From positions 1 to 53,475 of the forward strand of contig LADN01000010.1 of NCBI GenBank assembly GCA_000961585.1: a DNA stretch of 53,475 nt, read 5' to 3'. This stretch comes from Peptococcaceae bacterium BRH_c4a (GTDB taxonomy: Bacteria > Bacillota > Desulfotomaculia > Desulfotomaculales > Desulfocucumaceae). The notes beneath the pieces are model-generated. The model was not told the DNA's origin. It ran no database searches and was given only the letters and a program-made list of their open reading frames with translations. The position numbers were made by a program, and so were the translations under genes. Below, one piece after another: positions 1-53,475 of the stretch; within the stretch, counting starts at the first letter, position 1; each line of letters starts with the position of its first letter.

Positions 1-268
1 ATTTAGGCAATACCCCATTAAAGTATAGATTTAAAATGGGACTGGTTTCAATATCCCTAAATGTTGCCATTGCCCCTATCTCTATATAATCATCTTGCTC
101 TTTTATATAGTTCAAATTAAGTTTTGATAAATCTATGGCTGCACCTATTTTTTGGGATCCCAGCCTTAAAAATGCACAACCTCCAAGAATAGTGCCATTA
201 CCGCCTGTCAATACCCTGTATGCCTCTTCAATTGTGTCTGGTTGTACTAAATCCAGTATTGTAAACAC
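1..268 (-). CDS. FAD-binding subunit of a molybdopterin hydroxylase (XdhB/CoxM-like), N-terminal part only
   Basis: The gene runs off the left edge, so only about 89 N-terminal residues are visible. They read FTILDLVQPDTIEEAYRVL, then a TGGNGTILGGCAFLRLG stretch and IDLSKLNL, followed by IEIGAMATFRDIE. This is the usual opening of the FAD-binding subunit of xanthine dehydrogenase-type enzymes, which passes electrons between the FeS subunit and NAD. I chose the GTG at 268 because GGAGGG lies 6 bases upstream; an ATG at 283 is in frame but overlaps that ribosome site. The other subunits would lie beyond the window. The substrate cannot be judged. Confidence 0.72.
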   Translation of the reverse strand, partial: MFTILDLVQPDTIEEAYRVLTGGNGTILGGCAFLRLGSQKIGAAIDLSKLNLNYIKEQDDYIEIGAMATFRDIETSPILNLYFNGVLPK

Positions 269-459
269 TTTTATCCCTCCCATAAACTTCGCCGAGCCTC
301 ATAAAAAAGAAAAAAATCCAGCCGCATCAAGGTTTTAGACCAATTTTTTATATTTGCTGAAGAGTTAAATTCAACATCTCATATTTCTTCTTTCAGTTTT
401 TCAACAAATAGAGGCATTCTCCTCCCGTCAACTTTCTCCAAACCATTTTTATTAGCGCC

Positions 460-482
460 AAAAAAAAATGCCCCTATGGGCG
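460..482 (-). terminator. Possible rho-independent terminator downstream of the YkgJ/zinc-ribbon region
   Basis: Read on the minus strand, a short GCCC/GGGC stem with a 4-base loop (470-481) is followed by nine T (460-468). The stem is only 4 bp, so the T run is the main support. The rest of 284-537 holds no gene that I can support. Confidence 0.4.
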
Positions 483-537
483 ATTAACGTCAATATTTAT
501 GTCTGGAAAAAATGAGGATTCCTGATATGGGAACTTA

Positions 538-723
538 TTAAGCCCCCTTTGCCCTCCACCTTTTCAGCATAGGCAGATGTTTGTCCAATAATTCTCTGGC
601 ATTCTCTTCGCTCATGCCGCTTTCCTTCATGTGAGGGACGCAGATTTCTATCATCTGTTCCATGGTCACATCAGGCTGCCTGAACCCCCCGTTTTCATAA
701 CAGTAAATACACTTTATTTCATT
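538..723 (-). pseudogene. C-terminal fragment of a putative zinc-ribbon (zf_ribbon_2-like) protein
   Basis: The readable part begins KCIYCYENGGF and ends LPMLKRW, with a MEQMIE helix between. This matches my memory of the C-terminal half of a small Firmicute zinc-ribbon family whose intact members start with a CxxCGMP motif. That N-terminal half is absent. The frame runs back into the YkgJ gene in a different frame and has no plausible start with a ribosome site. It is best read as the 3' remnant of a gene whose 5' part was lost by deletion, now abutting the end of the YkgJ gene with a 5-bp overlap. Expression by translational coupling cannot be excluded. Confidence 0.55.
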
Positions 724-1246
724 TCCAGTAAAACGCCATTTCCTTCTTGTATTCCTCAAACTCCGTACGGTAAATACCTTTGAGCCTTTCGAATATCTCA
801 AAAACCACCGGGCAGACCCGGCAATTCTCCACCAGGTTTATCAGTCTGAATACCATCTCCTTTTTATCAGTGTAGGGAAACCCCCGGCAGCATTCCGGCC
901 GTACAGCATATATCGAACATCCTTGCCCGGTAAGAAAAGGGCAGGGTTTCGTTTTAATAACCAGGACACCTTGTTTTTCTTTAATATATTTAACCTTGAA
1001 ATCAGCCCCGGTCATATTGAGATGCTTTGCTATCCTGTTAATATCCTTCTGGGTAAAAGCTGGCACAATCCTTTTGCAGCAATTGGCGCAGGAAATGCAG
1101 TCCATGTGCTTAAACAATTCCCTGTGAAGATCGTGCACCCGGCTGTCCAGATGGTCAGAATCCTCTCCCTTAAGGAATGACCTGAACATCCAGTTTTCAT
1201 CTTCCACTTTTTTAAATGCCTTTTCAAGTTGTTTCGGTTCCAACAT
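719..1246 (-). CDS. YkgJ-family cysteine cluster protein (putative Fe/Zn-binding)
   Basis: The protein has 175 residues. The central motif CISCANCCKRI (CxxCxxCC) is followed by CPFLTGQGCSIY and RPECCRGFP, the cysteine pattern of the YkgJ/UPF0153 family, which is thought to bind a metal or FeS cluster. The cellular role of the family is unknown. I chose the ATG at 1246 because GGAGG sits 5 bases upstream; an ATG at 1258 overlaps the ribosome site. The C-terminus ends in FYWK where the zinc-ribbon fragment begins in another frame, so the original C-terminus may have been altered by the same deletion. Confidence 0.75.
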   Translation of the reverse strand: MLEPKQLEKAFKKVEDENWMFRSFLKGEDSDHLDSRVHDLHRELFKHMDCISCANCCKRIVPAFTQKDINRIAKHLNMTGADFKVKYIKEKQGVLVIKTKPCPFLTGQGCSIYAVRPECCRGFPYTDKKEMVFRLINLVENCRVCPVVFEIFERLKGIYRTEFEEYKKEMAFYWK

Positions 1247-1295
1247 AATTACCTCCATTTAAACTAGTCATCTTCATTAGGCAGCAAGCAGCAAG

Positions 1296-2108
1296 TCAAG
1301 AATCGTCCCCACTTGCCCCTTTCTTCTTCCTTTTTTTCTCATAACTTTCATTATCCATCCAACCCAAAAGACTACCTCCATCCACCTCCAAAGCTACTCC
1401 ACAAATCATTTCCGCCTTATCAGAAGCCAGGAATAGCACTGCTTTGGCTGGATCTTCAGGATTACAAAGCCGCCCTTTGGGAATAATCCTGGTCCTTTCT
1501 TCCAAGGTTTCCGGAGTGGCAATCCGCTGTATTAATGGGGTAATGGTAGCGCCCGGACAGATACAGTTAACATTTATACCATAAGGAGCAGTTTCATAAG
1601 CCAGATGCCGGGTAAAGCCAATCACCCCTTCCTTGGAGGCCGTATAGTTGGCTCCACCGTTATAGCTAATCCGCTTACCCCCGGTCGATGAGATGTTCAC
1701 TATTTTTCCATACTTTCTAGCTTTCATCAAAGGGAGAACAGCCTTGGAGCAAAGAAAAACGCCTGTCAGGTTAACGTCAATAACTCTCCTCCAATCTTCT
1801 TCAGTCATGTCTTCCACCATGGCACTGGTCCCAATACCCGCATTGTTGACCAGGATATCAACGGTTACCCAACATTTGACGGTTTCATCCACCATTGCTT
1901 TTACTTCGGCACTATTGGCAACGTTAACTAAAACCGCAATGGCTTCCCCGCCTCCGGCTTTAATTTCTTTTACGGTTTCCCGGGCGGAATCCAAATCCAT
2001 GTCGGCTACCGTTACCTTAGCTCCTTCCCGGGCAAAAGCCAAAGCTATTCCTTTGCCAATTCCCATTCCCGCACCAGTTACAATAACGACCTTACCAGCA
2101 AATTCCAA
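1296..2108 (-). CDS. Short-chain dehydrogenase/reductase (FabG-like)
   Basis: This is a 270-residue NAD(P)-dependent SDR. Visible motifs are the Rossmann TGAGMGIGKG near the N-terminus, NNAG, the catalytic Ser in ISSTGGK, YTASK (catalytic Tyr and Lys), and a DGGSLLGW end. The last about 20 residues (ESYEKKRKKKGASGDDS) are a charged tail beyond the usual SDR core. The start is a TTG at 2108 with GGAGG 9 bases upstream. Its neighbours do not point to a pathway. Candidates include 3-oxoacyl-ACP reductase and many secondary alcohol dehydrogenases, so no substrate is assigned. Confidence 0.85.
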   Translation of the reverse strand: MEFAGKVVIVTGAGMGIGKGIALAFAREGAKVTVADMDLDSARETVKEIKAGGGEAIAVLVNVANSAEVKAMVDETVKCWVTVDILVNNAGIGTSAMVEDMTEEDWRRVIDVNLTGVFLCSKAVLPLMKARKYGKIVNISSTGGKRISYNGGANYTASKEGVIGFTRHLAYETAPYGINVNCICPGATITPLIQRIATPETLEERTRIIPKGRLCNPEDPAKAVLFLASDKAEMICGVALEVDGGSLLGWMDNESYEKKRKKKGASGDDS

Positions 2109-2148
2109 TCCATATCGCCTCCACTTTGTTAGTTCTAAGTATGGCTAT

Positions 2149-2411
2149 CGAGGCCTGTCCCTTAACTTGTAAACTTATTGCCTGTTGATCGTCTTGTTAA
2201 TATACTTGAACACAGCCACCGAAGAGACTCCAATGTGGCAGGCTATTTCTTTCAGTGAATAACCGTGCTCCCATGCGGATTTTGCATATGCTGTCTTAAA
2301 TAGCACCTGGGTACTCCACCCGAGCTCGCCTGACCAAAGAAAAAACACCTCCTGCCATATTCTAACAGAGGGTGTTTGTTCCATCAACAATAAGTTAAGA
2401 GACAGGCCTCG
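2149..2411. mobile_element. MITE-like element with 20-bp terminal inverted repeats
   Basis: CGAGGCCTGTCCCTTAACTT at 2149-2168 is repeated in reverse complement at 2392-2411 with a single mismatch. Between them, on the minus strand, lie a GGAGG ribosome-site-like stretch (about 2346-2355) and, after a short gap, the HTH end of a transposase. This layout (left end with gene start, right end with gene 3' part, middle missing) is what an internal-deletion derivative of a small transposon would look like. The family is not identified. Confidence 0.55.
2175..2306 (-). pseudogene. C-terminal HTH remnant of an IS200/RayT-like transposase
   Basis: About 43 residues are legible: AYAKSAWEHGYSLKEIA, then CHIGVSSVAVFKYINK and a stop. 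A GYS-x-KEIA-x-HIGVS HTH at the very end is typical of REP-associated tyrosine transposases, which carry a DnaA-like domain after the catalytic domain. The catalytic domain (HUH motif and Tyr) is missing, so the fragment cannot transpose by itself. It lies inside the 20-bp inverted repeats. Confidence 0.55.
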
Positions 2412-2434
2412 CATTGCCCCGTTTCCTTAGCCGG

Positions 2435-2637
2435 CGCCCGTCAGGGCGTTTTTTTACCGTTAAGGAAAGCATATGCCATATTAAAGCATTAAAGCGCTAA
2501 AGCCTTATCGGCCCTAGTTCCTTCGGGGTCGCTTGAGGGTCACTTCTAAAGTATGCTGTCAACATTCTGGATTCTGGCTCCTGGCTCCTGGATTCCGCCG
2601 TCTGCAAGACGGCACCGCCGACAAGGCGGTTATTTTA
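2435..2637. repeat. Dispersed mosaic repeat, copy A (core deleted)
   Basis: The copy begins with the hairpin CGCCCGTCAGGGCG plus a T run (2435-2455), followed by the ATTAAAGCATTAAAGCGC tract, GGGTCGCTTGAGGGTC, the tract TCTGGCTCCTGGCTCCTGG, the hairpin GCCGTCTGCAAGACGGC (2597-2613) and the hairpin ACCGCCGACAAGGCGGT (2614-2630) with a T-rich tail. The large inverted arms and the core seen in the other copies are absent. The two end hairpins are of different types here, unlike copies C and E. It fills most of the gap before the ABC-F gene. Confidence 0.8.
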
Positions 2638-2655
2638 CATTGCCAGGCATTGATG

Positions 2656-2664
2656 TGATATAAT
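2656..2664 (+). promoter_or_regulatory. Extended -10 promoter element of the ABC-F gene
   Basis: TGATATAAT is a full TG-n-TATAAT extended -10, 49 bases before the ATG at 2713. The -35 region is weak (TTTACA or TTACAT at an 18-19 base spacing) and lies at the edge of repeat copy A. Confidence 0.45.
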
Positions 2665-2712
2665 GTATGATTGTTGGTTCGAAATATATTATGAAAGATG
2701 GTATTTTAACAG

Positions 2713-4311
2713 ATGATCAGTACACATGGCCTGGCACTGCACTTTGGTAAACGTATTTTATTTGAGGATGTCAATATTAAGTTCACACCGGGCAATTGTT
2801 ACGGCTTAATCGGCGCCAATGGGTCCGGCAAGTCTACTTTTTTAAAGATTCTGGACCGTGAAATTGAGCCCAGCGCAGGAGATGTTGTCGTTACTCCCGG
2901 TGAGCGGATAGCTGTTTTAAAACAAAACCATTTTGAGTTTGATGAATTCGAAGTGCTTAAAGTAGTTATAATGGGACATGCTAGGCTTTATGCCATTATG
3001 GAGGAAAAGGACTTACTCTATGCTAAACCAGATTTTTCTGATGCCGATGGGATCAGGGCGTCTGAGTTGGAATGTGAATTTTCTGAGCTTAATGGTTGGG
3101 ACGCGGAGATAGAGGCGGCTCGATTATTAAATGGCCTGGGGATTAAAGCAGATCTTCATGCTAAGAAAATGAAGGATTTAGGCGGGGTGGAAAAGCTGAA
3201 AGTCCTGCTGGCCCGGGCTTTGTTCGGTAACCCTGATATTTTATTGTTGGATGAGCCCACTAACCACCTGGACGTTGAAGCCATTACCTGGCTGGAAGAT
3301 TTTCTTTATAATTTTGATAACACCGTAATTGTTGTATCCCACGATCGCCACTTTTTAAATAAAGTGTGCACCCATATTGCGGATATTGATTTTGGCAATA
3401 TTCAATTGTATGTGGGAAACTATGATTTCTGGCTGGAATCCAGTCAACTGGCCTTGCAGCTGGCCAAAGACGCTAATAGGAAAAAAGAGGATAAGATAAA
3501 GGATCTGCAGCGATTCATTGAAAGATTCAGCTCTAATGCGTCAAAGGCAAAACAGGCCACATCGCGGAAAAGACAGCTGGAAAAATTGACACTGGAAGAT
3601 ATCAAGCCATCATCCCGTAAATACCCCTACATTCATTTCAAACAGGATCGGGAAGCGGGCAAACAACTGCTGACAGTGGAAAACTTAAACTTCAACATTA
3701 ACGGGGAGCAGGTTTTAAAGGATGTCAGCTTTACGGTGAATAAAGGGGATAAAATCGCCTTTGTCGGTTCTAACGGGCTGGCCCAAACCACTCTTTTCAA
3801 AATATTAGCGGGGGAGATTAATGCTGATAGCAGCTTTAAATGGGGTGAGTCCACTTCCCAAGCTTATTTCCCCAAGGATAATACGGAATACTTTAATGTT
3901 GACTTAAATCTGGTGGACTGGTTGCGTCAATATTCCAGAGAGCAGGAGGAATCTTTTGTCAGAGGTTTCCTGGGGCGGATGCTTTTTTCAGGTGAGGAAA
4001 CCCAGAAAAGCACAAGGGTACTCTCCGGGGGAGAAAAGGTACGCTGTATGCTTGCCAGGATAATGCTCAACGGGGCCAATGTTTTGATCCTGGATGAACC
4101 TACCAACCACCTGGATTTGGAGTCGATCACCGCCCTCAATAACGGGCTTGGCAAATTTGAGGGAACCATTTTGTTTGTATCCCAGGACCATCAATTGGTT
4201 CAGACCATTTCAAACCGCATCATCGAAATAACGCCGGATGGATTGGTGGATATGCAAATGACCTATGATGAGTATTTGGAAAATAAAAATGTAAAGAGCA
4301 GCTTAAAGTAA
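2713..4311 (+). CDS. ABC-F family ATPase with one degenerate ATP site
   Basis: The protein has 532 residues, two ABC domains and no membrane segments, so it is an ABC-F (YbiT-like) cytosolic ribosome-associated ATPase by family. Domain 1 has a canonical Walker A (GANGSGKST, 34-42), Walker B (LLLDEPTNHLD, about 177-187) and H-loop SHD (209-211), but its signature reads LGGVEK (156-161) rather than LSGGEK. Domain 2 has an intact signature LSGGEK (437-442) and Walker B, but Walker A reads GSNGLAQTT (352-360, without the Lys) and the H-loop reads SQD (490-492). The linker is short (about 245-315) and basic. The start ATG has only a weak ribosome site. A role in translation is inferred from the family. 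Confidence 0.88.
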   Translation: MISTHGLALHFGKRILFEDVNIKFTPGNCYGLIGANGSGKSTFLKILDREIEPSAGDVVVTPGERIAVLKQNHFEFDEFEVLKVVIMGHARLYAIMEEKDLLYAKPDFSDADGIRASELECEFSELNGWDAEIEAARLLNGLGIKADLHAKKMKDLGGVEKLKVLLARALFGNPDILLLDEPTNHLDVEAITWLEDFLYNFDNTVIVVSHDRHFLNKVCTHIADIDFGNIQLYVGNYDFWLESSQLALQLAKDANRKKEDKIKDLQRFIERFSSNASKAKQATSRKRQLEKLTLEDIKPSSRKYPYIHFKQDREAGKQLLTVENLNFNINGEQVLKDVSFTVNKGDKIAFVGSNGLAQTTLFKILAGEINADSSFKWGESTSQAYFPKDNTEYFNVDLNLVDWLRQYSREQEESFVRGFLGRMLFSGEETQKSTRVLSGGEKVRCMLARIMLNGANVLILDEPTNHLDLESITALNNGLGKFEGTILFVSQDHQLVQTISNRIIEITPDGLVDMQMTYDEYLENKNVKSSLK

Positions 4312-4327
4312 GGGGAAAGGATCTTTT

Positions 4328-4358
4328 CTGAAGGGCAGTTGACACATCTGCCCTTCAG
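4328..4358. terminator. Perfect 11-bp stem-loop after the ABC-F gene
   Basis: CTGAAGGGCAG and CTGCCCTTCAG are exact complements around a 9-base loop, 16 bases after the ABC-F stop codon. No strong T run follows, so termination may be partial. TTGACA in the loop and TATAAT at 4365-4370 resemble a promoter but are 20 bases apart, which is too far for a good site. Confidence 0.5.
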
Positions 4359-4561
4359 GCGCTCTATAATTATTCCGTCTTTGTTGAATTAGCCCGGAGA
4401 TTGCGGAACATTTTAGCATACTATTGATGGTGAGGGCGCTTTCTGTTAGAGTTTGTATTAACAGGCGGACACGGAGACGTCCAGACCGCACCATAATAAT
4501 AGGCACTTTTTGCACGATTTGACGTCCCATTTACCAATGAGGAGGGATAAATCTGGGTAAA

Positions 4562-5638
4562 ATGTTTGAGCGCACAGAAATAAACGGCATGGTATTGTCC
4601 AATCGCTTCGTTCGATCGGCTACCTGGGAAGGAATGGCGGCCAATGATGGAGCCGTTACCCCAAAACTGATTGCAACAATGGAAGCTCTGGCCGGGGGTG
4701 GCGTGGGACTGATTGTCAGCAGTCATGCCTATGTCCGGCCAGAGGGCCAGGCGGGCCCCGGGCAGTTGGGTATTTATAAGGATGAACTAATTCCCGGGCT
4801 TCGGGAAATGGCCGCAGCTGTCCATGCCGGTGGCTGCAAGATGGTTATGCAGCTTGCCCATGCAGGGAAATTTGCGCCTGAATCATTAACCGGCCAGGCC
4901 CCGCTGGTTGTTTCGGGTTATGACGAAGGCGAAACTCCGCACCGCGAAATAACAGATCAGGATATACGGGAGTTGGTTGCTGCCTTTGCCGATGCTGCAC
5001 GGAGGGCTAAAACTGCTGGTTTTGACGGGGTTCAAATTCACTCGGCTCACGGATATCTGCTTAGCCAGTTCCTCTCCCCGGCATTTAACCGGCGTCAGGA
5101 TGAATACGGAGGAGATATAAATAATCGATCCCGGATTCACCTGGAGGTGTACCAAGCCATCAGGGAAGCCGTAGGCCAGGACTACCCGGTACTGATCAAA
5201 CTGAACTGCAGGGATTTCGCGGAGAACGGGCTAAGTCTGGAGGACTCCCTTCAGGTTGGGCGGATGCTGGCTGATGCAGGCCTGGACGCCATTGAATTGA
5301 GCGGTGGACTGCTAACAGGCGGCAAACTTTCTCCCAGCCGGCCAGGAATAAAATCTGAGGAAGAAGAAGCCTATTTCAGGGAAGAGGCGGGTTATTTCAA
5401 AAAGGCGATAGGTATTCCGCTGATTCTGGTGGGCGGTATGCGCTCCTTTCAAGTGGCCCGGCGCCTGGTGGACACTGGGGCAGCCGATTACATATCCATG
5501 AGCCGCCCGCTTATAAAAGAACCTGATTTGATTAACCGGTGGAAATCCGGGGATCACTGCAGAGCCGAATGCAAATCAGATAATAGGTGTTTTAAAACGG
5601 GCCTGTCGGGAAATGGCATATATTGCGATATGAAATAA
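4562..5638 (+). CDS. NADH:flavin oxidoreductase, Old Yellow Enzyme family
   Basis: This 358-residue protein is a single TIM-barrel OYE. Visible signs are an opening FERTEINGMVLSNRFVRSA, the flavin and substrate motif HSAHGYLLSQFLSP (about 160-173), NRRQDEYGG, KLNCRDF, LVGGMRS and SMSRPLIKEPDLI near the C-terminal phosphate site. The tail CRAECKSDNRCF with a later GIYC matches a cysteine-rich ending I know from clostridial and deltaproteobacterial members and could bind a metal or FeS cluster. GGAGGG lies 16 bases before the ATG, so an in-frame CTG nine bases upstream (4553) is a possible alternative start. It likely reduces an activated C=C bond; the substrate is unknown. Confidence 0.85.
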   Translation: MFERTEINGMVLSNRFVRSATWEGMAANDGAVTPKLIATMEALAGGGVGLIVSSHAYVRPEGQAGPGQLGIYKDELIPGLREMAAAVHAGGCKMVMQLAHAGKFAPESLTGQAPLVVSGYDEGETPHREITDQDIRELVAAFADAARRAKTAGFDGVQIHSAHGYLLSQFLSPAFNRRQDEYGGDINNRSRIHLEVYQAIREAVGQDYPVLIKLNCRDFAENGLSLEDSLQVGRMLADAGLDAIELSGGLLTGGKLSPSRPGIKSEEEEAYFREEAGYFKKAIGIPLILVGGMRSFQVARRLVDTGAADYISMSRPLIKEPDLINRWKSGDHCRAECKSDNRCFKTGLSGNGIYCDMK

Positions 5639-5732
5639 AGGAAGACAAATAATAATAGCTATAAGCTATAAGCGTTAAGCTTTTTTTGCCCCAGAGATCA
5701 CAGAGGACACAGAGATTAAAAAGAACACAGAC

Positions 5733-6180
5733 CCTAAAAGCGCTAAAGCCTTATCGGCCCTATTTCCTCCGGGGGTCGCTTGAGGGTCGCTGCATGGTCG
5801 CTAATGGGTAGGCGGAGCGATTTAAGTCCGGCCTGCATTACCTCCTGCTGCAACTGTCTCTAAACTCGGTCGCCAACGGAATGCCGACCATTTTGGAGGT
5901 GGGAGACCAGAGGTTAGAGGTTAGAAAACTTGTAGGAAATGACCTCAGAGCCATTTCTAGCTTAATCCGACTTCCAACTTCCAACATCTAACCTCCAAAT
6001 TCGTAGGCTCGGTCGTTAAGAGACAGTAGCAGCCTCCGGCACATTCCGCACGGACTTAAATCACTCCCCCTCACTGCATGTCGCTTGAGGGTCGCTTTTA
6101 AGGCAGCCTGTCACAATTCTGGCTCCTGGCTCCTGGATTCCGCCGTCTGCAAGACGGCAACGCCCGTCAGGGCGTTTTTT
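5733..6180. repeat. Dispersed mosaic repeat, copy B (inverted orientation, core type 2)
   Basis: The copy reads AGCGCTAAAGCC, GGGTCGCTTGAGGGTCGCTG, the arm GGCGGAGCGATTTAAGTCCG through CGGAATGCCGACC, then core type 2 with GGAGGTGGGAG, AGAGGTTAGAGGTTAG, CCGACTTCCAACTTCCAAC, the opposite arm, and the end hairpins GCCGTCTGCAAGACGGC (6142-6158) and CGCCCGTCAGGGCG plus T6 (6161-6180). It lies between two convergent genes. The last hairpin overlaps the 3' end of cvfB and supplies its stop codon. 5639-5732 holds a tandem AGCTATAAGCT stretch and otherwise nothing I recognise. Confidence 0.85.
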
Positions 6181-7018
6181 CATGATCACCCCGAAGTACA
6201 AGGCCCTCCCCGGTCTGCTCAGCCTTATTTTCCTTTAACAGCTTGCCCACTGCCCTTTTAAAGGCCGACTTGCTCATATTAAGCTGTATTTTAATATCGG
6301 TGGGGCTGCTGTTGTCGTTTAGGGAGAGGAAGCCACCCTTTTCTTTCATTTTCTCCATTATCTGATCAGCATCGCTTTCCATCTGCTGGTGGGAGAGTTT
6401 CCTGGGAGACAGGTCCAGTTTGCCGTCCTCCCTGACCCTGGTAATCCTGGCCTCCACCGTTTCGCCGGGCTTTATGTCCCGGTAGCGCTCGCTTTCAGGT
6501 ATAAGTCCGTAGTATTGATTATCCACGGCAACCAGGACACCCACGTCTTTTCTTTCCGCGTAAACCGTCCCGGTGACCTGATCATTTTTCTTGTATAGGT
6601 CTGTGGTTTTAAGGTATTTGTATATATCGGTGGTGGCCATCAGCCTGCCGTTCCTGCCCACGGAAACGGCTACCAGGTAGCTTTGCCCGGTCTGAACCCT
6701 GTATTTTTGCTCACTTATCGGCAAAAAGAGGTGAAAGTCCAGCCCCCAGTCGAGGTAGGCACCGGCTCCGGTGGTTTCCGCAACTTTTAAATATGCCAGT
6801 TCGCCTACCAGGGCCGCGGGTTTCCTTACGGTGGCCGCCAGATTATCCCCGGAGTCCCTGTAAATAAATACCTCCAGCTGATCCCCCTCTTTTGCCCCCT
6901 CCGGCAGTTGGCCCGGGGGAAGAATTATATTATCCCCCGGATTACCTTCTCCGGCATCCAGATAAACCCCCGAATGCCTTATTCCGGCTATTCTCATCTT
7001 TTCATATGTGCCGATCAT
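6167..7018 (-). CDS. cvfB: CvfB-family S1-domain RNA-binding protein
   Basis: The protein has 283 residues. Several S1-like beta-barrel repeats are visible: residues 1-65 with GVYLDAGEG, about 70-130 with GAYLDWGLDFHLFLP, and about 145-205 with VGVLVAVDNQYYGLIP. A C-terminal winged helix (about 215-275) follows with the motif SPTDIKIQLNMSKSAFKRAVG. This order is that of CvfB/YitL, an RNA-binding regulator in Firmicutes. The last residues (EKTP) and the TGA stop are encoded by the end hairpin of repeat copy B, so the C-terminus was probably reshaped by the repeat. The ATG at 7018 has AGGGTG about 9 bases upstream. Confidence 0.85.
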   Translation of the reverse strand: MIGTYEKMRIAGIRHSGVYLDAGEGNPGDNIILPPGQLPEGAKEGDQLEVFIYRDSGDNLAATVRKPAALVGELAYLKVAETTGAGAYLDWGLDFHLFLPISEQKYRVQTGQSYLVAVSVGRNGRLMATTDIYKYLKTTDLYKKNDQVTGTVYAERKDVGVLVAVDNQYYGLIPESERYRDIKPGETVEARITRVREDGKLDLSPRKLSHQQMESDADQIMEKMKEKGGFLSLNDNSSPTDIKIQLNMSKSAFKRAVGKLLKENKAEQTGEGLVLRGDHEKTP

Positions 7019-7264
7019 ATACTATATCACCCTGCTTCCGTATTTAGTGCGGCTTTTCTACAACAATACACTCCGGGCTTTTCGTCCTTCATGTAAATAT
7101 TTTCACCATGATGACCATAATAACACAAATAACACATAAGAAAAAATGGTAACAGCGGGGATATGCCGAGTGGCAGGCAGGAATATGTCATTAATTGAAG
7201 AAAATAAAAAGCATAATCCCAGAAGATTGAGGGAAACCAAATATATCATATGGGGAGGTGTCCC

Positions 7265-8599
7265 ATGTCCAGGATATCCTGGCTGAAGAAGGAGACTGAA
7301 GCGTGGGTCGGCAAAGGTATTGTGACCGTTGACCAGGCAGGCCGGATAATGGAATTGTACCCCGAAGACAACAGGAACAGATTGATATCCGCCCTTCTGG
7401 TGCTGGGTGCAATTCTTGTAGGGGCGGGAATAATACTGTTTTTCGCCTCCAACTGGGAGTACATCCCGAAATGGGTCAGGGTTGGAATAATAATTGCGGC
7501 CATGGTTTCCTTCTATCTTTCTTCACACCTGGCCTCCGGAGGTTACCCCAAGGTCAGCGCCGCACTGCTGCTGCTGGGCTGTGTGGCCTTTGGCAGCGGC
7601 ATCTGGCTTATCGCCCAGATATTTCATATCAATTCCCATTTCCCAAACGGCATTTTGTTCTGGCTTTTAGGGGTATTGCCCGTGGCCTTCTTCTTAAAGG
7701 AGCATTTGCCTCTGGCCTTGAGTTCGCTGCTGCTGGGAGCCTGGGTGGCGGTGGAGCATGATTTATCGCCCTTTGTTATTTTGGCTGCTGTATTTTTGTT
7801 TGCGGCGGTATTTTACCTGAACTATCAAATGCCTTCCCCCTTTGCGCTGGCCGTTAGCCTCATTAGCGCAGTCATCTTTATAAACAAGGAGATATATCTT
7901 GTTTACGAACAGTATCTTAATCACAACGGCGGCTTCAGACCCGATAATCTGCTTTCCATAGTTCCCATTGTGACTTTGCTGTCTGGTCAGCTGCTAGCTG
8001 TTATGGCGGGCGTATCCGCCAACAGTAAAAGAAATTTTACCTTTATTTACAGCCTGCTGGGGATTGTAATATCGGGGTTTTCCCTTTATTTGATGTCCTT
8101 TGTGGAGTTCTCCCGCATGTTTGAAAAGTTTTCCCGGGACGGGACTTACTGGCCCCTGCTGGCATTATGCGCAATCAGCGTAGGTGCGGGGCTGTATTTT
8201 ATCAAAAAGCAGGGCGACCTGAAGTCAGGCATGAAAGACAACATCCCCTGGCTGGTTACCGTTGCAGCGGTATTAATGGTCTTGCTGGTATCCCCCGGCA
8301 AGCCTTACTTGGTGGTAATGCTGAACCTGGTGATGTTCATATGGGCGCTGGCAGTTATAGCAGCTGGTTATCGAACGCAAAACACCTTCTGTTTTACCCT
8401 TGGTATCCTGGCCTTCACCTTCTTCACCATCACCGAGTACTTCAATCTGTTCTGGGAGATGCTGCCTAAATCACTTTTTTTCATGGTGGGCGGCGTTGTG
8501 CTGATGGTGGGAGGGGCATTGCTGGAGCGCCAGCGCAGGAAACTGGTCGGCTCATGGAAGGCTTCGAAGGGAGGCGGCGGCGATGAAACGAGGGCATAA
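7265..8599 (+). CDS. DUF2157 multi-pass membrane protein
   Basis: About 444 residues. A cytosolic N-terminal stretch (about 40 residues, WLKKETEAWVGKGIVTVDQA) precedes about a dozen hydrophobic segments starting at LISALLVLGAILVGAGII. This arrangement and the downstream GDYXXLXY partner identify a DUF2157 protein. The function of the family is unknown. I chose the ATG at 7265 because GGGAGG lies 6 bases upstream; an ATG at 7250 overlaps that site. It overlaps the next gene by 17 bp, so the pair is one transcription and translation unit. Confidence 0.82.
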   Translation: MSRISWLKKETEAWVGKGIVTVDQAGRIMELYPEDNRNRLISALLVLGAILVGAGIILFFASNWEYIPKWVRVGIIIAAMVSFYLSSHLASGGYPKVSAALLLLGCVAFGSGIWLIAQIFHINSHFPNGILFWLLGVLPVAFFLKEHLPLALSSLLLGAWVAVEHDLSPFVILAAVFLFAAVFYLNYQMPSPFALAVSLISAVIFINKEIYLVYEQYLNHNGGFRPDNLLSIVPIVTLLSGQLLAVMAGVSANSKRNFTFIYSLLGIVISGFSLYLMSFVEFSRMFEKFSRDGTYWPLLALCAISVGAGLYFIKKQGDLKSGMKDNIPWLVTVAAVLMVLLVSPGKPYLVVMLNLVMFIWALAVIAAGYRTQNTFCFTLGILAFTFFTITEYFNLFWEMLPKSLFFMVGGVVLMVGGALLERQRRKLVGSWKASKGGGGDETRA

Positions 8600-9128
8600 G
8601 CTGTTTCTGATAGTTATCTTGCAAGTTGTATTCCTTTTGGGAATGGTCGGGTTTAAGTATCACACTCTGCATTTTGGCGCCCCGGTACTGTTGAAAACTC
8701 TCCCGGTGGACCCGTGGGACATGTTCAGGGGGGAGTATGTAAGGCTGGGTTATGAGATATCCAGTATTAAGAGGGGCGGCATCGAGGATAATTTAAACGC
8801 TTCAGGCCAGGTTAACGGTATAAAGCAGGAAATTTACCAAAACAAAACCCTTTACGTGGTTTTGGAAAAAAGAGGGAACTACTGGAGTGCGGTGAGCATC
8901 TGGGATAAGAAGCCCCGGTTAAAGGACGGCCAGGTGTTTATAAAGGCCCGGCTGCAGTATTATGACAACAGAAGGGATGAATACAGGCTAACCTACGGCA
9001 TAGAGTCATATTATGTGCCGGAAGGGGAAGGGAAAAAGCTGGAAAGACAGAGCAACCTGGAAGCGCTGGTCAGGGTGGACAGGTTTGGGAATGCCGTAAT
9101 AGAAACTGTAAGCATAATTAAAAGCTGA
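8583..9128 (+). CDS. GDYXXLXY-domain membrane-anchored protein
   Basis: The protein has 181 residues with an N-terminal membrane anchor (LFLIVILQVVFLLGMVGFKY, about 6-25). The family motif appears as MFRGEYVRLGYEIS at about 48-60 (GEYVRLGY for GDYxxLxY), and RLQYY recurs later. A YVPEGEGKKLE segment also fits the family. It is translated directly out of the DUF2157 gene (17-bp overlap). The pair is common in bacteria but has no established function. Confidence 0.85.
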   Translation: MKRGHKLFLIVILQVVFLLGMVGFKYHTLHFGAPVLLKTLPVDPWDMFRGEYVRLGYEISSIKRGGIEDNLNASGQVNGIKQEIYQNKTLYVVLEKRGNYWSAVSIWDKKPRLKDGQVFIKARLQYYDNRRDEYRLTYGIESYYVPEGEGKKLERQSNLEALVRVDRFGNAVIETVSIIKS

Positions 9129-9192
9129 TCTCAGAGTAATTAAGACCGGGAGATTTGAATGTAAATCAGTAATATTCAGCTCTATTGGGGAG

Positions 9193-9990
9193 ATGATTTC
9201 AGGCTTGACATACGAAAAGATAGAAAAGACCTTCACGGACATTAAATTTGCGGTGCTGGACTATTTTAAATCAAATGACTTCTGTGGTATTGTCTACCAG
9301 TTAAAGGATAAAGCAGAGATTGTCACAACGGTTGACAGAGATGTTGATTCCATTATAACCGGCAGAATAATGAAAGATTTTCCCGATCACCGGATAATTT
9401 CCGAGGAAAGCGGGGTAACTGGCGGCGGTGGCGACTGGGTGTGGCATATCGACCCTGTTGACAACACTGTGGGGCTTGTTGGCGGGGAAAGGGATATTTC
9501 CACTTCCATATCGCTGAAAATGGGGGAAAGTCATATCCGGTCAATGGTGTTAAACCCAAGAACCGGCGAGGTGTTTGAAGCCAGCCAACAGGAAAGCTTT
9601 AAGAACGGCAAAAAACTACAGACCTGTAAGGGTTCACTTTTTGATAAATCCAGGGGAATTTCCACCTGCGCCTATGTCACCAAAACCAAAATTGATCTGG
9701 CCCGGCAAATAATTGGCAGGATATATGAAAACAGGCTCCCCTTGAGGGTTTCCGGAGGGTCGGCCCTTGACCTGTGCTTTGTGGCCGAGGGAAAGCACAT
9801 TGCCCACGTTTCCCTGGGAGCCCATACTTGGGATGTGGAAGCCGGGATTCATATGGTTAGAAAAGCAGGTGGGTTGGTGATGACCTTTAACCATAATTCC
9901 CTGACAAGCAGTATGGGGCTGATGGCGGCGGCCAGTGAGGCTGTCATGGACGAGCTGAGATCACTGCTGGGGGATATCAGACTGGGCTAA
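9193..9990 (+). CDS. Inositol monophosphatase-family phosphatase
   Basis: The protein has 265 residues. Metal-site motifs of the Li-sensitive phosphatase superfamily are present: TTVDRDVDSII, the IISEES glutamates (about 73-78), IDPVDNT (about 91-97, usually DPxDGT) and a C-terminal HTWDVEAG (usually WDxAAG). The Gly to Asn change in DPVDNT is unusual but the metal-binding acids are kept. Substrates in the family include inositol phosphates, FBP, NADP and PAP; location next to pncB makes a nucleotide or NADP-related substrate thinkable only as a guess. GGGGAG directly abuts the ATG, so the exact start is uncertain. Confidence 0.8.
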   Translation: MISGLTYEKIEKTFTDIKFAVLDYFKSNDFCGIVYQLKDKAEIVTTVDRDVDSIITGRIMKDFPDHRIISEESGVTGGGGDWVWHIDPVDNTVGLVGGERDISTSISLKMGESHIRSMVLNPRTGEVFEASQQESFKNGKKLQTCKGSLFDKSRGISTCAYVTKTKIDLARQIIGRIYENRLPLRVSGGSALDLCFVAEGKHIAHVSLGAHTWDVEAGIHMVRKAGGLVMTFNHNSLTSSMGLMAAASEAVMDELRSLLGDIRLG

Positions 9991-10012
9991 AGACCCGGAA
10001 AAGGTGAGATGT

Positions 10013-11446
10013 ATGCCGGAAAGAAAATTGAATTTATCACTGCTTGCTGATTTTTACGAGTTTACTATGGCCAATGGTTTCTTAAGGAATGGAGTGGCGC
10101 ATAAAATTGCTTATTTTGACATGTTTTTCAGGAAGGTGCCGGATAACGGCGGCTTTGCAATAATGGCCGGGGTTGAACAGCTTGTTGATTATTTAAATAA
10201 TATTGTTTTTAGTGATGAATATATTGCTTTACTGAGGGGCAAAAGGCTTTTCTGTGAAGAGTTTTTGCAGTATCTTAAGGATTTCAAGTTTACTTGCGAT
10301 GTTTGGGCTATACCGGAGGGGACCCCCATATTTCCTGGCGAGCCCATAGTAACGGTAAGGGGTCCGGTGATACAGGCTCAATTTATTGAGACAATGGTGC
10401 TGCTGATTATAAATCACCAGAGCCTCATCGCCACCAAGGCAAACAGGATTGTAAGAGCGGCAAAGGGCAGAGATGTGATGGAGTTTGGATCAAGAAGGGC
10501 TCAGGGGTCAGATGGGGCCGTACTTGGCGCAAGGGCGGCTTATATAGGAGGATGCGCCGGCACCTCATGTACATTTGCTGAAGAAGCCTACGGCGTACCT
10601 GCCGGCGGGACCATGGCGCATAGCTGGGTACAGTTATTTCCTTCTGAATTGGAGGCTTTCAGGGCCTATGCCCGAATATACCCGGAAAATTGCACCTTCC
10701 TGGTGGATACTTATAGCGTGTTGAAATCAGGAATTCCTAACGCCATAAAGGTCTTTAACGAGGAAATAGTGTCAAGGGGATTCCGGCCCAAAGGAATCAG
10801 AATTGACAGCGGGGATATCGCTTATCTGTCCAAGGAGGCCAGAAGAATTCTTGATTCCGCCGGTTTTCCAGACTGCAAAATAATAGCGTCCAATTCTCTT
10901 GATGAAAATATTATACGCGATTTGCTTATCCAGGGAGCCGAGGTTGATCTTTTCGGAGTGGGTGAGCGGCTTATTACTTCCAAAACCGATCCTGTCTTTG
11001 GTGGAGTTTATAAGTTGGCCGCAGTTGAGGAAGAAGGCTGTATAGTGCCAAAAATCAAAATTAGTGAAAACCCAAGCAAAATTACCAATCCGGGGTTCAA
11101 ACGGCTATTGAGGCTGTTTGACAGGAAAGAAGGGAAAGCAATCGCCGATGTAATTACCCTGGCTGATGAATACATAGACGATACCAAGCCATATAAAATA
11201 TTTGACCCGGAATATCCCTGGAAAAGCAGGGTTTTAACCGATTTTAAGGCAAAAGCGCTGCAGGTCAGGCTTTTCAAGGGGGGCCGGTGTGTATATCAAA
11301 GCCCCAGTTTAAACGTCATCAGGAATTACTGCGCCGAACAGGTGGGAATGTTGTGGGAAGAGGTACGGAGGTTTGAAAACCCGCATAAATATTACGTGGA
11401 TTTATCAAAGCCTTTATGGGATATGAAAAGGAAACTGCTGCAGTAG
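10013..11446 (+). CDS. pncB: Nicotinate phosphoribosyltransferase
   Basis: About 477 residues. The opening LSLLADFYEFTMANGF, then FAIMAGVEQLVDYL, FGSRRAQGSDGA, AGTSCTFAEEAYGVPAGGTMAHSW and IRIDSGDIAYLSKEARRILD are characteristic of the bacterial enzyme. It makes nicotinate mononucleotide from nicotinate and PRPP in the NAD salvage pathway. An in-frame GTG at 10004 exists, but the ATG at 10013 follows AAAGGTGAG at a better distance. It starts 22 bases after the IMPase-like gene and is probably co-transcribed with it. Confidence 0.92.
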   Translation: MPERKLNLSLLADFYEFTMANGFLRNGVAHKIAYFDMFFRKVPDNGGFAIMAGVEQLVDYLNNIVFSDEYIALLRGKRLFCEEFLQYLKDFKFTCDVWAIPEGTPIFPGEPIVTVRGPVIQAQFIETMVLLIINHQSLIATKANRIVRAAKGRDVMEFGSRRAQGSDGAVLGARAAYIGGCAGTSCTFAEEAYGVPAGGTMAHSWVQLFPSELEAFRAYARIYPENCTFLVDTYSVLKSGIPNAIKVFNEEIVSRGFRPKGIRIDSGDIAYLSKEARRILDSAGFPDCKIIASNSLDENIIRDLLIQGAEVDLFGVGERLITSKTDPVFGGVYKLAAVEEEGCIVPKIKISENPSKITNPGFKRLLRLFDRKEGKAIADVITLADEYIDDTKPYKIFDPEYPWKSRVLTDFKAKALQVRLFKGGRCVYQSPSLNVIRNYCAEQVGMLWEEVRRFENPHKYYVDLSKPLWDMKRKLLQ

Positions 11447-11532
11447 TGTTTCATAAATAATATCAATATTATAGTTTGCACTTAATTTTGAGAACGGCTT
11501 GCTTGATAAATAGAACTGGGATGAGGGATCTC

Positions 11533-13602
11533 ATGAAATCACTGGTATTGGCGGAAAAACCAAGCGTGGCCCGGGAAATTGCCCGGGTTCTAAGCTGTAA
11601 CACCAAAAGCAAAGGATATATGGAGGGTTCCAGGTACGTGGTGACCTGGGCCTTGGGACATTTGGTCACCCTGGCCGAACCCGAGGACTACGACAAGAAG
11701 TACAAACAGTGGCGTTTAGAGGATCTGCCCATGGTGCCGGAACAAATGAAGCTCAAGGTAATCCGCCAGACGTCCAACCAGTTTCAGGTGGTCTGCAACT
11801 TGATGAAACGCCAGGATATTGGAGAAATGGTAATTGCCACCGATGCCGGGCGGGAGGGCGAGTTGGTGGCCCGCTGGATAATGAAGTTGGGCAACTGGAA
11901 AAAGCCCTTTAAGAGGCTGTGGATTTCCTCCCAAACCGATGCGGCCATCAGGGAGGGTTTTGCCGGATTAAAACCCGGAGCCGAGTATAACAATCTGTAC
12001 GATGCTGCCGTTTGCCGGGCTGAGGCCGATTGGCTGATTGGGCTTAATGTAACCCGGGCGCTGACCTGTAAATTCGATGCCCAACTTACTGCCGGCCGGG
12101 TTCAGACCCCTACGCTGGCCATGATTGTGCAGCGGGAAGAGGAGATTAAAAAATTTGTGCCCGTGGATTATTGGACCGTCCGGGCAGATTTTGGAGACTA
12201 TTTCGGGGATTGGCGGGGAAAAGACGGGAATCGCATCTTCGATTACTCCAGGGTGGAAGAACTGCTTGCTAAATTAAAGGGGCATCCCGGCAAAATATCC
12301 GAGCTGCGCCGGGAGAGCAAGAGTGAGCCGGCCCCCCTGGCCTATGACCTGACTGAGCTGCAGAGGGACGCCAATAGACGCCTGGGCTTTTCGGCCCAGA
12401 AGACATTGAGCGTACTGCAGGGTTTGTACGAGCGGCATAAGCTGGTAACCTACCCCCGTACCGATTCCCGCTATATCACCACTGATATTGTGCCCACCCT
12501 GCCGGCCAGACTTAAAAGCATTGCGGCAGGTCCCTATACCGATGCGGCCAGGCAGCTTTTGCTAAAGCCCCTGACTATGACCAAACGCTTTGTGGACAAC
12601 AGCAAGGTTTCCGACCACCATGCAATCATTCCCACCGAGCAGCCGGTCAAACTGTCGGATCTCAATATGGAAGAAAAGAACCTGTACGACCTGATTGTCC
12701 GCCGTTTCCTTGCCGTGCTCCACCCACCTTACCGCTATGAGCAGCTTACCCTGGTCACCGCTGTAAAAGGGGAAAGCTTTTATTCCCGGGGCATGGTGGT
12801 CAAAGATCAGGGTTGGCGGGCGGTGTCACGCAGCCAGGCCGACCGGGAAGAGGGAAAGGAAGATTCCCTGCCGGATCAAATTCTCAACAGCCTTAACAAG
12901 GGTGAAGAGAGGCCGGTCAGAAGCCTTAAAGCCAACAAGGCCAAAACCAGGCCGCCGGCCCGGTATAATGAGGCCACCCTGCTCACGGCCATGGAAAGCC
13001 CGGGTAAATTTATAGAGGATGAAGAATTACGGGAGACCATGAAGGGCAGCGGCCTGGGGACCCCGGCCACCCGGGCCGATATTATTGAAAAACTGCTGCA
13101 TACCAACTATATAGAGCGCAACGGTAAAGAATTGGCGCCCACCTCCAAAGGCATACAGCTGATTAACATTGTGGCTCCCCAGCTTAGGAGCCCCGAGCTT
13201 ACCGCCCAGTGGGAGCAGAGTCTGACCAATATTGCCAGGGGTAAGGGAAGCAGAATTGTTTTTATCAAAGGCATCCGGGAAAATACTGTGGAACTGGTGC
13301 GCAGCGTTGCGGCGGATACCTCCGTTTATAAGGCGGATAATATCTCCAGAACCAAGTGCCCGGTCTGCGGCAAGTATATGCTGCTGGTCAATGGCAAGCG
13401 GGGCAAAATGCTGGTTTGCCAGGACCGGAACTGCGGGCACCGGCAGCCGGAAAAGGGAGACAATCTGGGATTTGGCAGTTCCAAGAGGGCCAGCCAGGCC
13501 AATCAGAGACTGATCTCCCAGTACAGTGATCAGGCATCTATTGGCAGCAGCCTGGGGGATCTGCTCAAGGAAGCAATGACTAAGGAAGGCCGGGATAAAT
13601 GA
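11533..13602 (+). CDS. topB: DNA topoisomerase III (type IA)
   Basis: About 689 residues. The TOPRIM domain opens MKSLVLAEKPSVAREIARVL and carries IATDAGREGELVARW. The catalytic tyrosine lies in TYPRTDSRYIT (about residue 314). GLGTPATRADIIEKL is the conserved type IA segment. A C-terminal zinc ribbon CPVCGKY with CQDRNCGHRQ (about 613-640) and a basic tail follow. The enzyme decatenates and relaxes negatively supercoiled DNA. GAGGG 5 bases before the ATG at 11533 fixes this start over an upstream in-frame ATG at 11476. It converges on the DUF89 gene with a 15-base gap. Confidence 0.93.
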   Translation: MKSLVLAEKPSVAREIARVLSCNTKSKGYMEGSRYVVTWALGHLVTLAEPEDYDKKYKQWRLEDLPMVPEQMKLKVIRQTSNQFQVVCNLMKRQDIGEMVIATDAGREGELVARWIMKLGNWKKPFKRLWISSQTDAAIREGFAGLKPGAEYNNLYDAAVCRAEADWLIGLNVTRALTCKFDAQLTAGRVQTPTLAMIVQREEEIKKFVPVDYWTVRADFGDYFGDWRGKDGNRIFDYSRVEELLAKLKGHPGKISELRRESKSEPAPLAYDLTELQRDANRRLGFSAQKTLSVLQGLYERHKLVTYPRTDSRYITTDIVPTLPARLKSIAAGPYTDAARQLLLKPLTMTKRFVDNSKVSDHHAIIPTEQPVKLSDLNMEEKNLYDLIVRRFLAVLHPPYRYEQLTLVTAVKGESFYSRGMVVKDQGWRAVSRSQADREEGKEDSLPDQILNSLNKGEERPVRSLKANKAKTRPPARYNEATLLTAMESPGKFIEDEELRETMKGSGLGTPATRADIIEKLLHTNYIERNGKELAPTSKGIQLINIVAPQLRSPELTAQWEQSLTNIARGKGSRIVFIKGIRENTVELVRSVAADTSVYKADNISRTKCPVCGKYMLLVNGKRGKMLVCQDRNCGHRQPEKGDNLGFGSSKRASQANQRLISQYSDQASIGSSLGDLLKEAMTKEGRDK

Positions 13603-13617
13603 TGGGGCGAAGAGCCT

Positions 13618-14475
13618 TTACCGCGTAAAAAACACATTGTCCCCGAAAGTTGCGCCGGCCACTTTACCCACGCTCTCACACTTGATTTTGAGCAGGAAGA
13701 AGATACGGCCCCTGGCCAGATCCTCGTGCTCCAGGGACTCAAAGTTGGCCTGGCCCTTGGATATGATCAGCCTTGATTCTTTTAAAAGCTTAATGATCTC
13801 TCCGGATACTTTTTTTAAGGGTAGGCCCAGATAGTTCGACCCGGTGGTTATAATCCCGGCAGTTTTATTTATCCCGGCCTGTGCGGCGTCCTCCAGGGTG
13901 GCGTCGTTGAGGATGGGGCCGCCCTTAACGATGTAGGTAATCCTTTTCCCCATGCGTGAAAGCTCTTCCGCCAACAGCCTGTCAAAAACTATCTCGCCCG
14001 AGTTATCACCTATAATAACCACTTCTTCCGCCGTATCCAATGTTTTTTTAAATAAATCATAGTCATCCCTGGCAAAGCCGGTATTCAGGCTGTGCTTCAA
14101 ACTGGCGTTTATATCGAAGCTTCTGTTTATGCCAAGGTCAATTACGTTACCCGAAACCGAGATTTTCAAGGCTTCACGTAGCCTGTCCCCTGACCTGTCA
14201 AGATAATCCTTTAAATCTGGGTACAATTCCAGTGCCAGGTCATTTGATTTTATTTTAACCTCCTTGTAAGGGTCGGGGTTGTTTATCAGCTTATATACCG
14301 TCAGCAGCATTTCCGTTGAATTCTCTGCCGGTGTCCTGCTGCGGTCCATTATTTTAATATCATCCATCAGATCAAACAGAATACGATGCTGTCTTTCTTC
14401 GTCAATACCGGCAATATTCATGCAGGTCACCGCCTGTTTGAGATAACAGTGAACGCAGTCTACAAAGGGTTGCAT
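13618..14475 (-). CDS. DUF89 (ARMT1-like/damage-control phosphatase) family protein
   Basis: The protein has 285 residues. It opens MQPFVDCVHCYLKQAV with the CxxC typical of the shorter prokaryotic DUF89 branch. The metal and active-site segments EVVIIGDNSGEIVFD (about 150-164), IVKGGPILNDAT and SKGQANFESL (about 239-248) are present. Family members dephosphorylate damaged sugar phosphates or cofactors in a metal-dependent way; the substrate here is unknown. The ATG at 14475 has GGAGG 5 bases upstream. It is monocistronic and faces away from the ferritin-like gene. Confidence 0.85.
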   Translation of the reverse strand: MQPFVDCVHCYLKQAVTCMNIAGIDEERQHRILFDLMDDIKIMDRSRTPAENSTEMLLTVYKLINNPDPYKEVKIKSNDLALELYPDLKDYLDRSGDRLREALKISVSGNVIDLGINRSFDINASLKHSLNTGFARDDYDLFKKTLDTAEEVVIIGDNSGEIVFDRLLAEELSRMGKRITYIVKGGPILNDATLEDAAQAGINKTAGIITTGSNYLGLPLKKVSGEIIKLLKESRLIISKGQANFESLEHEDLARGRIFFLLKIKCESVGKVAGATFGDNVFFTR

Positions 14476-14665
14476 GGCTACCTCCGTTTTACGATGTCAA
14501 TGGTTTAGTATAACACATAGTTGTCTGCGGGATTATGTATTGATTTCTCAGGTGAGGAACAGTGACCAATATCATGTCCTGTGAGTGATCTGGCAAATTG
14601 CCAATCCTGGAAAAACCAGCTAGAATAGGGTATACTAATAAATATCAGATATGGGGGTAGAGTAA

Positions 14666-15151
14666 ATGACCTGGAGTATTTTAAAATTTACCGGTGAGGA
14701 AATCATCGGGCTGGCTGTGAATATTGAAAAAGCCGGTAAAACTTTTTATGAAAAGGCTCTGAATAAGGTTGACGATGCCGATGCCAGAGAAATGTTCAGC
14801 TATCTGGCCAGGGAAGAAGAAAAGCATATGGCTGCCTTTGAAAAACTTGGCGCGAAACTGGCAAAGGAAGTAGTTCCCAATGAAAGCTATGTCGGGGAAT
14901 ACGGGGATTACCTTAAATCCATTATTGATACCCACGTATTTAATCAAAACAATGTGGACGATTTGGTCAAGGATATCAAAACCTTCAGGGAAGCACTGGC
15001 CATTGCCTTTCGTTTTGAAAAAGACTCCATAATCATATTCCAGGAGTTTTTGAGCAGCGTTGACAGCACCGGCAAAGAGATAATTGGAGAACTGATAGCA
15101 GAGGAGAAGGAGCATATTAAAAAGATAAGCAAGCTTAACCGCATTTCTTAG
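14666..15151 (+). CDS. Ferritin-like (rubrerythrin-type) di-iron protein
   Basis: The protein has 161 residues and is all helical. Iron-binding EExxH-type motifs are visible: GLAVNIEKAGKTFYEKAL with EEEKH (about 49-53) and, late, IAEEKEHIKKI (about 145-153). There is no rubredoxin-like CxxC domain, so it is a ferritin-like domain alone, as in the short rubrerythrins of anaerobes. A role in peroxide defence or iron handling is inferred. GGGGG lies 8 bases before the ATG. uppP follows 42 bases later. Confidence 0.82.
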   Translation: MTWSILKFTGEEIIGLAVNIEKAGKTFYEKALNKVDDADAREMFSYLAREEEKHMAAFEKLGAKLAKEVVPNESYVGEYGDYLKSIIDTHVFNQNNVDDLVKDIKTFREALAIAFRFEKDSIIIFQEFLSSVDSTGKEIIGELIAEEKEHIKKISKLNRIS

Positions 15152-15193
15152 ATTATAGAATTGCTGCCGGGCAACTCCTGAAAGGATATAGCT

Positions 15194-16000
15194 GTGGATA
15201 TTTTTTTGACACCTATTGTATTGGGGATAATTGAAGGCATTACAGAGTTCTTGCCTATTTCTTCAACAGGGCATTTAATTATTGCCAATCAATTTTTTCA
15301 ACTGGAAAGTAATTTTAGGGATATATTTGATGTTGTAATTCAATTTGGCGCTATTTTATCGGTAATAGTTTATTTTAGGGACAGAATCATACCATTCTAC
15401 AAAGGTCAGACCGATGAACAAAGGCGGGGGATATTAAAACTATGGCAAAAAACGGTGGTTGGCGTCATACCTGCATTAATAACAGGAGCTCTTTTGGGTC
15501 ATAAAATAAAAGAACTTCTTTTTAATCCGTTAACTGTAGCCATCGCCCTTGTTTTAGGGGGTGTGATATTGATATGGATAGAAGGCAGAAAAAAAACCAG
15601 TATTATTAATGACATCTCAGGGTTAAGTTACGTAAATGCCTTGATGATTGGGTTGTTTCAGTGCCTGGCAATGATTCCGGGCACGTCCAGATCGGCGGCA
15701 ACAATTATAGGCGCAATGTTATTAGGCACATCCCGAAAGGTTGCCGCTGAATTTTCCTTTTTTTTAGCCATTCCAACCATGCTTGCCGCCTCCGCCTATT
15801 CATTATTGGATGCCGGGTTAAAATTAACCACAACCCAGTGGCAGGTACTGGCAGTTGGGTTTGCAGTCTCTTTCCTGGTTGCCTGGGCCGTTATTGCAAT
15901 TTTTATTGACTACATCAGTAAACGGGATTTCAAGGCCTTTGGCTATTACCGCATTGTGCTGGGGTTCCTTATGCTGACGGTATACTTCAAAATTTATTAG
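15194..16000 (+). CDS. uppP: Undecaprenyl-diphosphatase
   Basis: The protein has 268 residues and about eight membrane segments. Family signatures are GIIEGITEFLPISSTGHL (about 10-27) and, in the second half, MIPGTSRSAATI (about 159-170). It dephosphorylates undecaprenyl diphosphate at the membrane so the lipid carrier can be reused in cell wall synthesis, and gives bacitracin resistance. The start is a GTG with AAAGGA 7 bases upstream. Confidence 0.93.
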   Translation: MDIFLTPIVLGIIEGITEFLPISSTGHLIIANQFFQLESNFRDIFDVVIQFGAILSVIVYFRDRIIPFYKGQTDEQRRGILKLWQKTVVGVIPALITGALLGHKIKELLFNPLTVAIALVLGGVILIWIEGRKKTSIINDISGLSYVNALMIGLFQCLAMIPGTSRSAATIIGAMLLGTSRKVAAEFSFFLAIPTMLAASAYSLLDAGLKLTTTQWQVLAVGFAVSFLVAWAVIAIFIDYISKRDFKAFGYYRIVLGFLMLTVYFKIY

Positions 16001-16041
16001 GATAAACAAAAAGGTATCGGCCCTGAAGGCGGTGCCGGAGA

Positions 16042-17928
16042 TTACTGAGGGGTATTTTCCCGCTTATTACGGCCAATGGGTAAATCTTCCAGATAGAAGG
16101 GTAAAACAGAAACAACCACGTGCCGCTTGTCAAAAAGCGCATTGGCGATAAATATGCTGGTGTTGTTGTGTAATGCCATCTCCCAACCCTTTGAAACAAT
16201 AAACTGTGGTAATAAAACGGTTATCATGTCGCCAGGCTTGGACGCATGCTCTTCTGAATCGATATACTCCACCAGCGGCCCTACGATTTCACGGTAGGGA
16301 GATTGTTTTATTACCAAGGGAATATCGGTATCAAGCAGTTGCCACTTTTTTCTTAACTTGTCGGCTTCACCTGCGTAAGTTTCAACATGAAAAGCCACAA
16401 CATTGGGAGTAAGGCTTCTGGCGTACCTCATGGCCAGAACCACAAGCCCGTTAAGACTGGCTATGGGAACAACTAAATGATGGTCATACTTAGCTTCAAG
16501 GCTTAAAATGCTTAACCTGTCATTAGGTATGTCCAGTTGTTTGGCAACAGAATTGTAATGCTCTTTAATCCTCGTCATTACCATTACTATAAGTGGGATT
16601 AACAGTAAAACAATCCATGCTCCCGAAGTGAATTTTTCAATTCCTATTATAATAACAGTAATTAATGTTATAACCGCTCCAATTCCGTTAATTAAAGCTT
16701 TATGACGCCAACCTTTGGGTTTCATCCTGAGCCAGCGGGCAAGCATCCCGAATTGGGCAAGGGTAAAGGATGTAAAAACCCCCACTGCGTATAATGGAAT
16801 GAGCAAGTGAGTGTCACCCTGGAAAACTATTATCAAGAAAATTGCCATCAAACCCAGCACTGCTATTCCATTGGAAAAATTAAGCCTATGCCCCCGTATA
16901 GCCAGCTGCCTGGGGGCATACCCATCCTGGGCGATTATTGAAAGTAGTGTGGGAAAGCCGGCAAAGGCCGTATTGGCGGCCATCGCCAACAATAATGCCG
17001 TGGTGGCCTGTATGGAATAAAATATGATCCCTTTGCCGAATACAGCCGAGGCAATCTGGCTTATTACTGTCTGTTGCGCGCTGGGGACGGGGTGGTATAT
17101 GGTGCTGAGGTAGGCAACCCCTCCGAAAGTTATAAATACGGCGAACGCCAGCAGCACATAGGCAATCTTTGCATTTTTAGGGGCTGGATCTTTAAAATTG
17201 GGCACGGCATCGGCTATTGCCTCTACCCCTGTTACTGCTGCACAACCGGATGAAAAGGCTTTTAGGAGAAGAAAAATGGTTACTGCCTGGGTGCCAAAAG
17301 CCACATCGGAAACGGGAAAAGAGGGTATATCGCTTTTATCTACGTTGCCCCCCTTCATAATTCCTGAAACAATAAGCACAATTATGGCAGCTAAGAAGGC
17401 ATACGTGGGGAAGCCGAACCATCTGGACGATTCTTTAACCCCGCGAAGATTGCCGATTATCAATAAAACTATAATTGTTATGGCTATTCCGACCCTGTGA
17501 GTAAAAAGTGAAGGGAAAGCTGAGGTTATAGCCGCTGTGCCGGCGCTTACGCTCACTGCCACCGTGAGGATGTAGTCCACCGAAAGGGAGGCTCCAACAA
17601 TTAATCCGTAGGTAGTTTTAAGATTATCCTTTGCGACTATATAAGCCCCGCCGCCTCCAGGATAGGCATCCACTATTTGACGGTAAGATACTGTCAGAAC
17701 CAACAGTAAAAAGACGATGACCCCGGCTATTTCCGGTATCCAAAAATAAGAAAGGAGGCCGATTGCCGGCACAAGGGCCCATAGTATCTCATCAACAGCG
17801 TAGGCCACCGAGGATATGGCGTCACTGGCCAGAAGCGGCAGCCCCCAGAAAACGCTGTATTTCTCACCGCTGAGCTGACTGGTGGCCAGCCGGGCGCCTA
17901 ATACACGCCGGGCCAATTTTGAAAACAC
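16042..17928 (-). CDS. APC-family permease, KimA (YdaO)-like potassium importer
   Basis: The protein has 628 residues. About twelve membrane segments are followed by a cytosolic C-terminal domain of about 150 residues (from HYNSVAKQLD). Segments such as SDAISSVAYAVDEILWALVP, YPGGGGAYIVAKDNL, GVEAIADAVPNF and ARWLRMKPKGW are those of the KimA/YdaO branch, which imports K+ and is controlled by c-di-AMP in Bacillus. The GTG start at 17928 has GGAGG 8 bases upstream. It lies 37 bases behind copA in the same direction, so the ydaO riboswitch that often precedes this gene has no room here. Amino acid transport cannot be ruled out. Confidence 0.78.
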   Translation of the reverse strand: MFSKLARRVLGARLATSQLSGEKYSVFWGLPLLASDAISSVAYAVDEILWALVPAIGLLSYFWIPEIAGVIVFLLLVLTVSYRQIVDAYPGGGGAYIVAKDNLKTTYGLIVGASLSVDYILTVAVSVSAGTAAITSAFPSLFTHRVGIAITIIVLLIIGNLRGVKESSRWFGFPTYAFLAAIIVLIVSGIMKGGNVDKSDIPSFPVSDVAFGTQAVTIFLLLKAFSSGCAAVTGVEAIADAVPNFKDPAPKNAKIAYVLLAFAVFITFGGVAYLSTIYHPVPSAQQTVISQIASAVFGKGIIFYSIQATTALLLAMAANTAFAGFPTLLSIIAQDGYAPRQLAIRGHRLNFSNGIAVLGLMAIFLIIVFQGDTHLLIPLYAVGVFTSFTLAQFGMLARWLRMKPKGWRHKALINGIGAVITLITVIIIGIEKFTSGAWIVLLLIPLIVMVMTRIKEHYNSVAKQLDIPNDRLSILSLEAKYDHHLVVPIASLNGLVVLAMRYARSLTPNVVAFHVETYAGEADKLRKKWQLLDTDIPLVIKQSPYREIVGPLVEYIDSEEHASKPGDMITVLLPQFIVSKGWEMALHNNTSIFIANALFDKRHVVVSVLPFYLEDLPIGRNKRENTPQ

Positions 17929-17965
17929 CTGTGGTTCCTCCTAGCCAATGAAAATTCACCAGATA

Positions 17966-20374
17966 TTATCCTCTGAAGGGATCAAACCGTTTTAATCTAA
18001 GGGCGTTGCTGACCACGGAAACCGAGCTGAAAGCCATGGCGGCGCCGGCCAGCACCGGTGATAGGAAGCCAAGGGCGGCCACCGGAATTCCCAGGGTGTT
18101 ATATACCAGTGCCCAGAACAGGTTTTGCCTTATATTTCTCATGGTGGCCCTGCTTAATTTTATACTGGCGGCTATTCCCCGCAGATCACCCCTGATCAGT
18201 GTGATGTCCGCGGCTTCCATGGCCACATCGGTACCGGTGCCTATGGCAAAGCCCACGTCGGCAGTGGCCAGCGCAGGGGCGTCATTTATGCCGTCTCCCA
18301 CCATGCCCACCACCCGGCCCTGTTCTTTGAGCCTGTTTATTTCCCCGGCCTTATCCCGGGGGAGTACCTCGGCCAGCACATTTTCCGGGAGAATTCCCAC
18401 CTGCCTGGCAATGGCCCCGGCGGTGCGCCGGTTATCCCCGGTGATCATGATGGTTTGTATGCCCATCTGCTTCAGCGCCTGGATGGCTTCCGCCGATGTT
18501 TCCTTTACGGTGTCGGCCACGGCCATCACACCGGCAGGCTTGCCGTCAAAGGCCACCAGCATGGCTGTTTTTCCTTCACCTTCCATTGCGCCGGCCTTTT
18601 CTTCCATGCCGGAGATGTCAATGTGCCGGGACTGCATCAGCCGGCGGTTGCCTATAAGCACAGTTTTTCCGTCAATGTCCGCCACTATCCCGTGTCCGGG
18701 GATGGCTTCGAAATTTTGCGGCTCGGCCAGCTCTATGTTTCTTTGCCGGGCTCCTTTAACTATGGCTTCTCCCAGGGGGTGCTCGGATCCCCTTTCCGCC
18801 GATGCCACCAAACGGATCAAATCTGCCTCAGCCAATTCACCGGTGGCTGGAAAAACGTCGGTGAGGGAGGGCTCACCCTTGGTAATGGTGCCTGTTTTAT
18901 CCAGTACAATGGTATTCAGGGCGTGTGCCTTTTCCAGGTGCTCGCCCCCCTTGATGAGAATACCGTTTTCTGCGCCACGGCCCGTACCCACCATAATGGA
19001 GGTGGGGGTGGCCAGTCCCAGGGCGCAGGGGCAGGCTATTACCAGCACCGCTGTAAAATTTACCAGGGCCCTGGTGAAATTTCCGGGATCGGCGACAAAA
19101 TACCAGGCCAGGAAGGTAACCAGGGCAATGCCCACCACCGCCGGTACAAAATACGCCGAGATGACATCAGCCAAACGCTGAATGGGCGCCTTTGACCCCT
19201 GGGCCTCCTCCACTATCCTGATGATCTGGGCCAGAGCGGTATCGGACCCCACCTTGGTGGCCTGGAATTTAAAAGTTCCATGTTTGTTTATGGTGCCTCC
19301 AATAACCTCGTCCCCCGCCTTTTTATCCACCGGGATGCTTTCACCGGTAAGCATAGACTCGTCAACGGCGGAGAAACCGTCAGTTATTCTTCCGTCCACA
19401 GGCACCTTTTCACCGGGGCGCACCAGCACCAGGTCACCCGCCTGGACGTCCTCCACCGGTATGTCCGCCTCCCGGTCGTCTCTCATTACCCTTGCAGTCC
19501 TTGCCTGAAGGCCCATCAGCTTTTTGATGGCCTCGGAGGTGCGTCCCTTGGCGATGGATTCCAGCATTCGTCCCAGTATGATCAGTGTTATGATAATGGC
19601 CCCTGTTTCGTAGTAAACATGGCCCGGGAAAAAGAAGGTGGTGGCCACGCTGTAAAAGTAGGCTGCCGAGGTTCCCAGGGCCACCAGCACATCCATGTTG
19701 GCGCTGCCGTGCTTAAGTGAGCTATAAGCGCCTCTGTAAAACTGGTAACCGGCAATAAACTGAACCGGGGTGGCCAGGGCGAACTGAAAAATTTTATTAT
19801 GTAATATGGCCGGTAAATGAAAATTCAGCAGTTCGGCAAACATCATGGCCAAAAGGGGGATGGAAAGCGCCCCGGAAAGAATCAAAAGCTGAACCTGCCT
19901 CCTGGTTTCCCTTTCCCGTTCCAGCTTTTCCTTGTCTCCGCCGAAGCGTGTGTCCCCGGCATCAGCCTTGTAACCGGCATCTTCCACCGCTTTTTTGAGG
20001 CCCGAAAGGCTTATCCGGGATGGGTCATATTCCACCGCGGCCTTCTCCATGGCGAAGTTTACATTGGCCCGGAGAACGCCATCCAGGCCGCCCAGGATCC
20101 TTTCCACCCGTGAGGAGCAAGCCGCGCAGGTCATGCCGCTTATTTTAAGATCCACCCGCTCGGTGGGAACCCGGAAGCCCAGGTCTGAAATGGTGTTAAC
20201 CAGTTTATCCATGTCCACCCTGTCAGGATCATAGTCAACCGTTGCCTTTTCAATGGCCAGATTTACTGCGGCGTCATAGACCCCGTCCACCTTTTTAAGC
20301 TGCCTTTCTATTCTGGCCGCGCAGGCGGCGCATTCCATGCCAATTATTTTAAAAGAAACCTTCTTGCCTGTCAC
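17966..20374 (-). CDS. copA: Copper-translocating P1B-type ATPase
   Basis: The protein has 802 residues. Two N-terminal heavy-metal domains carry GMECAAC (Cys 15 and 18) and GMTCAAC (Cys 83 and 86). The membrane ion-binding motif is [13 protein letters not shown], the phosphorylation site [11 protein letters not shown], the ATP site SEHPLGEAI with GHGI, and the hinge [14 protein letters not shown]. The C-terminal membrane helix region with [17 protein letters not shown] completes a Cu+ exporter. No copper chaperone or CsoR repressor is seen nearby. The kimA-like gene follows in the same operon. Confidence 0.93.
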
Positions 20375-20516
20375 CGGTTGTCCCCCTTTAAGATTAAGTT
20401 ATTAACAAATCTGTTACAGAATTTTATCGGATAGAAAACTCGTATAAAATAATGTTGTTGAAAAGTTGATTTAACCGTACAATCTTGATATGACTTTTTA
20501 AACGGAGGCTTTACCA

Positions 20517-21191
20517 TTGAAAAGGTTCTCTTACATTATAACGGTATTTCTTTTTTTTACTATAATTTTAGCCGGTTTTTTGTATTTCGATCTCACCGGA
20601 ATGGTAAAGCTGGCCGTTTCCGGTGATGTGCAGGCTATTTCAGAAGTCATCTCAGGGGCAGGGGCGACCGCAATTCTAATAAGCATACTGTTCAATACAG
20701 TCATAAGCGTGCTGGGGGTAATACCTTCAGTTTTTTTAACCGGCGCCAATATTCTGGTGTTTGGCTTTTACGGCGGCTTCCTGGTTTCCTGGGCCGGGGA
20801 GGTGGTGGGGGCGGTAATATCGTTTATGCTTTTCAGGGGAGGGGCCAGGTCGGTACTTAAAATACGCCCTGACCACATGAAGGTTATAAGGGCCATCAGC
20901 CTTATGCCGGGGAAAAAACAGATATATTTTTTATCGGTTCTGCGGCTGGCCCCTTTCTTTCCCTCCGGCGTAATCAACCTTTTCGGGGCGCTGACCACCG
21001 TACCTTTAATAAACTTTTTATTAGCCACCGCATTGGGTAAATTCCCCGCTCTGCTTCTGGAAAGCGCCTTCAGCTATAATATGCTCACAATAAGCAAGAA
21101 TTACATCAATCTTGGCATAAGTGTATTAGTGGCCGTATTATTGTACTTCATCATAAAGAAGGAGTTTTCCCGCCTGAAAAACATTTCGTAG
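20517..21191 (+). CDS. TVP38/TMEM64 (VTT, DedA-like) membrane protein
   Basis: The protein has 224 residues with about six hydrophobic segments. The VTT domain is marked by GVIPSVFLTGANILVFGFYG, GEVVGAVISFMLFRGGAR and RLAPFFPSGVINLFGA. Members are thought to move or scramble lipids; the exact role is unknown. The start is a TTG at 20517 with GGAGG 8 bases upstream. It is divergent from copA, with a 142-base intergenic region that must hold both promoters. Confidence 0.85.
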   Translation: MKRFSYIITVFLFFTIILAGFLYFDLTGMVKLAVSGDVQAISEVISGAGATAILISILFNTVISVLGVIPSVFLTGANILVFGFYGGFLVSWAGEVVGAVISFMLFRGGARSVLKIRPDHMKVIRAISLMPGKKQIYFLSVLRLAPFFPSGVINLFGALTTVPLINFLLATALGKFPALLLESAFSYNMLTISKNYINLGISVLVAVLLYFIIKKEFSRLKNIS

Positions 21192-21248
21192 ACAAAAAAA
21201 GAAACCTGCACCAATTTAGCGCAGGGCTTCTTATGAACTACTGTCTCT

Positions 21249-21272
21249 ACCGCCGACAAGACGGTTATTTTA
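21249..21272 (+). repeat. Solo end-hairpin of the dispersed repeat family
   Basis: ACCGCCGACAAGACGGT followed by TATTTTA matches the right end hairpin of copy A with one change that breaks one base pair. Upstream CTACTGTCTCT resembles the arm of the family. It lies between convergent genes and could act as a terminator for the VTT gene. Confidence 0.6.
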
Positions 21273-21275
21273 TTA

Positions 21276-21545
21276 TCAACAGCCTACTTCGATATCTTCA
21301 AGATAGTATAATACATATGCTCTTTCCGGGTCCTGGCGGATTTCTTCCATCACCGGAGGCGACACCGAAATTTCCCCCACAAAGTTAAAGCCTGAGGATA
21401 AATCAAAATCCTCCAGTTCCGAAACCTTGAAACATTCCAGGACTGCCCCCGGATCTTTGGTTTCAATTTTCAGTGCCAGATATTGCTCTTTGGCTTCACC
21501 TGATGAATCCGCAAATACGATACGTGTATTGCTAGTGTGCTTCAT
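21276..21545 (-). CDS. Hypothetical protein, 89 residues
   Basis: I do not recognise this protein. It is acidic and soluble, with a predicted beta-rich start (NTRIVFADSSGEAKEQYLAL) and an acidic C-terminus ending EDIEVGC. A good ribosome site (AAAGGAG, 8 bases before the ATG at 21545) and normal codon use support a real gene. The function is unknown. Confidence 0.65.
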   Translation of the reverse strand: MKHTSNTRIVFADSSGEAKEQYLALKIETKDPGAVLECFKVSELEDFDLSSGFNFVGEISVSPPVMEEIRQDPERAYVLYYLEDIEVGC

Positions 21546-21804
21546 TCTATTGGCTCCTTTAAGTTTTATCAGAATTAAATTTTAGCGGTTCCAGTGACAA
21601 AATGCAATTATTTTCTGCAAAGGGTTTTCCGGCAGTCGGGGTGCCGGGAATTCTGGGGTTGATTCCATAAATAAGAGACATAGTTTTAGTCGAAATACAG
21701 GATAATTTGTTGTCAAATATTTACATTAAACATGCAGGATACAAGATTATATTGTCAAATATCAGAATTGTAGTGTTTGTTCATAATGAAAAGGGGTGAC
21801 GCTT
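21546..21804. other. AT-rich divergent intergenic region with a direct repeat
   Basis: The motif TTGTCAAATAT occurs at 21710-21720 and again at 21752-21762, 42 bases apart. Such spacing (four helical turns) could suit a regulator of the small gene at 21805. No clear sigma-A promoter pair with 16-18 base spacing was found. Confidence 0.35.
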
Positions 21805-21996
21805 ATGCACGAGCTGCAGCTGATTCTGGAAGATTTGCGGAATCAACTGGCCGTCATAAAAGGGGTTGTGCAGCTGCAGAGACCAAGTGATAAACTCTAT
21901 GAAAAAATGTTGAAAGATCCCATTAACAACGCTGATAAACTTTCTATGGAGGCCCTTAATATTATACAGATGTTTAAATTGCAAAAATTTGTTTAG
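21805..21996 (+). CDS. 63-residue HisKA-like small protein lacking the phospho-histidine
   Basis: The protein begins MHELQLILEDLRNQLAVIK. The LRNQLAVIKGVVQL stretch resembles the first helix of KinA-type histidine kinase dimerisation domains (H-E-[IL]-R-N-P-L-x-x-I-K-G-x-x-Q-L), with Glu where the phosphorylated His should be. The second helix LYEKMLKDPINNADKLSMEAL also fits the pattern. No ATPase domain follows. It may be a stand-alone dimerisation helix pair, a decoy, or a chance likeness. I chose the ATG at 21805 because AAGGGG lies about 8 bases upstream; an in-frame GTG is at 21796. Confidence 0.5.
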   Translation: MHELQLILEDLRNQLAVIKGVVQLQRPSDKLYEKMLKDPINNADKLSMEALNIIQMFKLQKFV

Positions 21997-22010
21997 AAAG
22001 ACTAAAAAAA

Positions 22011-22030
22011 GAGCCTGTGAGTAGGCTCTT
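22011..22030. terminator. Bidirectional terminator between convergent small genes
   Basis: GAGCCT and AGGCTC form a stem around a 6-base loop, with seven A before and TTTAC after. With the adjoining A-T pairs the stem extends to 8-9 bp. It sits 15 bases after the HisKA-like gene and before the 3' end of the CGGC gene. Confidence 0.75.
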
Positions 22031-22046
22031 TACAAATTTGTCCGTA

Positions 22047-22400
22047 TTAATAATTATGTGTTCCCACCACCACAGGCTTTCCGAACTTGCTGCTGATCAT
22101 TTCGGCGGCCTTTTCCAGATTAATGGGGCAAGAGGCTGTTTTACTGGCTTTTACCATACATGTCCCCAGGTGAATGGCATCGATATCCCTATCAAGGTAG
22201 TCAGCCTGTTCCAGCACCAGGGTCAGTTTTGGCATAATCAGCCCCGGGCAGTCGCCGCAGCCGCACATGGCTGTGATCTTTACCTCATCGTACCGGGCAA
22301 ATTCTCCTTCTTTCAGATCAGACGCCTTGAAACACTTAAGACAGGCCACACAGTTAATATCTCTGATTTTGGAGCAGGTAACGATTAATACTTTACTCAT
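22047..22400 (-). CDS. CGGC-domain metal-binding protein
   Basis: The protein has 117 residues. It begins KVLIVTCSKIRDINCVACLKC with several cysteines, has the family core TAMCGCGDCPGLIMPKL (about 44-60) and a late HLGTCMVKASKTASCPIN. These are the conserved cysteines of the CGGC family, predicted to bind a metal or FeS cluster; the function is not established. GGAGG precedes the ATG. It has a monocistronic layout. Confidence 0.82.
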   Translation of the reverse strand: MSKVLIVTCSKIRDINCVACLKCFKASDLKEGEFARYDEVKITAMCGCGDCPGLIMPKLTLVLEQADYLDRDIDAIHLGTCMVKASKTASCPINLEKAAEMISSKFGKPVVVGTHNY

Positions 22401-22485
22401 ATCTTCAAACCTCCTTTTATTTACTTGTCCGTTAATTATTATACCAGTTGATTATAAGCATTGGCAATTATAAACATATGCATGA

Positions 22486-22928
22486 AATAACCGCCTTGTC
22501 GGCGGTGCCGTCTTACAGACGGCGGAATTCAGAATCCAGAATCCAGAAAAAGCAAGCGTGACCCTCAAGCGACATGCAGTGAGGGGGAGGGGTTTTAGTC
22601 CAGGCGGATGTTCCGGAGGCTGTTATCTGGCTCTTGGCGACAGAGCCGTACGGACTGCCGAACCGGCTGCAGGACGCAGCCGGTAGCCGGAATCGACGTA
22701 TGGATGCGGCGTTGGAGGCGGTCGGCAGTCCGTTAGGCGACGAGCTTAGAGCCAGTTCAGCCGGAGGATAAGTAGATCGGACTCAAACCCCTCCACCGGC
22801 CACAGAGCGACCCCAGAAAAACTCTGGGCTTGCATAAAAATGCTTTGGTGCTTCAGTACTTCAGCGCTTTAATGCTTTAATGCGTCATATACTTTCCTAA
22901 ACGATAAAATAACCGCCTTGTCGGCGGT
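22486..22928. repeat. Dispersed mosaic repeat, copy C (core type 1)
   Basis: The copy is bracketed on both sides by AAATAACCGCCTTGTCGGCGG-type hairpins (22486-22506 and 22908-22928). Inside come the hairpin GCCGTCTTACAGACGGC, the CAGAATCCAGAATCCAG tract, AAGCGACATGCAGTGAGGGG, an arm ending CGGACTGCCGA, core type 1 (hairpin CCGGCTGCAGGACGCAGCCGG, then ATGCGGCGTTGGAGGCGG), the opposite arm TCGGCAGTCCG, AACTCTGGGCTTGC and the TGCTTTAATGCTTTAATGCG tail. It occupies most of the gap between the CGGC gene and pepF. Confidence 0.85.
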
Positions 22929-22935
22929 GCCAGCT

Positions 22936-23001
22936 AAGGAAAGGGGACATTCCTCCGACCCCCAGAGGCAGTCCTACTGGAGAGGTGTGTCCCCTTTCCT
23001 T
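22936..23001 (-). terminator. Long stem-loop at the pepF stop codon
   Basis: AAGGAAAGGGGACA (22936-22949) and TGTCCCCTTTCCTT (22988-23001) are exact 14-bp complements enclosing a 38-base loop with a further CCTC/GAGG pairing. The stem starts at the pepF stop codon. There is no T run, so it may stabilise the 3' end or stop transcription in a factor-dependent way. Confidence 0.6.
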
Positions 23002-24812
23002 TAAAGGCTTTTCTCCAACTGATCCAAAAGGCTTTTAAATAAATCCAGCGCTTCCTGGATGGGGGTGGGTGTTGTCATATCTACCCCGGCTGTTTGCAAT
23101 AGGTTCAGAGGGTAATCGGAATCCCCTTTTTTCAGGAAATCCAGGTAGCGTGAAACAGCCGGATGTCCGTCCTCCAGTATGCGCCGGGTTAGGGCGGTGG
23201 CCGCAGAAAAGCCGGTGGCGTACTTGTAGACGTAGAAGGCCGAATAGAAATGAGGGATGCGGGACCATTCCAGATGGATTTCCGGATCCACAACCATTTC
23301 CGGGCCGTGGTAATCCGCATTAAGCTGGTGGTAGGCGTTGCACAGGTACTGAGGCGTAAGGGCTTCTCCGGCCTCGACCCTTTCATGTATCATTTTCTCG
23401 AATTCGGCAAACATTGTCTGGCGGAATACCGTACCCCGGAACTGCTCCAGGTAGTGGTTTATCAGGTATACTTTTTTATCACGGTCGGTGACCGTCTTCA
23501 GAAGGTGAGCCATAAGAAGAGACTCATTTACCGTGGAGGCCACCTCTGCCGTGAATATCTTGTAATGGGCATACACGTAAGGCTGCTCCTGGTATGAATA
23601 GTATGAGTGCATGGCGTGCCCCGTCTCATGGGCCAGGGTGAAAACATTGTTCAGATTGTCCTGGTAGTTCATCAGTATGTAGGGGTGCACCCCATAGGGA
23701 CCCCAGGAATAGGCCCCGCTGGTTTTCCCCCTGTTTTCGTATACATCCACCCAGCCTGAAGCAAATCCCCGGGCCGCCGTTTCGCCGTAGTCCCCGCCCA
23801 GGGGGGCAAGCCCCCGGCTGACCATTGCCACGGCCTCCGGGTAGGTTATTTCCCACTTAACCTCCCTGACCACCGGAACATACAGGTCATACATGTGCAT
23901 CTCGTCTAAACCCAGCAGTTTTTTGCGCAGGGCCATGTAGCGGTGCATAGAACCCAGGTTTTGACGTACCGTGCCAATAAGATTTTGGTATACCTCCGGG
24001 GGGATATTATCGGCAAAGAGTGACGCCTCCAGGGCGGAGGGGTGATTGCGCACTTTGGAGTAGAATATGTCCTTTTTTACACTGGAGTTTAGTGTGGCCG
24101 CCAGGGTGTTTTTCAGTTTGCCATAGGAGCTGTATAGGGATGAAAAAGCTTCCTGGCGCACCCGGCGGTCTTTGCTCTCCATCAATTGACCGTAGCGGCC
24201 GTGGGTGACTTCCACTTCTTTTCCGGCATCGCCCCGGATGGGTGGGAAGGTGATATCGGCGTTATTTATCATCCTGAAAATACTGGCCGGGGCAGTGGTT
24301 ACATCTCCCGCCCGGGCTATGATGCTCTCCTCAGCCGGGGATAGTGTATGGGGCTTTTGCCTGGTAAGTTCTGACAGGGCGAAATTATAAAGGGAGAGAT
24401 CCTGTTTTTCCTGCAGAAAGCCCTCCAGGGCTTCCTGCGGTATTTCCAGTATTTCAGGAACTATAAAGGACTGGGCCGCGTGAATGCGGGTGCTCAGTCC
24501 CTCCGCCCGGTCAGTAAGGGCCTGATAGGCATTGTTGGTGTTGTCCTCGTCCCGCCGCATTCGGGCATAGGTGTATATACGTTCGGTTATTTCCTGTATA
24601 TTGTCCTGAAGCCTTAACGCCTTCAGCAATGTGTCCGCCGATTCCCCCAGTCTCCCCCGGTAGGACCCAATTGTATCAATCATCTCCTGTATCTGCGAAA
24701 AATCCTGCTCCCACTGTTCCAGGCCGGTATATATATCTTCCAGCCGCCATTTATTCTCTGCCGGCAGATCATCCCTGGAGGGCAATCCTCCCTGATTTTT
24801 CATCCGGAACAC
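23001..24812 (-). CDS. pepF: Oligoendopeptidase F (M3 metallopeptidase)
   Basis: The protein has 603 residues. The zinc site is HETGHAMHSYYS (HExxH, about residue 392) with the third ligand region FTAEVASTVNESL downstream. SWGPYGVHPYILMNYQDNLN precedes the motif, as in PepF. The N-terminal helical domain begins LPAENKWRLEDIYTGLEQWE. There is no signal peptide, so it should act on short peptides in the cytosol. GGAGG lies upstream of the ATG at 24812. It is preceded by the terminator of the subtilase gene, so it likely has its own promoter in 24813-24936. Confidence 0.92.
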   Translation of the reverse strand: MFRMKNQGGLPSRDDLPAENKWRLEDIYTGLEQWEQDFSQIQEMIDTIGSYRGRLGESADTLLKALRLQDNIQEITERIYTYARMRRDEDNTNNAYQALTDRAEGLSTRIHAAQSFIVPEILEIPQEALEGFLQEKQDLSLYNFALSELTRQKPHTLSPAEESIIARAGDVTTAPASIFRMINNADITFPPIRGDAGKEVEVTHGRYGQLMESKDRRVRQEAFSSLYSSYGKLKNTLAATLNSSVKKDIFYSKVRNHPSALEASLFADNIPPEVYQNLIGTVRQNLGSMHRYMALRKKLLGLDEMHMYDLYVPVVREVKWEITYPEAVAMVSRGLAPLGGDYGETAARGFASGWVDVYENRGKTSGAYSWGPYGVHPYILMNYQDNLNNVFTLAHETGHAMHSYYSYQEQPYVYAHYKIFTAEVASTVNESLLMAHLLKTVTDRDKKVYLINHYLEQFRGTVFRQTMFAEFEKMIHERVEAGEALTPQYLCNAYHQLNADYHGPEMVVDPEIHLEWSRIPHFYSAFYVYKYATGFSAATALTRRILEDGHPAVSRYLDFLKKGDSDYPLNLLQTAGVDMTTPTPIQEALDLFKSLLDQLEKSL

Positions 24813-24936
24813 CTCCTTTTTTGGCCCTCTGGGGCCTCATCTATATAAGATATATGTCCTGGGCATGTATTATTAATTGGTTCATACGACGGATGCAGCG
24901 CTCAAACCTTTATTTGTAAGCTATAATTCCCATATT

Positions 24937-24965
24937 TTTAAAAAGCCACCCCTGGAAGAGGTGGC
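24937..24965 (-). terminator. Rho-independent terminator of the subtilase gene
   Basis: On the minus strand GCCACC and GGTGGC close a stem (24945-24965), followed by TTTTTAAAAAT. It lies about 57 bases after the stop of the S8 peptidase. Confidence 0.75.
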
Positions 24966-25021
24966 GGAGTTGTGGCTATAAGGCCATTTGAGGCTAATAA
25001 GATTTTAAAGACATACATCGG

Positions 25022-26500
25022 CTATTTCTGGCCTAAGGCATTGGAAGAACTGACCATACCATGCCCGAAGGAACTGTCGTATCCGGTTTTACCGATGTCT
25101 TCGGCGGTTTTTTGCAACATTTCCTTAATTCTGGAGGGAGGCAACTTACCATGCCTGGAAATTATCAGGGCAGCCACAGCCGAAGCCTTTGGCGTGGCCA
25201 TGGAGGTGCCGATATTAAAAGCATATCCCGGGCTGCGGTAATTGTAGCCGGTTATCACTGTTTGATCCGGACTGTAAACCGGTTCAATGAATGGAACCGA
25301 ACTGAGGCAAAATTCTTTTGCAAAAACATTCTCCGCCGTCCGCTCATCCTCCGGAGTGTTTAGATAAAGCCGGTAATCTCCGCCTGGAGCGGCCACGTCA
25401 ATGAACCCCGGTCCGTAATTGGAGTAAAGGGCCAGCTGGTCATCGGGGCCGGTGGCCGAAACTGTTACCACGTTGGGCAGTGAGGCCGGGGCTGGTAAGC
25501 TGGCCCCAACAAATGTATAGCCGTACTGACCGTAAATTCCGTTGGCATAGTCGGTGACATCCTTTTTGTTGGAGGAATTAAGGGCGTCATTGCCTGCTGC
25601 GGCCACAATCAAAGACCCTTTCCGGTCGGCGTAATTGGCCGCCCTCATATAGACCAGATAATCCGCAATATCGTTACCCAACCGTATTTTTTCCCCGGTG
25701 CCGGGGTCGGTGTACCATACCTGCCCCTTAATATTAATTCCGGTGAAGCTTATGGAGATAATATCGGTCCCGTCATTGGCGGCCGCCACCATTGCCTGGG
25801 CTATCCATGTGGAATAGGAGCCTCCGGTGCCGCCCATAACCCGGTATGATCTGTAGCCCACGTCCGGGGCCACCCCCAGTATGGAGCCCTTTCCGGCGAT
25901 ATTGCCGGTAACGTGGCTGCCGTGCCCGAAACGGTCCTGTACGTCAGCGATATTTCCGGTCTCTGACAAATCATTGCCGTAAAAGCCACCCGCCGGTACA
26001 AAGTTTTTTGATCCTCCCACAAGGTTGGCCTGCAGGTCTGGATGATTTAAATCCACACCGGTGTCGATGACGCCCACCACAACGTCATGGCTGCCCGTCC
26101 CCAGGCCGAAGGCCGACCCGTTTTGGGTAACCCTTTTAATATCCCACTGGTACATGTTATAAAGGGCGGCATCGCCAATATTTAAAGAGGATGTGTCAAT
26201 CTTTCGGTGGTCTTTGGGCAGCACCTCCACCAGAGAGGGTGTTGCCGACTGAATCTCCCGGCTCTTCAGTGCTGTCCTGGCAAATGCTGGGGCAGCCTCT
26301 ACCTGTACCACTCCTATTTCCGGAATGGTCGTCAATATTTTTCCGCCCAGCCCTGAAATAAGGTCATGAACATTGTCCGGCAGCCTTTCACTCTTAAATA
26401 CCACGGTAAAATTCAATTTCGTTTCACCCGAGGCATTGGCCGTAACCACCGCAGTTAAGATCACGCATAGGGAGATGATGATTATCATGGCCTTTCTCAT
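25022..26500 (-). CDS. Secreted subtilisin-like serine protease (S8)
   Basis: The protein has 492 residues. An N-terminal signal peptide (MRKAMIIIISLCVILTAVV, then TANASG) is followed by an inhibitor-like propeptide (about 30-110). The catalytic triad is visible: Asp in VVGVIDTGVDLNHP, His in GHGSHVTGNIAG and Ser in GTSMATPKASA, with the oxyanion Asn in AAAGND. It should be exported and self-process. The frame stays open upstream to 26878, but the ATG at 26500 with AGGAGG 6 bases before it and the signal peptide fix the start. No sorting signal or cell-wall domain is seen. Confidence 0.92.
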   Translation of the reverse strand: MRKAMIIIISLCVILTAVVTANASGETKLNFTVVFKSERLPDNVHDLISGLGGKILTTIPEIGVVQVEAAPAFARTALKSREIQSATPSLVEVLPKDHRKIDTSSLNIGDAALYNMYQWDIKRVTQNGSAFGLGTGSHDVVVGVIDTGVDLNHPDLQANLVGGSKNFVPAGGFYGNDLSETGNIADVQDRFGHGSHVTGNIAGKGSILGVAPDVGYRSYRVMGGTGGSYSTWIAQAMVAAANDGTDIISISFTGINIKGQVWYTDPGTGEKIRLGNDIADYLVYMRAANYADRKGSLIVAAAGNDALNSSNKKDVTDYANGIYGQYGYTFVGASLPAPASLPNVVTVSATGPDDQLALYSNYGPGFIDVAAPGGDYRLYLNTPEDERTAENVFAKEFCLSSVPFIEPVYSPDQTVITGYNYRSPGYAFNIGTSMATPKASAVAALIISRHGKLPPSRIKEMLQKTAEDIGKTGYDSSFGHGMVSSSNALGQK

Positions 26501-26551
26501 AATTAACCTCCTTTTCCTGTATTTTCTTATAGAACATAAAATTCTCCAACT

Positions 26552-26580
26552 ATAGTAAAATTCCTCTTCACTTTTGTCTA
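26552..26580 (-). promoter_or_regulatory. Sigma-A-like promoter of the subtilase gene
   Basis: Read on the minus strand, TAGACA (26575-26580) and TACTAT (26552-26557) are 17 bases apart, about 50 bases before the ATG at 26500. Confidence 0.5.
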
Positions 26581-26592
26581 ATATTTTAATTT

Positions 26593-26621
26593 TTGACACA
26601 TATATTAACAACCGGCTAAAA
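26593..26621 (+). promoter_or_regulatory. Candidate promoter of the 218-residue hypothetical gene
   Basis: A consensus TTGACA (26593-26598) is 17 bases before CTAAAA (26616-26621). The -10 is poor. The ATG at 26648 follows closely, and no ribosome site is seen, so the transcript might be nearly leaderless. Confidence 0.35.
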
Positions 26622-26647
26622 CAGTGATAAACTTGGTTTAGTAAGTA

Positions 26648-27304
26648 ATGGACACAAAATTGGTCTCGAAAATTTTTAAGTGGGATGTGTTTTGTTTGGG
26701 TGATAAGAAAAGGCAAGAGATGACGCTGACGGCGTCGGGACATCAGTATGACAGGGAGTTGTCCAGGGTTTCGGTAAAGGTATCTCCGGCGCTGCAGGCG
26801 GTAATCGCCAATCAGCATGACCTTATAGAAATAATTGAAAAGAACAGCCCAGATAATCAGATTTTCATTGATCAGCACAGGACAGAACTGTCAATGGTGG
26901 AAGATGAGATTGCCGGCGCTTTTGCAGGTTATACAAGGAAGAAAGAGGCGGCAAAGGCGCAGAGGGAATTAAAAAGGGAGCATACTGCAGGAGTGCATGA
27001 ATTTCCAGATAATGGGGCTGGATCCGTTAAAAAATCCCCCAGGGGGAGATCCTCTGCCGAGGAGTCCGGGTATATGGCTGGAGAGTACGTGGAAAGCCTG
27101 GATTCCCTGGCGGACAGGCTCAGTCCGGGACTGCCCTCAGCAAAATTCCAGCCCCGGACCAAAGCGGCTTCTGACACAGTGGTGCTGGATGTCAGAAGGG
27201 TGGCCTTAGGGGCCTCCATACGGGCGCTCGCCAATTTTTTGAAGCGGGATCTTACCGAGGAAGAGATCAGGTCCGTGGAGAAACAGGTGGACTCATACCT
27301 GTAG
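26648..27304 (+). CDS. Hypothetical protein, 218 residues
   Basis: I do not recognise a family. The N-terminal half is polar and helical (HDLIEIIEKNSPDNQIFID, EDEIAGAFAGYTRKKEAAK). A low-complexity basic linker follows (about 105-140, with KKSPRGRSS), then a short C-terminal segment with FLKRDLTEEEIRSVEKQVD. There is no signal peptide or membrane segment. No Shine-Dalgarno sequence precedes the ATG at 26648; an in-frame ATG at 26720 after AAAAGGCAAGAG is an alternative start. Codon use and the lack of a competing frame support it as a gene. It is divergent from the subtilase. Confidence 0.6.
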   Translation: MDTKLVSKIFKWDVFCLGDKKRQEMTLTASGHQYDRELSRVSVKVSPALQAVIANQHDLIEIIEKNSPDNQIFIDQHRTELSMVEDEIAGAFAGYTRKKEAAKAQRELKREHTAGVHEFPDNGAGSVKKSPRGRSSAEESGYMAGEYVESLDSLADRLSPGLPSAKFQPRTKAASDTVVLDVRRVALGASIRALANFLKRDLTEEEIRSVEKQVDSYL

Positions 27305-27436
27305 CGGCAGTGAGATAAGCTATAAGCTATAAGCTTTACTTTCCTATACCGGGGGCTCCAAGGGGGGTATCCGGAAACAATTCATGATCTGGTAAGCTTA
27401 TGTATATTGGTCAATACTTGTTTTCGGAGGGTATTC

Positions 27437-29605
27437 ATGGATGATCGCCAGCTCTTTGAGATAATCGCCGGGGAGGCGGGTATAACTCCGCTGCAGGTGG
27501 AGAAAACAGCCGGTCTTTTGGACAACGGCAACACCGTTCCCTTTATTGCCCGCTACCGCAAGGAGTTCACCGGCGAGCTGGACGAGGTCGGCATCCGGCT
27601 GATCGAGGAAAGGCTTAAGTTCTACCGCAGCCTCAATTCCCGCAAGGAAGAGGTAATCCGCCTGATAGGCGATCAGGGCAAACTTACCGGGGAACTTCAG
27701 GAAAAGATTATGAATGCCACCAGGCTCACCGAGGTGGAGGACCTGTACCGCCCGTACCGGCAGAAGAGGAAAACCAGGGCCTCGGTGGCCCGGGAAAAGG
27801 GGCTGGAGCCCCTGGCCCGGTACCTGCTGTCCTTCCCCCGCCTGGGTGATCCCCGGGAGGAGGCCGGCAAATATCTGAACCCGGAAAAAGCTGTTTCCAC
27901 CCCGGAGGAGGCCCTCCAGGGGGCTATGGATATTGTGGCCGAGGAGATTTCCGACGACCCGGATATAAGGGGATGGGTCAGGGAGTATACTTTTAAAAAC
28001 GGGCTTTTGATCACCACTGCCTCGGCAGAGGGCAAACCTTCGGTTTATGAGATGTATTATGACTACCGGGAACCCGTCCGCCAGGTAGCCCCCCACCGGA
28101 TTTTGGCCATCAACCGCGGAGAAAGGGAGGATTTTTTAAAGGTTGCCATAGGGGTGGATGATGAAAGGATAGTCGATCATATTGCCCGCAGATGGGTTAA
28201 AACACCTTCGGTAACGTCAGAAATAGTCCTTTCGGCCGTCAGGGACAGTTACCGCAGGCTCATTGCTCCGGCGGTGGAGAGGGATGTTCGCGGGGGGCTC
28301 ACCGAAAAGGCCGAGGAACAGGCAATTCTGATTTTTTCTAAAAACCTTCGCCAGCTTCTAATGCAGCCTCCGGTGAAGGGTAAGGTGGTCCTGGGGGTTG
28401 ACCCGGCTTACCGCACCGGCTGTAAATGGGCTGTGGTGGATGATACCGGCAGGCTCCTGGAGGTTGGGGTTGTGTATCCCAACCCACCCCGCCAGAGGTT
28501 GGAGGAAGCCATGAGTAAATTCAGGCTTCTGGCGGATAAATACGGGATTGAAGTCATTGTTATAGGAAACGGTACGGCCTCCAGGGAAACAGAGCAATTT
28601 GCGGCCTCTTTTATAAACGGCTACAGCCAGAGGGAGATAAAATACGTTATAGTAAGTGAAGCCGGGGCCAGTGTCTACTCGGCCTCAGAGCTGGCCGCCC
28701 GGGAATTCCCCGGCCTGGATGTTTCCGGGCGCAGTGCGGTATCCATTGCCCGCAGGCTGCAGGACCCCCTGGCGGAGCTGGTCAAGATAGATCCCCGGGC
28801 AGTGGGGGTGGGCCAGTACCAGCATGACTTGGGAGAAAAAAGACTGGAGGAAAGCCTGACCTCGGTGGTGGAGTCGGTGGTCAACCACGTGGGATGTGAT
28901 CTAAACACCGCTTCGGCCCCGCTTTTGTCCTATATATCAGGTATAAACAAAACTGTGGCTGATAATATAGTCAAATTCCGGGAGGAATCCGGCAGGTTCG
29001 TTGACCGGGTTAAATTAAAAAAGGTGCCCCGCCTGGGACCCAAAACCTATGAGCAGTCGGTGGGTTTTCTCCGTATAACCGGAGGGAAGAATCCTCTGGA
29101 CAGCACCCCCATCCACCCGGAATCCTATGATCTGGCCGAGAGGCTGATAAAACTGGTTAACTGCTCTCCGGTCCAGATTGGCGCCGCGGAAATGAGGGCC
29201 GCCCTGGAATCCCTGGATCCCGCCGAGGCGGCTTGCCGATTGGAAGCCGGGGTTCCTACGGTGAGAGATATTATAGAAAGCCTGATGCGCCCCGGGCGGG
29301 ACCCCAGGGAGGATTTGCCCGGCCCTCTTTTACGGAACGATGTTCTTTCCATGGAGGACCTCCGGCCGGATATGGATTTGAAGGGAACAGTGCGCAATGT
29401 GGTGGATTTTGGGGCCTTCGTGGATATAGGTGTGAAAGTGGATGGCCTGGTGCATCTTTCACAGCTGAGTAATCGCTTTGTAAAGCACCCACTGGACGTA
29501 GTATCGGTGGGGGATGTGGTGGAGGTCAGGGTTCTGGACGTGGATGTCCGCCGGCAGAGGGTTTCCCTTACCATGAAAGGGGTGGGGGAACAAGGGGCAA
29601 AGTGA
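27437..29605 (+). CDS. tex: Tex-family RNA-binding transcription accessory protein
   Basis: About 722 residues. Domain order is as in Tex: an N-terminal helical part with VPFIARYRKEFTGELDE, a YqgF/RuvX-like domain (VVLGVDPAYRTGCKWAVVDD, about 320-340), an HhH region (TASAPLLSYISGINKTVADN and RLGPKTYEQSVGFLRI) and a C-terminal S1 domain (DLKGTVRNVVDFGAFVDIGV, about 645-665). It binds nucleic acid and is linked to transcription and stress in other bacteria. The ATG at 27437 has GGAGGG 5 bases upstream. dctP starts 41 bases after its stop, so read-through into the TRAP operon is likely. Confidence 0.93.
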   Translation: MDDRQLFEIIAGEAGITPLQVEKTAGLLDNGNTVPFIARYRKEFTGELDEVGIRLIEERLKFYRSLNSRKEEVIRLIGDQGKLTGELQEKIMNATRLTEVEDLYRPYRQKRKTRASVAREKGLEPLARYLLSFPRLGDPREEAGKYLNPEKAVSTPEEALQGAMDIVAEEISDDPDIRGWVREYTFKNGLLITTASAEGKPSVYEMYYDYREPVRQVAPHRILAINRGEREDFLKVAIGVDDERIVDHIARRWVKTPSVTSEIVLSAVRDSYRRLIAPAVERDVRGGLTEKAEEQAILIFSKNLRQLLMQPPVKGKVVLGVDPAYRTGCKWAVVDDTGRLLEVGVVYPNPPRQRLEEAMSKFRLLADKYGIEVIVIGNGTASRETEQFAASFINGYSQREIKYVIVSEAGASVYSASELAAREFPGLDVSGRSAVSIARRLQDPLAELVKIDPRAVGVGQYQHDLGEKRLEESLTSVVESVVNHVGCDLNTASAPLLSYISGINKTVADNIVKFREESGRFVDRVKLKKVPRLGPKTYEQSVGFLRITGGKNPLDSTPIHPESYDLAERLIKLVNCSPVQIGAAEMRAALESLDPAEAACRLEAGVPTVRDIIESLMRPGRDPREDLPGPLLRNDVLSMEDLRPDMDLKGTVRNVVDFGAFVDIGVKVDGLVHLSQLSNRFVKHPLDVVSVGDVVEVRVLDVDVRRQRVSLTMKGVGEQGAK

Positions 29606-29646
29606 AATAAAAATACGCCAATTGGTAAAAGAGGAGGAAAAGGAAA

Positions 29647-30657
29647 ATGCGTTTGCGTCTTGTTGTTTTACTGACACTTTTGGTTTTTGCCCTTGCCGGC
29701 TGCGGGGGCAAGGAGTCCGGAAACCAGGCTTCGGGCAAGCAGGAGTTTAAGGCACAGTATAAGATTGCCACCATGACCCCGGCCAGCCACATGTACACCC
29801 AGGGGGCACAAAAATTTGCCGATCTGATCAAGGAGAGGTCCAGCGGCCGAATTCAGATCACTGTATATCCGGACGGCCAGCTTGGCAAGGGAGAGCGTGA
29901 GCTGTTAGAGGCCCTGCAGCAGGGAACGGTTGACCTATATGCCGGTTCCACCGGGCCCATCGGGGGATTCAGCCCTTCCATGCTGATTGTGGACATCCCC
30001 TTCCTTTTCCGGGACTACACCCACGTGGACAAGGTTCTGGACGGGCCCATAGGGAAACAGCTGCTGGATGACATGGAGAAGGCCAACCTCAAGGGACTGG
30101 CCTTCTGGGAGAACGGATTCAGAAACCTGACCAACTCAAAGCGGCCGGTAAAATTACCGGAGGACGCCAAGGGTCTTAAAATACGCACCATGGAAAACAA
30201 GGTACACATCACGGCCTGGAAAGAGGTGGGAGCCATCCCCACACCCATGGCCTGGGCCGAGGTATACGGCGCCCTGCAGCAAAAGGTGGCGGACGGCCAG
30301 GAAAACCCGGTGGCTGTAATCTCCACCAGCAAGCTAAACGAGGTGCAGAGCTATCTCAGCATGACCCAGCACGTGTATTCACCGGCTCCCATCATCATGA
30401 GCCTGAAAAAATGGCAGGTCATGCCCAAAGAGGATCAGGACCTGTTTATCAAAACTGCCCTGGAGGTTGCTCCCTGGCAGCGTAAGCTGGGCAGGGACAG
30501 TGAAGAGAAAATGCTGGCCGATCTAGCCCAAAAGAATATGTCCATCGTCAGGGATGTGGATAAGGCAGCCTGGCAGAAGGCCATGCAGCCGGCCTTTGAG
30601 GAGTTTTCCAAGCAATTTGGCAAAGATAAAATAGACGCCATACTGCAAACCAAGTAA
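29647..30657 (+). CDS. dctP: TRAP transporter substrate-binding lipoprotein
   Basis: The protein has 336 residues. A lipoprotein signal ends in the lipobox LAGC (Cys about 19). The mature part begins YKIATMTPASHMYTQGAQKF and contains FPDGQLGKGEREL-like (YPDGQLGKGERE), GLAFWENGFRNLTNSKRPV, GLKIRTMENKVH and ALQQKVADGQENP, all typical of DctP proteins. The Arg in KIRTMEN is the usual carboxylate-binding residue, so an organic acid ligand is likely. It is the extracytoplasmic binding part of the DctPQM system that follows. Confidence 0.93.
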   Translation: MRLRLVVLLTLLVFALAGCGGKESGNQASGKQEFKAQYKIATMTPASHMYTQGAQKFADLIKERSSGRIQITVYPDGQLGKGERELLEALQQGTVDLYAGSTGPIGGFSPSMLIVDIPFLFRDYTHVDKVLDGPIGKQLLDDMEKANLKGLAFWENGFRNLTNSKRPVKLPEDAKGLKIRTMENKVHITAWKEVGAIPTPMAWAEVYGALQQKVADGQENPVAVISTSKLNEVQSYLSMTQHVYSPAPIIMSLKKWQVMPKEDQDLFIKTALEVAPWQRKLGRDSEEKMLADLAQKNMSIVRDVDKAAWQKAMQPAFEEFSKQFGKDKIDAILQTK

Positions 30658-30674
30658 TCTATATGAGAAGATCC

Positions 30675-30704
30675 CCCAAGGCCCGGCGGGCGCCGGGCCT
30701 TGGG
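30675..30704 (+). terminator. Strong stem-loop between dctP and dctQ
   Basis: CCCAAGGCCCGGC and GCCGGGCCTTGGG are exact 13-bp complements with a GGGC loop, followed by CCGTTTTA. It starts 17 bases after the dctP stop. It likely gives partial termination or protects the dctP 3' end, so that the binding protein is made in excess over the membrane parts. Confidence 0.75.
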
Positions 30705-30741
30705 CCGTTTTACCGCTGTATGGCAGGAAGGGGCGGTATTA

Positions 30742-31248
30742 TTGATTTCCGTTTTAAACATTTTGAGAATGCTAAATAAAAATCTTCTGAGGGTGGCCGG
30801 CTGGGGTGTTGTTCTGGGTATGGCCGCCATCAGCATAGTGATCCCTTACGAGGTTTTTGGGAGATATTTTCTGGGCAGCATGCCGCCCTGGTCGGGAGAG
30901 CTGACCACCTTTTCCCTGGTTTGGGTAACCATGCTGGGGGCGGCGGTGGGGCTTCCCAGGGGATACCAGATAGGCATGACCTCCCTGGTGGACAAGCTGC
31001 CGCCAGGGGCCGGCCGTGCGGTGAAGGTGCTGGGATACGCTGTGAGCATGGTTATTCTTAGCGTTCTGGTGATATATGGTTTTGATCAGACTCTTCTCAA
31101 TATAAATCAGATTTCTTCGGCTATGCAGATTTCCATGGCCCTTCCTTACCTGGCCATACCGGTGGGGTCCTTTCTGATGTGGCTGGTAACGCTGGAGCAA
31201 GCCCTGGATGTTTTAACGGGTAACCGTTTATCGCCGCAGGAGAGTTGA
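30742..31248 (+). CDS. dctQ: TRAP transporter small permease
   Basis: About 168 residues with four membrane segments. Family marks are VIPYEVFGRYFLGSMPPWSGEL, LGAAVGLPRGYQIGM and a last segment LPYLAIPVGSFLMWL. I chose the TTG at 30742 because AAGGGG lies about 8 bases upstream. The frame is open further upstream, but those codons lie inside the stem-loop. Its stop overlaps the region just before dctM. Confidence 0.88.
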   Translation: MISVLNILRMLNKNLLRVAGWGVVLGMAAISIVIPYEVFGRYFLGSMPPWSGELTTFSLVWVTMLGAAVGLPRGYQIGMTSLVDKLPPGAGRAVKVLGYAVSMVILSVLVIYGFDQTLLNINQISSAMQISMALPYLAIPVGSFLMWLVTLEQALDVLTGNRLSPQES

Positions 31249-31261
31249 GGAGGAAGTAACG

Positions 31262-32539
31262 CTGACCATTTTTATACTGGCTTTTGTTGTTTTGCTGGTG
31301 ACGGGAATACCCATAGCCATAGCCCTGGGGGGGACCGCCCTGTCATACCTTCTTATGAAGGGTGATCTTTCTTTAACCATGCTGGTGCAGACCACCTTTG
31401 CCGGCATAGCCTCGTTCCCTCTTCTGGCCATACCCTTATTTATGCTGGCCGGGGCGCTGATGAACGAAAGCGGTATAACCAGGGATCTGGTGCGCTTTGC
31501 CCGGCTTCTACTGGGACGAGTCAGAGGGGGGCTGGGACTGGCCACCATACTGGCCTGCGCCATTTTTGCCGCCATCTCCGGATCGGCGGTGGCCACGGCG
31601 GTGGCCATAGGGGCCGTGGCCATTCCGGCCATGAAAGACGCGGGTTACGATGAGGATGTATCGGCCGCCGTTACCGCCACCGCCTCCTGCATGGGCCCTG
31701 TCATACCCCCCAGCATACCCTTTATCATTTACGGGGTAATTGCCAATGTTTCCATCGGGGCGCTTTTTCTGGCCGGAATAGTGCCGGGGATGCTGCTGGG
31801 GCTGGGACTGATGATCTACACATACTGGGTGGCCCGTCGCCGTAACTATCCCCTGGAAGAAAGCCCGGGATGGCGGGAAATGGCCGCCGGAAGCTGGCGG
31901 GCACTGCCAGCCCTGCTGATGCCCTTTATAATTATAGGTGGAATACTGGGAGGCATCTTTACCCCCACCGAGGCTGCCGGAATAGCCGTGGTATATGCCT
32001 TCTTAGTGGGCGGATTGATATACAGGGGCCTCAAGCTGTCACGGCTGCCAGCGGTTTTACTGGTGGCCGGACTTGAAACGGCCATGGTGATGCTGCTGCT
32101 GGGGCTGTCGGAACCCTTTGCCTGGGTGGTGGCGGTGGAGCAGGTGCCCTTAAAGATGCTGTCGGCTTTAACCTCAGTGGGCCAGGATCCCTTGATGGTG
32201 CTGCTGCTGGTCAATGTAGCCCTCATTTTAATAGGTATTCCCCTGGAAACCGCACCTGCCCTCACCATAGTCACCCCCGTGCTGGCCCCCCTGGCCATGC
32301 AGCTGGGGATAGATCCCATCCAACTGGGGGTGGTGGTGGTCTTCAACCTGGTTCTGGGGCTTATCACGCCACCGGTGGGGGCCGTTCTTTTCTCGGTCTG
32401 CGGTATTTCCGGTGTTTCCCTTGAAAAGCTCAGCCGCGCTGTGTGGGCGCCCTTTTTAATAGGACTGTTGGTTCTTTTGCTGATTACCGTTGTGCCCTCT
32501 TTAACCACCCTGCTGCCCAAAATGCTGATGAGGCATTAG
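31262..32539 (+). CDS. dctM: TRAP transporter large permease
   Basis: About 425 residues with about twelve membrane segments. GIPIAIALGG, MLAGALMNESGITRDLVRFA, GSAVATAVAIGAVAIPAM, GPVIPPSIPFIIYG, GIFTPTEAAGIAVVYA and the last GLITPPVGAVLFSVCGI are classic DctM segments. The family start (usually MTxFxLxxxVVLLLxGVPIA) matches a reading from CTG at 31262 with GGAGG 8 bases upstream. The nearest standard in-frame start is a TTG at 31292, which would remove part of the first helix. A CTG start is therefore proposed. It uses an ion gradient to drive uptake of the DctP ligand. Confidence 0.9.
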   Translation: MTIFILAFVVLLVTGIPIAIALGGTALSYLLMKGDLSLTMLVQTTFAGIASFPLLAIPLFMLAGALMNESGITRDLVRFARLLLGRVRGGLGLATILACAIFAAISGSAVATAVAIGAVAIPAMKDAGYDEDVSAAVTATASCMGPVIPPSIPFIIYGVIANVSIGALFLAGIVPGMLLGLGLMIYTYWVARRRNYPLEESPGWREMAAGSWRALPALLMPFIIIGGILGGIFTPTEAAGIAVVYAFLVGGLIYRGLKLSRLPAVLLVAGLETAMVMLLLGLSEPFAWVVAVEQVPLKMLSALTSVGQDPLMVLLLVNVALILIGIPLETAPALTIVTPVLAPLAMQLGIDPIQLGVVVVFNLVLGLITPPVGAVLFSVCGISGVSLEKLSRAVWAPFLIGLLVLLLITVVPSLTTLLPKMLMRH

Positions 32540-32566
32540 GGTGTATACTGGCAAGGAGAATGATTA

Positions 32567-33493
32567 ATGAAAATAGCAGTTATCGGGGCCGGCGCCATGG
32601 GGAGTCTCTACGGGGCGCTTCTGGCCGAGGCCGGTGAAGATGTATGTCTGGTGGATATATGGGAGGACCATGTGTCCTCGGTAAACCGGCGGGGATTAAT
32701 TGTTTCCTCGGATGACGGGGACCGGGCCGTGCCCCTGCGGGCTGTGACCGGGGCGGCCGGACTGGGTCCGGTGGACCTTATACTGGTATTTGTAAAGTCT
32801 TACTCCACCGGGGAGGCAGCCCGTACGGCCCTGGGCCTGCTGGGGGAGAATACCATGGTGCTGACCCTTCAGAATGGCATAGGAAATGTGGAGCAACTGG
32901 GGGCCATACTGGGCCCGGAACGGGTTCTGGCCGGAACCAGCGCCTTCGGCGGCACTATGCTGGGCCCGGGACATATAAGGCATGCCGGCAGCGGACCCAC
33001 CATGCTGGGGGAAATCAGCGGGCAGAGCACCCCCAGACTTGAAGAGCTGGCCGGAGTATTCCTCCGGGCAGGCCTTCAGCCCTCGGTATCGGATAATATT
33101 GAGGGGGTCCTCTGGACCAAACTTATTGTCAACGTGGGGATAAACGCCCTGACAGCCCTGACCCGGATTAAAAACGGCCAGTTGCTGGAGATACCGGAGT
33201 TGGAGAGCGTTATGGACATGGCCGTGGCCGAGGCCGTGGCGGTGGCTGTCAAAAAGAATATAAAGCTGGTGTCCCACCCCCTGGATCATGTGAAGGGCAT
33301 CGCCCGGGCCACCGGGGGGAATATTTCCTCCATGCGCCAGGATGTGGAGAAGGGCCGGGCAACGGAAATTGATGTGATAAACGGGGCGGTGGACAGGGAG
33401 GGTACCTCCCTGGGTATACCTACCCCTGTTAACAGGGTTCTTGCCATGCTCATTAAAGGGCTGTCCACATCAATTAAAGAAGACAGTTGGTGA
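32567..33493 (+). CDS. Ketopantoate reductase-family protein (PanE/ApbA-like)
   Basis: The protein has 308 residues. The NADP-binding start MKIAVIGAGAMGSLYGALLA and the catalytic region VLWTKLIVNVGINALTALTR (Lys about 186) with a later SSMRQDVEKGRATEIDVING (the family's Lys/Glu motif) are clear. Such enzymes reduce 2-ketopantoate or other 2-keto acids. Its place 27 bases behind the TRAP operon suggests it acts on the imported organic acid rather than in coenzyme A synthesis; this is inference. AAGGAG is 8 bases before the ATG. Confidence 0.85.
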   Translation: MKIAVIGAGAMGSLYGALLAEAGEDVCLVDIWEDHVSSVNRRGLIVSSDDGDRAVPLRAVTGAAGLGPVDLILVFVKSYSTGEAARTALGLLGENTMVLTLQNGIGNVEQLGAILGPERVLAGTSAFGGTMLGPGHIRHAGSGPTMLGEISGQSTPRLEELAGVFLRAGLQPSVSDNIEGVLWTKLIVNVGINALTALTRIKNGQLLEIPELESVMDMAVAEAVAVAVKKNIKLVSHPLDHVKGIARATGGNISSMRQDVEKGRATEIDVINGAVDREGTSLGIPTPVNRVLAMLIKGLSTSIKEDSW

Positions 33494-33496
33494 TTT

Positions 33497-33595
33497 TTAC
33501 TGTGGAATGATTGTATTGCGGATTTCCATAAACTTGCCTCCGCCTCCCTGCGCAACGGGTCCACTCCCAGCAACTGCCGTGTATACATTCGTCAT
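33497..33595 (-). CDS. Possible 32-residue small protein
   Basis: ATG at 33595 has GGAGG 7 bases upstream and opens a frame MTNVYTAVAGSGPVAQGGGG, then KFMEIRNTIIPQ and stop. The sequence is Gly-rich and not recognised. KFMEIRN near the end recalls the start of IS21-type transposases, so it may be a truncated transposase start beside the repeats at 33625-33703. Support is the ribosome site only. Confidence 0.3.
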   Translation of the reverse strand: MTNVYTAVAGSGPVAQGGGGKFMEIRNTIIPQ

Positions 33596-33624
33596 ATAGC
33601 GACCTCCATTTTCCTTGACTAACC

Positions 33625-33697
33625 TTAGTGGACATGTTATTTTTATCTTCAATTATCTTAGTGGACATCAAGAAGGTTTTTTCAAAATAATAATGTC

Positions 33698-33703
<6 letters not shown>
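33625..33703. repeat. Repeated TTAGTGGACAT motif, possible insertion sequence end
   Basis: TTAGTGGACAT occurs at 33625-33635 and 33658-33668, and as a near copy in reverse (ATGTCCGCTAA) at 33693-33703. Multiple short end repeats of this kind are seen at IS21-type element ends. No transposase and no second end are visible, so this would be a remnant. Confidence 0.4.
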
Positions 33704-33988
<285 letters not shown>

Positions 33989-34000
33989 GGAGGGCAACCG

Positions 34001-34360
34001 TTGAAAATCAAGATTGATGAGAATCTTCCTATCAACGTTGTGGATCTGTTCCGTTCCGACGGTCATGACGTTGAATCGGTTTACTCCGAAAATATTCAAG
34101 GGTGTTCAGATCAGATCCTGATGCGTAAATGCCAAGAAGAAGGCAGGGTCATTATCACTCTTGATTATGATTTTTCGAATATCATTGCCTATCCTCCAGA
34201 AAAATCGGAGGGTGTTATAGTATTGCGGGCCAAGGAACAGAGCAAGGACGCTGTTTTAAAAGTTGTTCGCGACCTTTTGCCCAGATTAGCAGGGGAATTC
34301 TTCCCCGGGCAGCTCTGGATAGTTGAGGAAAACCGAATACGAATCAGGAGCAAGGAATAA
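34001..34360 (+). CDS. DUF5615 PIN-like toxin
   Basis: The protein has 119 residues and starts at a TTG with GGGAGGG about 6 bases upstream. KIKIDENLPINVVDLFRSDGH at the N-terminus and IITLDYDFSNI (about 50-60) hold the acidic residues (Asp-Glu-Asn and Asp-x-Asp) of the PIN-like fold of this family, which is predicted to cut RNA. GVIVLRAKEQSKDAV also fits. It forms a two-gene module with DUF433; a strong terminator follows directly. Confidence 0.85.
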   Translation: MKIKIDENLPINVVDLFRSDGHDVESVYSENIQGCSDQILMRKCQEEGRVIITLDYDFSNIIAYPPEKSEGVIVLRAKEQSKDAVLKVVRDLLPRLAGEFFPGQLWIVEENRIRIRSKE

Positions 34361-34368
34361 TGGATGGA

Positions 34369-34402
34369 AAAAAGCCGGGTAATTGTAGATACCCGGCTTT
34401 TT
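34369..34402. terminator. Terminator of the DUF433/DUF5615 operon
   Basis: AAAAAGCCGGGTA and TACCCGGCTTTTT are exact 13-bp complements with an 8-base loop, 8 bases after the toxin stop. It ends in a T run and is close to symmetric. Confidence 0.9.
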
Positions 34403-34665
34403 CAATTGTTCTCATTTTACGGGAATAATGCAGTAAATAGAGCTTTTGTTCTTTGTATTCAATATTAAATAATTTTATGAACCGGTGATTTAAACGAATT
34501 TAGCTGCTAATATATATATTGTATACTTATTCAAAAGTACTTTCTGTAATGGTATAAATAACTTATAATTGCTAATGTGAGTTGACAAATAGATATATTA
34601 TAAGCCAACTATAAAGTTATTAGTTTGACTTAATATTATTAGTTGGTAATTAGGGGGATAAAGTT
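34403..34665. promoter_or_regulatory. AT-rich leader of the carboxylase operon with an inverted repeat
   Basis: This stretch has no gene. TTGACA is at 34582-34587, but no -10 lies at normal distance. CCAACTATAA (34605-34614) and TTATTAGTTGG (34636-34646) form an imperfect inverted repeat just before the ribosome site of the carboxyltransferase gene; it could be an operator or a leader stem. TATTAGTT also occurs twice in direct order here. No known riboswitch is recognised. Confidence 0.35.
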
Positions 34666-36555
34666 TTGCCTGTAATTGGGATAACGGACACAACACTGAG
34701 GGACGCCCACCAGAGCCTTTGGGCCACCAGAATGCGCACCGAAGACATGCTGCCGGCTGCTGAAATGATGGACAGCATTGGATTTCATTCCATGGAGGTA
34801 TGGGGTGGAGCCACCTTTGACGTATGCCTCAGATTTCTTGGCGAGGATCCCTGGGAAAGGTTAAGGACACTAAAAAAACACATTAAAAAAACTCCCCTTC
34901 AAATGCTTCTAAGGGGACAGTCGCTGGTGGGCTACCATCATTATCCTGATGATGTGGTTTATAGCTTTGTGCAGCGGTCGGTGGAAAACGGGATCGATAT
35001 AATAAGGGTGTTTGATGCTCTTAATGACATAAGAAACCTTGAGTCCTCAATAGCAGCGGGAAAAAAAGCCGGAGCCCACATTCAGGCAGCCGTTGTCTAC
35101 ACGGTCAGCCCGGTACACACCACCGATCATTACTTGAAAACCGCCTTGGACCTGGCAGATCTGGGGGCTGACTCAATATGCATCAAAGACATGGCCGGCC
35201 TGCTGGCTCCATATGCGGCTTATGATCTGGTGAGGCTGCTGAAGGAGAAGGTAGGGCTCCCGGTGCAACTCCACAGCCATTACATTGGAGGGCTGGCCCT
35301 GGGAACTTACCTGAAGGCGGTCGAGGCGGGAGCGGACGTTATCGACACCGCATCAGTGCCCCTGGCCTTCGGGGCCTCACAGCCTCCTGTGGAAACGGTG
35401 GCCAGGGCGCTAAAAAACACTCCTTACGATACGGGACTGAGCCTGGGGGCGTTATTCGAGGTGGCCCGGTATTTTGAAAAGCTGCGGCTGGACAGGGGAC
35501 AAAAGAGGGGTGTCACCAGAATAAACGATATGAGGGTTTTTGAACATCAGGTTCCCGGGGGAATGATTTCCAATCTGATTACCCAACTGGAAGAACAGAA
35601 CGCTCTCCACAGGTTGACTGAGGTTTTGGACGAAATACCCAAGGTGCGGGAAGAATTCGGCTACCCTCCCCTGGTGACCCCCACCAGCCAGATAGTTGGC
35701 ACCCAGGCGGTGCTCAATGTGCTTTCCGGAAAGCGTTATAAAATGGTGCCGGGCGAGGTCAGGTCTTATGCCCAGGGACTCTACGGCATGCCGCCGGCGC
35801 CAATGGACCCGGTAATACAGGCGGGAATTCTGGGCGACCGGAAGAAATATACCTGCAGGCCTGCAGATCTCCTGGAACCCAGGATGGAAAAGGTAAGGGA
35901 AGAGGCCCGGGGACTGGCGGCAACCGAGGAGGATCTCCTTCTGTACGCTCTCTTTCCCCAGATTGCCCGAAGATTTATTGAAAAAAGGAATCAGCCGGCG
36001 GTTCAGTCAACCGCGGAGGAGAAGCCGGCAGGGGCGCCGGCTGTCAGGATGGTAAAAAACCCGGTAACTGAGGAGGAAATGGAAATGAACCTGCAGGAAA
36101 TAAAAGAACTGGTACAACTGATAAAGAACTCGGACATACAGGAACTGGCCCTGGAGAATAACGGCATGAAGGTTGCCATTAGAAAGGGCGGCAGTATTAA
36201 TTCAGAGGCCGGGAATGCGCCTGAAAAACAGAATAGCGATATGGCCGGGGAAAAAAGCAGCGCACCTTCCGTTGAAAAAACAGCAAATAAGGAAGTGGAA
36301 ACCGGCGAGGACCATTATGTTATCAAGGCCCCCATGGTAGGCGCCTTATACAGTGCCCCGGCCCCCGATGCCCCTCCCTTTGTAAATATAGGAGACACGG
36401 TCGCCAGAGGACAAACCCTTTGCATCATTGAGGCCATGAAGCTTATGAATGAAATAGAGTCTGAGGTTTCAGGAAGGGTAACTGAAGTGCTGGCGGAAAA
36501 CGGTTCTCCGGTGGAATACGGCCAGCCCTTATTTATAATCAAAATAGCAAACTGA
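34666..36555 (+). CDS. Pyruvate carboxylase/oxaloacetate decarboxylase-type carboxyltransferase fused to a complete BCCP
   Basis: The protein has 629 residues. The carboxyltransferase TIM barrel (about 1-460) shows TDTTLRDAHQSLWATRMRT, MEVWGGATFD, RVFDALND, the metal-coordinating Lys in CIKDMAGL (174), and HSH (203-205) in QLHSHYIGG. From Met 474 a second unit starts, MNLQEIKELVQLIKNSDIQE, which reads as a full-length AccB, ending with the biotin site EAMKLMNEI (Lys 592). With AccC behind it, this forms an ATP-dependent carboxylase (pyruvate carboxylase type) or a transcarboxylase. The start is a TTG with AGGGGG upstream. Pyruvate as acceptor is likely but not proven. Confidence 0.88.
   Translation: MPVIGITDTTLRDAHQSLWATRMRTEDMLPAAEMMDSIGFHSMEVWGGATFDVCLRFLGEDPWERLRTLKKHIKKTPLQMLLRGQSLVGYHHYPDDVVYSFVQRSVENGIDIIRVFDALNDIRNLESSIAAGKKAGAHIQAAVVYTVSPVHTTDHYLKTALDLADLGADSICIKDMAGLLAPYAAYDLVRLLKEKVGLPVQLHSHYIGGLALGTYLKAVEAGADVIDTASVPLAFGASQPPVETVARALKNTPYDTGLSLGALFEVARYFEKLRLDRGQKRGVTRINDMRVFEHQVPGGMISNLITQLEEQNALHRLTEVLDEIPKVREEFGYPPLVTPTSQIVGTQAVLNVLSGKRYKMVPGEVRSYAQGLYGMPPAPMDPVIQAGILGDRKKYTCRPADLLEPRMEKVREEARGLAATEEDLLLYALFPQIARRFIEKRNQPAVQSTAEEKPAGAPAVRMVKNPVTEEEMEMNLQEIKELVQLIKNSDIQELALENNGMKVAIRKGGSINSEAGNAPEKQNSDMAGEKSSAPSVEKTANKEVETGEDHYVIKAPMVGALYSAPAPDAPPFVNIGDTVARGQTLCIIEAMKLMNEIESEVSGRVTEVLAENGSPVEYGQPLFIIKIAN
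36085..36555 (+). other. Possible internal start giving a free BCCP (AccB)
   Basis: Inside the fusion gene, GAGGAGG lies 8 bases before an in-frame ATG at 36085. Translation from there would give a 156-residue protein, the normal length of AccB, beginning MNLQEIKELVQL as AccB proteins do. One gene could thus yield both the fused subunit and a separate biotin carrier for acetyl-CoA carboxylase. The sequence also encodes Glu-Glu-Glu in the fusion, so the ribosome-site match might be a by-product. Confidence 0.45.
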
Positions 36556-36568
36556 GGAATAAAAAACA

Positions 36569-37915
36569 ATGTTTAAAAAAATACTTATAGCCAACAGGGG
36601 TGAAATTGCCCTGAGAATTATCAGGGCATGCAGGGAAATGGGAATACAAAGTGTTGCGGTTTACTCAGAGGCTGACAGGGAGTCCCTGCATGTCAGGGCG
36701 GCCGACTCGGCTGTATGCATTGGCCCGGCAAATCCTTCCGGCAGTTACCTGAACGTTCAGAACGTAATCAGCGCGGCCCTTATTTCAGGATCGGACGCCG
36801 TCCATCCAGGATACGGTTTTTTGTCCGAAAATGCTAATTTTGCCAGGGCCGTAGAGGAGCAAGGGATGACCTTTATCGGACCTTCCCCGGCCGCGGTGGA
36901 AAAAATGGGTGACAAGGCTGTGGCCAAGGAAACCATGATCAAAGCAGGAGTACCTGTGGTTCCAGGTTCCGATGGCGTTGTAAATGATATGGAAACAGCC
37001 CTTGCCACAGCAGAAAAAATTGGCTACCCGGTGTTGGTAAAGGCTTCGGCAGGCGGGGGCGGCAGAGGGATGAGAGTGGCCCATGCGCCGGACGATCTGG
37101 TAAAGGCGGTTCAGACTGCCAGGACCGAATCAGGGGCGGCCTTCGGCAATTCTGACGTGTATATTGAAAAATACCTTGAGGAGCCCAGGCATATAGAGTT
37201 TCAGATAATAGGGGACAAACACGGAAACATAATTCATCTGGGTGAAAGGGACTGCTCTGTCCAAAGACGAAATCAGAAGATTATTGAAGAGGCCCCATCT
37301 ACAGCCCTGAACCATTCACTGAGACAAAAAATGGGGGAGATGGCGGTCAGGGCGGCCCGGGGGGTGGAATATTTCAGTGTCGGCACGGTGGAATTTCTGC
37401 TGGACAGGAATAAGGATTTTTATTTTATCGAGATGAACACCAGAATACAGGTGGAACACCCGGTAACCGAAATGATTACCGGTATAGATCTGATTAAGGA
37501 GCAGATAAGCATAGCGGCGGGAGAGGCGCTGTCAGTTTCCCAGGACCAGGTTAGCTTCAGCGGGTGGGCCATAGAGTGTCGTATTAACGCCGAGGACCCG
37601 TTCAGAAATTTCGCCCCCTTCCCCGGCAAAATAACCGGATACATCCCCCCCGGAGGCCCGTGGGTGAGGCTGGACAGCGCAGCTTACCAGGGATGGACAG
37701 TGCCCCGCAACTATGACTCCCTGCTGGGAAAACTGATTACCTGGGGAAGGGACCGGGAAGAGGCCATGGTAAGGATGCGCAGGGCCCTTGGGGAATTCGT
37801 TATCGAAGGCATACCCACCACCATACCCTTCCACCAGAAGGTTTTGGACAACGCATTCTTCCGGAGGGGAGAAGTGTATACCAATTTTATACAAAGAAGG
37901 ATACTGGAACAATAG
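36569..37915 (+). CDS. accC: Biotin carboxylase
   Basis: The protein has 448 residues, the usual AccC length. It opens [20 protein letters not shown], with the ATP-grasp glycine loop [12 protein letters not shown] (about 157-168), [36 protein letters not shown] and [17 protein letters not shown]. It carboxylates biotin with ATP and bicarbonate. It lies 13 bases after the fused carboxyltransferase-BCCP gene, and likely serves it and possibly acetyl-CoA carboxylase. Confidence 0.93.
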
Positions 37916-37972
37916 TCCCGGCCAGAATCATTGTCGGCTATTTACTAATCAGACTTGAAGGTGTATTAGAAT

Positions 37973-38015
37973 AAACCAACTCTTTAGCATAATTGAAGAG
38001 TTGGTTTATTTTTTT
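37973..38015 (+). terminator. Terminator of the carboxylase operon
   Basis: AAACCAACTCTT (37973-37984) and AAGAGTTGGTTT (37996-38007) are exact 12-bp complements with an 11-base loop, followed by A and seven T. Confidence 0.9.
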
Positions 38016-38042
38016 ACTTTAAGAAATGATAAGGAGTGGTTA

Positions 38043-38117
38043 ATGGAATTGGGAATGTCAATCTTCCCCAGATCATGGAGAAGTCTCGCCATGCAAATGA
38101 TTGTTATTATCATATAA
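38043..38117 (+). CDS. Possible 24-residue small hydrophobic protein
   Basis: AAGGAG lies 6 bases before an ATG that opens MELGMSIFPRSWRSLAMQM and ends IVIII. A short amphipathic part with a hydrophobic end is seen. It lies between the carboxylase terminator and the ECF sigma gene. It could be a membrane peptide or a leader; the size makes chance possible. The rest of 37916-38228 holds the terminator above and no other recognised element. Confidence 0.35.
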   Translation: MELGMSIFPRSWRSLAMQMIVIII

Positions 38118-38228
38118 TTGTAGAAAATAGCCTGTCAGGGTTTTTAAATAATCCTTAAGAAATTTTATAAATGGGGAAGATGGTATCCGGTTCATCCGTT
38201 ATTATTAATGAAAGCCTAAAGGGAGGGG

Positions 38229-38798
38229 GTGGCGAGGGCATTGGACCAAGATGCCGGGGGCCTTGTGGAGCGGGCCAGATCCGGGGATGGTGAGGCAGTG
38301 TCAGATCTGGCTGTTTTATATGGCCCCGAAGTGTACCGGTTGGCCCGGTATCTATTAGGTTCAGTGGAGGAGGCCCGGGATGCCGCCGCCGATATATTTG
38401 CCAGGCTTTTCGTTTTCCCCGGAAATATCCCCGTGGACAGCTTTCGCCCCTGGCTGATGAAGGTGGTATACAACCACTGCATTGACGTTCTCCGGCGAAG
38501 GAAAGTGCTGAACCGGCTTTTACCGAAGATTTACCAGAGAATAACGGCCAATCCGGACCCAACCCCCGATGAGGCGGCGGTGGAGACCGACGAGAGGGAA
38601 GAGGTCCGGCGGGCGGTGGCCCTTTTGCCGGAACAGGACCGGGCGGTGGTGGTTCTGCGCTATTACCAGCAGATGAGCTATGCCGAAATAAGTAAAATTA
38701 TGGATATTCCCGAAGCCACTGTGGGCACCCGGCTGCACAGAGCCCGGGAGAAGATCCGGAGGGTGCTGGCAAAGAATGAGGGGGTGGGTGAGATATGA
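38229..38798 (+). CDS. ECF-type RNA polymerase sigma factor
   Basis: About 189 residues. Region 2 reads GPEVYRLARYLLGSVEEARD and FRPWLMKVVYNHCIDVLRRR (about 72-91). Region 4 reads LLPEQDRAVVVLRYYQQMSY and ISKIMDIPEATVGTRLHRAR (about 153-172). There is a short acidic linker between them. The start is uncertain: GTG 38229 lies within a G-rich ribosome site and TTG 38241 is the next candidate. The anti-sigma gene overlaps by 4 bases (ATGA). Confidence 0.9.
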   Translation: MARALDQDAGGLVERARSGDGEAVSDLAVLYGPEVYRLARYLLGSVEEARDAAADIFARLFVFPGNIPVDSFRPWLMKVVYNHCIDVLRRRKVLNRLLPKIYQRITANPDPTPDEAAVETDEREEVRRAVALLPEQDRAVVVLRYYQQMSYAEISKIMDIPEATVGTRLHRAREKIRRVLAKNEGVGEI

Positions 38799-39307
38799 GG
38801 TGTCCCGTTTTGTACCAGTGGGAAATTTTTATTGACGGTGAACTTCCACCGGACAGGAAGATGCAAATGGAGTCGCACCTGAGGGATTGCCCTTCATGCA
38901 GCCGCCTGGCGGCCGGCCTGGGGAAGGAAACAGAACTGTTTTCCCTGTCCCTGGCCTTCACTCCGGTCCCCCCCGACCTGGCCGTGGTTATCAGTAAGAG
39001 ACTTGCGGGCGCAAGGGGAGGTGAGTGTCTTTTCGGGTTCTTCCTGGCCGCGCTTGGATTTGCCGGGATGCTTGGGGGGTTAAGCGAGGGCTGGTGGCCG
39101 CTGTTTGAAAAGCTGAGGAACATTATCCAGCTCTTTGTGGGAAGTGACTTTGCCTTACAGTTTGCCCTGTCCTTTTATGACCTTGTTTTAAAACTTTCGG
39201 ACGCTGCCATGACAAGAGATCCGGTTTCTCCGGCCCTGGCGGTGCTGGCTGTATGTGTGCTGTGGACGCAGCTAAAACTACAAAGGGGAGGTCGTACCTA
39301 TGTTTAG
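38795..39307 (+). CDS. Zinc-finger anti-sigma factor with a membrane anchor
   Basis: The protein has 170 residues. The N-terminus holds a ZAS motif, with MESHLRDCPSC (H-x3-C-x2-C, about 27-36) and an earlier Cys in MRCPVLYQWE. Two hydrophobic segments follow (FFLAALGFAGMLGGL, about 81-95, and SPALAVLAVCVLWTQL near the end), so it should hold the sigma factor at the membrane. It overlaps the sigma gene by 4 bases and the next gene by 8, so the three are translationally coupled. Confidence 0.85.
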   Translation: MRCPVLYQWEIFIDGELPPDRKMQMESHLRDCPSCSRLAAGLGKETELFSLSLAFTPVPPDLAVVISKRLAGARGGECLFGFFLAALGFAGMLGGLSEGWWPLFEKLRNIIQLFVGSDFALQFALSFYDLVLKLSDAAMTRDPVSPALAVLAVCVLWTQLKLQRGGRTYV

Positions 39308-40448
39308 ATTCAGAAAAATTCCGATGATGCTGATCAGTGTAGTTCTTCTTATTGTGTGCATGGCTGCCCCGGCCGGGGCGCTGGAGATTAAAAGCGGCGA
39401 AATGGTTACTGTGCCGGAAGGGAAAATTCAGGGACCGCTTGTGGTCAGCGGAAAAAATATTATCATAAACGCCGATGTTGACGGGGATGTGTTCGCCGCC
39501 GGTGAAACCGTTACCGTTAACGGATCTATTAATGGCGATGTGCTGGCTGCCGCCCGCAGTATTATTATCAACGGCAGTGTTAAGGGGGATGTCCGCTGCG
39601 CCGCCGCTGACGCTGACATTAAGGGCCAGGTGGGGCAAAGCCTCACAGCTCTGGTGGCTAAGTTACGGCAGTTTGATGGCTCCAGGGTAAATCAGGATGT
39701 ACTGGCGCTGGCAAAAGAAGTTTCCATTTCCGGTGCGGTGGGTCGCCAGGTGCTGGGCTCTGCTCAAACGGTTTATCTGAACGGCCCTGTGGGGGGGGAT
39801 ACCCGGTTCTGGGCGGTTGAAACACTTAACGTGGGTCCGGGGTCCAGAATTGCGGGAAACCTGATCTATGGTTCCCCCAGTCAGGGTACTGTTTCACCCG
39901 AGGCCAGGATAGGGGGATCAACTCAGTGGGAGCAGATTGAACCGCTGGAAAAGCCCCGCCGCCAGGAAGGCATAAGCTGGCTGGGACAATTGATCTGGTT
40001 TGCTGCCGGGGTTACCGTTTGGGGAGTCCTTTACCTGGTATTCCCCGGCATCTGGTCCGTCCTCAGCCGGACTTTACTGCAGAAACCACTGCCGGCGCTG
40101 GGCTGGGGGGTTATGACACTGCTGCTGGCCCCTTTGGCTTCGCTGCTCCTTCTGATTACCGTTATAGGTATACCCCTTTCCCTCATCCTCGCCATGGTTT
40201 ACGGGGTACTTATCTACGCCGGCAAAATAATTGTCGGGGATGCCGTCGGACGCTACCTGGCCGCACGATTGGGGTGGGAAAACCGCATACACCAAATATT
40301 TCCCTTCATGATCGGTTATGCGGGGCTTATGCTGCTGGGGAACATTCCGGTTGTGGGATTCTTCTTCAGTGTTGTGGCAGTATGCCTGGCTATGGGGGCG
40401 GTGTTCTTGTCCATCGGCAGTTGGCGGCAGAAACCCCCGGCTTTCTGA
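39300..40448 (+). CDS. Bactofilin-like repeat protein with C-terminal membrane domain
   Basis: The protein has 382 residues. A signal peptide ends around AGALEIKSG. Residues about 30-195 form a beta-helix of short repeats such as VSGKNIIINADVDGDVFAAG, VTVNGSINGDVLAAA and IIINGSVKGDVRCAA, as in polymer-forming bactofilin-like proteins, but exported here. Residues about 225-375 hold several membrane segments. It is the apparent target or sensor partner of the ECF sigma/anti-sigma pair in the same operon, suggesting an envelope-stress function; this is inference. Confidence 0.85.
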   Translation: MFRFRKIPMMLISVVLLIVCMAAPAGALEIKSGEMVTVPEGKIQGPLVVSGKNIIINADVDGDVFAAGETVTVNGSINGDVLAAARSIIINGSVKGDVRCAAADADIKGQVGQSLTALVAKLRQFDGSRVNQDVLALAKEVSISGAVGRQVLGSAQTVYLNGPVGGDTRFWAVETLNVGPGSRIAGNLIYGSPSQGTVSPEARIGGSTQWEQIEPLEKPRRQEGISWLGQLIWFAAGVTVWGVLYLVFPGIWSVLSRTLLQKPLPALGWGVMTLLLAPLASLLLLITVIGIPLSLILAMVYGVLIYAGKIIVGDAVGRYLAARLGWENRIHQIFPFMIGYAGLMLLGNIPVVGFFFSVVAVCLAMGAVFLSIGSWRQKPPAF

Positions 40449-40472
40449 TATGCCCAATAAAATATTTAAAAA

Positions 40473-40504
40473 AGAAGGCTGCGGATTATTCACCGCAGCC
40501 TTCT
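40473..40504 (-). terminator. Terminator with T run on the minus strand
   Basis: AGAAGGCTGCGG (40473-40484) and CCGCAGCCTTCT (40493-40504) are exact complements. On the minus strand TTTTTT follows, so the polarity suits the efflux operon ending at 40844, although it is 340 bases downstream. It also lies 24 bases after the bactofilin-like gene and may act for both. Confidence 0.75.
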
Positions 40505-40562
40505 AGGAGAGTGTTGCAAAACTATATTAAGAGGTCAACAAAGTACTTATTCGACTACAACC

Positions 40563-40686
40563 GGAGGCTGTTCAAAAAGCTCCAGATGCAAGGCGCGGCA
40601 AGGCTTCAAGCGGAGGCGTACTCCTTGTACGTTGAGCATTGAAGCCGCCGCCGCAACGCCGCAGATGGACTTTTTCAACAGCCTCC
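40563..40686. repeat. 124-bp imperfect palindrome
   Basis: GGAGGCTGTTCAAAAAGCTC at 40563 is mirrored by GGACTTTTTCAACAGCCTCC ending at 40686. Inside, AAGGCTTCAAGCGGAGGCG pairs imperfectly with the part GCATTGAAGCCGCCGCCGC, around GTACTCCTTGTACG. Similar AGGCTGTTGAAAAAG palindromes occur between genes in many bacteria, so it may be a small mobile repeat. 40687-40843 shows nothing else that I recognise. Confidence 0.7.
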
Positions 40687-40843
40687 TAGAGTTGCTTGAA
40701 AAAGTTCTTCAAAGCCTCCGGCGTCTCATCCGCAAGGAGCGGTTTTGCGTAAGGCTGACCACAACACTGGCCACAGTGAGATAGGGTAATTTGCAGAGAA
40801 ATAATCAACACTTAAAAGGGATACCTTCCGCAACCCAGCTGCC

Positions 40844-42001
40844 CTATTGCTTGACCTTTGCTTTTTCCTTCAGATCCAGACTTCCATCCCTGATTATTTC
40901 CTCTCCGTCCTCCAGTCCGCCGGTAATCTCCACCAGATACCTGTCACTGATGCCGATGCTTATCGTGCGGTGAATCACCCGTTCCCCGGAAACCACCATC
41001 ACTTCCTTGCGGCCATCCGCCGTGGTTCTGACAGCTTCCCTGGGAACCACCGGAACACTCTGGCGGGTCTTTGTTTCCACCGCCACCCTTACCTCAAATC
41101 CCGGCCTGAGATTTCCCGGATCGTCCAGCGAAATTATAACCGGAACCCTGCGCTGTATTACTCCCAGGGCTGACAGCTTTTCCTCGGCTCGGGGATATAT
41201 CTGCTTCACCTGCCCCACCAGTGTTTTTTGGCCCAGTACCGGGGCGGTGACAATAACCCTCTGCCCTTCACTGATCTCGGCCAGGTCGTCGCTCAGAATA
41301 TCGGCCTTGACCTCCATCTGATGGGCGGCTGCCACCGAGGCCAGAAGGCTGCCCGGGTTAACCCACTGCCCCAGTTGAGCCGGAAGTGACAGAACGGTTC
41401 CATCTGCCGGACTGGTGACCGCCATCTGACTATCCCTGGAGGAGAGCTGCCGGAGGGACTGGCTTAGCCCTGCCTCCTGGGACAGTGCGCCTTCCAGTCG
41501 GGAGTTATGCTCGTTGAGGCTCTGACGTAAGGTTTCCACCTGCAGCAGGGCTTTTTCATATTCTGCCCGGGGGACTGCCCCGACCTGGTACAGTTCTTCG
41601 GTCCGGGCAAGGTTCTCCCCGGCGTTTTTGATCTCCAGGGCAGTTCGATCCACCGAGGCCCTGGTTCCGGCAACCGTAGCCCCGGCCTGGGATAACTGCC
41701 ATTTTGCATCATTAATCTGCATGATCAGATCCTGGTTTTCCAGCAGCACCATGGTTTCTCCCTTTTTAACCGCCTGTCCGGTCTTAACAGGCAGATGGAC
41801 AATCCTGCCCGCCTGGGCGGCGTACAAATCGTGGTTTGACGAGGGCTGAACGTAGCCGGTGTCTGTAACGGTACGGGTAATATTACCCTGGCGGACCTGA
41901 ACCGTTTCCACCCGGGTCCCTCCCCCCTTTAACGCCAGCGCCGCCAGTATAACGACCGCCAGCACCGCGGCTCCCAGGTATATCTTTTTACTCCTTTTCA
42001 T
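40844..42001 (-). CDS. Efflux periplasmic-adaptor-type (HlyD/MacA-like) membrane fusion protein
   Basis: The protein has 385 residues. An N-terminal membrane anchor (IYLGAAVLAVVILAALAL, about 7-24) is followed by a lipoyl half-motif (IVHLPVKTGQAVKKGETMVLL), a coiled-coil hairpin (about 90-185), the second lipoyl half (VTSPADGTVLSLPAQLGQWV) and a beta-barrel with a C-terminal domain (SIGISDRYLVEITGGLEDGE). It links the inner-membrane ABC permease to the outside. GGAGG lies 6 bases before the ATG. It is the last gene of the GbsR-efflux operon. Confidence 0.9.
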   Translation of the reverse strand: MKRSKKIYLGAAVLAVVILAALALKGGGTRVETVQVRQGNITRTVTDTGYVQPSSNHDLYAAQAGRIVHLPVKTGQAVKKGETMVLLENQDLIMQINDAKWQLSQAGATVAGTRASVDRTALEIKNAGENLARTEELYQVGAVPRAEYEKALLQVETLRQSLNEHNSRLEGALSQEAGLSQSLRQLSSRDSQMAVTSPADGTVLSLPAQLGQWVNPGSLLASVAAAHQMEVKADILSDDLAEISEGQRVIVTAPVLGQKTLVGQVKQIYPRAEEKLSALGVIQRRVPVIISLDDPGNLRPGFEVRVAVETKTRQSVPVVPREAVRTTADGRKEVMVVSGERVIHRTISIGISDRYLVEITGGLEDGEEIIRDGSLDLKEKAKVKQ

Positions 42002-42014
42002 GGCTGACCTCCAT

Positions 42015-44393
42015 CTAATCCCTGTTCTTTAACACATCCACCAGATCCAGTTTTTTAACACCCCTTACGGCCACCAGGTGAGCCACCCAGATGAATAGCA
42101 GGCCTCCGGCGGTCGACAAAAAGTATGTCTGGGGGTAAATCACCAACGGCATGGTAAAAAGGTCGGTGCTTACCGCGCTGATATATCCCTGGGTCATCAG
42201 CCTGCCCAGGGGCAGTCCCAGGGCCACTCCCAGCAGTGACTGGAGCATGTTCTCCTTCATCAGAAGGCCGGAAACCTCCCGATTGGTGAAACCAAGAACC
42301 CTGAGTGAGGCCAGTTCCCTTTTGCGTTCAGAAAAACTGATCACCGAGGAATTGTAGACAATGGCAAATCCCATTACCATGGCGAACATAACCATAATGA
42401 GTATGGAATAAATCATGGCCTCCAGGTTCTTGTCGAAATTGGCCAGTTCCTTCTGGCGGCTGAGCACCGATGAGATGGCCGTCATATCGTCAAGCTTTTT
42501 CTCCACCACATGGAATGTGCCCGGATCCACCTTCAGCATGACCCCGGATACCAGACTTCTTTCCTGCAGAATACCGTTGGCCTGATCAATACTTACAAAA
42601 GATCCGCCACCCACCAATTGCTGGTTAACCCCCGCTATTTTCAGCGCCGCCCGCCGGGAAGGGCCGGTTCCCAAAAGGGTTTCCACCTCCACCGGGTCGC
42701 CTTCCCGGGCTCCCAGCTTTGCTGCCGTCCTTTCACTGATGAGCACTCCTTCTTCGGGCAATTGCAGGGGCCTCCCATTTTTATCCGTGATTTTTTTTAG
42801 TGTCGTGGTTACGTTCAGACCCTGAAGGGAGTCTTCCTGGGATTTACCGTTATAATGAACCCTGACGGGTATTTCAAAAATGGGTTCAGCCCTCAGAACC
42901 CCTTCAATACGGGAGATGTTTAAAAGCTCATGCTCCTTCAGTGGGGCCGAAAATCGAACAAGATAGTCGTACCCCTGATTTTCGAAAAATTGCTTTTTAA
43001 TCATATAATCAATAGTATCATTGGAGAAGAGAGACATCACCAGCATGCCCACTGAGAAGGTCACCCCCAGCAGTACCAATGTGAATCTGCCCCGGTTGCG
43101 AAAGGCGGTTCTCAGGCTCATCTTCCAGGTGGAATCCAGCCGCTTCCAAATCCATTCCCACCGTTCAAGGAAGATCCTTCCACCCTTTTTTGGCGGGTTC
43201 GGTCGCATGGAATCGGCCGGATTGATTTTGACCACTCCCCTTGAGGCTATCAGCCCGGTAGAAGCCCCCACCCCCAGGCTAAGGGCCGATCCGTATAATA
43301 CAGCCTGATAATTGATGCTGCCAATGGCCTGGGGCAGGTTGAATATTTCAGCATACATACCTGATATGGCCGAGGTCAGCCCCGCACCCAGGATGGTACC
43401 CATAATGCATCCCATAAGGGATGTGGCCACAGAGTAGCCGGTGTAGTGTAGGATGATGCTGCGGCTGCTGTAGCCCAGGGCCTTCAAGACACCGATCTCC
43501 AGACGCTTTCCTTTGATCATCCGGCCCAGCATAACCATCTGAATGGCGGCTGCTATGCCCAGGAAAATTACTGGCATAAAGCGTGATGAGGCCTTCAGGC
43601 CGTCCAGTTCTCCCTGCAGCACGGCGTGGCTAAGCTGCTTGCTGCGGGGGTAGCTGGCCAGGTTGCCATAGGGTTCCAGAATATGTTTCACACCGCTGGC
43701 CACCAGTTCTTCATTAAAGCCCGGCGCCACCTTTATAATCACCTGGTTTATCTGTCCGGGCAGGTTCATTATCTGCTGAGCCTGCTGGTGGGACATCATA
43801 ATCAGCCCAAATGTCCGGGGGTCCGGCATAAGAGTGGCCGCGTCTTTCATGGCGATGGTGAACTCGGGGCTGGTTCCGGTTCCAACCAAGGTAAGAGGCG
43901 CCTTCCTGCCGTCGGCCACAATGTAAACCAAATCGCCGAAGGACAGGCCGTTGGCGCTGGCAAACTTTAAATCAGTGAGAACCTCGACACCCCCTCCCTG
44001 GGGGTTATTTTCAAAAAACCTCCCTGACATTAACTGTATGCGGTTTACCTCGCCCTCCATGGGTACGGCATAACTGGTTATACGCGCGGTGGCCCGCTGG
44101 TCCCCCTCTTTAACCACCGGCATATCTTTTTGTATCCGCCCGGTGGCCACGGCCACCCCCGGAAGGGACTCCACCTGTTTAACGACCTGCTGGGGAGCCC
44201 TGACCACATGAAAGTAGTAGTCGGCGAAATTATTTTCCCTGTAAAACCGATCTTTGGAGGCGTTCAGGTTGAAATAACTGGTGGTCATGGACATGTACAC
44301 CGTTATTCCCACCGTCACCACCGCCGTCACCGCCAGGAACTGGCCCCTGGTGTTCCAGATGGTTCGCAGCATCTTTTTAACCAGGACATTCAT
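42015..44393 (-). CDS. FtsX/MacB-type ABC transporter permease (two FtsX domains)
   Basis: The protein has 792 residues. An N-terminal membrane helix (FLAVTAVVTVGITVYMSM, about 19-36) is followed by a large extracytoplasmic domain (about 50-260). A first FtsX domain (FMPVIFLGIAAAIQMVMLGRM and following helices), a second extracytoplasmic domain (about 470-650) and a second FtsX domain (ILIMVMFAMVMGFAIVYNSS, REVSGLLMKENMLQSLLGVALG) follow. Its start overlaps the ATPase stop by one base (TAATG). It moves a hydrophobic substrate or a drug/peptide; the cargo is unknown. Confidence 0.9.
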   Translation of the reverse strand: MNVLVKKMLRTIWNTRGQFLAVTAVVTVGITVYMSMTTSYFNLNASKDRFYRENNFADYYFHVVRAPQQVVKQVESLPGVAVATGRIQKDMPVVKEGDQRATARITSYAVPMEGEVNRIQLMSGRFFENNPQGGGVEVLTDLKFASANGLSFGDLVYIVADGRKAPLTLVGTGTSPEFTIAMKDAATLMPDPRTFGLIMMSHQQAQQIMNLPGQINQVIIKVAPGFNEELVASGVKHILEPYGNLASYPRSKQLSHAVLQGELDGLKASSRFMPVIFLGIAAAIQMVMLGRMIKGKRLEIGVLKALGYSSRSIILHYTGYSVATSLMGCIMGTILGAGLTSAISGMYAEIFNLPQAIGSINYQAVLYGSALSLGVGASTGLIASRGVVKINPADSMRPNPPKKGGRIFLERWEWIWKRLDSTWKMSLRTAFRNRGRFTLVLLGVTFSVGMLVMSLFSNDTIDYMIKKQFFENQGYDYLVRFSAPLKEHELLNISRIEGVLRAEPIFEIPVRVHYNGKSQEDSLQGLNVTTTLKKITDKNGRPLQLPEEGVLISERTAAKLGAREGDPVEVETLLGTGPSRRAALKIAGVNQQLVGGGSFVSIDQANGILQERSLVSGVMLKVDPGTFHVVEKKLDDMTAISSVLSRQKELANFDKNLEAMIYSILIMVMFAMVMGFAIVYNSSVISFSERKRELASLRVLGFTNREVSGLLMKENMLQSLLGVALGLPLGRLMTQGYISAVSTDLFTMPLVIYPQTYFLSTAGGLLFIWVAHLVAVRGVKKLDLVDVLKNRD

Positions 44394-45103
44394 TACCAGT
44401 CGATCCTTTCCGGGGACACCGGGGTTTTATTTTGAATAATCTCCACGATACTCCCGCTTCTCATGCGAACAATGCGGTGGGCCATGGACCCAATGCCGGT
44501 ATTGTGGGTGACTATCACCACTGTGCTGCCCCGGTCCCGGTTGATTCTGGCCAAAAGCCCCAGTATAAGTTTTCCCGTCTGATAATCCAGGGCCCCGGTG
44601 GGCTCATCGCAAAGCAGTAGGCGTGGGTTTTTTGCCGCAGCCCGGGCGATGGACACCCTCTGCTGCTCTCCGCCGCTCAACTGGGAGGGAAAGTGATCCA
44701 TCCTGTCCTCCAAGCCCATTTCTTTTAATACACCGGCGGCCGGAAGGGGGTTTTCCACCAGTCCTGAGGCCAATTCAACATTTTCCCTGGCTGTCAGGTC
44801 GGGCATAAGATTGTAAAACTGAAACACAAAGCCCACCTCGTTTCGCCGGTAGCGGGTGAGCCTTTCTTCACCGGCTGCGCTCAGGTCTTCCCGCTCAAGA
44901 AATACGTGGCCTCCGGAGGGCAGGTCCATACCCCCCATGATGTTCAGCAGGGTGCTTTTGCCCGATCCGCTGGGACCAAGTATCACCAGGATTTCACCGG
45001 AATAAATGTCCAGGGAGGTTTCTCTGAGGGCCTCAACCTTTACATCACCCATGGTGTAAGTTCTGGTTGCTCCATCCAGTTTCATTAAAATGTTTTCTGC
45101 CAT
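44393..45103 (-). CDS. LolD/MacB-type ABC transporter ATP-binding protein
   Basis: About 236 residues. Walker A is GPSGSGKST, the signature [14 protein letters not shown], Walker [13 protein letters not shown] and the H-loop VTHN, all intact. [20 protein letters not shown] is the Q-loop segment typical of the MacB/LolD group. Upstream in-frame ATG codons exist at 45118 and 45172, but GAGGG lies 8 bases before the ATG at 45103 and the family's usual length fits. It energises the FtsX permease that follows. Confidence 0.92.
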
Positions 45104-45122
45104 TTTTTGGTCCCTCATGGGC

Positions 45123-45602
45123 TTAATTTTCCTGTATTTCTCCCTTTTTCCATCTTTCGTACTGTTCCTCAATATCCGAAAGGTACCAGATCATAAAATT
45201 AAAATAGTCCTTCATCTCTCTTAGGTTTTCCTGGGCGGCCTTGTTGTCCGCCGGCAAAAACCCCAGGCACTGATCAATCACCTTGTTCCACGCAGTTATC
45301 ATATTGATCTGATCCGACATTGAACCGATCCAGGTCTGTATATTGGCCTGGTAGCAGTCCTTGCGATTACCCGGTATGATTACCTTTTCAAACAAATAGA
45401 TGACCAGTCCCTGGCGAACTGTCAGGGAAGCGGTGGCTTTGCTGAAAAGAAGATCTTTGGCAATCTGATCCAGGGTTCTGGGACTGTCGGCCAGAAGGAG
45501 GTATCCGAAAATACGGCCCAGGGTTCTGGACCCGCCGGATTTTTCCATTAAAAGCCCCATATCTTCAATAAACTTGGATTCCTCAATATTTATAGCAACC
45601 AC
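45123..45602 (-). CDS. GbsR/MarR-family transcriptional regulator
   Basis: The protein has 159 residues. FIEDMGLLMEKSGGSRTLGR and IFGYLLLADSPRTLDQIAKD, followed by LLFSKATASLTVRQ, form the winged helix of the GbsR group; the C-terminal half is helical. The start is a GTG at 45602 directly after GAGGGG. It heads the efflux operon (spacing 19 bases to the ATPase gene) and very likely represses it through the palindrome in its promoter. Confidence 0.85.
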   Translation of the reverse strand: MVAINIEESKFIEDMGLLMEKSGGSRTLGRIFGYLLLADSPRTLDQIAKDLLFSKATASLTVRQGLVIYLFEKVIIPGNRKDCYQANIQTWIGSMSDQINMITAWNKVIDQCLGFLPADNKAAQENLREMKDYFNFMIWYLSDIEEQYERWKKGEIQEN

Positions 45603-45613
45603 CCCCCTCTTAT

Positions 45614-45642
45614 ATAATATTATTTAATTTGTTTAATTGCAA
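45614..45642 (-). promoter_or_regulatory. Promoter of the GbsR-efflux operon
   Basis: On the minus strand TTGCAA (45637-45642) and TATTAT (45614-45619) are exactly 17 bases apart, 12 bases before the GTG start at 45602. The -35 lies at the centre of the palindrome below. Confidence 0.65.
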
Positions 45643-45654
45643 TTAAACAAATTA
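45625..45654. promoter_or_regulatory. 30-bp perfect palindrome, likely GbsR-type operator
   Basis: TAATTTGTTTAATTG is followed at once by its exact reverse complement. The palindrome has no spacer and its axis falls at 45639/45640, covering the -35 element of the operon promoter. Binding there would block RNA polymerase, consistent with autorepression by the adjacent regulator. Confidence 0.75.
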
Positions 45655-45785
45655 GCAGTTAATAAGTTTTGTAATTACTGCCACCAGTATTATTTTATAG
45701 AATAGACAGAGGATCTTTAAGTTGCAAAACAAACAATATATAATATTTAAGTGCTATAATTGTCATCGCGGGAGGTATGGTGCCG

Positions 45786-46481
45786 ATGTGGGAATGTGAT
45801 CAGTGGAAAAAGTGGAGGCTGGTGGCCAAGTTGGACCCGGATAAAGCACTGCCTCCCCAGGCTCTGGAAATAATCAGGGACAAAAACATTGACGCCGTTA
45901 TGGTGGGGGGCAGCCAGGGGATAAACTATGTCAATACCCAAAAGCTGGTGCAATTGATTCGTGAGTCCGGATTCACCGGCCCCCTGGTTCAGGAGATTTC
46001 AGCCGAGGATGCCGTGATAACCGGAGTGGACGCCCATTTCATTCCGCTGGCGCTCAACTCCGGGGATGTGCACTGGCTAACCGGCGCACATCTGGGGGCC
46101 ATCAAAAGATATGGGGAATTAATCAGGTGGGATAAGATACTGGCGGAGGGTTATCTGATCTGCAACGGCAGTTCCGCCGCAGGACAGATCACCGGCGCCA
46201 GGGAGGTCACCATTGAGGACGCAGTGGCATACGCCATCCTGGCCAGGGAAATTTTCCGCATTCCACTTTTGTATATAGAATACAGCGGTGTCTTTGGTGA
46301 CCTGGAGTTAATCAGGGCGGTTTCAGCGGCCAGTAAAAATATGCGCCTTTTTTACGGGGGAGGCGTAAAAACCCCTGATCAATTGAACAAGGTGGCCTCG
46401 CTGGTGGATACCGTGGTCATAGGAAATATATTTTATGAAAACCCGGCCCAGGCGGCCGAGCTGATAAAATCATACCGTTGA
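45786..46481 (+). CDS. pcrB: Heptaprenylglyceryl phosphate synthase (PcrB family)
   Basis: About 231 residues. WRLVAKLDPDKALPPQALEI (about 9-28), AVMVGGSQGIN, IPLALNSGDVHWLTGAH, EGYLICNGSSAA, YIEYSGVFGD and LFYGGGVKTPDQ are the phosphate- and prenyl-binding segments of the family. It joins sn-glycerol-1-phosphate to a polyprenyl diphosphate, giving archaeal-type ether lipids in bacteria. ATG codons at 45777 and 45786 are possible; the second has GGGAGG at 10 bases. It is monocistronic with its own terminator. Confidence 0.88.
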   Translation: MWECDQWKKWRLVAKLDPDKALPPQALEIIRDKNIDAVMVGGSQGINYVNTQKLVQLIRESGFTGPLVQEISAEDAVITGVDAHFIPLALNSGDVHWLTGAHLGAIKRYGELIRWDKILAEGYLICNGSSAAGQITGAREVTIEDAVAYAILAREIFRIPLLYIEYSGVFGDLELIRAVSAASKNMRLFYGGGVKTPDQLNKVASLVDTVVIGNIFYENPAQAAELIKSYR

Positions 46482-46560
46482 GCCATCTTTGCGGTAAAAA
46501 GACAGAGAAATTTTAATCTGTATTATATACTTTTAACCAGCCAGGGAATGCCAGAAACAC

Positions 46561-46594
46561 AAAGGCTGCCGACATCAATGTTGCGGCAGCCTTT
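46561..46594. terminator. Bidirectional terminator between pcrB and the CODH operon
   Basis: AAAGGCTGCCG and GCGGCAGCCTTT form an 11-bp stem around a loop. It is A-rich on one side and T-rich on the other, and lies just before the convergent 3' end of the flavoprotein gene. Confidence 0.8.
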
Positions 46595-46599
46595 GATGA

Positions 46600-47880
46600 T
46601 CATATTGCGCTGAAGCCTCTTACCGCTTTGCGAAGGAAATTTCCGTAGCCGAAACCCTCTTCCATGAACCGATCCCCTATCTGGGAAATATCCGTTCTAT
46701 TCCGGATGAGGGCGCTGAAAACTCCGGCGTTGGCGATATCCCCCACCAGTACGGCACCCTTTAGGATATTGTCCTTGAACACCAGCTTTTTGTAAGTGTT
46801 GTTTTCCGGGCGGTAATGGGAAAGCACCTGGTAGCCGTCGGCATTGACCTGGGTGAGGCCCACTGCTATGGCGGGAACTTCCCTGAATTCCACTGTGTTT
46901 TGCATTCCGATAAGGCCTCCGTACTTTCTTTCCCGTCCGGCCATGTTGCAGCCGGCGTATCTTCCCTGGACCATGGCGTTGGGCCAGATGGGGGTTACCG
47001 ATTGGAGACCGGTTACTATGTCGACTGTTTCGGCCACATCCCCGGCGGCGTAAATATCCGGCAGGCTGGTTTGCATGTACTTATTTACCACAATTCCGCG
47101 GTTAACCTTTATGCCGGTGTTTTTGACAATGTCTGTGTTGGGGCGGGCCCCGGTGGCCACCACCACCAGCTCACACTTCAGCCTGCCGCCGTCTTCCAGA
47201 AGGACTCCTTTACCCTTTTTGCCGAACAGCCTTTCCCAGATGGTTGGCCCTGCTATTCCCCGGATTCCGGTATTCAAAACAATCCGTATGCCTTCGTTTT
47301 CCATATCTTTCTTCAGCACATGGGAGGCAATGGCGTCAAACTGCTGAGGCACTATCTGCGGGGCCTTTTCCACCACCGTTACTTCCAGGCCCCTGCGGTA
47401 CAGGGCGTAAGCCGCTTCCAGCCCAACCAGGCCGGCTCCCACCACCACGGCCCTGCGGGCGGACTCAGCGGCCTTTAAAATATTTCTGGCGTCCGCCAGG
47501 GTTCTCAGCCCGAATACTCCTGGAGAATCCATGCCCTCTAGGGGAGGGAAGGTGGTGATGCTTCCGGTGGCGATTAAAAGCCTGTTGTAGGGGACAGTTT
47601 CGCCGTTTTCCAGCACCACATGCCTGGTTTCGGTGTTGATGCCCATGGCTTTTTTCCCCAGAATGGCCTCGATATTATGATCCTGGTAGAAATCCCGGCT
47701 CCTTATTCTCAGCCGGTCTTCCCCTATATCCCCGGCCAGGAAATCAGGCAGCAGACAGCGGGAATAGGCCGGGTGCTTTTCGTCGGAAATAATGGTTACA
47801 GAGCAATTGGGATTTAGCCTACGGATGGTTTCGGCGGCTGAAATACCAGCGGCGCTGTTGCCTATAATTACGTACCTCAT
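46600..47880 (-). CDS. FAD/NAD(P)-dependent oxidoreductase of the CODH operon
   Basis: The protein has 426 residues. It has an FAD-binding start YVIIGNSAAGISAAETIRRL, an ATGSITTFPPLEG loop, a second Rossmann motif AVVVGAGLVGLEAAYALYRR, and the FAD segment LPDIYAAGDVAETVD (about 280-294). There is no redox CxxxxC disulfide. It is the third gene behind cooS and cooF, the well known CODH-CooF-FNOR arrangement, and likely transfers electrons from CO oxidation via the ferredoxin to NAD(P)+. GGAGG precedes the ATG. Confidence 0.88.
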   Translation of the reverse strand: MRYVIIGNSAAGISAAETIRRLNPNCSVTIISDEKHPAYSRCLLPDFLAGDIGEDRLRIRSRDFYQDHNIEAILGKKAMGINTETRHVVLENGETVPYNRLLIATGSITTFPPLEGMDSPGVFGLRTLADARNILKAAESARRAVVVGAGLVGLEAAYALYRRGLEVTVVEKAPQIVPQQFDAIASHVLKKDMENEGIRIVLNTGIRGIAGPTIWERLFGKKGKGVLLEDGGRLKCELVVVATGARPNTDIVKNTGIKVNRGIVVNKYMQTSLPDIYAAGDVAETVDIVTGLQSVTPIWPNAMVQGRYAGCNMAGRERKYGGLIGMQNTVEFREVPAIAVGLTQVNADGYQVLSHYRPENNTYKKLVFKDNILKGAVLVGDIANAGVFSALIRNRTDISQIGDRFMEEGFGYGNFLRKAVRGFSAI

Positions 47881-47905
47881 GGGGCGCCTCCTTTCCCGAA
47901 AAAGA

Positions 47906-48406
47906 TTAACCGGTTTTTGCCGGGATCTTCATATACTGGCTGATCTGCCTGGACTCCCCTGCTTTTTCAAGGTCTTCAAGGACAAGGGCTCCGTTGTGGC
48001 AGGCTTCCACACAGGCCGGGCCCCCTTTGCGGCCCTTGCAGCCGTCACACTTAACCGCAGTCCGGGGAACCTCCCGGCCCTGGCTGATAACTCCGTATGG
48101 GCAGGCCATAATGCACATCCAGCAGCCCACGCAGCTCTGTTCATTACCCTCGTTGCTGACAATGCCTGTGGCCGGATCTTTGCGCATGGCCCCGGACATG
48201 CAGGCGTCCACACAGGCCGGCTCTTCGCAGTGGCCGCATTTTACCGGGACAGGGAAACCGTCAACGGCAATTATTTTAATCCTGGACTGAACTTTTTCCA
48301 GCATGGCGCCAATTATGTCCCCGGAGCTGGAATGGGCCGCCGCGCATGCCAGGGTGCAGGTAAGGCAGCCGTTACAGCGCTCGGGATAAATAACAAAGCC
48401 TTTCAT
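47906..48406 (-). CDS. cooF: CooF-like four-cluster ferredoxin
   Basis: The protein has 166 residues with four cysteine sets: CNGCLTCTLAC near the N-terminus, CGHCEEPACVDAC (about 57-69), CVGCWMCIMACPYG (about 92-105) and CDGC with a later CVEAC (about 119-135). They can hold four [4Fe-4S] clusters. It carries electrons from CO dehydrogenase to the flavoprotein. GGAGG lies 7 bases before the ATG. Confidence 0.92.
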   Translation of the reverse strand: MKGFVIYPERCNGCLTCTLACAAAHSSSGDIIGAMLEKVQSRIKIIAVDGFPVPVKCGHCEEPACVDACMSGAMRKDPATGIVSNEGNEQSCVGCWMCIMACPYGVISQGREVPRTAVKCDGCKGRKGGPACVEACHNGALVLEDLEKAGESRQISQYMKIPAKTG

Positions 48407-48438
48407 CGGTAAAACCTCCGTTCCTGGTCTTTTTTCGG

Positions 48439-48473
48439 GGAGCCCGTGTAACCATTGAGGCTGCGCGGGCTCC
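48439..48473. other. Stem-loop between cooS and cooF
   Basis: GGAGCCCG (48439-48446) and CGGGCTCC (48466-48473) form an exact 8-bp stem in the 87-base gap. No T run follows on the minus strand, so it may stabilise the cooS 3' end rather than terminate. Confidence 0.5.
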
Positions 48474-48493
48474 TCCCTTTCGATTCAGCAGGG

Positions 48494-50377
48494 CTATATA
48501 CCCAGGGCCTTTCTCTTGGATACAATATGGCTTTCAATTATTACGGCGGCTTTGACCGGATCCTGTTCCACCATAACCTTGCCTCCTGTAAGGGACTCCA
48601 CGTCTTCGGTAAGAATCCTGGTTACCAGGGGGCTGCCGGTTACCGGAGGCACAGGGCCAAGGTGTGTCAGCAGGCCGAAGGCCACTGCGAATATACCGTC
48701 AGCCACCGCCTTTTGCTCCAGGTACTCGGGGGCCGAGACAGCCACCGGAAGCTGGCTGGGGTCAACACCAAGAATATTGGCAATGGCGGTCACCACAACC
48801 CCGATGCGCCCGATATCCACGCAGGATCCGAAGTTCAGGCAGGGAGGTATCCCCAGTGCCCTGCAAACTCCCTTCAGACCTTCACCGGCCAGCTCAGCGG
48901 CCTCGGGGGTCATCAGGGATTCAATCTGGGCCGCGCTGCTCATGCACCCGGCGTTGATGACCAGTATATCCTTTTTGATAAGCTCCTTCATGAGGCTTAC
49001 GCCTATGCTGTCATGGCCGTTACGGTTGTTGGTGCAGCCCACCACGGCCACTATGCCCTTGATGGCCCCGCTCTTGACGGCATCCAGCAGCGGATCCAGG
49101 CTTCCGCCCAGGGCTCCCAGTATGGATTCCACTCCGAACCCTGTGATCACTTTGGATTTGTTTTTCGGAATGAAAATATTGTTGCCGCGCTTTTTATAGG
49201 CCTCAATAGCCATTTTCACCAGTTCCACAGCCTGTTCGGCCGCTTTTTCGGGCTGGTAGTCAACGCAGTCTTCCACTCCGGCCATACGCAGTATGCGGTC
49301 CACCGACACCAGTTTGGTGTGGAATTTGTCGGCCACTTCCTTCAGGCCGGGTATTGAGCAGTTCATGTCCATCATTACCAGGTCGATGGCGCCGGTGGCC
49401 ACGGTATACTCCTGGTGCAGCCAGTTCCCGGTCTGGGATTTAAAACCCTGGGCCGTGGTTGTTTGCCTTTGCATCAGCTCCTGCCCGGTGCACATGGAGC
49501 CGTGCACGTCGATTCCAGTGGCCCCGGCCTCTTTGGCCAGTTTCAGCATTTCTTCGGACTGAACAGCCTGCAGAACGGCAGTGGCCATCAGGGGTACGTG
49601 GCCGTGGGCCAGTATATTGACACTGCCGGGGTCAACGGCTCCCAGGTCGGCCTCGGTGGCGCTCAGCTGTGGTGAACCCAGCAGTATGTCCTGCATGGTG
49701 ACTGTGCCCACCAGTCCCATATAGCCGGTGGCTATGGAGAGCCGCAGGGCGGTTAACAAAAGGTCCACCGGGTCGGTGTTGATATTGCTCATGGTCTTGG
49801 TTAAAGCATCCCTTATTTCTGAGTGAACGCCTCCGGGAATAATGCCCAGCTTACCCCAGGCTTCCTTCCGGCTTTCCGGAGCGAAGGCCTGCAGCAGCGC
49901 CAGGGGCTCCCGACCGCTTTTACGCAGTTCGTTCAGCACGGCATCGGCCAGTTCACCCGCCAGTTGATTGGTTTCCTTGCTGTTATCCAGTCCCAGTGCC
50001 CCCGCAACATCTCTAAGTTTGGCCTCATCGCTAATTTTAAAAGGAGTTTTCCCCAAGGCGGTTGCCTTTATGGTTTCGGCCACCTCTTCCAGGTGGTGGG
50101 AGTAGGCCGCCGCCCCGTGGGCAGCCAGTCTGACCAGATTCCGGGCCACGATGGTATCGGCGGTGGCGCCGCAAATGGCCCTGGGGGCCTTGGGAGTGAT
50201 CCTGCAGGGACCGTGGCTGCACAGCTGGCAGCAAACACCCTGCATACCAAAACCGCACTGGGGCTGCTGGTCCTGATAGCGGTCAAAAATGGTGGTGATG
50301 TTCATTTCTTTGGTCCTGGCGTACATCTGGTTTGTGGACTGGTGACAGGAAACGTTGCAGCTGGAGCAGTTGGACAT
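48494..50377 (-). CDS. cooS: Anaerobic carbon monoxide dehydrogenase, catalytic subunit
   Basis: About 627 residues. D-cluster cysteines C41 and C49 (CGFGMQGVC) and B-cluster cysteines C50, C53, C58 and C69 are present. For the Ni-Fe C-cluster I see DVHGSMCTG (His), MMDMNCSIPG, VEDCVDYQ, VAVVGCTNNRNGHD, VINAGCMSSA and NFGSCVDIGR, so all ligand positions look occupied. It oxidises CO to CO2 in the cytosol. An extra CSSCNVSCH motif at residues 4-12 precedes the usual start. The ATG at 50377 is fixed by GGAGGG 8 bases upstream. No acsB is seen, and with cooF and the flavoprotein it points to NAD(P)H generation or redox balance. Confidence 0.95.
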   Translation of the reverse strand: MSNCSSCNVSCHQSTNQMYARTKEMNITTIFDRYQDQQPQCGFGMQGVCCQLCSHGPCRITPKAPRAICGATADTIVARNLVRLAAHGAAAYSHHLEEVAETIKATALGKTPFKISDEAKLRDVAGALGLDNSKETNQLAGELADAVLNELRKSGREPLALLQAFAPESRKEAWGKLGIIPGGVHSEIRDALTKTMSNINTDPVDLLLTALRLSIATGYMGLVGTVTMQDILLGSPQLSATEADLGAVDPGSVNILAHGHVPLMATAVLQAVQSEEMLKLAKEAGATGIDVHGSMCTGQELMQRQTTTAQGFKSQTGNWLHQEYTVATGAIDLVMMDMNCSIPGLKEVADKFHTKLVSVDRILRMAGVEDCVDYQPEKAAEQAVELVKMAIEAYKKRGNNIFIPKNKSKVITGFGVESILGALGGSLDPLLDAVKSGAIKGIVAVVGCTNNRNGHDSIGVSLMKELIKKDILVINAGCMSSAAQIESLMTPEAAELAGEGLKGVCRALGIPPCLNFGSCVDIGRIGVVVTAIANILGVDPSQLPVAVSAPEYLEQKAVADGIFAVAFGLLTHLGPVPPVTGSPLVTRILTEDVESLTGGKVMVEQDPVKAAVIIESHIVSKRKALGI

Positions 50378-50465
50378 TTTATAGACCCTCCTCAATTTTT
50401 ATTTGGACATTCTCAGTTTATCGGAATTGCAATCCCCGGGGTTATGAGGCTCACAACAGAAACTA

Positions 50466-50481
50466 TATGATATATATCACA
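50466..50481 (-). promoter_or_regulatory. CRP/FNR/CooA-like binding site upstream of cooS
   Basis: On the minus strand the site reads TGTGATATATATCATA, i.e. TGTGA-N6-TCATA against TGTGA-N6-TCACA. It is centred about 96 bases before the cooS ATG. A CO-sensing CooA or another CRP-type regulator would fit. No regulator gene is in the window. Confidence 0.55.
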
Positions 50482-50490
50482 GTGGAAAAT

Positions 50491-51004
50491 AAAAAAACGC
50501 CCTGACGGGCGTTGCCGTCTTGCAGACGGCGGAATCCAGGAGCCAGGAGCCAGAATCCAGAATGGTGACAGGCTGCCTTAAAAGCGACCCCACAGCGACA
50601 TGCAGTGAGGGGGAGGGGTTTGAGGACGTGCGGAATGTACCGGAGGATGCTACTGTCTCTTAGCGACCGAGCCTACGAATTTGGAGGTTAGATGTTGGAA
50701 GTCGGAAGTCGGATTAAGCTAGAAATGGCTCTGAGGTCATTTCCTACAAGTTTTCTAACCTCTAACCTCTCGCCTCCCACCTCCCAAATGGTCGGCAGTC
50801 CGTTGGCGACCGAGCATAGAGACAGTTGCAGCAGGAGGTTATGCAGGCCGGACTTAAATCGCTCCGCCTACCCATTAGCGACCATGTAGCGACCCTCGAG
50901 CGACCCCGGAAAAACTCTGGGCTGAATAAAAATTCTTTGGCGCTTTAGTGTTTTAATGCGTCCTATGCTTTCCTTGGTGAAAAAAAACAGTCCTACGGGC
51001 TGTT
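50491..51004. repeat. Dispersed mosaic repeat, copy D (core type 2)
   Basis: The copy begins AAAAAAACGCCCTGACGGGC, the hairpin GCCGTCTTGCAGACGGC and CCAGGAGCCAGGAGCCAG, then GGTGACAGGCTGCCTTAAAA, AGCGACC units, and the arm GTACCGGAGGATGCTACTG through CGACCGAGCC. Core type 2 (GGAGGTTAGATGTTGGAAG, TCTAACCTCTAACCTC) is followed by the opposite arm TTGGCGACCGAG to GGACTTAAATCGCTCCGCC and the tail. It ends with the hairpin CAGTCCTACGGGCTG (50988-51002) and fills the gap between the uracil-DNA glycosylase gene and the cooS promoter. Confidence 0.85.
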
Positions 51005-51054
51005 TGGAATACAGAACAGGAAAAATCTAACATGCACAGACTGTAATTGGCTAA

Positions 51055-51624
51055 TCAATGTCTGCCCAGGTGTCTGCCCAGTTCTACGAATTCGGACCGG
51101 ATTAAACCGTCCAGTTCTCTTTTGTAGATGGCGGCCGCAGGATGGTACATGGGGTAAATGGAAAGGTTCCCGGCATGGATCAGTTTTCCATGGCAGTCCC
51201 CGATGGCGCAGCTTTTCCCGCAGAGCCACTTAAGGGATATATTCCCCAGTGTGACCACGGCTTTAGGTTGGATTATTTCCAGTTCCCTGTTCAGCCAGCC
51301 GCCGCAGAGCGGTATTTCTTTGCCGGGGGTTCGGTTCTTTCTGCCTCCGTTGGCGGTGGGGCGGCACCTCACCACATTTGTTATATAAACGTCATTTCTG
51401 GTAAGGCCGGCCATTTCCAGGTATGTGTTCAACTTTTTCCCGGCCTCTCCGGCAAAGGGAATGCCGTGCTTTATTTCATTGGCGCCGGGGGCCTCCCCCA
51501 CAAAAACCACCGCCGCCGTGCGGGGATCCCCGGTATCCCGCACCGGCCTGATTCTTTCCAGGGCCAGGGGACACTTCTGGCAGCCGGATATTTCATCGTA
51601 AAGCATGTCCAGTTTTTCAAGCAT
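51055..51624 (-). CDS. Uracil-DNA glycosylase, type 4-like FeS enzyme
   Basis: The protein has 189 residues. CQKCPLALERIRPV at the N-terminus gives two cluster cysteines, VVFVGEAPGANEIKHGIPF is motif A, TNVVRCRPTANGGRKNRTP has the region around the third cysteine with IPLCGGW close by, and MYHPAAAIYKR is motif B. This is the family 4/5 pattern with a [4Fe-4S] cluster. It removes uracil from DNA. GGGAG lies 8 bases before the ATG at 51624. Confidence 0.9.
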   Translation of the reverse strand: MLEKLDMLYDEISGCQKCPLALERIRPVRDTGDPRTAAVVFVGEAPGANEIKHGIPFAGEAGKKLNTYLEMAGLTRNDVYITNVVRCRPTANGGRKNRTPGKEIPLCGGWLNRELEIIQPKAVVTLGNISLKWLCGKSCAIGDCHGKLIHAGNLSIYPMYHPAAAIYKRELDGLIRSEFVELGRHLGRH

Positions 51625-51656
51625 TGTCTTTCTCCCGTTAATAAGTATTGTGTGGG

Positions 51657-51992
51657 CTAGGAAAGCTTAATTTTACCGCTATCCATAATTTTCATAAGGT
51701 GCGCGGCCGCCACCATCTTGGCGTTAAGTACGTCCGGCGTCTGTATTCTGGCCAGATCAGCCTGCTCCCGGACGGTGGCGCCCTCTCTGGAGCACTTATA
51801 TATTTCTTCACTGAGCGTCCGGCGGGATTCATCGAACCGGGCAAAACTAATGGCCGTTGAAAAAACGTCCCGTAAAATATTCCTTTCCAGCTCAGGTTCG
51901 GTTTCAGGAAGGAAAACCGTGTTTCCCCGGTAAATCTCTATTAACGCCGCCAGAAGATACTGATCATTTTTGGCGATCTTTCCGTTATCCAT
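51657..51992 (-). CDS. Hypothetical protein, 111 residues
   Basis: I do not recognise this protein. It is mostly helical and soluble: NDQYLLAALIEIYRGNTVFL, then ELERNILRDVFSTAISFARF and LNAKMVAAAHLMKIMDSGKI. A conserved look and AAGGAG 7 bases before the ATG at 51992 support it as a gene; the frame is open upstream to 52031. It precedes the uracil-DNA glycosylase by 32 bases and may share its transcript. Confidence 0.65.
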   Translation of the reverse strand: MDNGKIAKNDQYLLAALIEIYRGNTVFLPETEPELERNILRDVFSTAISFARFDESRRTLSEEIYKCSREGATVREQADLARIQTPDVLNAKMVAAAHLMKIMDSGKIKLS

Positions 51993-52109
51993 TTTTTTCT
52001 CCTTAAATTTTTTTTCCTCAACATTATACACCTCTTTAAACCTGCGGGGAAGCAGGTATGCATCAGATGACAGGATTGTGCCCCGCCCCGGCTCTTCAGA
52101 TTATTCCCG

Positions 52110-52139
52110 TTGACATACAGCCAATCCACATGATAGTCT
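52110..52139 (+). promoter_or_regulatory. Promoter of the riboswitch-terC transcript
   Basis: A consensus TTGACA (52110-52115) is 18 bases before TAGTCT (52134-52139), which has TG one base upstream. The riboswitch starts just after it, where the transcript should begin. 51993-52109 holds only a small CCTGC/GCAGG hairpin near 52042-52057. Confidence 0.5.
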
Positions 52140-52143
52140 ATTT

Positions 52144-52243
52144 GTAGTTCAAGGGGGAGTAGCTTTTACCGGCAGGTCAACAATCGGCCCAAGGGGTCTG
52201 GCCTGCGGGGACGCATACGTTTAGCAAGACCTTTGTGCCAGGT
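52144..52243 (+). promoter_or_regulatory. yybP-ykoY manganese riboswitch
   Basis: The conserved AAGGGGGAGTAGCTTTTACC (52151-52170), the central GGTCAACAAT and GGCCTGCGGGGACGC, and the closing TTAGCAAGACCTTTG are the known marks of the yybP-ykoY aptamer, which binds Mn2+. The 3' strand AAGACCTTTG is shared with a terminator stem, so the aptamer and terminator can exclude each other. Mn2+ binding should allow read-through into the TerC gene. Confidence 0.88.
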
Positions 52244-52269
52244 TTTTTTCTGGTACAAAGGTCTTTTTT
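52226..52269 (+). terminator. Riboswitch expression-platform terminator
   Basis: AAGACCTTTGTGCCA (52226-52240) pairs with TGGTACAAAGGTCTT (52251-52265) with one G-U pair, followed by TTTT. The first strand overlaps the 3' end of the manganese aptamer. Confidence 0.85.
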
Positions 52270-52304
52270 GTTGGGTATAATAATTTAAAAAAAGGGGTGC
52301 TGAA

Positions 52305-52979
52305 TTGGACTGGGAAATTATTGGCGGGGTAATCAACATCATAATCATTAACCTGGTGTTAAGCGGGGACAATGCGGTGGTCATAGCCATGGCCTGCATT
52401 GGACTCCCCGAAGAGTACCGGAAAAAAGCGGTGTTTTGGGGAGCCACCCTGGCCGTTGTGCTGCGTATCGCACTGACATTTGTGGCCGCTCTTCTATTAA
52501 AAATTCCCTTTGTGCAGTTGGCGGGCGGGCTGCTGCTGGCCTGGATTGCCATAAAGCTCCTTTTCCCGCAGAAGGATCATTGTGCGGACCAGGAAGCCTG
52601 CGAGAGTGATTTTAAAAAGGCCCTTCTCACCATACTGTGGGCTGACCTGATTATGAGCCTGGATAATGTTCTGGCGGTGGCCGGGGCATCCGGCGGAAAC
52701 CTTTACTTACTGGTATTCGGTATCGCCTTAAGTATACCAATAGTCCTGGCAGGCAGCACGCTTTTGACAACACTTATGCAAAAATATCAGTGGCTGGTAT
52801 ATGTGGGGGCCGGTGTACTGGCCTGGACGGCCGGTGAAATGATAGTGGCGGACAAGATAATTTCACCTTATTTACACAGAGTAACCTTCGGGGAATTGGC
52901 CGTACCTGTTGCCCTTACGGTCATAGTGATACTTATAGGCAGACGGGTTCGCAGTGGCGTAAAAGCGGTATCGCAGTGA
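52305..52979 (+). CDS. TerC-family (YkoY/YjbE-like) membrane metal transporter
   Basis: The protein has 224 residues with about seven membrane segments. The family motifs NLVLSGDNAVVIAMAC (about 17-32) and ADLIMSLDNVLAVAGAS (about 117-133) hold the conserved Asp-Asn pairs. A cytosolic loop has the metal-binding-like KDHCADQEACESD. The start is a TTG with AGGGG 8 bases upstream. Control by the yybP-ykoY riboswitch supports export of manganese or loading of secreted proteins with it. Confidence 0.9.
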   Translation: MDWEIIGGVINIIIINLVLSGDNAVVIAMACIGLPEEYRKKAVFWGATLAVVLRIALTFVAALLLKIPFVQLAGGLLLAWIAIKLLFPQKDHCADQEACESDFKKALLTILWADLIMSLDNVLAVAGASGGNLYLLVFGIALSIPIVLAGSTLLTTLMQKYQWLVYVGAGVLAWTAGEMIVADKIISPYLHRVTFGELAVPVALTVIVILIGRRVRSGVKAVSQ

Positions 52980-52992
52980 CGGAGATGTATAT

Positions 52993-53475
52993 AAAAAAAC
53001 GCCCTGACGGGCGCTTGGGAATCCAGAATCCAGAAGCCAGAATCCAGAATGGTGACAGGCTGCCTTAAAAGCGACCCTCAAGCGACCCCACAGCGACATG
53101 CAGTGAGGGGGAGTGATTTAAGTCCGTGCGGAATGTACCGGAGGCTGCTACTGTCTCTTAACGACCGAGCCTACGGAATGCCGAGCCGGCTGCAGGACGC
53201 AGCCGGAAGCCGGAATCGACGCAAGGATGCGGCGTTGGAGGCGGTCGGCATTCCGTTGGCGACCGAGTTTAGAGACAGTTGCAGCAGGAGGTAATGCAGG
53301 CCGGACTTAAATCGCTCCGCCTACCCATTAGCGACAATGCAGCGACCCTCAAGTGACCCCGGAGCGACCCCGGAAAAACTCTGGGCTTGCATAAAAATGC
53401 TTTGGTGCTTCAGTGCTTTAATGCTTTAATGCGGCATATACTTTCCTTAACGATAAAAAAACGCCCTGACGGGCG
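52993..53475. repeat. Dispersed mosaic repeat, copy E (core type 1)
   Basis: The copy is bracketed by identical AAAAAAACGCCCTGACGGGC(G) hairpins (52993-53013 and 53455-53475, the window edge). In between are CCAGAATCCAGAAGCCAG, AGCGACC units, the left arm GGAGTGATTTAAGTCCG to CGGAATGCCGA (53109-53184), core type 1 (GCCGGCTGCAGGACGCAGCC and ATGCGGCGTTGGAGGCGG), and the right arm GGCATTCCGTTGGCGACC to TTAAATCGCTCCGCC (53247-53321). AGCGACC units, ACTCTGGGCTTGC and the TGCTTTAATGCTTTAATGCG tail follow. It lies just after the TerC gene. Confidence 0.85.

Follow-up and report, generated by a model that had tools for sequence, protein, structure and literature searches.

An internally deleted miniature of a RayT-type Y1 transposase element, with the same deletion junction in two distantly related Clostridia

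The locus described here bears on how REP and REPIN repeats originate from RayT transposases; the consulted part of Bertels and Rainey (2011, PMC3116915) proposes an ancestral IS200-like element whose ends gave rise to them. The locus lies in the window, i.e. the whole analysed stretch of 53,475 nucleotides, which is contig C17 of the draft genome of Peptococcaceae bacterium BRH_c4a (3.49 Mb, 98 contigs; G000 below). An earlier note, made from the letters of the window, described a short MITE-like element there. What is this element, what did it arise from, and how did it come to be where it is?

The inverted repeats of 20 bp with one mismatch reported in that note are indeed present at 2149–2168 and 2392–2411, with 19 of 20 positions paired (95% complementary) and 223 nt between them. 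By a rough estimate, a 19/20 inverted pair at most 300 bp apart would occur by chance anywhere in 8 kb with a probability of about 1e-4; the homologous copies described below matter more than this figure. As single-stranded DNA, the stretch 2142–2418 is predicted to fold end to end with −47.1 kcal/mol, compared to −30.4 ± 4.2 for 200 shuffled sequences (z = −3.98). The minus-strand open reading frame 2175–2414 (79 aa) has a probable helix-turn-helix (HTH) sequence at its end. Its last 49 residues were matched in 19 of the 100 genomes searched, the window's own genome counted, and many of these matches are the ends of open frames of 277–331 aa. The piece inside the arms is the probable HTH end of a Y1 transposase, in agreement with the RayT-type C-terminus proposed earlier.

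The ribosome-site-like stretch that had been noticed is AGGAGGTG at 2353–2346 of the minus strand. Directly after it, a TTG at 2337 opens a frame other than that of the 79-aa ORF, which reads LVRRARVEYPGAI and then stops. Since LVRRARVEYPGAI is the N-terminus of the parent transposase, as comparison with the parent described below shows, both ends of the gene are present in the element. Hence the statement that only the HTH end was left needs correction: the catalytic middle is gone, but the promoter-like sites, the ribosome site and the first 12–13 codons are also kept on the minus strand. The remaining N-terminal (12–13) and C-terminal (about 40) codons are in different frames, and there is no intact transposase in the element. 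Homology to the parent spans 2146–2411, slightly beyond the left end given before (2149). The arm at 2392–2411 is without one 8-bp unit, TTAACTTA; since other copies keep this extra unit, the arms of the family are about 30 nt long. The features are as follows.

2146..2411, minus strand: whole miniature element in transposase orientation, with its 5' terminus at 2411 and its 3' terminus near 2146 (BLAST to the parent and alignments)
2392..2411, minus strand: 5' terminal inverted repeat, transposase-start side, one TTAACTTA unit short (arm search, alignments)
2359..2387, minus strand: promoter-like pair TTGATG – 17 nt – TAGAAT, at the same place in relatives (consensus match only, and alignment of 10 elements)
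2346..2353, minus strand: ribosome-site-like AGGAGGTG (sequence; its four G positions are invariant in 10 elements)
2296..2337, minus strand: transposase N-terminal remnant LVRRARVEYPGAI and a stop made by the junction
2299..2300, minus strand: deletion junction, frame-shifting, 680 bp of the parent gone (BLAST, alignment)
2175..2299, minus strand: transposase C-terminal remnant, about the last 40 residues, with probable helix-turn-helix and stop codon
2149..2168, plus strand: 3' terminal inverted repeat, transposase-end side; likeness to the parent 5' arm extends to 2180
1296..2108, minus strand: neighbouring short-chain dehydrogenase gene, downstream of the promoter-like site of the element

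The parent was found by scanning contigs of named genomes with an alignment of 10 relatives. It is located in Gracilibacter sp. BRH_c7a (LOEZ01000031.1, locus L212:1419-2375), is about 0.96 kb long (957 positions), has both ends and encodes a protein of 280 aa. The full-length relative with the same C-terminus that the earlier note called for thus exists in that genome, whereas none was found in the own assembly of the window. The parent DNA runs from CGAGGCCTGTCCC to GGGACAGGCCCCG, and its arms have an inverted-repeat score of 21, the shuffle maximum being 10. The window element matches it on either side of a single gap (in BLAST, window 2297–2411 corresponds to parent 1–123, and window 2146–2299 to parent 801–954), with 94.2% identity over 260 columns. 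The gap comprises positions 121–800 of the 957, i.e. 680 bp, which is no multiple of three and thus shifts the frame. The match around this one gap supports the proposed derivation by internal deletion from a RayT-like transposase element. For the element alignments, the two parent halves had been joined 3 to 6 bases away from the true junction; the junction itself was verified separately.

The parent protein matches Pfam Y1_Tnp (E = 4.8e-13) and NCBIfam REP_Tyr_transpos (E = 1.5e-21; 76.8 bits, below the cut-off of 80 for this family). Its motifs NHYH and YIHLNP agree with the patterns NH[YF]H and Y[IV]HLNP of the Y1 domain, and the HUH residues (N59, H60, H62) as well as Y119, N123 and P124 are invariant among the 10 aligned relatives. 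The profile of the relatives matches the solved TnpA-REP structure (4er8, E = 0.0037). At the C-terminus, HTH matches of the window piece (sigma-4/YlxM-like) and of three relatives were weak and all below Pfam or curated cut-offs, and a profile matched the HTH chain 1s7o (E = 0.034); the C-terminal HTH typical of the class is likely present in the parent.

The deletion junction (A/G)TG(C/T)TAT^TTAAGACAG is the same in all five junction-covering copies found, each of which has different flanks. One of them is the window copy, two are in contig C45 of the same genome, and two are in C46 of Gracilibacter. Among the five, one is further deleted, one has an interrupted 5' arm and one is shortened in the 3' arm. 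Inverted ends, lack of an intact transposase, a parent with the same ends (in another assembly) and multiple copies of the same structure, as expected of a MITE, were all observed. The 3' arm of one Gracilibacter miniature copy is broken at L320:3081, and a group II intron match starts at the next base (3082–3235, minus strand). The same 3'-arm break followed by the same sequence is seen in a piece from C98 of the window's genome (L036, about position 1434); in spite of this shared sequence, nothing in L036 reached the Rfam gathering score.

In the genome of the window, 32 matches to positions 2130–2430 were obtained at E up to 1. At C45:6149-6401, 253 bp match the element at 94%; C45:5283-5451 is a part of the second copy, with a further deletion. 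The earlier note suggested searching the genome for the 20-bp ends, and they do recur: GGCCTGTCYCTTAACTT has 12 exact and four one-mismatch matches. With up to two mismatches 18 matches were obtained, compared to 11 for the reversed control, and the two-mismatch class (2 matches) was not relied on. Searches by Pfam family, by protein and by DNA with the parent retrieved no full-length copy from this assembly; the Pfam family search yielded two matches, in C77 (another type, cut by the contig end) and in C80 (a fragment). A 41-bp stretch of C23 matches parent positions 320–360, in the catalytic region, with 40 identities, and parent positions 631–724 are matched in C55 and C98 and in parts in C92, C70 and C86. 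These surviving pieces show that the genome once contained sequence from the catalytic region or from the middle part after it. The enzyme that would have moved the element here is either absent or was lost in the assembly of 98 contigs.

Several end pieces in the same genome are fused to fragments reading as RHS/YD-repeat genes; the C31 fragment matches Pfam RHS_repeat (E = 9.7e-14), the other places being judged by reading only. Transposase ends or remnants adjoin RHS/YD-repeat-like fragments at C31, C55, C70, C86, C92, C98 and C23, and at C98 such a fragment lies between the 5' arm and the transposase remnants, as if captured. Copies in this genome and in G100 are repeatedly bordered by ATATCG at one end and CGAAGC at the opposite end, and these flanks may represent true ends or a target; the window copy retains only a part of them.

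The element is 94–96% identical between the two genomes, compared to 67.4% for a stretch of rpoB (DNA, 1152 columns). Gracilibacter sp. BRH_c7a is placed in Gracilibacteraceae (NCBI taxonomy). The 1.4 kb upstream of the parent had no match in the genome of the window or in four relatives. The GC content is 33–46% in the tested Gracilibacter stretches, 51–52% in the genome of the window and 43% in the element. Since the rpoB stretch is only 67% identical, horizontal transfer is likely, and an exchange of the element, in either direction, between distantly related Clostridia would be the simplest reading. The main caveat is that both the host and the parent genomes are draft assemblies, and thus mis-binning could mimic transfer.

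Full elements were also found in relatives. In Peptococcaceae bacterium BICA1-7 (G002; contig C16 = JUEB01000016.1), which belongs to the same genus as the host of the window, there is an intact copy, whose open frame spans 293 aa (280 when counted from its TTG), and a further copy with a broken frame; the two are 93–95% alike in protein, and both have arms reading GGTGCC(A/G)GGC(C/T)CTTAACTT. Intact elements with arms such as GGGGTCAGGCTCTTAACTTATTAACTTATT are present in G090 and G027. Inverted arms scoring at least 16 were found in 10 of the 14 full-length RayTs of the order (shuffles reached at most 11), and a clear arm pair was not found in the other four. For a wider set, 36 of 80 loci were picked by hand and three were skipped because of a missing flank or a short frame; in 14 of the 33 tested loci the score exceeded the shuffles by more than 2 points and in 19 it did not, three of the 33 (L211, L216, L217) being elements already among the 14 of the order. 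With at most one mismatch, the core CTTAACTTRTTAACTTATT was matched in 29 of the 100 genomes, including that of the window, and the reversed control in four.

In ten aligned elements, the arm, the promoter-like pair, the ribosome site and the start follow in a common order. The arm tip reads GGCCTGTCCC. The outer 12 nt of the arms are 94% alike within elements and 67% between them (24 elements, window included), a difference reached in none of 20000 permutations, although this figure overstates independence because the copies are related. With six lineage representatives, the true arm pairing is the only such one among 720. Thus arms of different lineages co-vary at the outer 12 nt. These co-changing outer arms fit recognition of paired arms on single-stranded DNA; recombination between the arms could also keep them alike. 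In L103 and L110, from relatives G024 and G034, the RayT elements have arms that each form a near-palindrome around GTGCCAGGCAC, which might connect ends of the hairpin type with ends of the TIR type.

Derivatives of several sizes were observed in relatives. In at least five from G006, the arms enclose differing portions of the enzyme, e.g. residues 10–49 and 244–275; 10–29, 88–107 and 262–274; or 1–21 and approximately 247–275 (some end pieces are weak, with E up to 0.09). The G090 genome, in which the core matches 31 times in the forward and 33 times in the reverse direction, contains a full element together with 20 short palindromes of 69–74 bp (18 loci fetched). The arms of 18 of these palindromes are identical to those of the intact element, and those of the other two have one base changed. 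All 20 lie outside ORFs of at least 120 aa. No direct repeats longer than 2 bp surround them (the flanking repeat is 0–2 bp), and their flanks show only an A-rich/T-rich trend. Five palindromes of the same design, with a 44-bp core, are present in G006. The short palindromes are known from these other genomes and not from that of the window; they appear to descend from longer forms.

Taken together, the data argue, with a probability of roughly 0.85, that the window element is a MITE which arose from a TIR-flanked Y1/HUH element of the TIRYT/TIRtron type (RayT subclass 2.1) through a single internal deletion, and that it was mobilised in trans, spread and was exchanged between hosts. The anatomy, the parentage, the common junction, the copies in varied flanks, the co-varying arms and the size series in relatives are direct observations, from which we infer mobilisation in trans and present-day activity, as well as insertion itself and the exact ends. 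The parent has inverted arms of about 30 nt, with a promoter-like pair and a ribosome site immediately internal to the 5' one, and encodes a protein with the HUH/Tyr catalytic domain and, probably, the C-terminal HTH. In the proposed mechanism, this enzyme, supplied in trans, most likely recognises both arms on single-stranded DNA, as other Y1 enzymes do with paired arms (PMC6006769, the consulted part); the inner part of the arms contains repeated TTAACTTA units, which the HTH could read. It would cut and rejoin the arms, and insertion would proceed without target duplication. After the deletion, the short form would have spread alongside the parent, the window element being moved by an intact enzyme from another strain or, earlier, in its own strain. 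Further shortening might then yield palindromes of about 70 bp, with little beyond the two arms.

Other explanations of the locus were weighed against this one. The element might be kept by the host for regulation, either because its promoter-like pair and ribosome site face the dehydrogenase gene, which lies at a distance of about 250 bp, or through a role of its palindrome in transcripts. This is unlikely, even though the pair (consensus match at 2387–2359, minus strand) and the ribosome site stay at a fixed place across 10 elements and the copy at C45:6149 is likewise directed at an antitoxin–toxin pair: the use of the promoter in the parent would account for the conservation, and the consensus scan found three promoter-like sites around the window copy while 1.3 are expected in shuffles. 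It is rather improbable that the element is a dead remnant of a gene decayed by deletion, copied solely through segmental duplication or recombination and never mobile. Such a history would agree with the lack of an intact enzyme in the own assembly and with the many further-broken pieces in the genome, several of them fused to RHS/YD-repeat gene fragments, but the junction is the same in five different flanks and in two distantly related genomes, and the arms remain matched to each other within elements.

One could also take the 79-aa ORF for a real HTH-only protein that regulates or inhibits the intact transposase, given that the C-terminal frame is open both in the window copy (79 aa) and in the C45 copy (71 aa). 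However, the ribosome site feeds the other frame, which stops after 13 codons, the copies in C92 and C98 contain stops, and the changes are too few for a selection test; we consider a protein of this kind very improbable.

The preferred reading, an internally deleted and trans-mobilised TIRYT-type element, places the locus next to several known systems. TIRYT or TIRtron elements were published by Di Nocera et al. in 2013 (PMC3733652) and, judging by the consulted parts of both papers, probably correspond to subclass 2.1 of Quentin et al. (2018, PMC6006769). They share with the parent the Y1 transposase with HUH and Y..NP motifs (NHYH, YIHLNP), inverted repeats without GTAG and, probably, the C-terminal HTH, and the parent gene is flanked by inverted repeats, as is characteristic of this class. 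According to the same parts, TIRYT arms recur in published genomes as single, paired or grouped repeats, the motif GGGGWSAS is ascribed to the majority of the repeats without being a requirement, and class 2 RayTs are described as low-copy and possibly domesticated (PMC3733652, PMC6006769). The arms of the window element and of BRH_c7a read GAGGCCTG / GGGGCCTG and differ from this majority in having no GGGGWSAS, whereas those of G090, G027 and G006 carry it as GGGGTCAG. The consulted parts of these accounts describe neither internal-deletion derivatives nor near-identical transfer between distant hosts.

Similarly to the REPIN-RAYT system, in which the model of Bertels and Rainey (2011, PMC3116915, the consulted part) has REPINs moved in trans by a Y1 enzyme, a short intergenic palindrome is here composed of two inverted transposase-end sequences. 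In contrast to it, both 20-nt arms are without the GTAG (or GTGG) head and are long AT-rich repeats, some forms retain both ends of the gene, and the parent seems capable of transfer; RAYTs are treated in the consulted part of PMC8049555 as single-copy, vertically inherited, domesticated genes. The IS200/IS605 elements are alike in the Y1 catalytic domain and in producing no target duplication, but they are without terminal inverted repeats, while the parent is bounded by inverted repeats, probably carries an HTH at its C-terminus and reads Y..NP where they have Y..Q. The MITEs derived from DDE insertion sequences are short, with inverted ends and a deleted transposase, occur in several copies and have a known parent. 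The window element resembles them in all these respects and differs in that no target duplication surrounds the related palindromes and the parent is of the HUH/Tyr rather than the DDE type.

The titles and abstract openings of the open-licence papers listed mention no internal-deletion TIRYT forms with both gene ends, and likewise no common junction in two distant hosts or graded series down to bare paired ends. As far as these portions of the literature go, the TIRYT/TIRtron family and the recurrence of its arms as dimers are already known, and the deletion forms, the common junction and the graded series appear to be new. A RayT-class Y1 transposase is found here with the marks of a mobile element: one copy is intact, two distant hosts have miniature copies that share a single deletion, one relative shows several different deletions and another has bare paired ends. 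This suggests continuing mobility, with small repeats left behind, for a kind of transposase that is commonly regarded as a settled host gene. More tentatively, and with somewhat less than even odds, TIRYTs of these Clostridia may be living, horizontally moving insertion sequences whose internal-deletion forms, reduced to bare paired ends, provide a path from a RayT transposon to REPIN-like repeats. The defined parent–derivative pairs make cutting, joining and transposition in trans assayable.

The earlier note also suggested a possible link, through a full-length relative, with the mosaic repeats next to the element. This link is unsupported and is rejected on present evidence: the genome contains 325 matches of the mosaic unit (up to two mismatches; control, 1), compared to 16 good matches of the element ends. 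By distance, 15 end-bearing places were considered, the two-mismatch places C1 and C85 among them; three lie at most 500 bp from a unit, and 1.4 are expected if the units are uniform. By sequence, the best common word is a 12-mer (E = 0.028) found with the window copy only and located in the inner palindrome of the mosaic (window approximately 6015–6026), the rest being 9-mers. Examination of the mosaic repeat by eye revealed no ends in common with the element and no transposase or its remnant. The short mosaic unit is TCGCTTGAGGGTCRCT and, among the 100 matches listed, is often paired at 250–316 bp. The nested palindromic mosaic repeat lies at 5800–6085, 50594–50879 and 53000–53340 of the window; scoring 40 of its 221 candidates gave 40 matches of 211–302 bp with 87–100% identity, plus one short match, and several are located at contig ends.

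Several further arrangements were seen in the genome of the window. In L033 1248–2789 (C45:5247-6788), a Phd/YefM antitoxin – ParE/RelE toxin pair lies between two miniature copies that point the same way, an arrangement resembling a composite transposon. The 5' arm of a miniature copy is interrupted by an insertion of about 360 bp (L033, approximately 2402–2764); the ends of this insertion are ACTCAACTTTCGCA / TGCGAAAGTTGAGT, and it contains an Rfam match to the TwoAYGGAY RNA (2524–2682, minus strand, 57.1 bits). At the end of C77 (L048 1575–2240), another RayT, cut by the contig end, is directly followed by a GTGCGACAGCG...CCCTGTCGCAC palindrome; the elements at C55 and C70 have similar sequence nearby. 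A second miniature family has three copies, L208 (C9:4000-5600), L209 (C5:18900-20025) and L210 (C97:400-2300), and keeps the N-terminus of another RayT together with a piece from further downstream, the middle being absent; its arms are GGGGTCAGGCTTTCA / TGAAAGCCTGACCCC, both seen in the C9 copy. This copy starts at the end of a CRISPR array, inside the degenerate last repeat (Rfam CRISPR-DR2); the array has 10 repeats in the fetched stretch and 21 in the longer locus L203.

Follow-up and report, generated by a model that had tools for sequence, protein, structure and literature searches.

Two cores within one dispersed repeat

How do copies of a single dispersed repeat come to carry two different sequences at their centre? 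We analysed a 53,475-nt stretch of DNA (the window) from contig LADN01000010.1 of Peptococcaceae bacterium BRH_c4a, for which a preliminary description had reported two unrelated cores inside the same conserved arms, and had suggested cassette-like exchange through recombination or a site-specific process acting on the core. The region of interest forms the middle of an intergenic repeat of ~480 bp that is dispersed through the genome. At the left end of the element, an A-run and a GC-rich hairpin are followed by another small hairpin and by repeated heptads (CCAGAAT/CCAGGAG); the core then lies between two long arms that are complementary to each other, and a tail terminates in CTTTCCTTAACGA. 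Copy A (2435-2637, minus strand) consists of the element ends only, without arms or core. Copies B (5768-6180, minus strand) and D (50489-50983, plus strand) carry core 2, while copies C (22485-22922, plus strand; arm subfamily B) and E (52991-53475, plus strand; extending to the contig end) carry core 1, as originally assigned for all four.

Copy D illustrates the layout from its terminator-like left end through heptads, arms and core to the right tail. Its left-end hairpins (50490-50529, plus strand; an A-run and CGCCCTGACGGGCG, then GCCGTCTTGCAGACGGC) would read as an intrinsic terminator on the minus strand. The left arm (50582-50677, plus strand) is followed by a type 2 core (50678-50789, plus strand), in which a heptad-repeat hairpin (AATTTGGAGG...CCTCCCAAAT) stands in place of both GGA hairpins of core 1, and by the right arm (50790-50910, plus strand), which starts with GGTCGGCAGTCC, the 3' strand of the core-1 stem, left without its partner. 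The flanks had been described as the same; the arms are indeed common to the copies, but their sequences are not identical, with GGTCGGCATTCC in copy E in place of GGTCGGCAGTCC in copy D, and CGACAGAGCCGTA in copy C in place of CGACCGAGCCTA in copy D.

Several neighbouring features deserve mention in their own right. A gene for the catalytic subunit of anaerobic CO dehydrogenase (48494-50395, minus strand) adjoins copy D, and is followed by an iron-sulfur protein gene. A second dispersed palindrome, AGGAAAGGGGACACACCT...GGGGACATTCCT, adjoins copy C (22930-23000); in two other genomes (G001 and G002) the same palindrome interrupts the right arm of TwoAYGGAY (loci L250, L251, L256 and L261). A gene for a membrane protein of the YjbE/YkoY type (NCBIfam model R_switched_YjbE) occupies 52305-52979. 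The segment upstream of it (52142-52305, plus strand) scores 11.1 bits for the Mn2+ riboswitch against a cut-off of 45, a very weak match; it has a GGGGGAGTAGC start as well as a strong terminator hairpin, and is possibly a diverged yybP-ykoY riboswitch.

Genome-wide census of the repeat

The preliminary description had called for all genomic copies to be collected and their core boundaries mapped, and we did so using 127 regions (405 kb) of the genome, a 98-contig draft in which many contigs end in the element. A 28-nt right-arm pattern had 120 matches in the genome at ≤3 mismatches and none for the reversed control, placing the repeat far above chance. The assembly contains 152 complete copies; core 1 is present in 112 of them and core 2 in the remaining 40, although some copies at contig ends may represent one physical copy counted twice; 89 of the 152 lie well inside contigs, and the other 63 lie within ~800 nt of a contig end. 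Core 1 is exactly 60 nt long in 109 of 112 copies. Core 2 is 105 nt long in 31 of 40, and in most of the remainder the difference is one of heptad units or a 16-nt extension on the left. We sought a third core type among the 152 complete copies and found none. The core has a single orientation relative to the arms in every copy.

Core 1 is the TwoAYGGAY RNA

Core 1 is the Rfam family TwoAYGGAY (RF01731), a three-way junction with two GGA-loop hairpins. The family was described in 2010 (Weinberg et al., 2010; PMC2864571), and in the literature we searched we found no tested function for it since that description. Copy E matches the covariance model over its full length (53136-53293, plus strand; 47.1 bits, cut-off 43); the match in copy C (22611-22769, plus strand) scores 41.0 bits, under the cut-off. 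Across the genome there are 115 matches, of which 98 exceed the cut-off. The predicted fold of copy E (z-score -11.1) is a long stem bearing two hairpins, with loops AGGAC (hairpin 1; 53186-53206, plus strand) and AAGGAT (hairpin 2; 53217-53236, plus strand). The AGGAC loop is kept in 112 of 112 type 1 cores, and all of these have two GGA-loop hairpins except one 30-nt core with a single hairpin. Both GGA triplets are invariant in an alignment of genomes G000, G002, G005 and G007, and two-sided changes occur in 10 of 40 predicted pairs, counting stem and hairpins together (11 sequences, four genomes); this compensatory change supports the basal stem. Within the genome, arm columns 68 and 200, which form a base pair, covary.

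Type 2 copies are without the two GGA-loop hairpins, their heptads containing other GGA triplets, and do not match RF01731: of the 40 DNA matches listed for copy D, not one overlaps an RF01731 match. Near-exact core-1 sequence is also found in metagenome-assembled genomes of Peptococcaceae bacterium BICA1-7, Gracilibacter sp. BRH_c7a and Actinobacteria FK_Sedi_B_Bin.80 (a bin label). We rejected a phage origin of this sequence, having found no exact matches in viral contigs.

Core 2 most likely arose inside a core-1 hairpin

The junctions of core 2 bear on its origin. In 36 of the 40 complete type 2 copies, the left junction joins TACG to AATTTGG. The other four keep core-1 sequence halfway into the 5' strand of hairpin 1, where GGA(A/C)TGCCGAGCCGGCT meets AATTTGG (equivalently, GAGCCGGCT meets AATTTGGAGG). 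The same intermediate junction, but in subfamily-B sequence (GAACCGGCT joined to AATTTGG), recurs at the end of contig C24 in a truncated copy. Right arms of complete type 2 copies start with GGTCGGCATTCC or a close variant, which is the 3' strand of the core-1 stem; its 5' partner is missing in the 36 copies with the TACG junction. The view of the two cores as unrelated, equal alternatives does not survive these intermediates and core-1 remnants. Cores that grade into one another had been expected under simple divergence; such grading is seen in part, through the intermediate copies. To judge from these junctions, core 2 most likely has a single origin in this genome: an insertion or replacement inside hairpin 1 of core 1, after which 16 nt were deleted. 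Among the genome copies, we found none that combined the insert with the rest of core 1 intact, so that insertion and loss are inseparable in time. Separately, we note a mosaic element at C25:7158 (L101) that combines a subfamily-B left arm, an intermediate core and a subfamily-A right arm.

Purine heptads make up the core-2 insert, a long inverted repeat with stand-alone relatives in contig C48 of this genome and in genomes G028 and G014. In two related genomes, heptad-repeat hairpins of this family, ~100 bp long, lie exactly between adjacent tRNA genes (L231 1425-1683 in G001:C106; L232 1415-1690 in G003:C51). A relative from another genus (G005) has similar inserts within TwoAYGGAY arms, with a different left junction (CCGCAGGAC joined to ATTTTGGA); given this difference, the replacement probably happened at least twice. 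A literature search on heptad repeats in related bacteria and in rnpB returned nothing directly relevant.

Cores and arms are mixed among copies

If two old subfamilies with different cores had been amplified separately, sharing arms by descent only, then arm sequence should follow the core. Arm subfamilies do exist, but their division does not track the core: subfamily A comprises 78 copies with core 1 and 40 with core 2, and subfamily B comprises 34 copies with core 1. Three identical arm haplotypes (215 columns), all within subfamily A, carry both cores. On the arm tree, core type changes 28 times by parsimony, as compared with a mean of 33.4 when shuffled (minimum 26 of 200). Moreover, the core of a copy cannot be predicted from its nearest neighbours in arm sequence (P = 0.15-0.69; 66 interior copies), and r2 between the core and every tested arm site is ≤0.06. 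Chimeric assembly aside, separate amplification is already contradicted by the arm data, and we regard it as extremely unlikely. The earlier proposal of cassette-like exchange holds to the extent that different cores do occur in interchangeable arms.

A site-specific process acting on the core is not supported. A site-specific recombination system that swaps cores between constant arms would fit the sharp junctions common to 36 of 40 type 2 copies and the lack of linkage between core and arms. Exchange is not confined to the core with the arms kept linked, however; r2 between arm sites is mostly <0.1 beyond ~20 nt when a diverged subgroup of six copies is left out, and with that subgroup removed, sites on the same side are as unlinked as sites across the core. 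Strong left-right arm linkage across the core, which we considered and rejected, was owed to these six copies and was gone once they were omitted; the clearest long-range exception is the base-paired columns 68 and 200. Since arm sites are also mutually unlinked, the core is one marker among many under general recombination. In addition, the two left junctions are accounted for by a deletion, all 152 cores share one orientation, and core-1 remnants persist in core-2 copies, making a site-specific system very unlikely. The mixing could also be an artefact of short-read assembly of near-identical repeats, and the division into 98 contigs, many ending in the element, with 63 of 152 copies near a contig end, speaks for such an artefact. 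Nonetheless, interior copies alone give the same linkage pattern as the full set, and copy D, which lies clear of the contig ends, carries substitutions of its own in arms and core alike; we consider an artefact unlikely. In G017, a genome of the same order with 20 contigs and 50 copies of the RNA, there is no linkage at any distance, which bears neither way on conversion.

We therefore favour general gene conversion among copies, which would explain the mixing with no need for recombination specific to the core. Overall, a high-copy TwoAYGGAY repeat whose tip was replaced by a heptad insert, with gene conversion mixing the two versions, is probably the right account, with the caveat that chimeric repeat assembly in the draft could mimic loss of linkage, the data being assembled contigs. 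We propose that a heptad-repeat hairpin from another repeat family entered the 5' strand of hairpin 1, once in this lineage, and that both GGA hairpins were lost. A 16-nt deletion would later have taken the remaining 5' strand of the core-1 stem, and homologous gene conversion among near-identical copies may then have spread the core-2 derivative and mixed it with arm variants, the elements presumably being tolerated mainly at the 3' ends of genes.

Genomic position

Gene pairs around 88 copies are convergent in 28 cases, co-directional in 52 and divergent in 8, based on crude ORF calling (divergent versus convergent, P = 0.001). Co-directional copies are split 27:25 between the strands, and we rejected a strand-tied role in cis-regulation or as a 3'-UTR. 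The element keeps out of promoter regions, and looks like a repeat that is tolerated at gene ends rather than a strand-specific cis-regulator. No target-site duplication was evident by eye at the element ends, which are modular. We also set aside mobility via a RAYT-like transposase, matches to Y1 transposases being limited to two partial ones.

A possible connection to CsrA

GGA in a hairpin loop is the pattern recognised by CsrA. Rfam clan CL00106 lists both TwoAYGGAY and CsrB, and CsrA binding by TwoAYGGAY was proposed in a published motif analysis (PMC4333381). The genome has one csrA gene (PF02599; C87:696-851). Among 85 genomes of the class, csrA is present in 14 of the 17 with the RNA and in 38 of the 68 without it (P = 0.055, ignoring phylogeny), a co-occurrence that is only suggestive; one genome (G047) has six copies of the RNA, and csrA was not found there. 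Loss of the two hairpins would be expected to remove CsrA binding from type 2 copies. More speculatively, the repeats might form a distributed CsrA sponge, of at most ~100 transcribed loci with two putative CsrA sites each; heptad hairpins would be repeated invaders of structured-RNA genes, namely TwoAYGGAY in two genera and tRNA clusters in two further ones, and would inactivate copies, with gene conversion setting the number of active sites across the genome. We consider this scenario doubtful.

Comparison with known systems

The ~100 natural copies of TwoAYGGAY, together with ~40 matched derivatives missing precisely the two GGA hairpins, provide a ready comparison set for CsrA binding and dosage. 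Furthermore, a structured RNA family that acts as a high-copy repeat, recombining among copies and hosting nested repeats, has consequences for counting and aligning such families.

A structured RNA that harbours heptad-repeat sequence has a parallel in cyanobacteria, where STRR heptad short tandem repeats occur inside the structured RNA gene rnpB; the phylum and the host RNA are different there, and in the present case two hairpins were replaced by the insert. REPINs and other miniature dispersed palindromic elements (PMC3116915) are likewise non-coding, high-copy, intergenic and built on inverted repeats, but the element described here is far larger and has a conserved RNA fold, and a partner transposase was not identified, beyond the two partial Y1 matches. 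The CsrA-sequestering RNAs (CsrB/RsmB and others) are comparable in that Rfam groups CsrB with TwoAYGGAY, and csrA is in the genome; the difference is that putative sites are arranged two per copy at many loci, rather than many per RNA. Core 1 and the arms match TwoAYGGAY (RF01731; PMC2864571) end to end, copy E scores above the gathering threshold, and two GGA-loop hairpins sit on a long basal stem. Here, however, the RNA is the centre of a dispersed repeat present in ~100 copies, and its two hairpins are gone from a quarter of the repeats.
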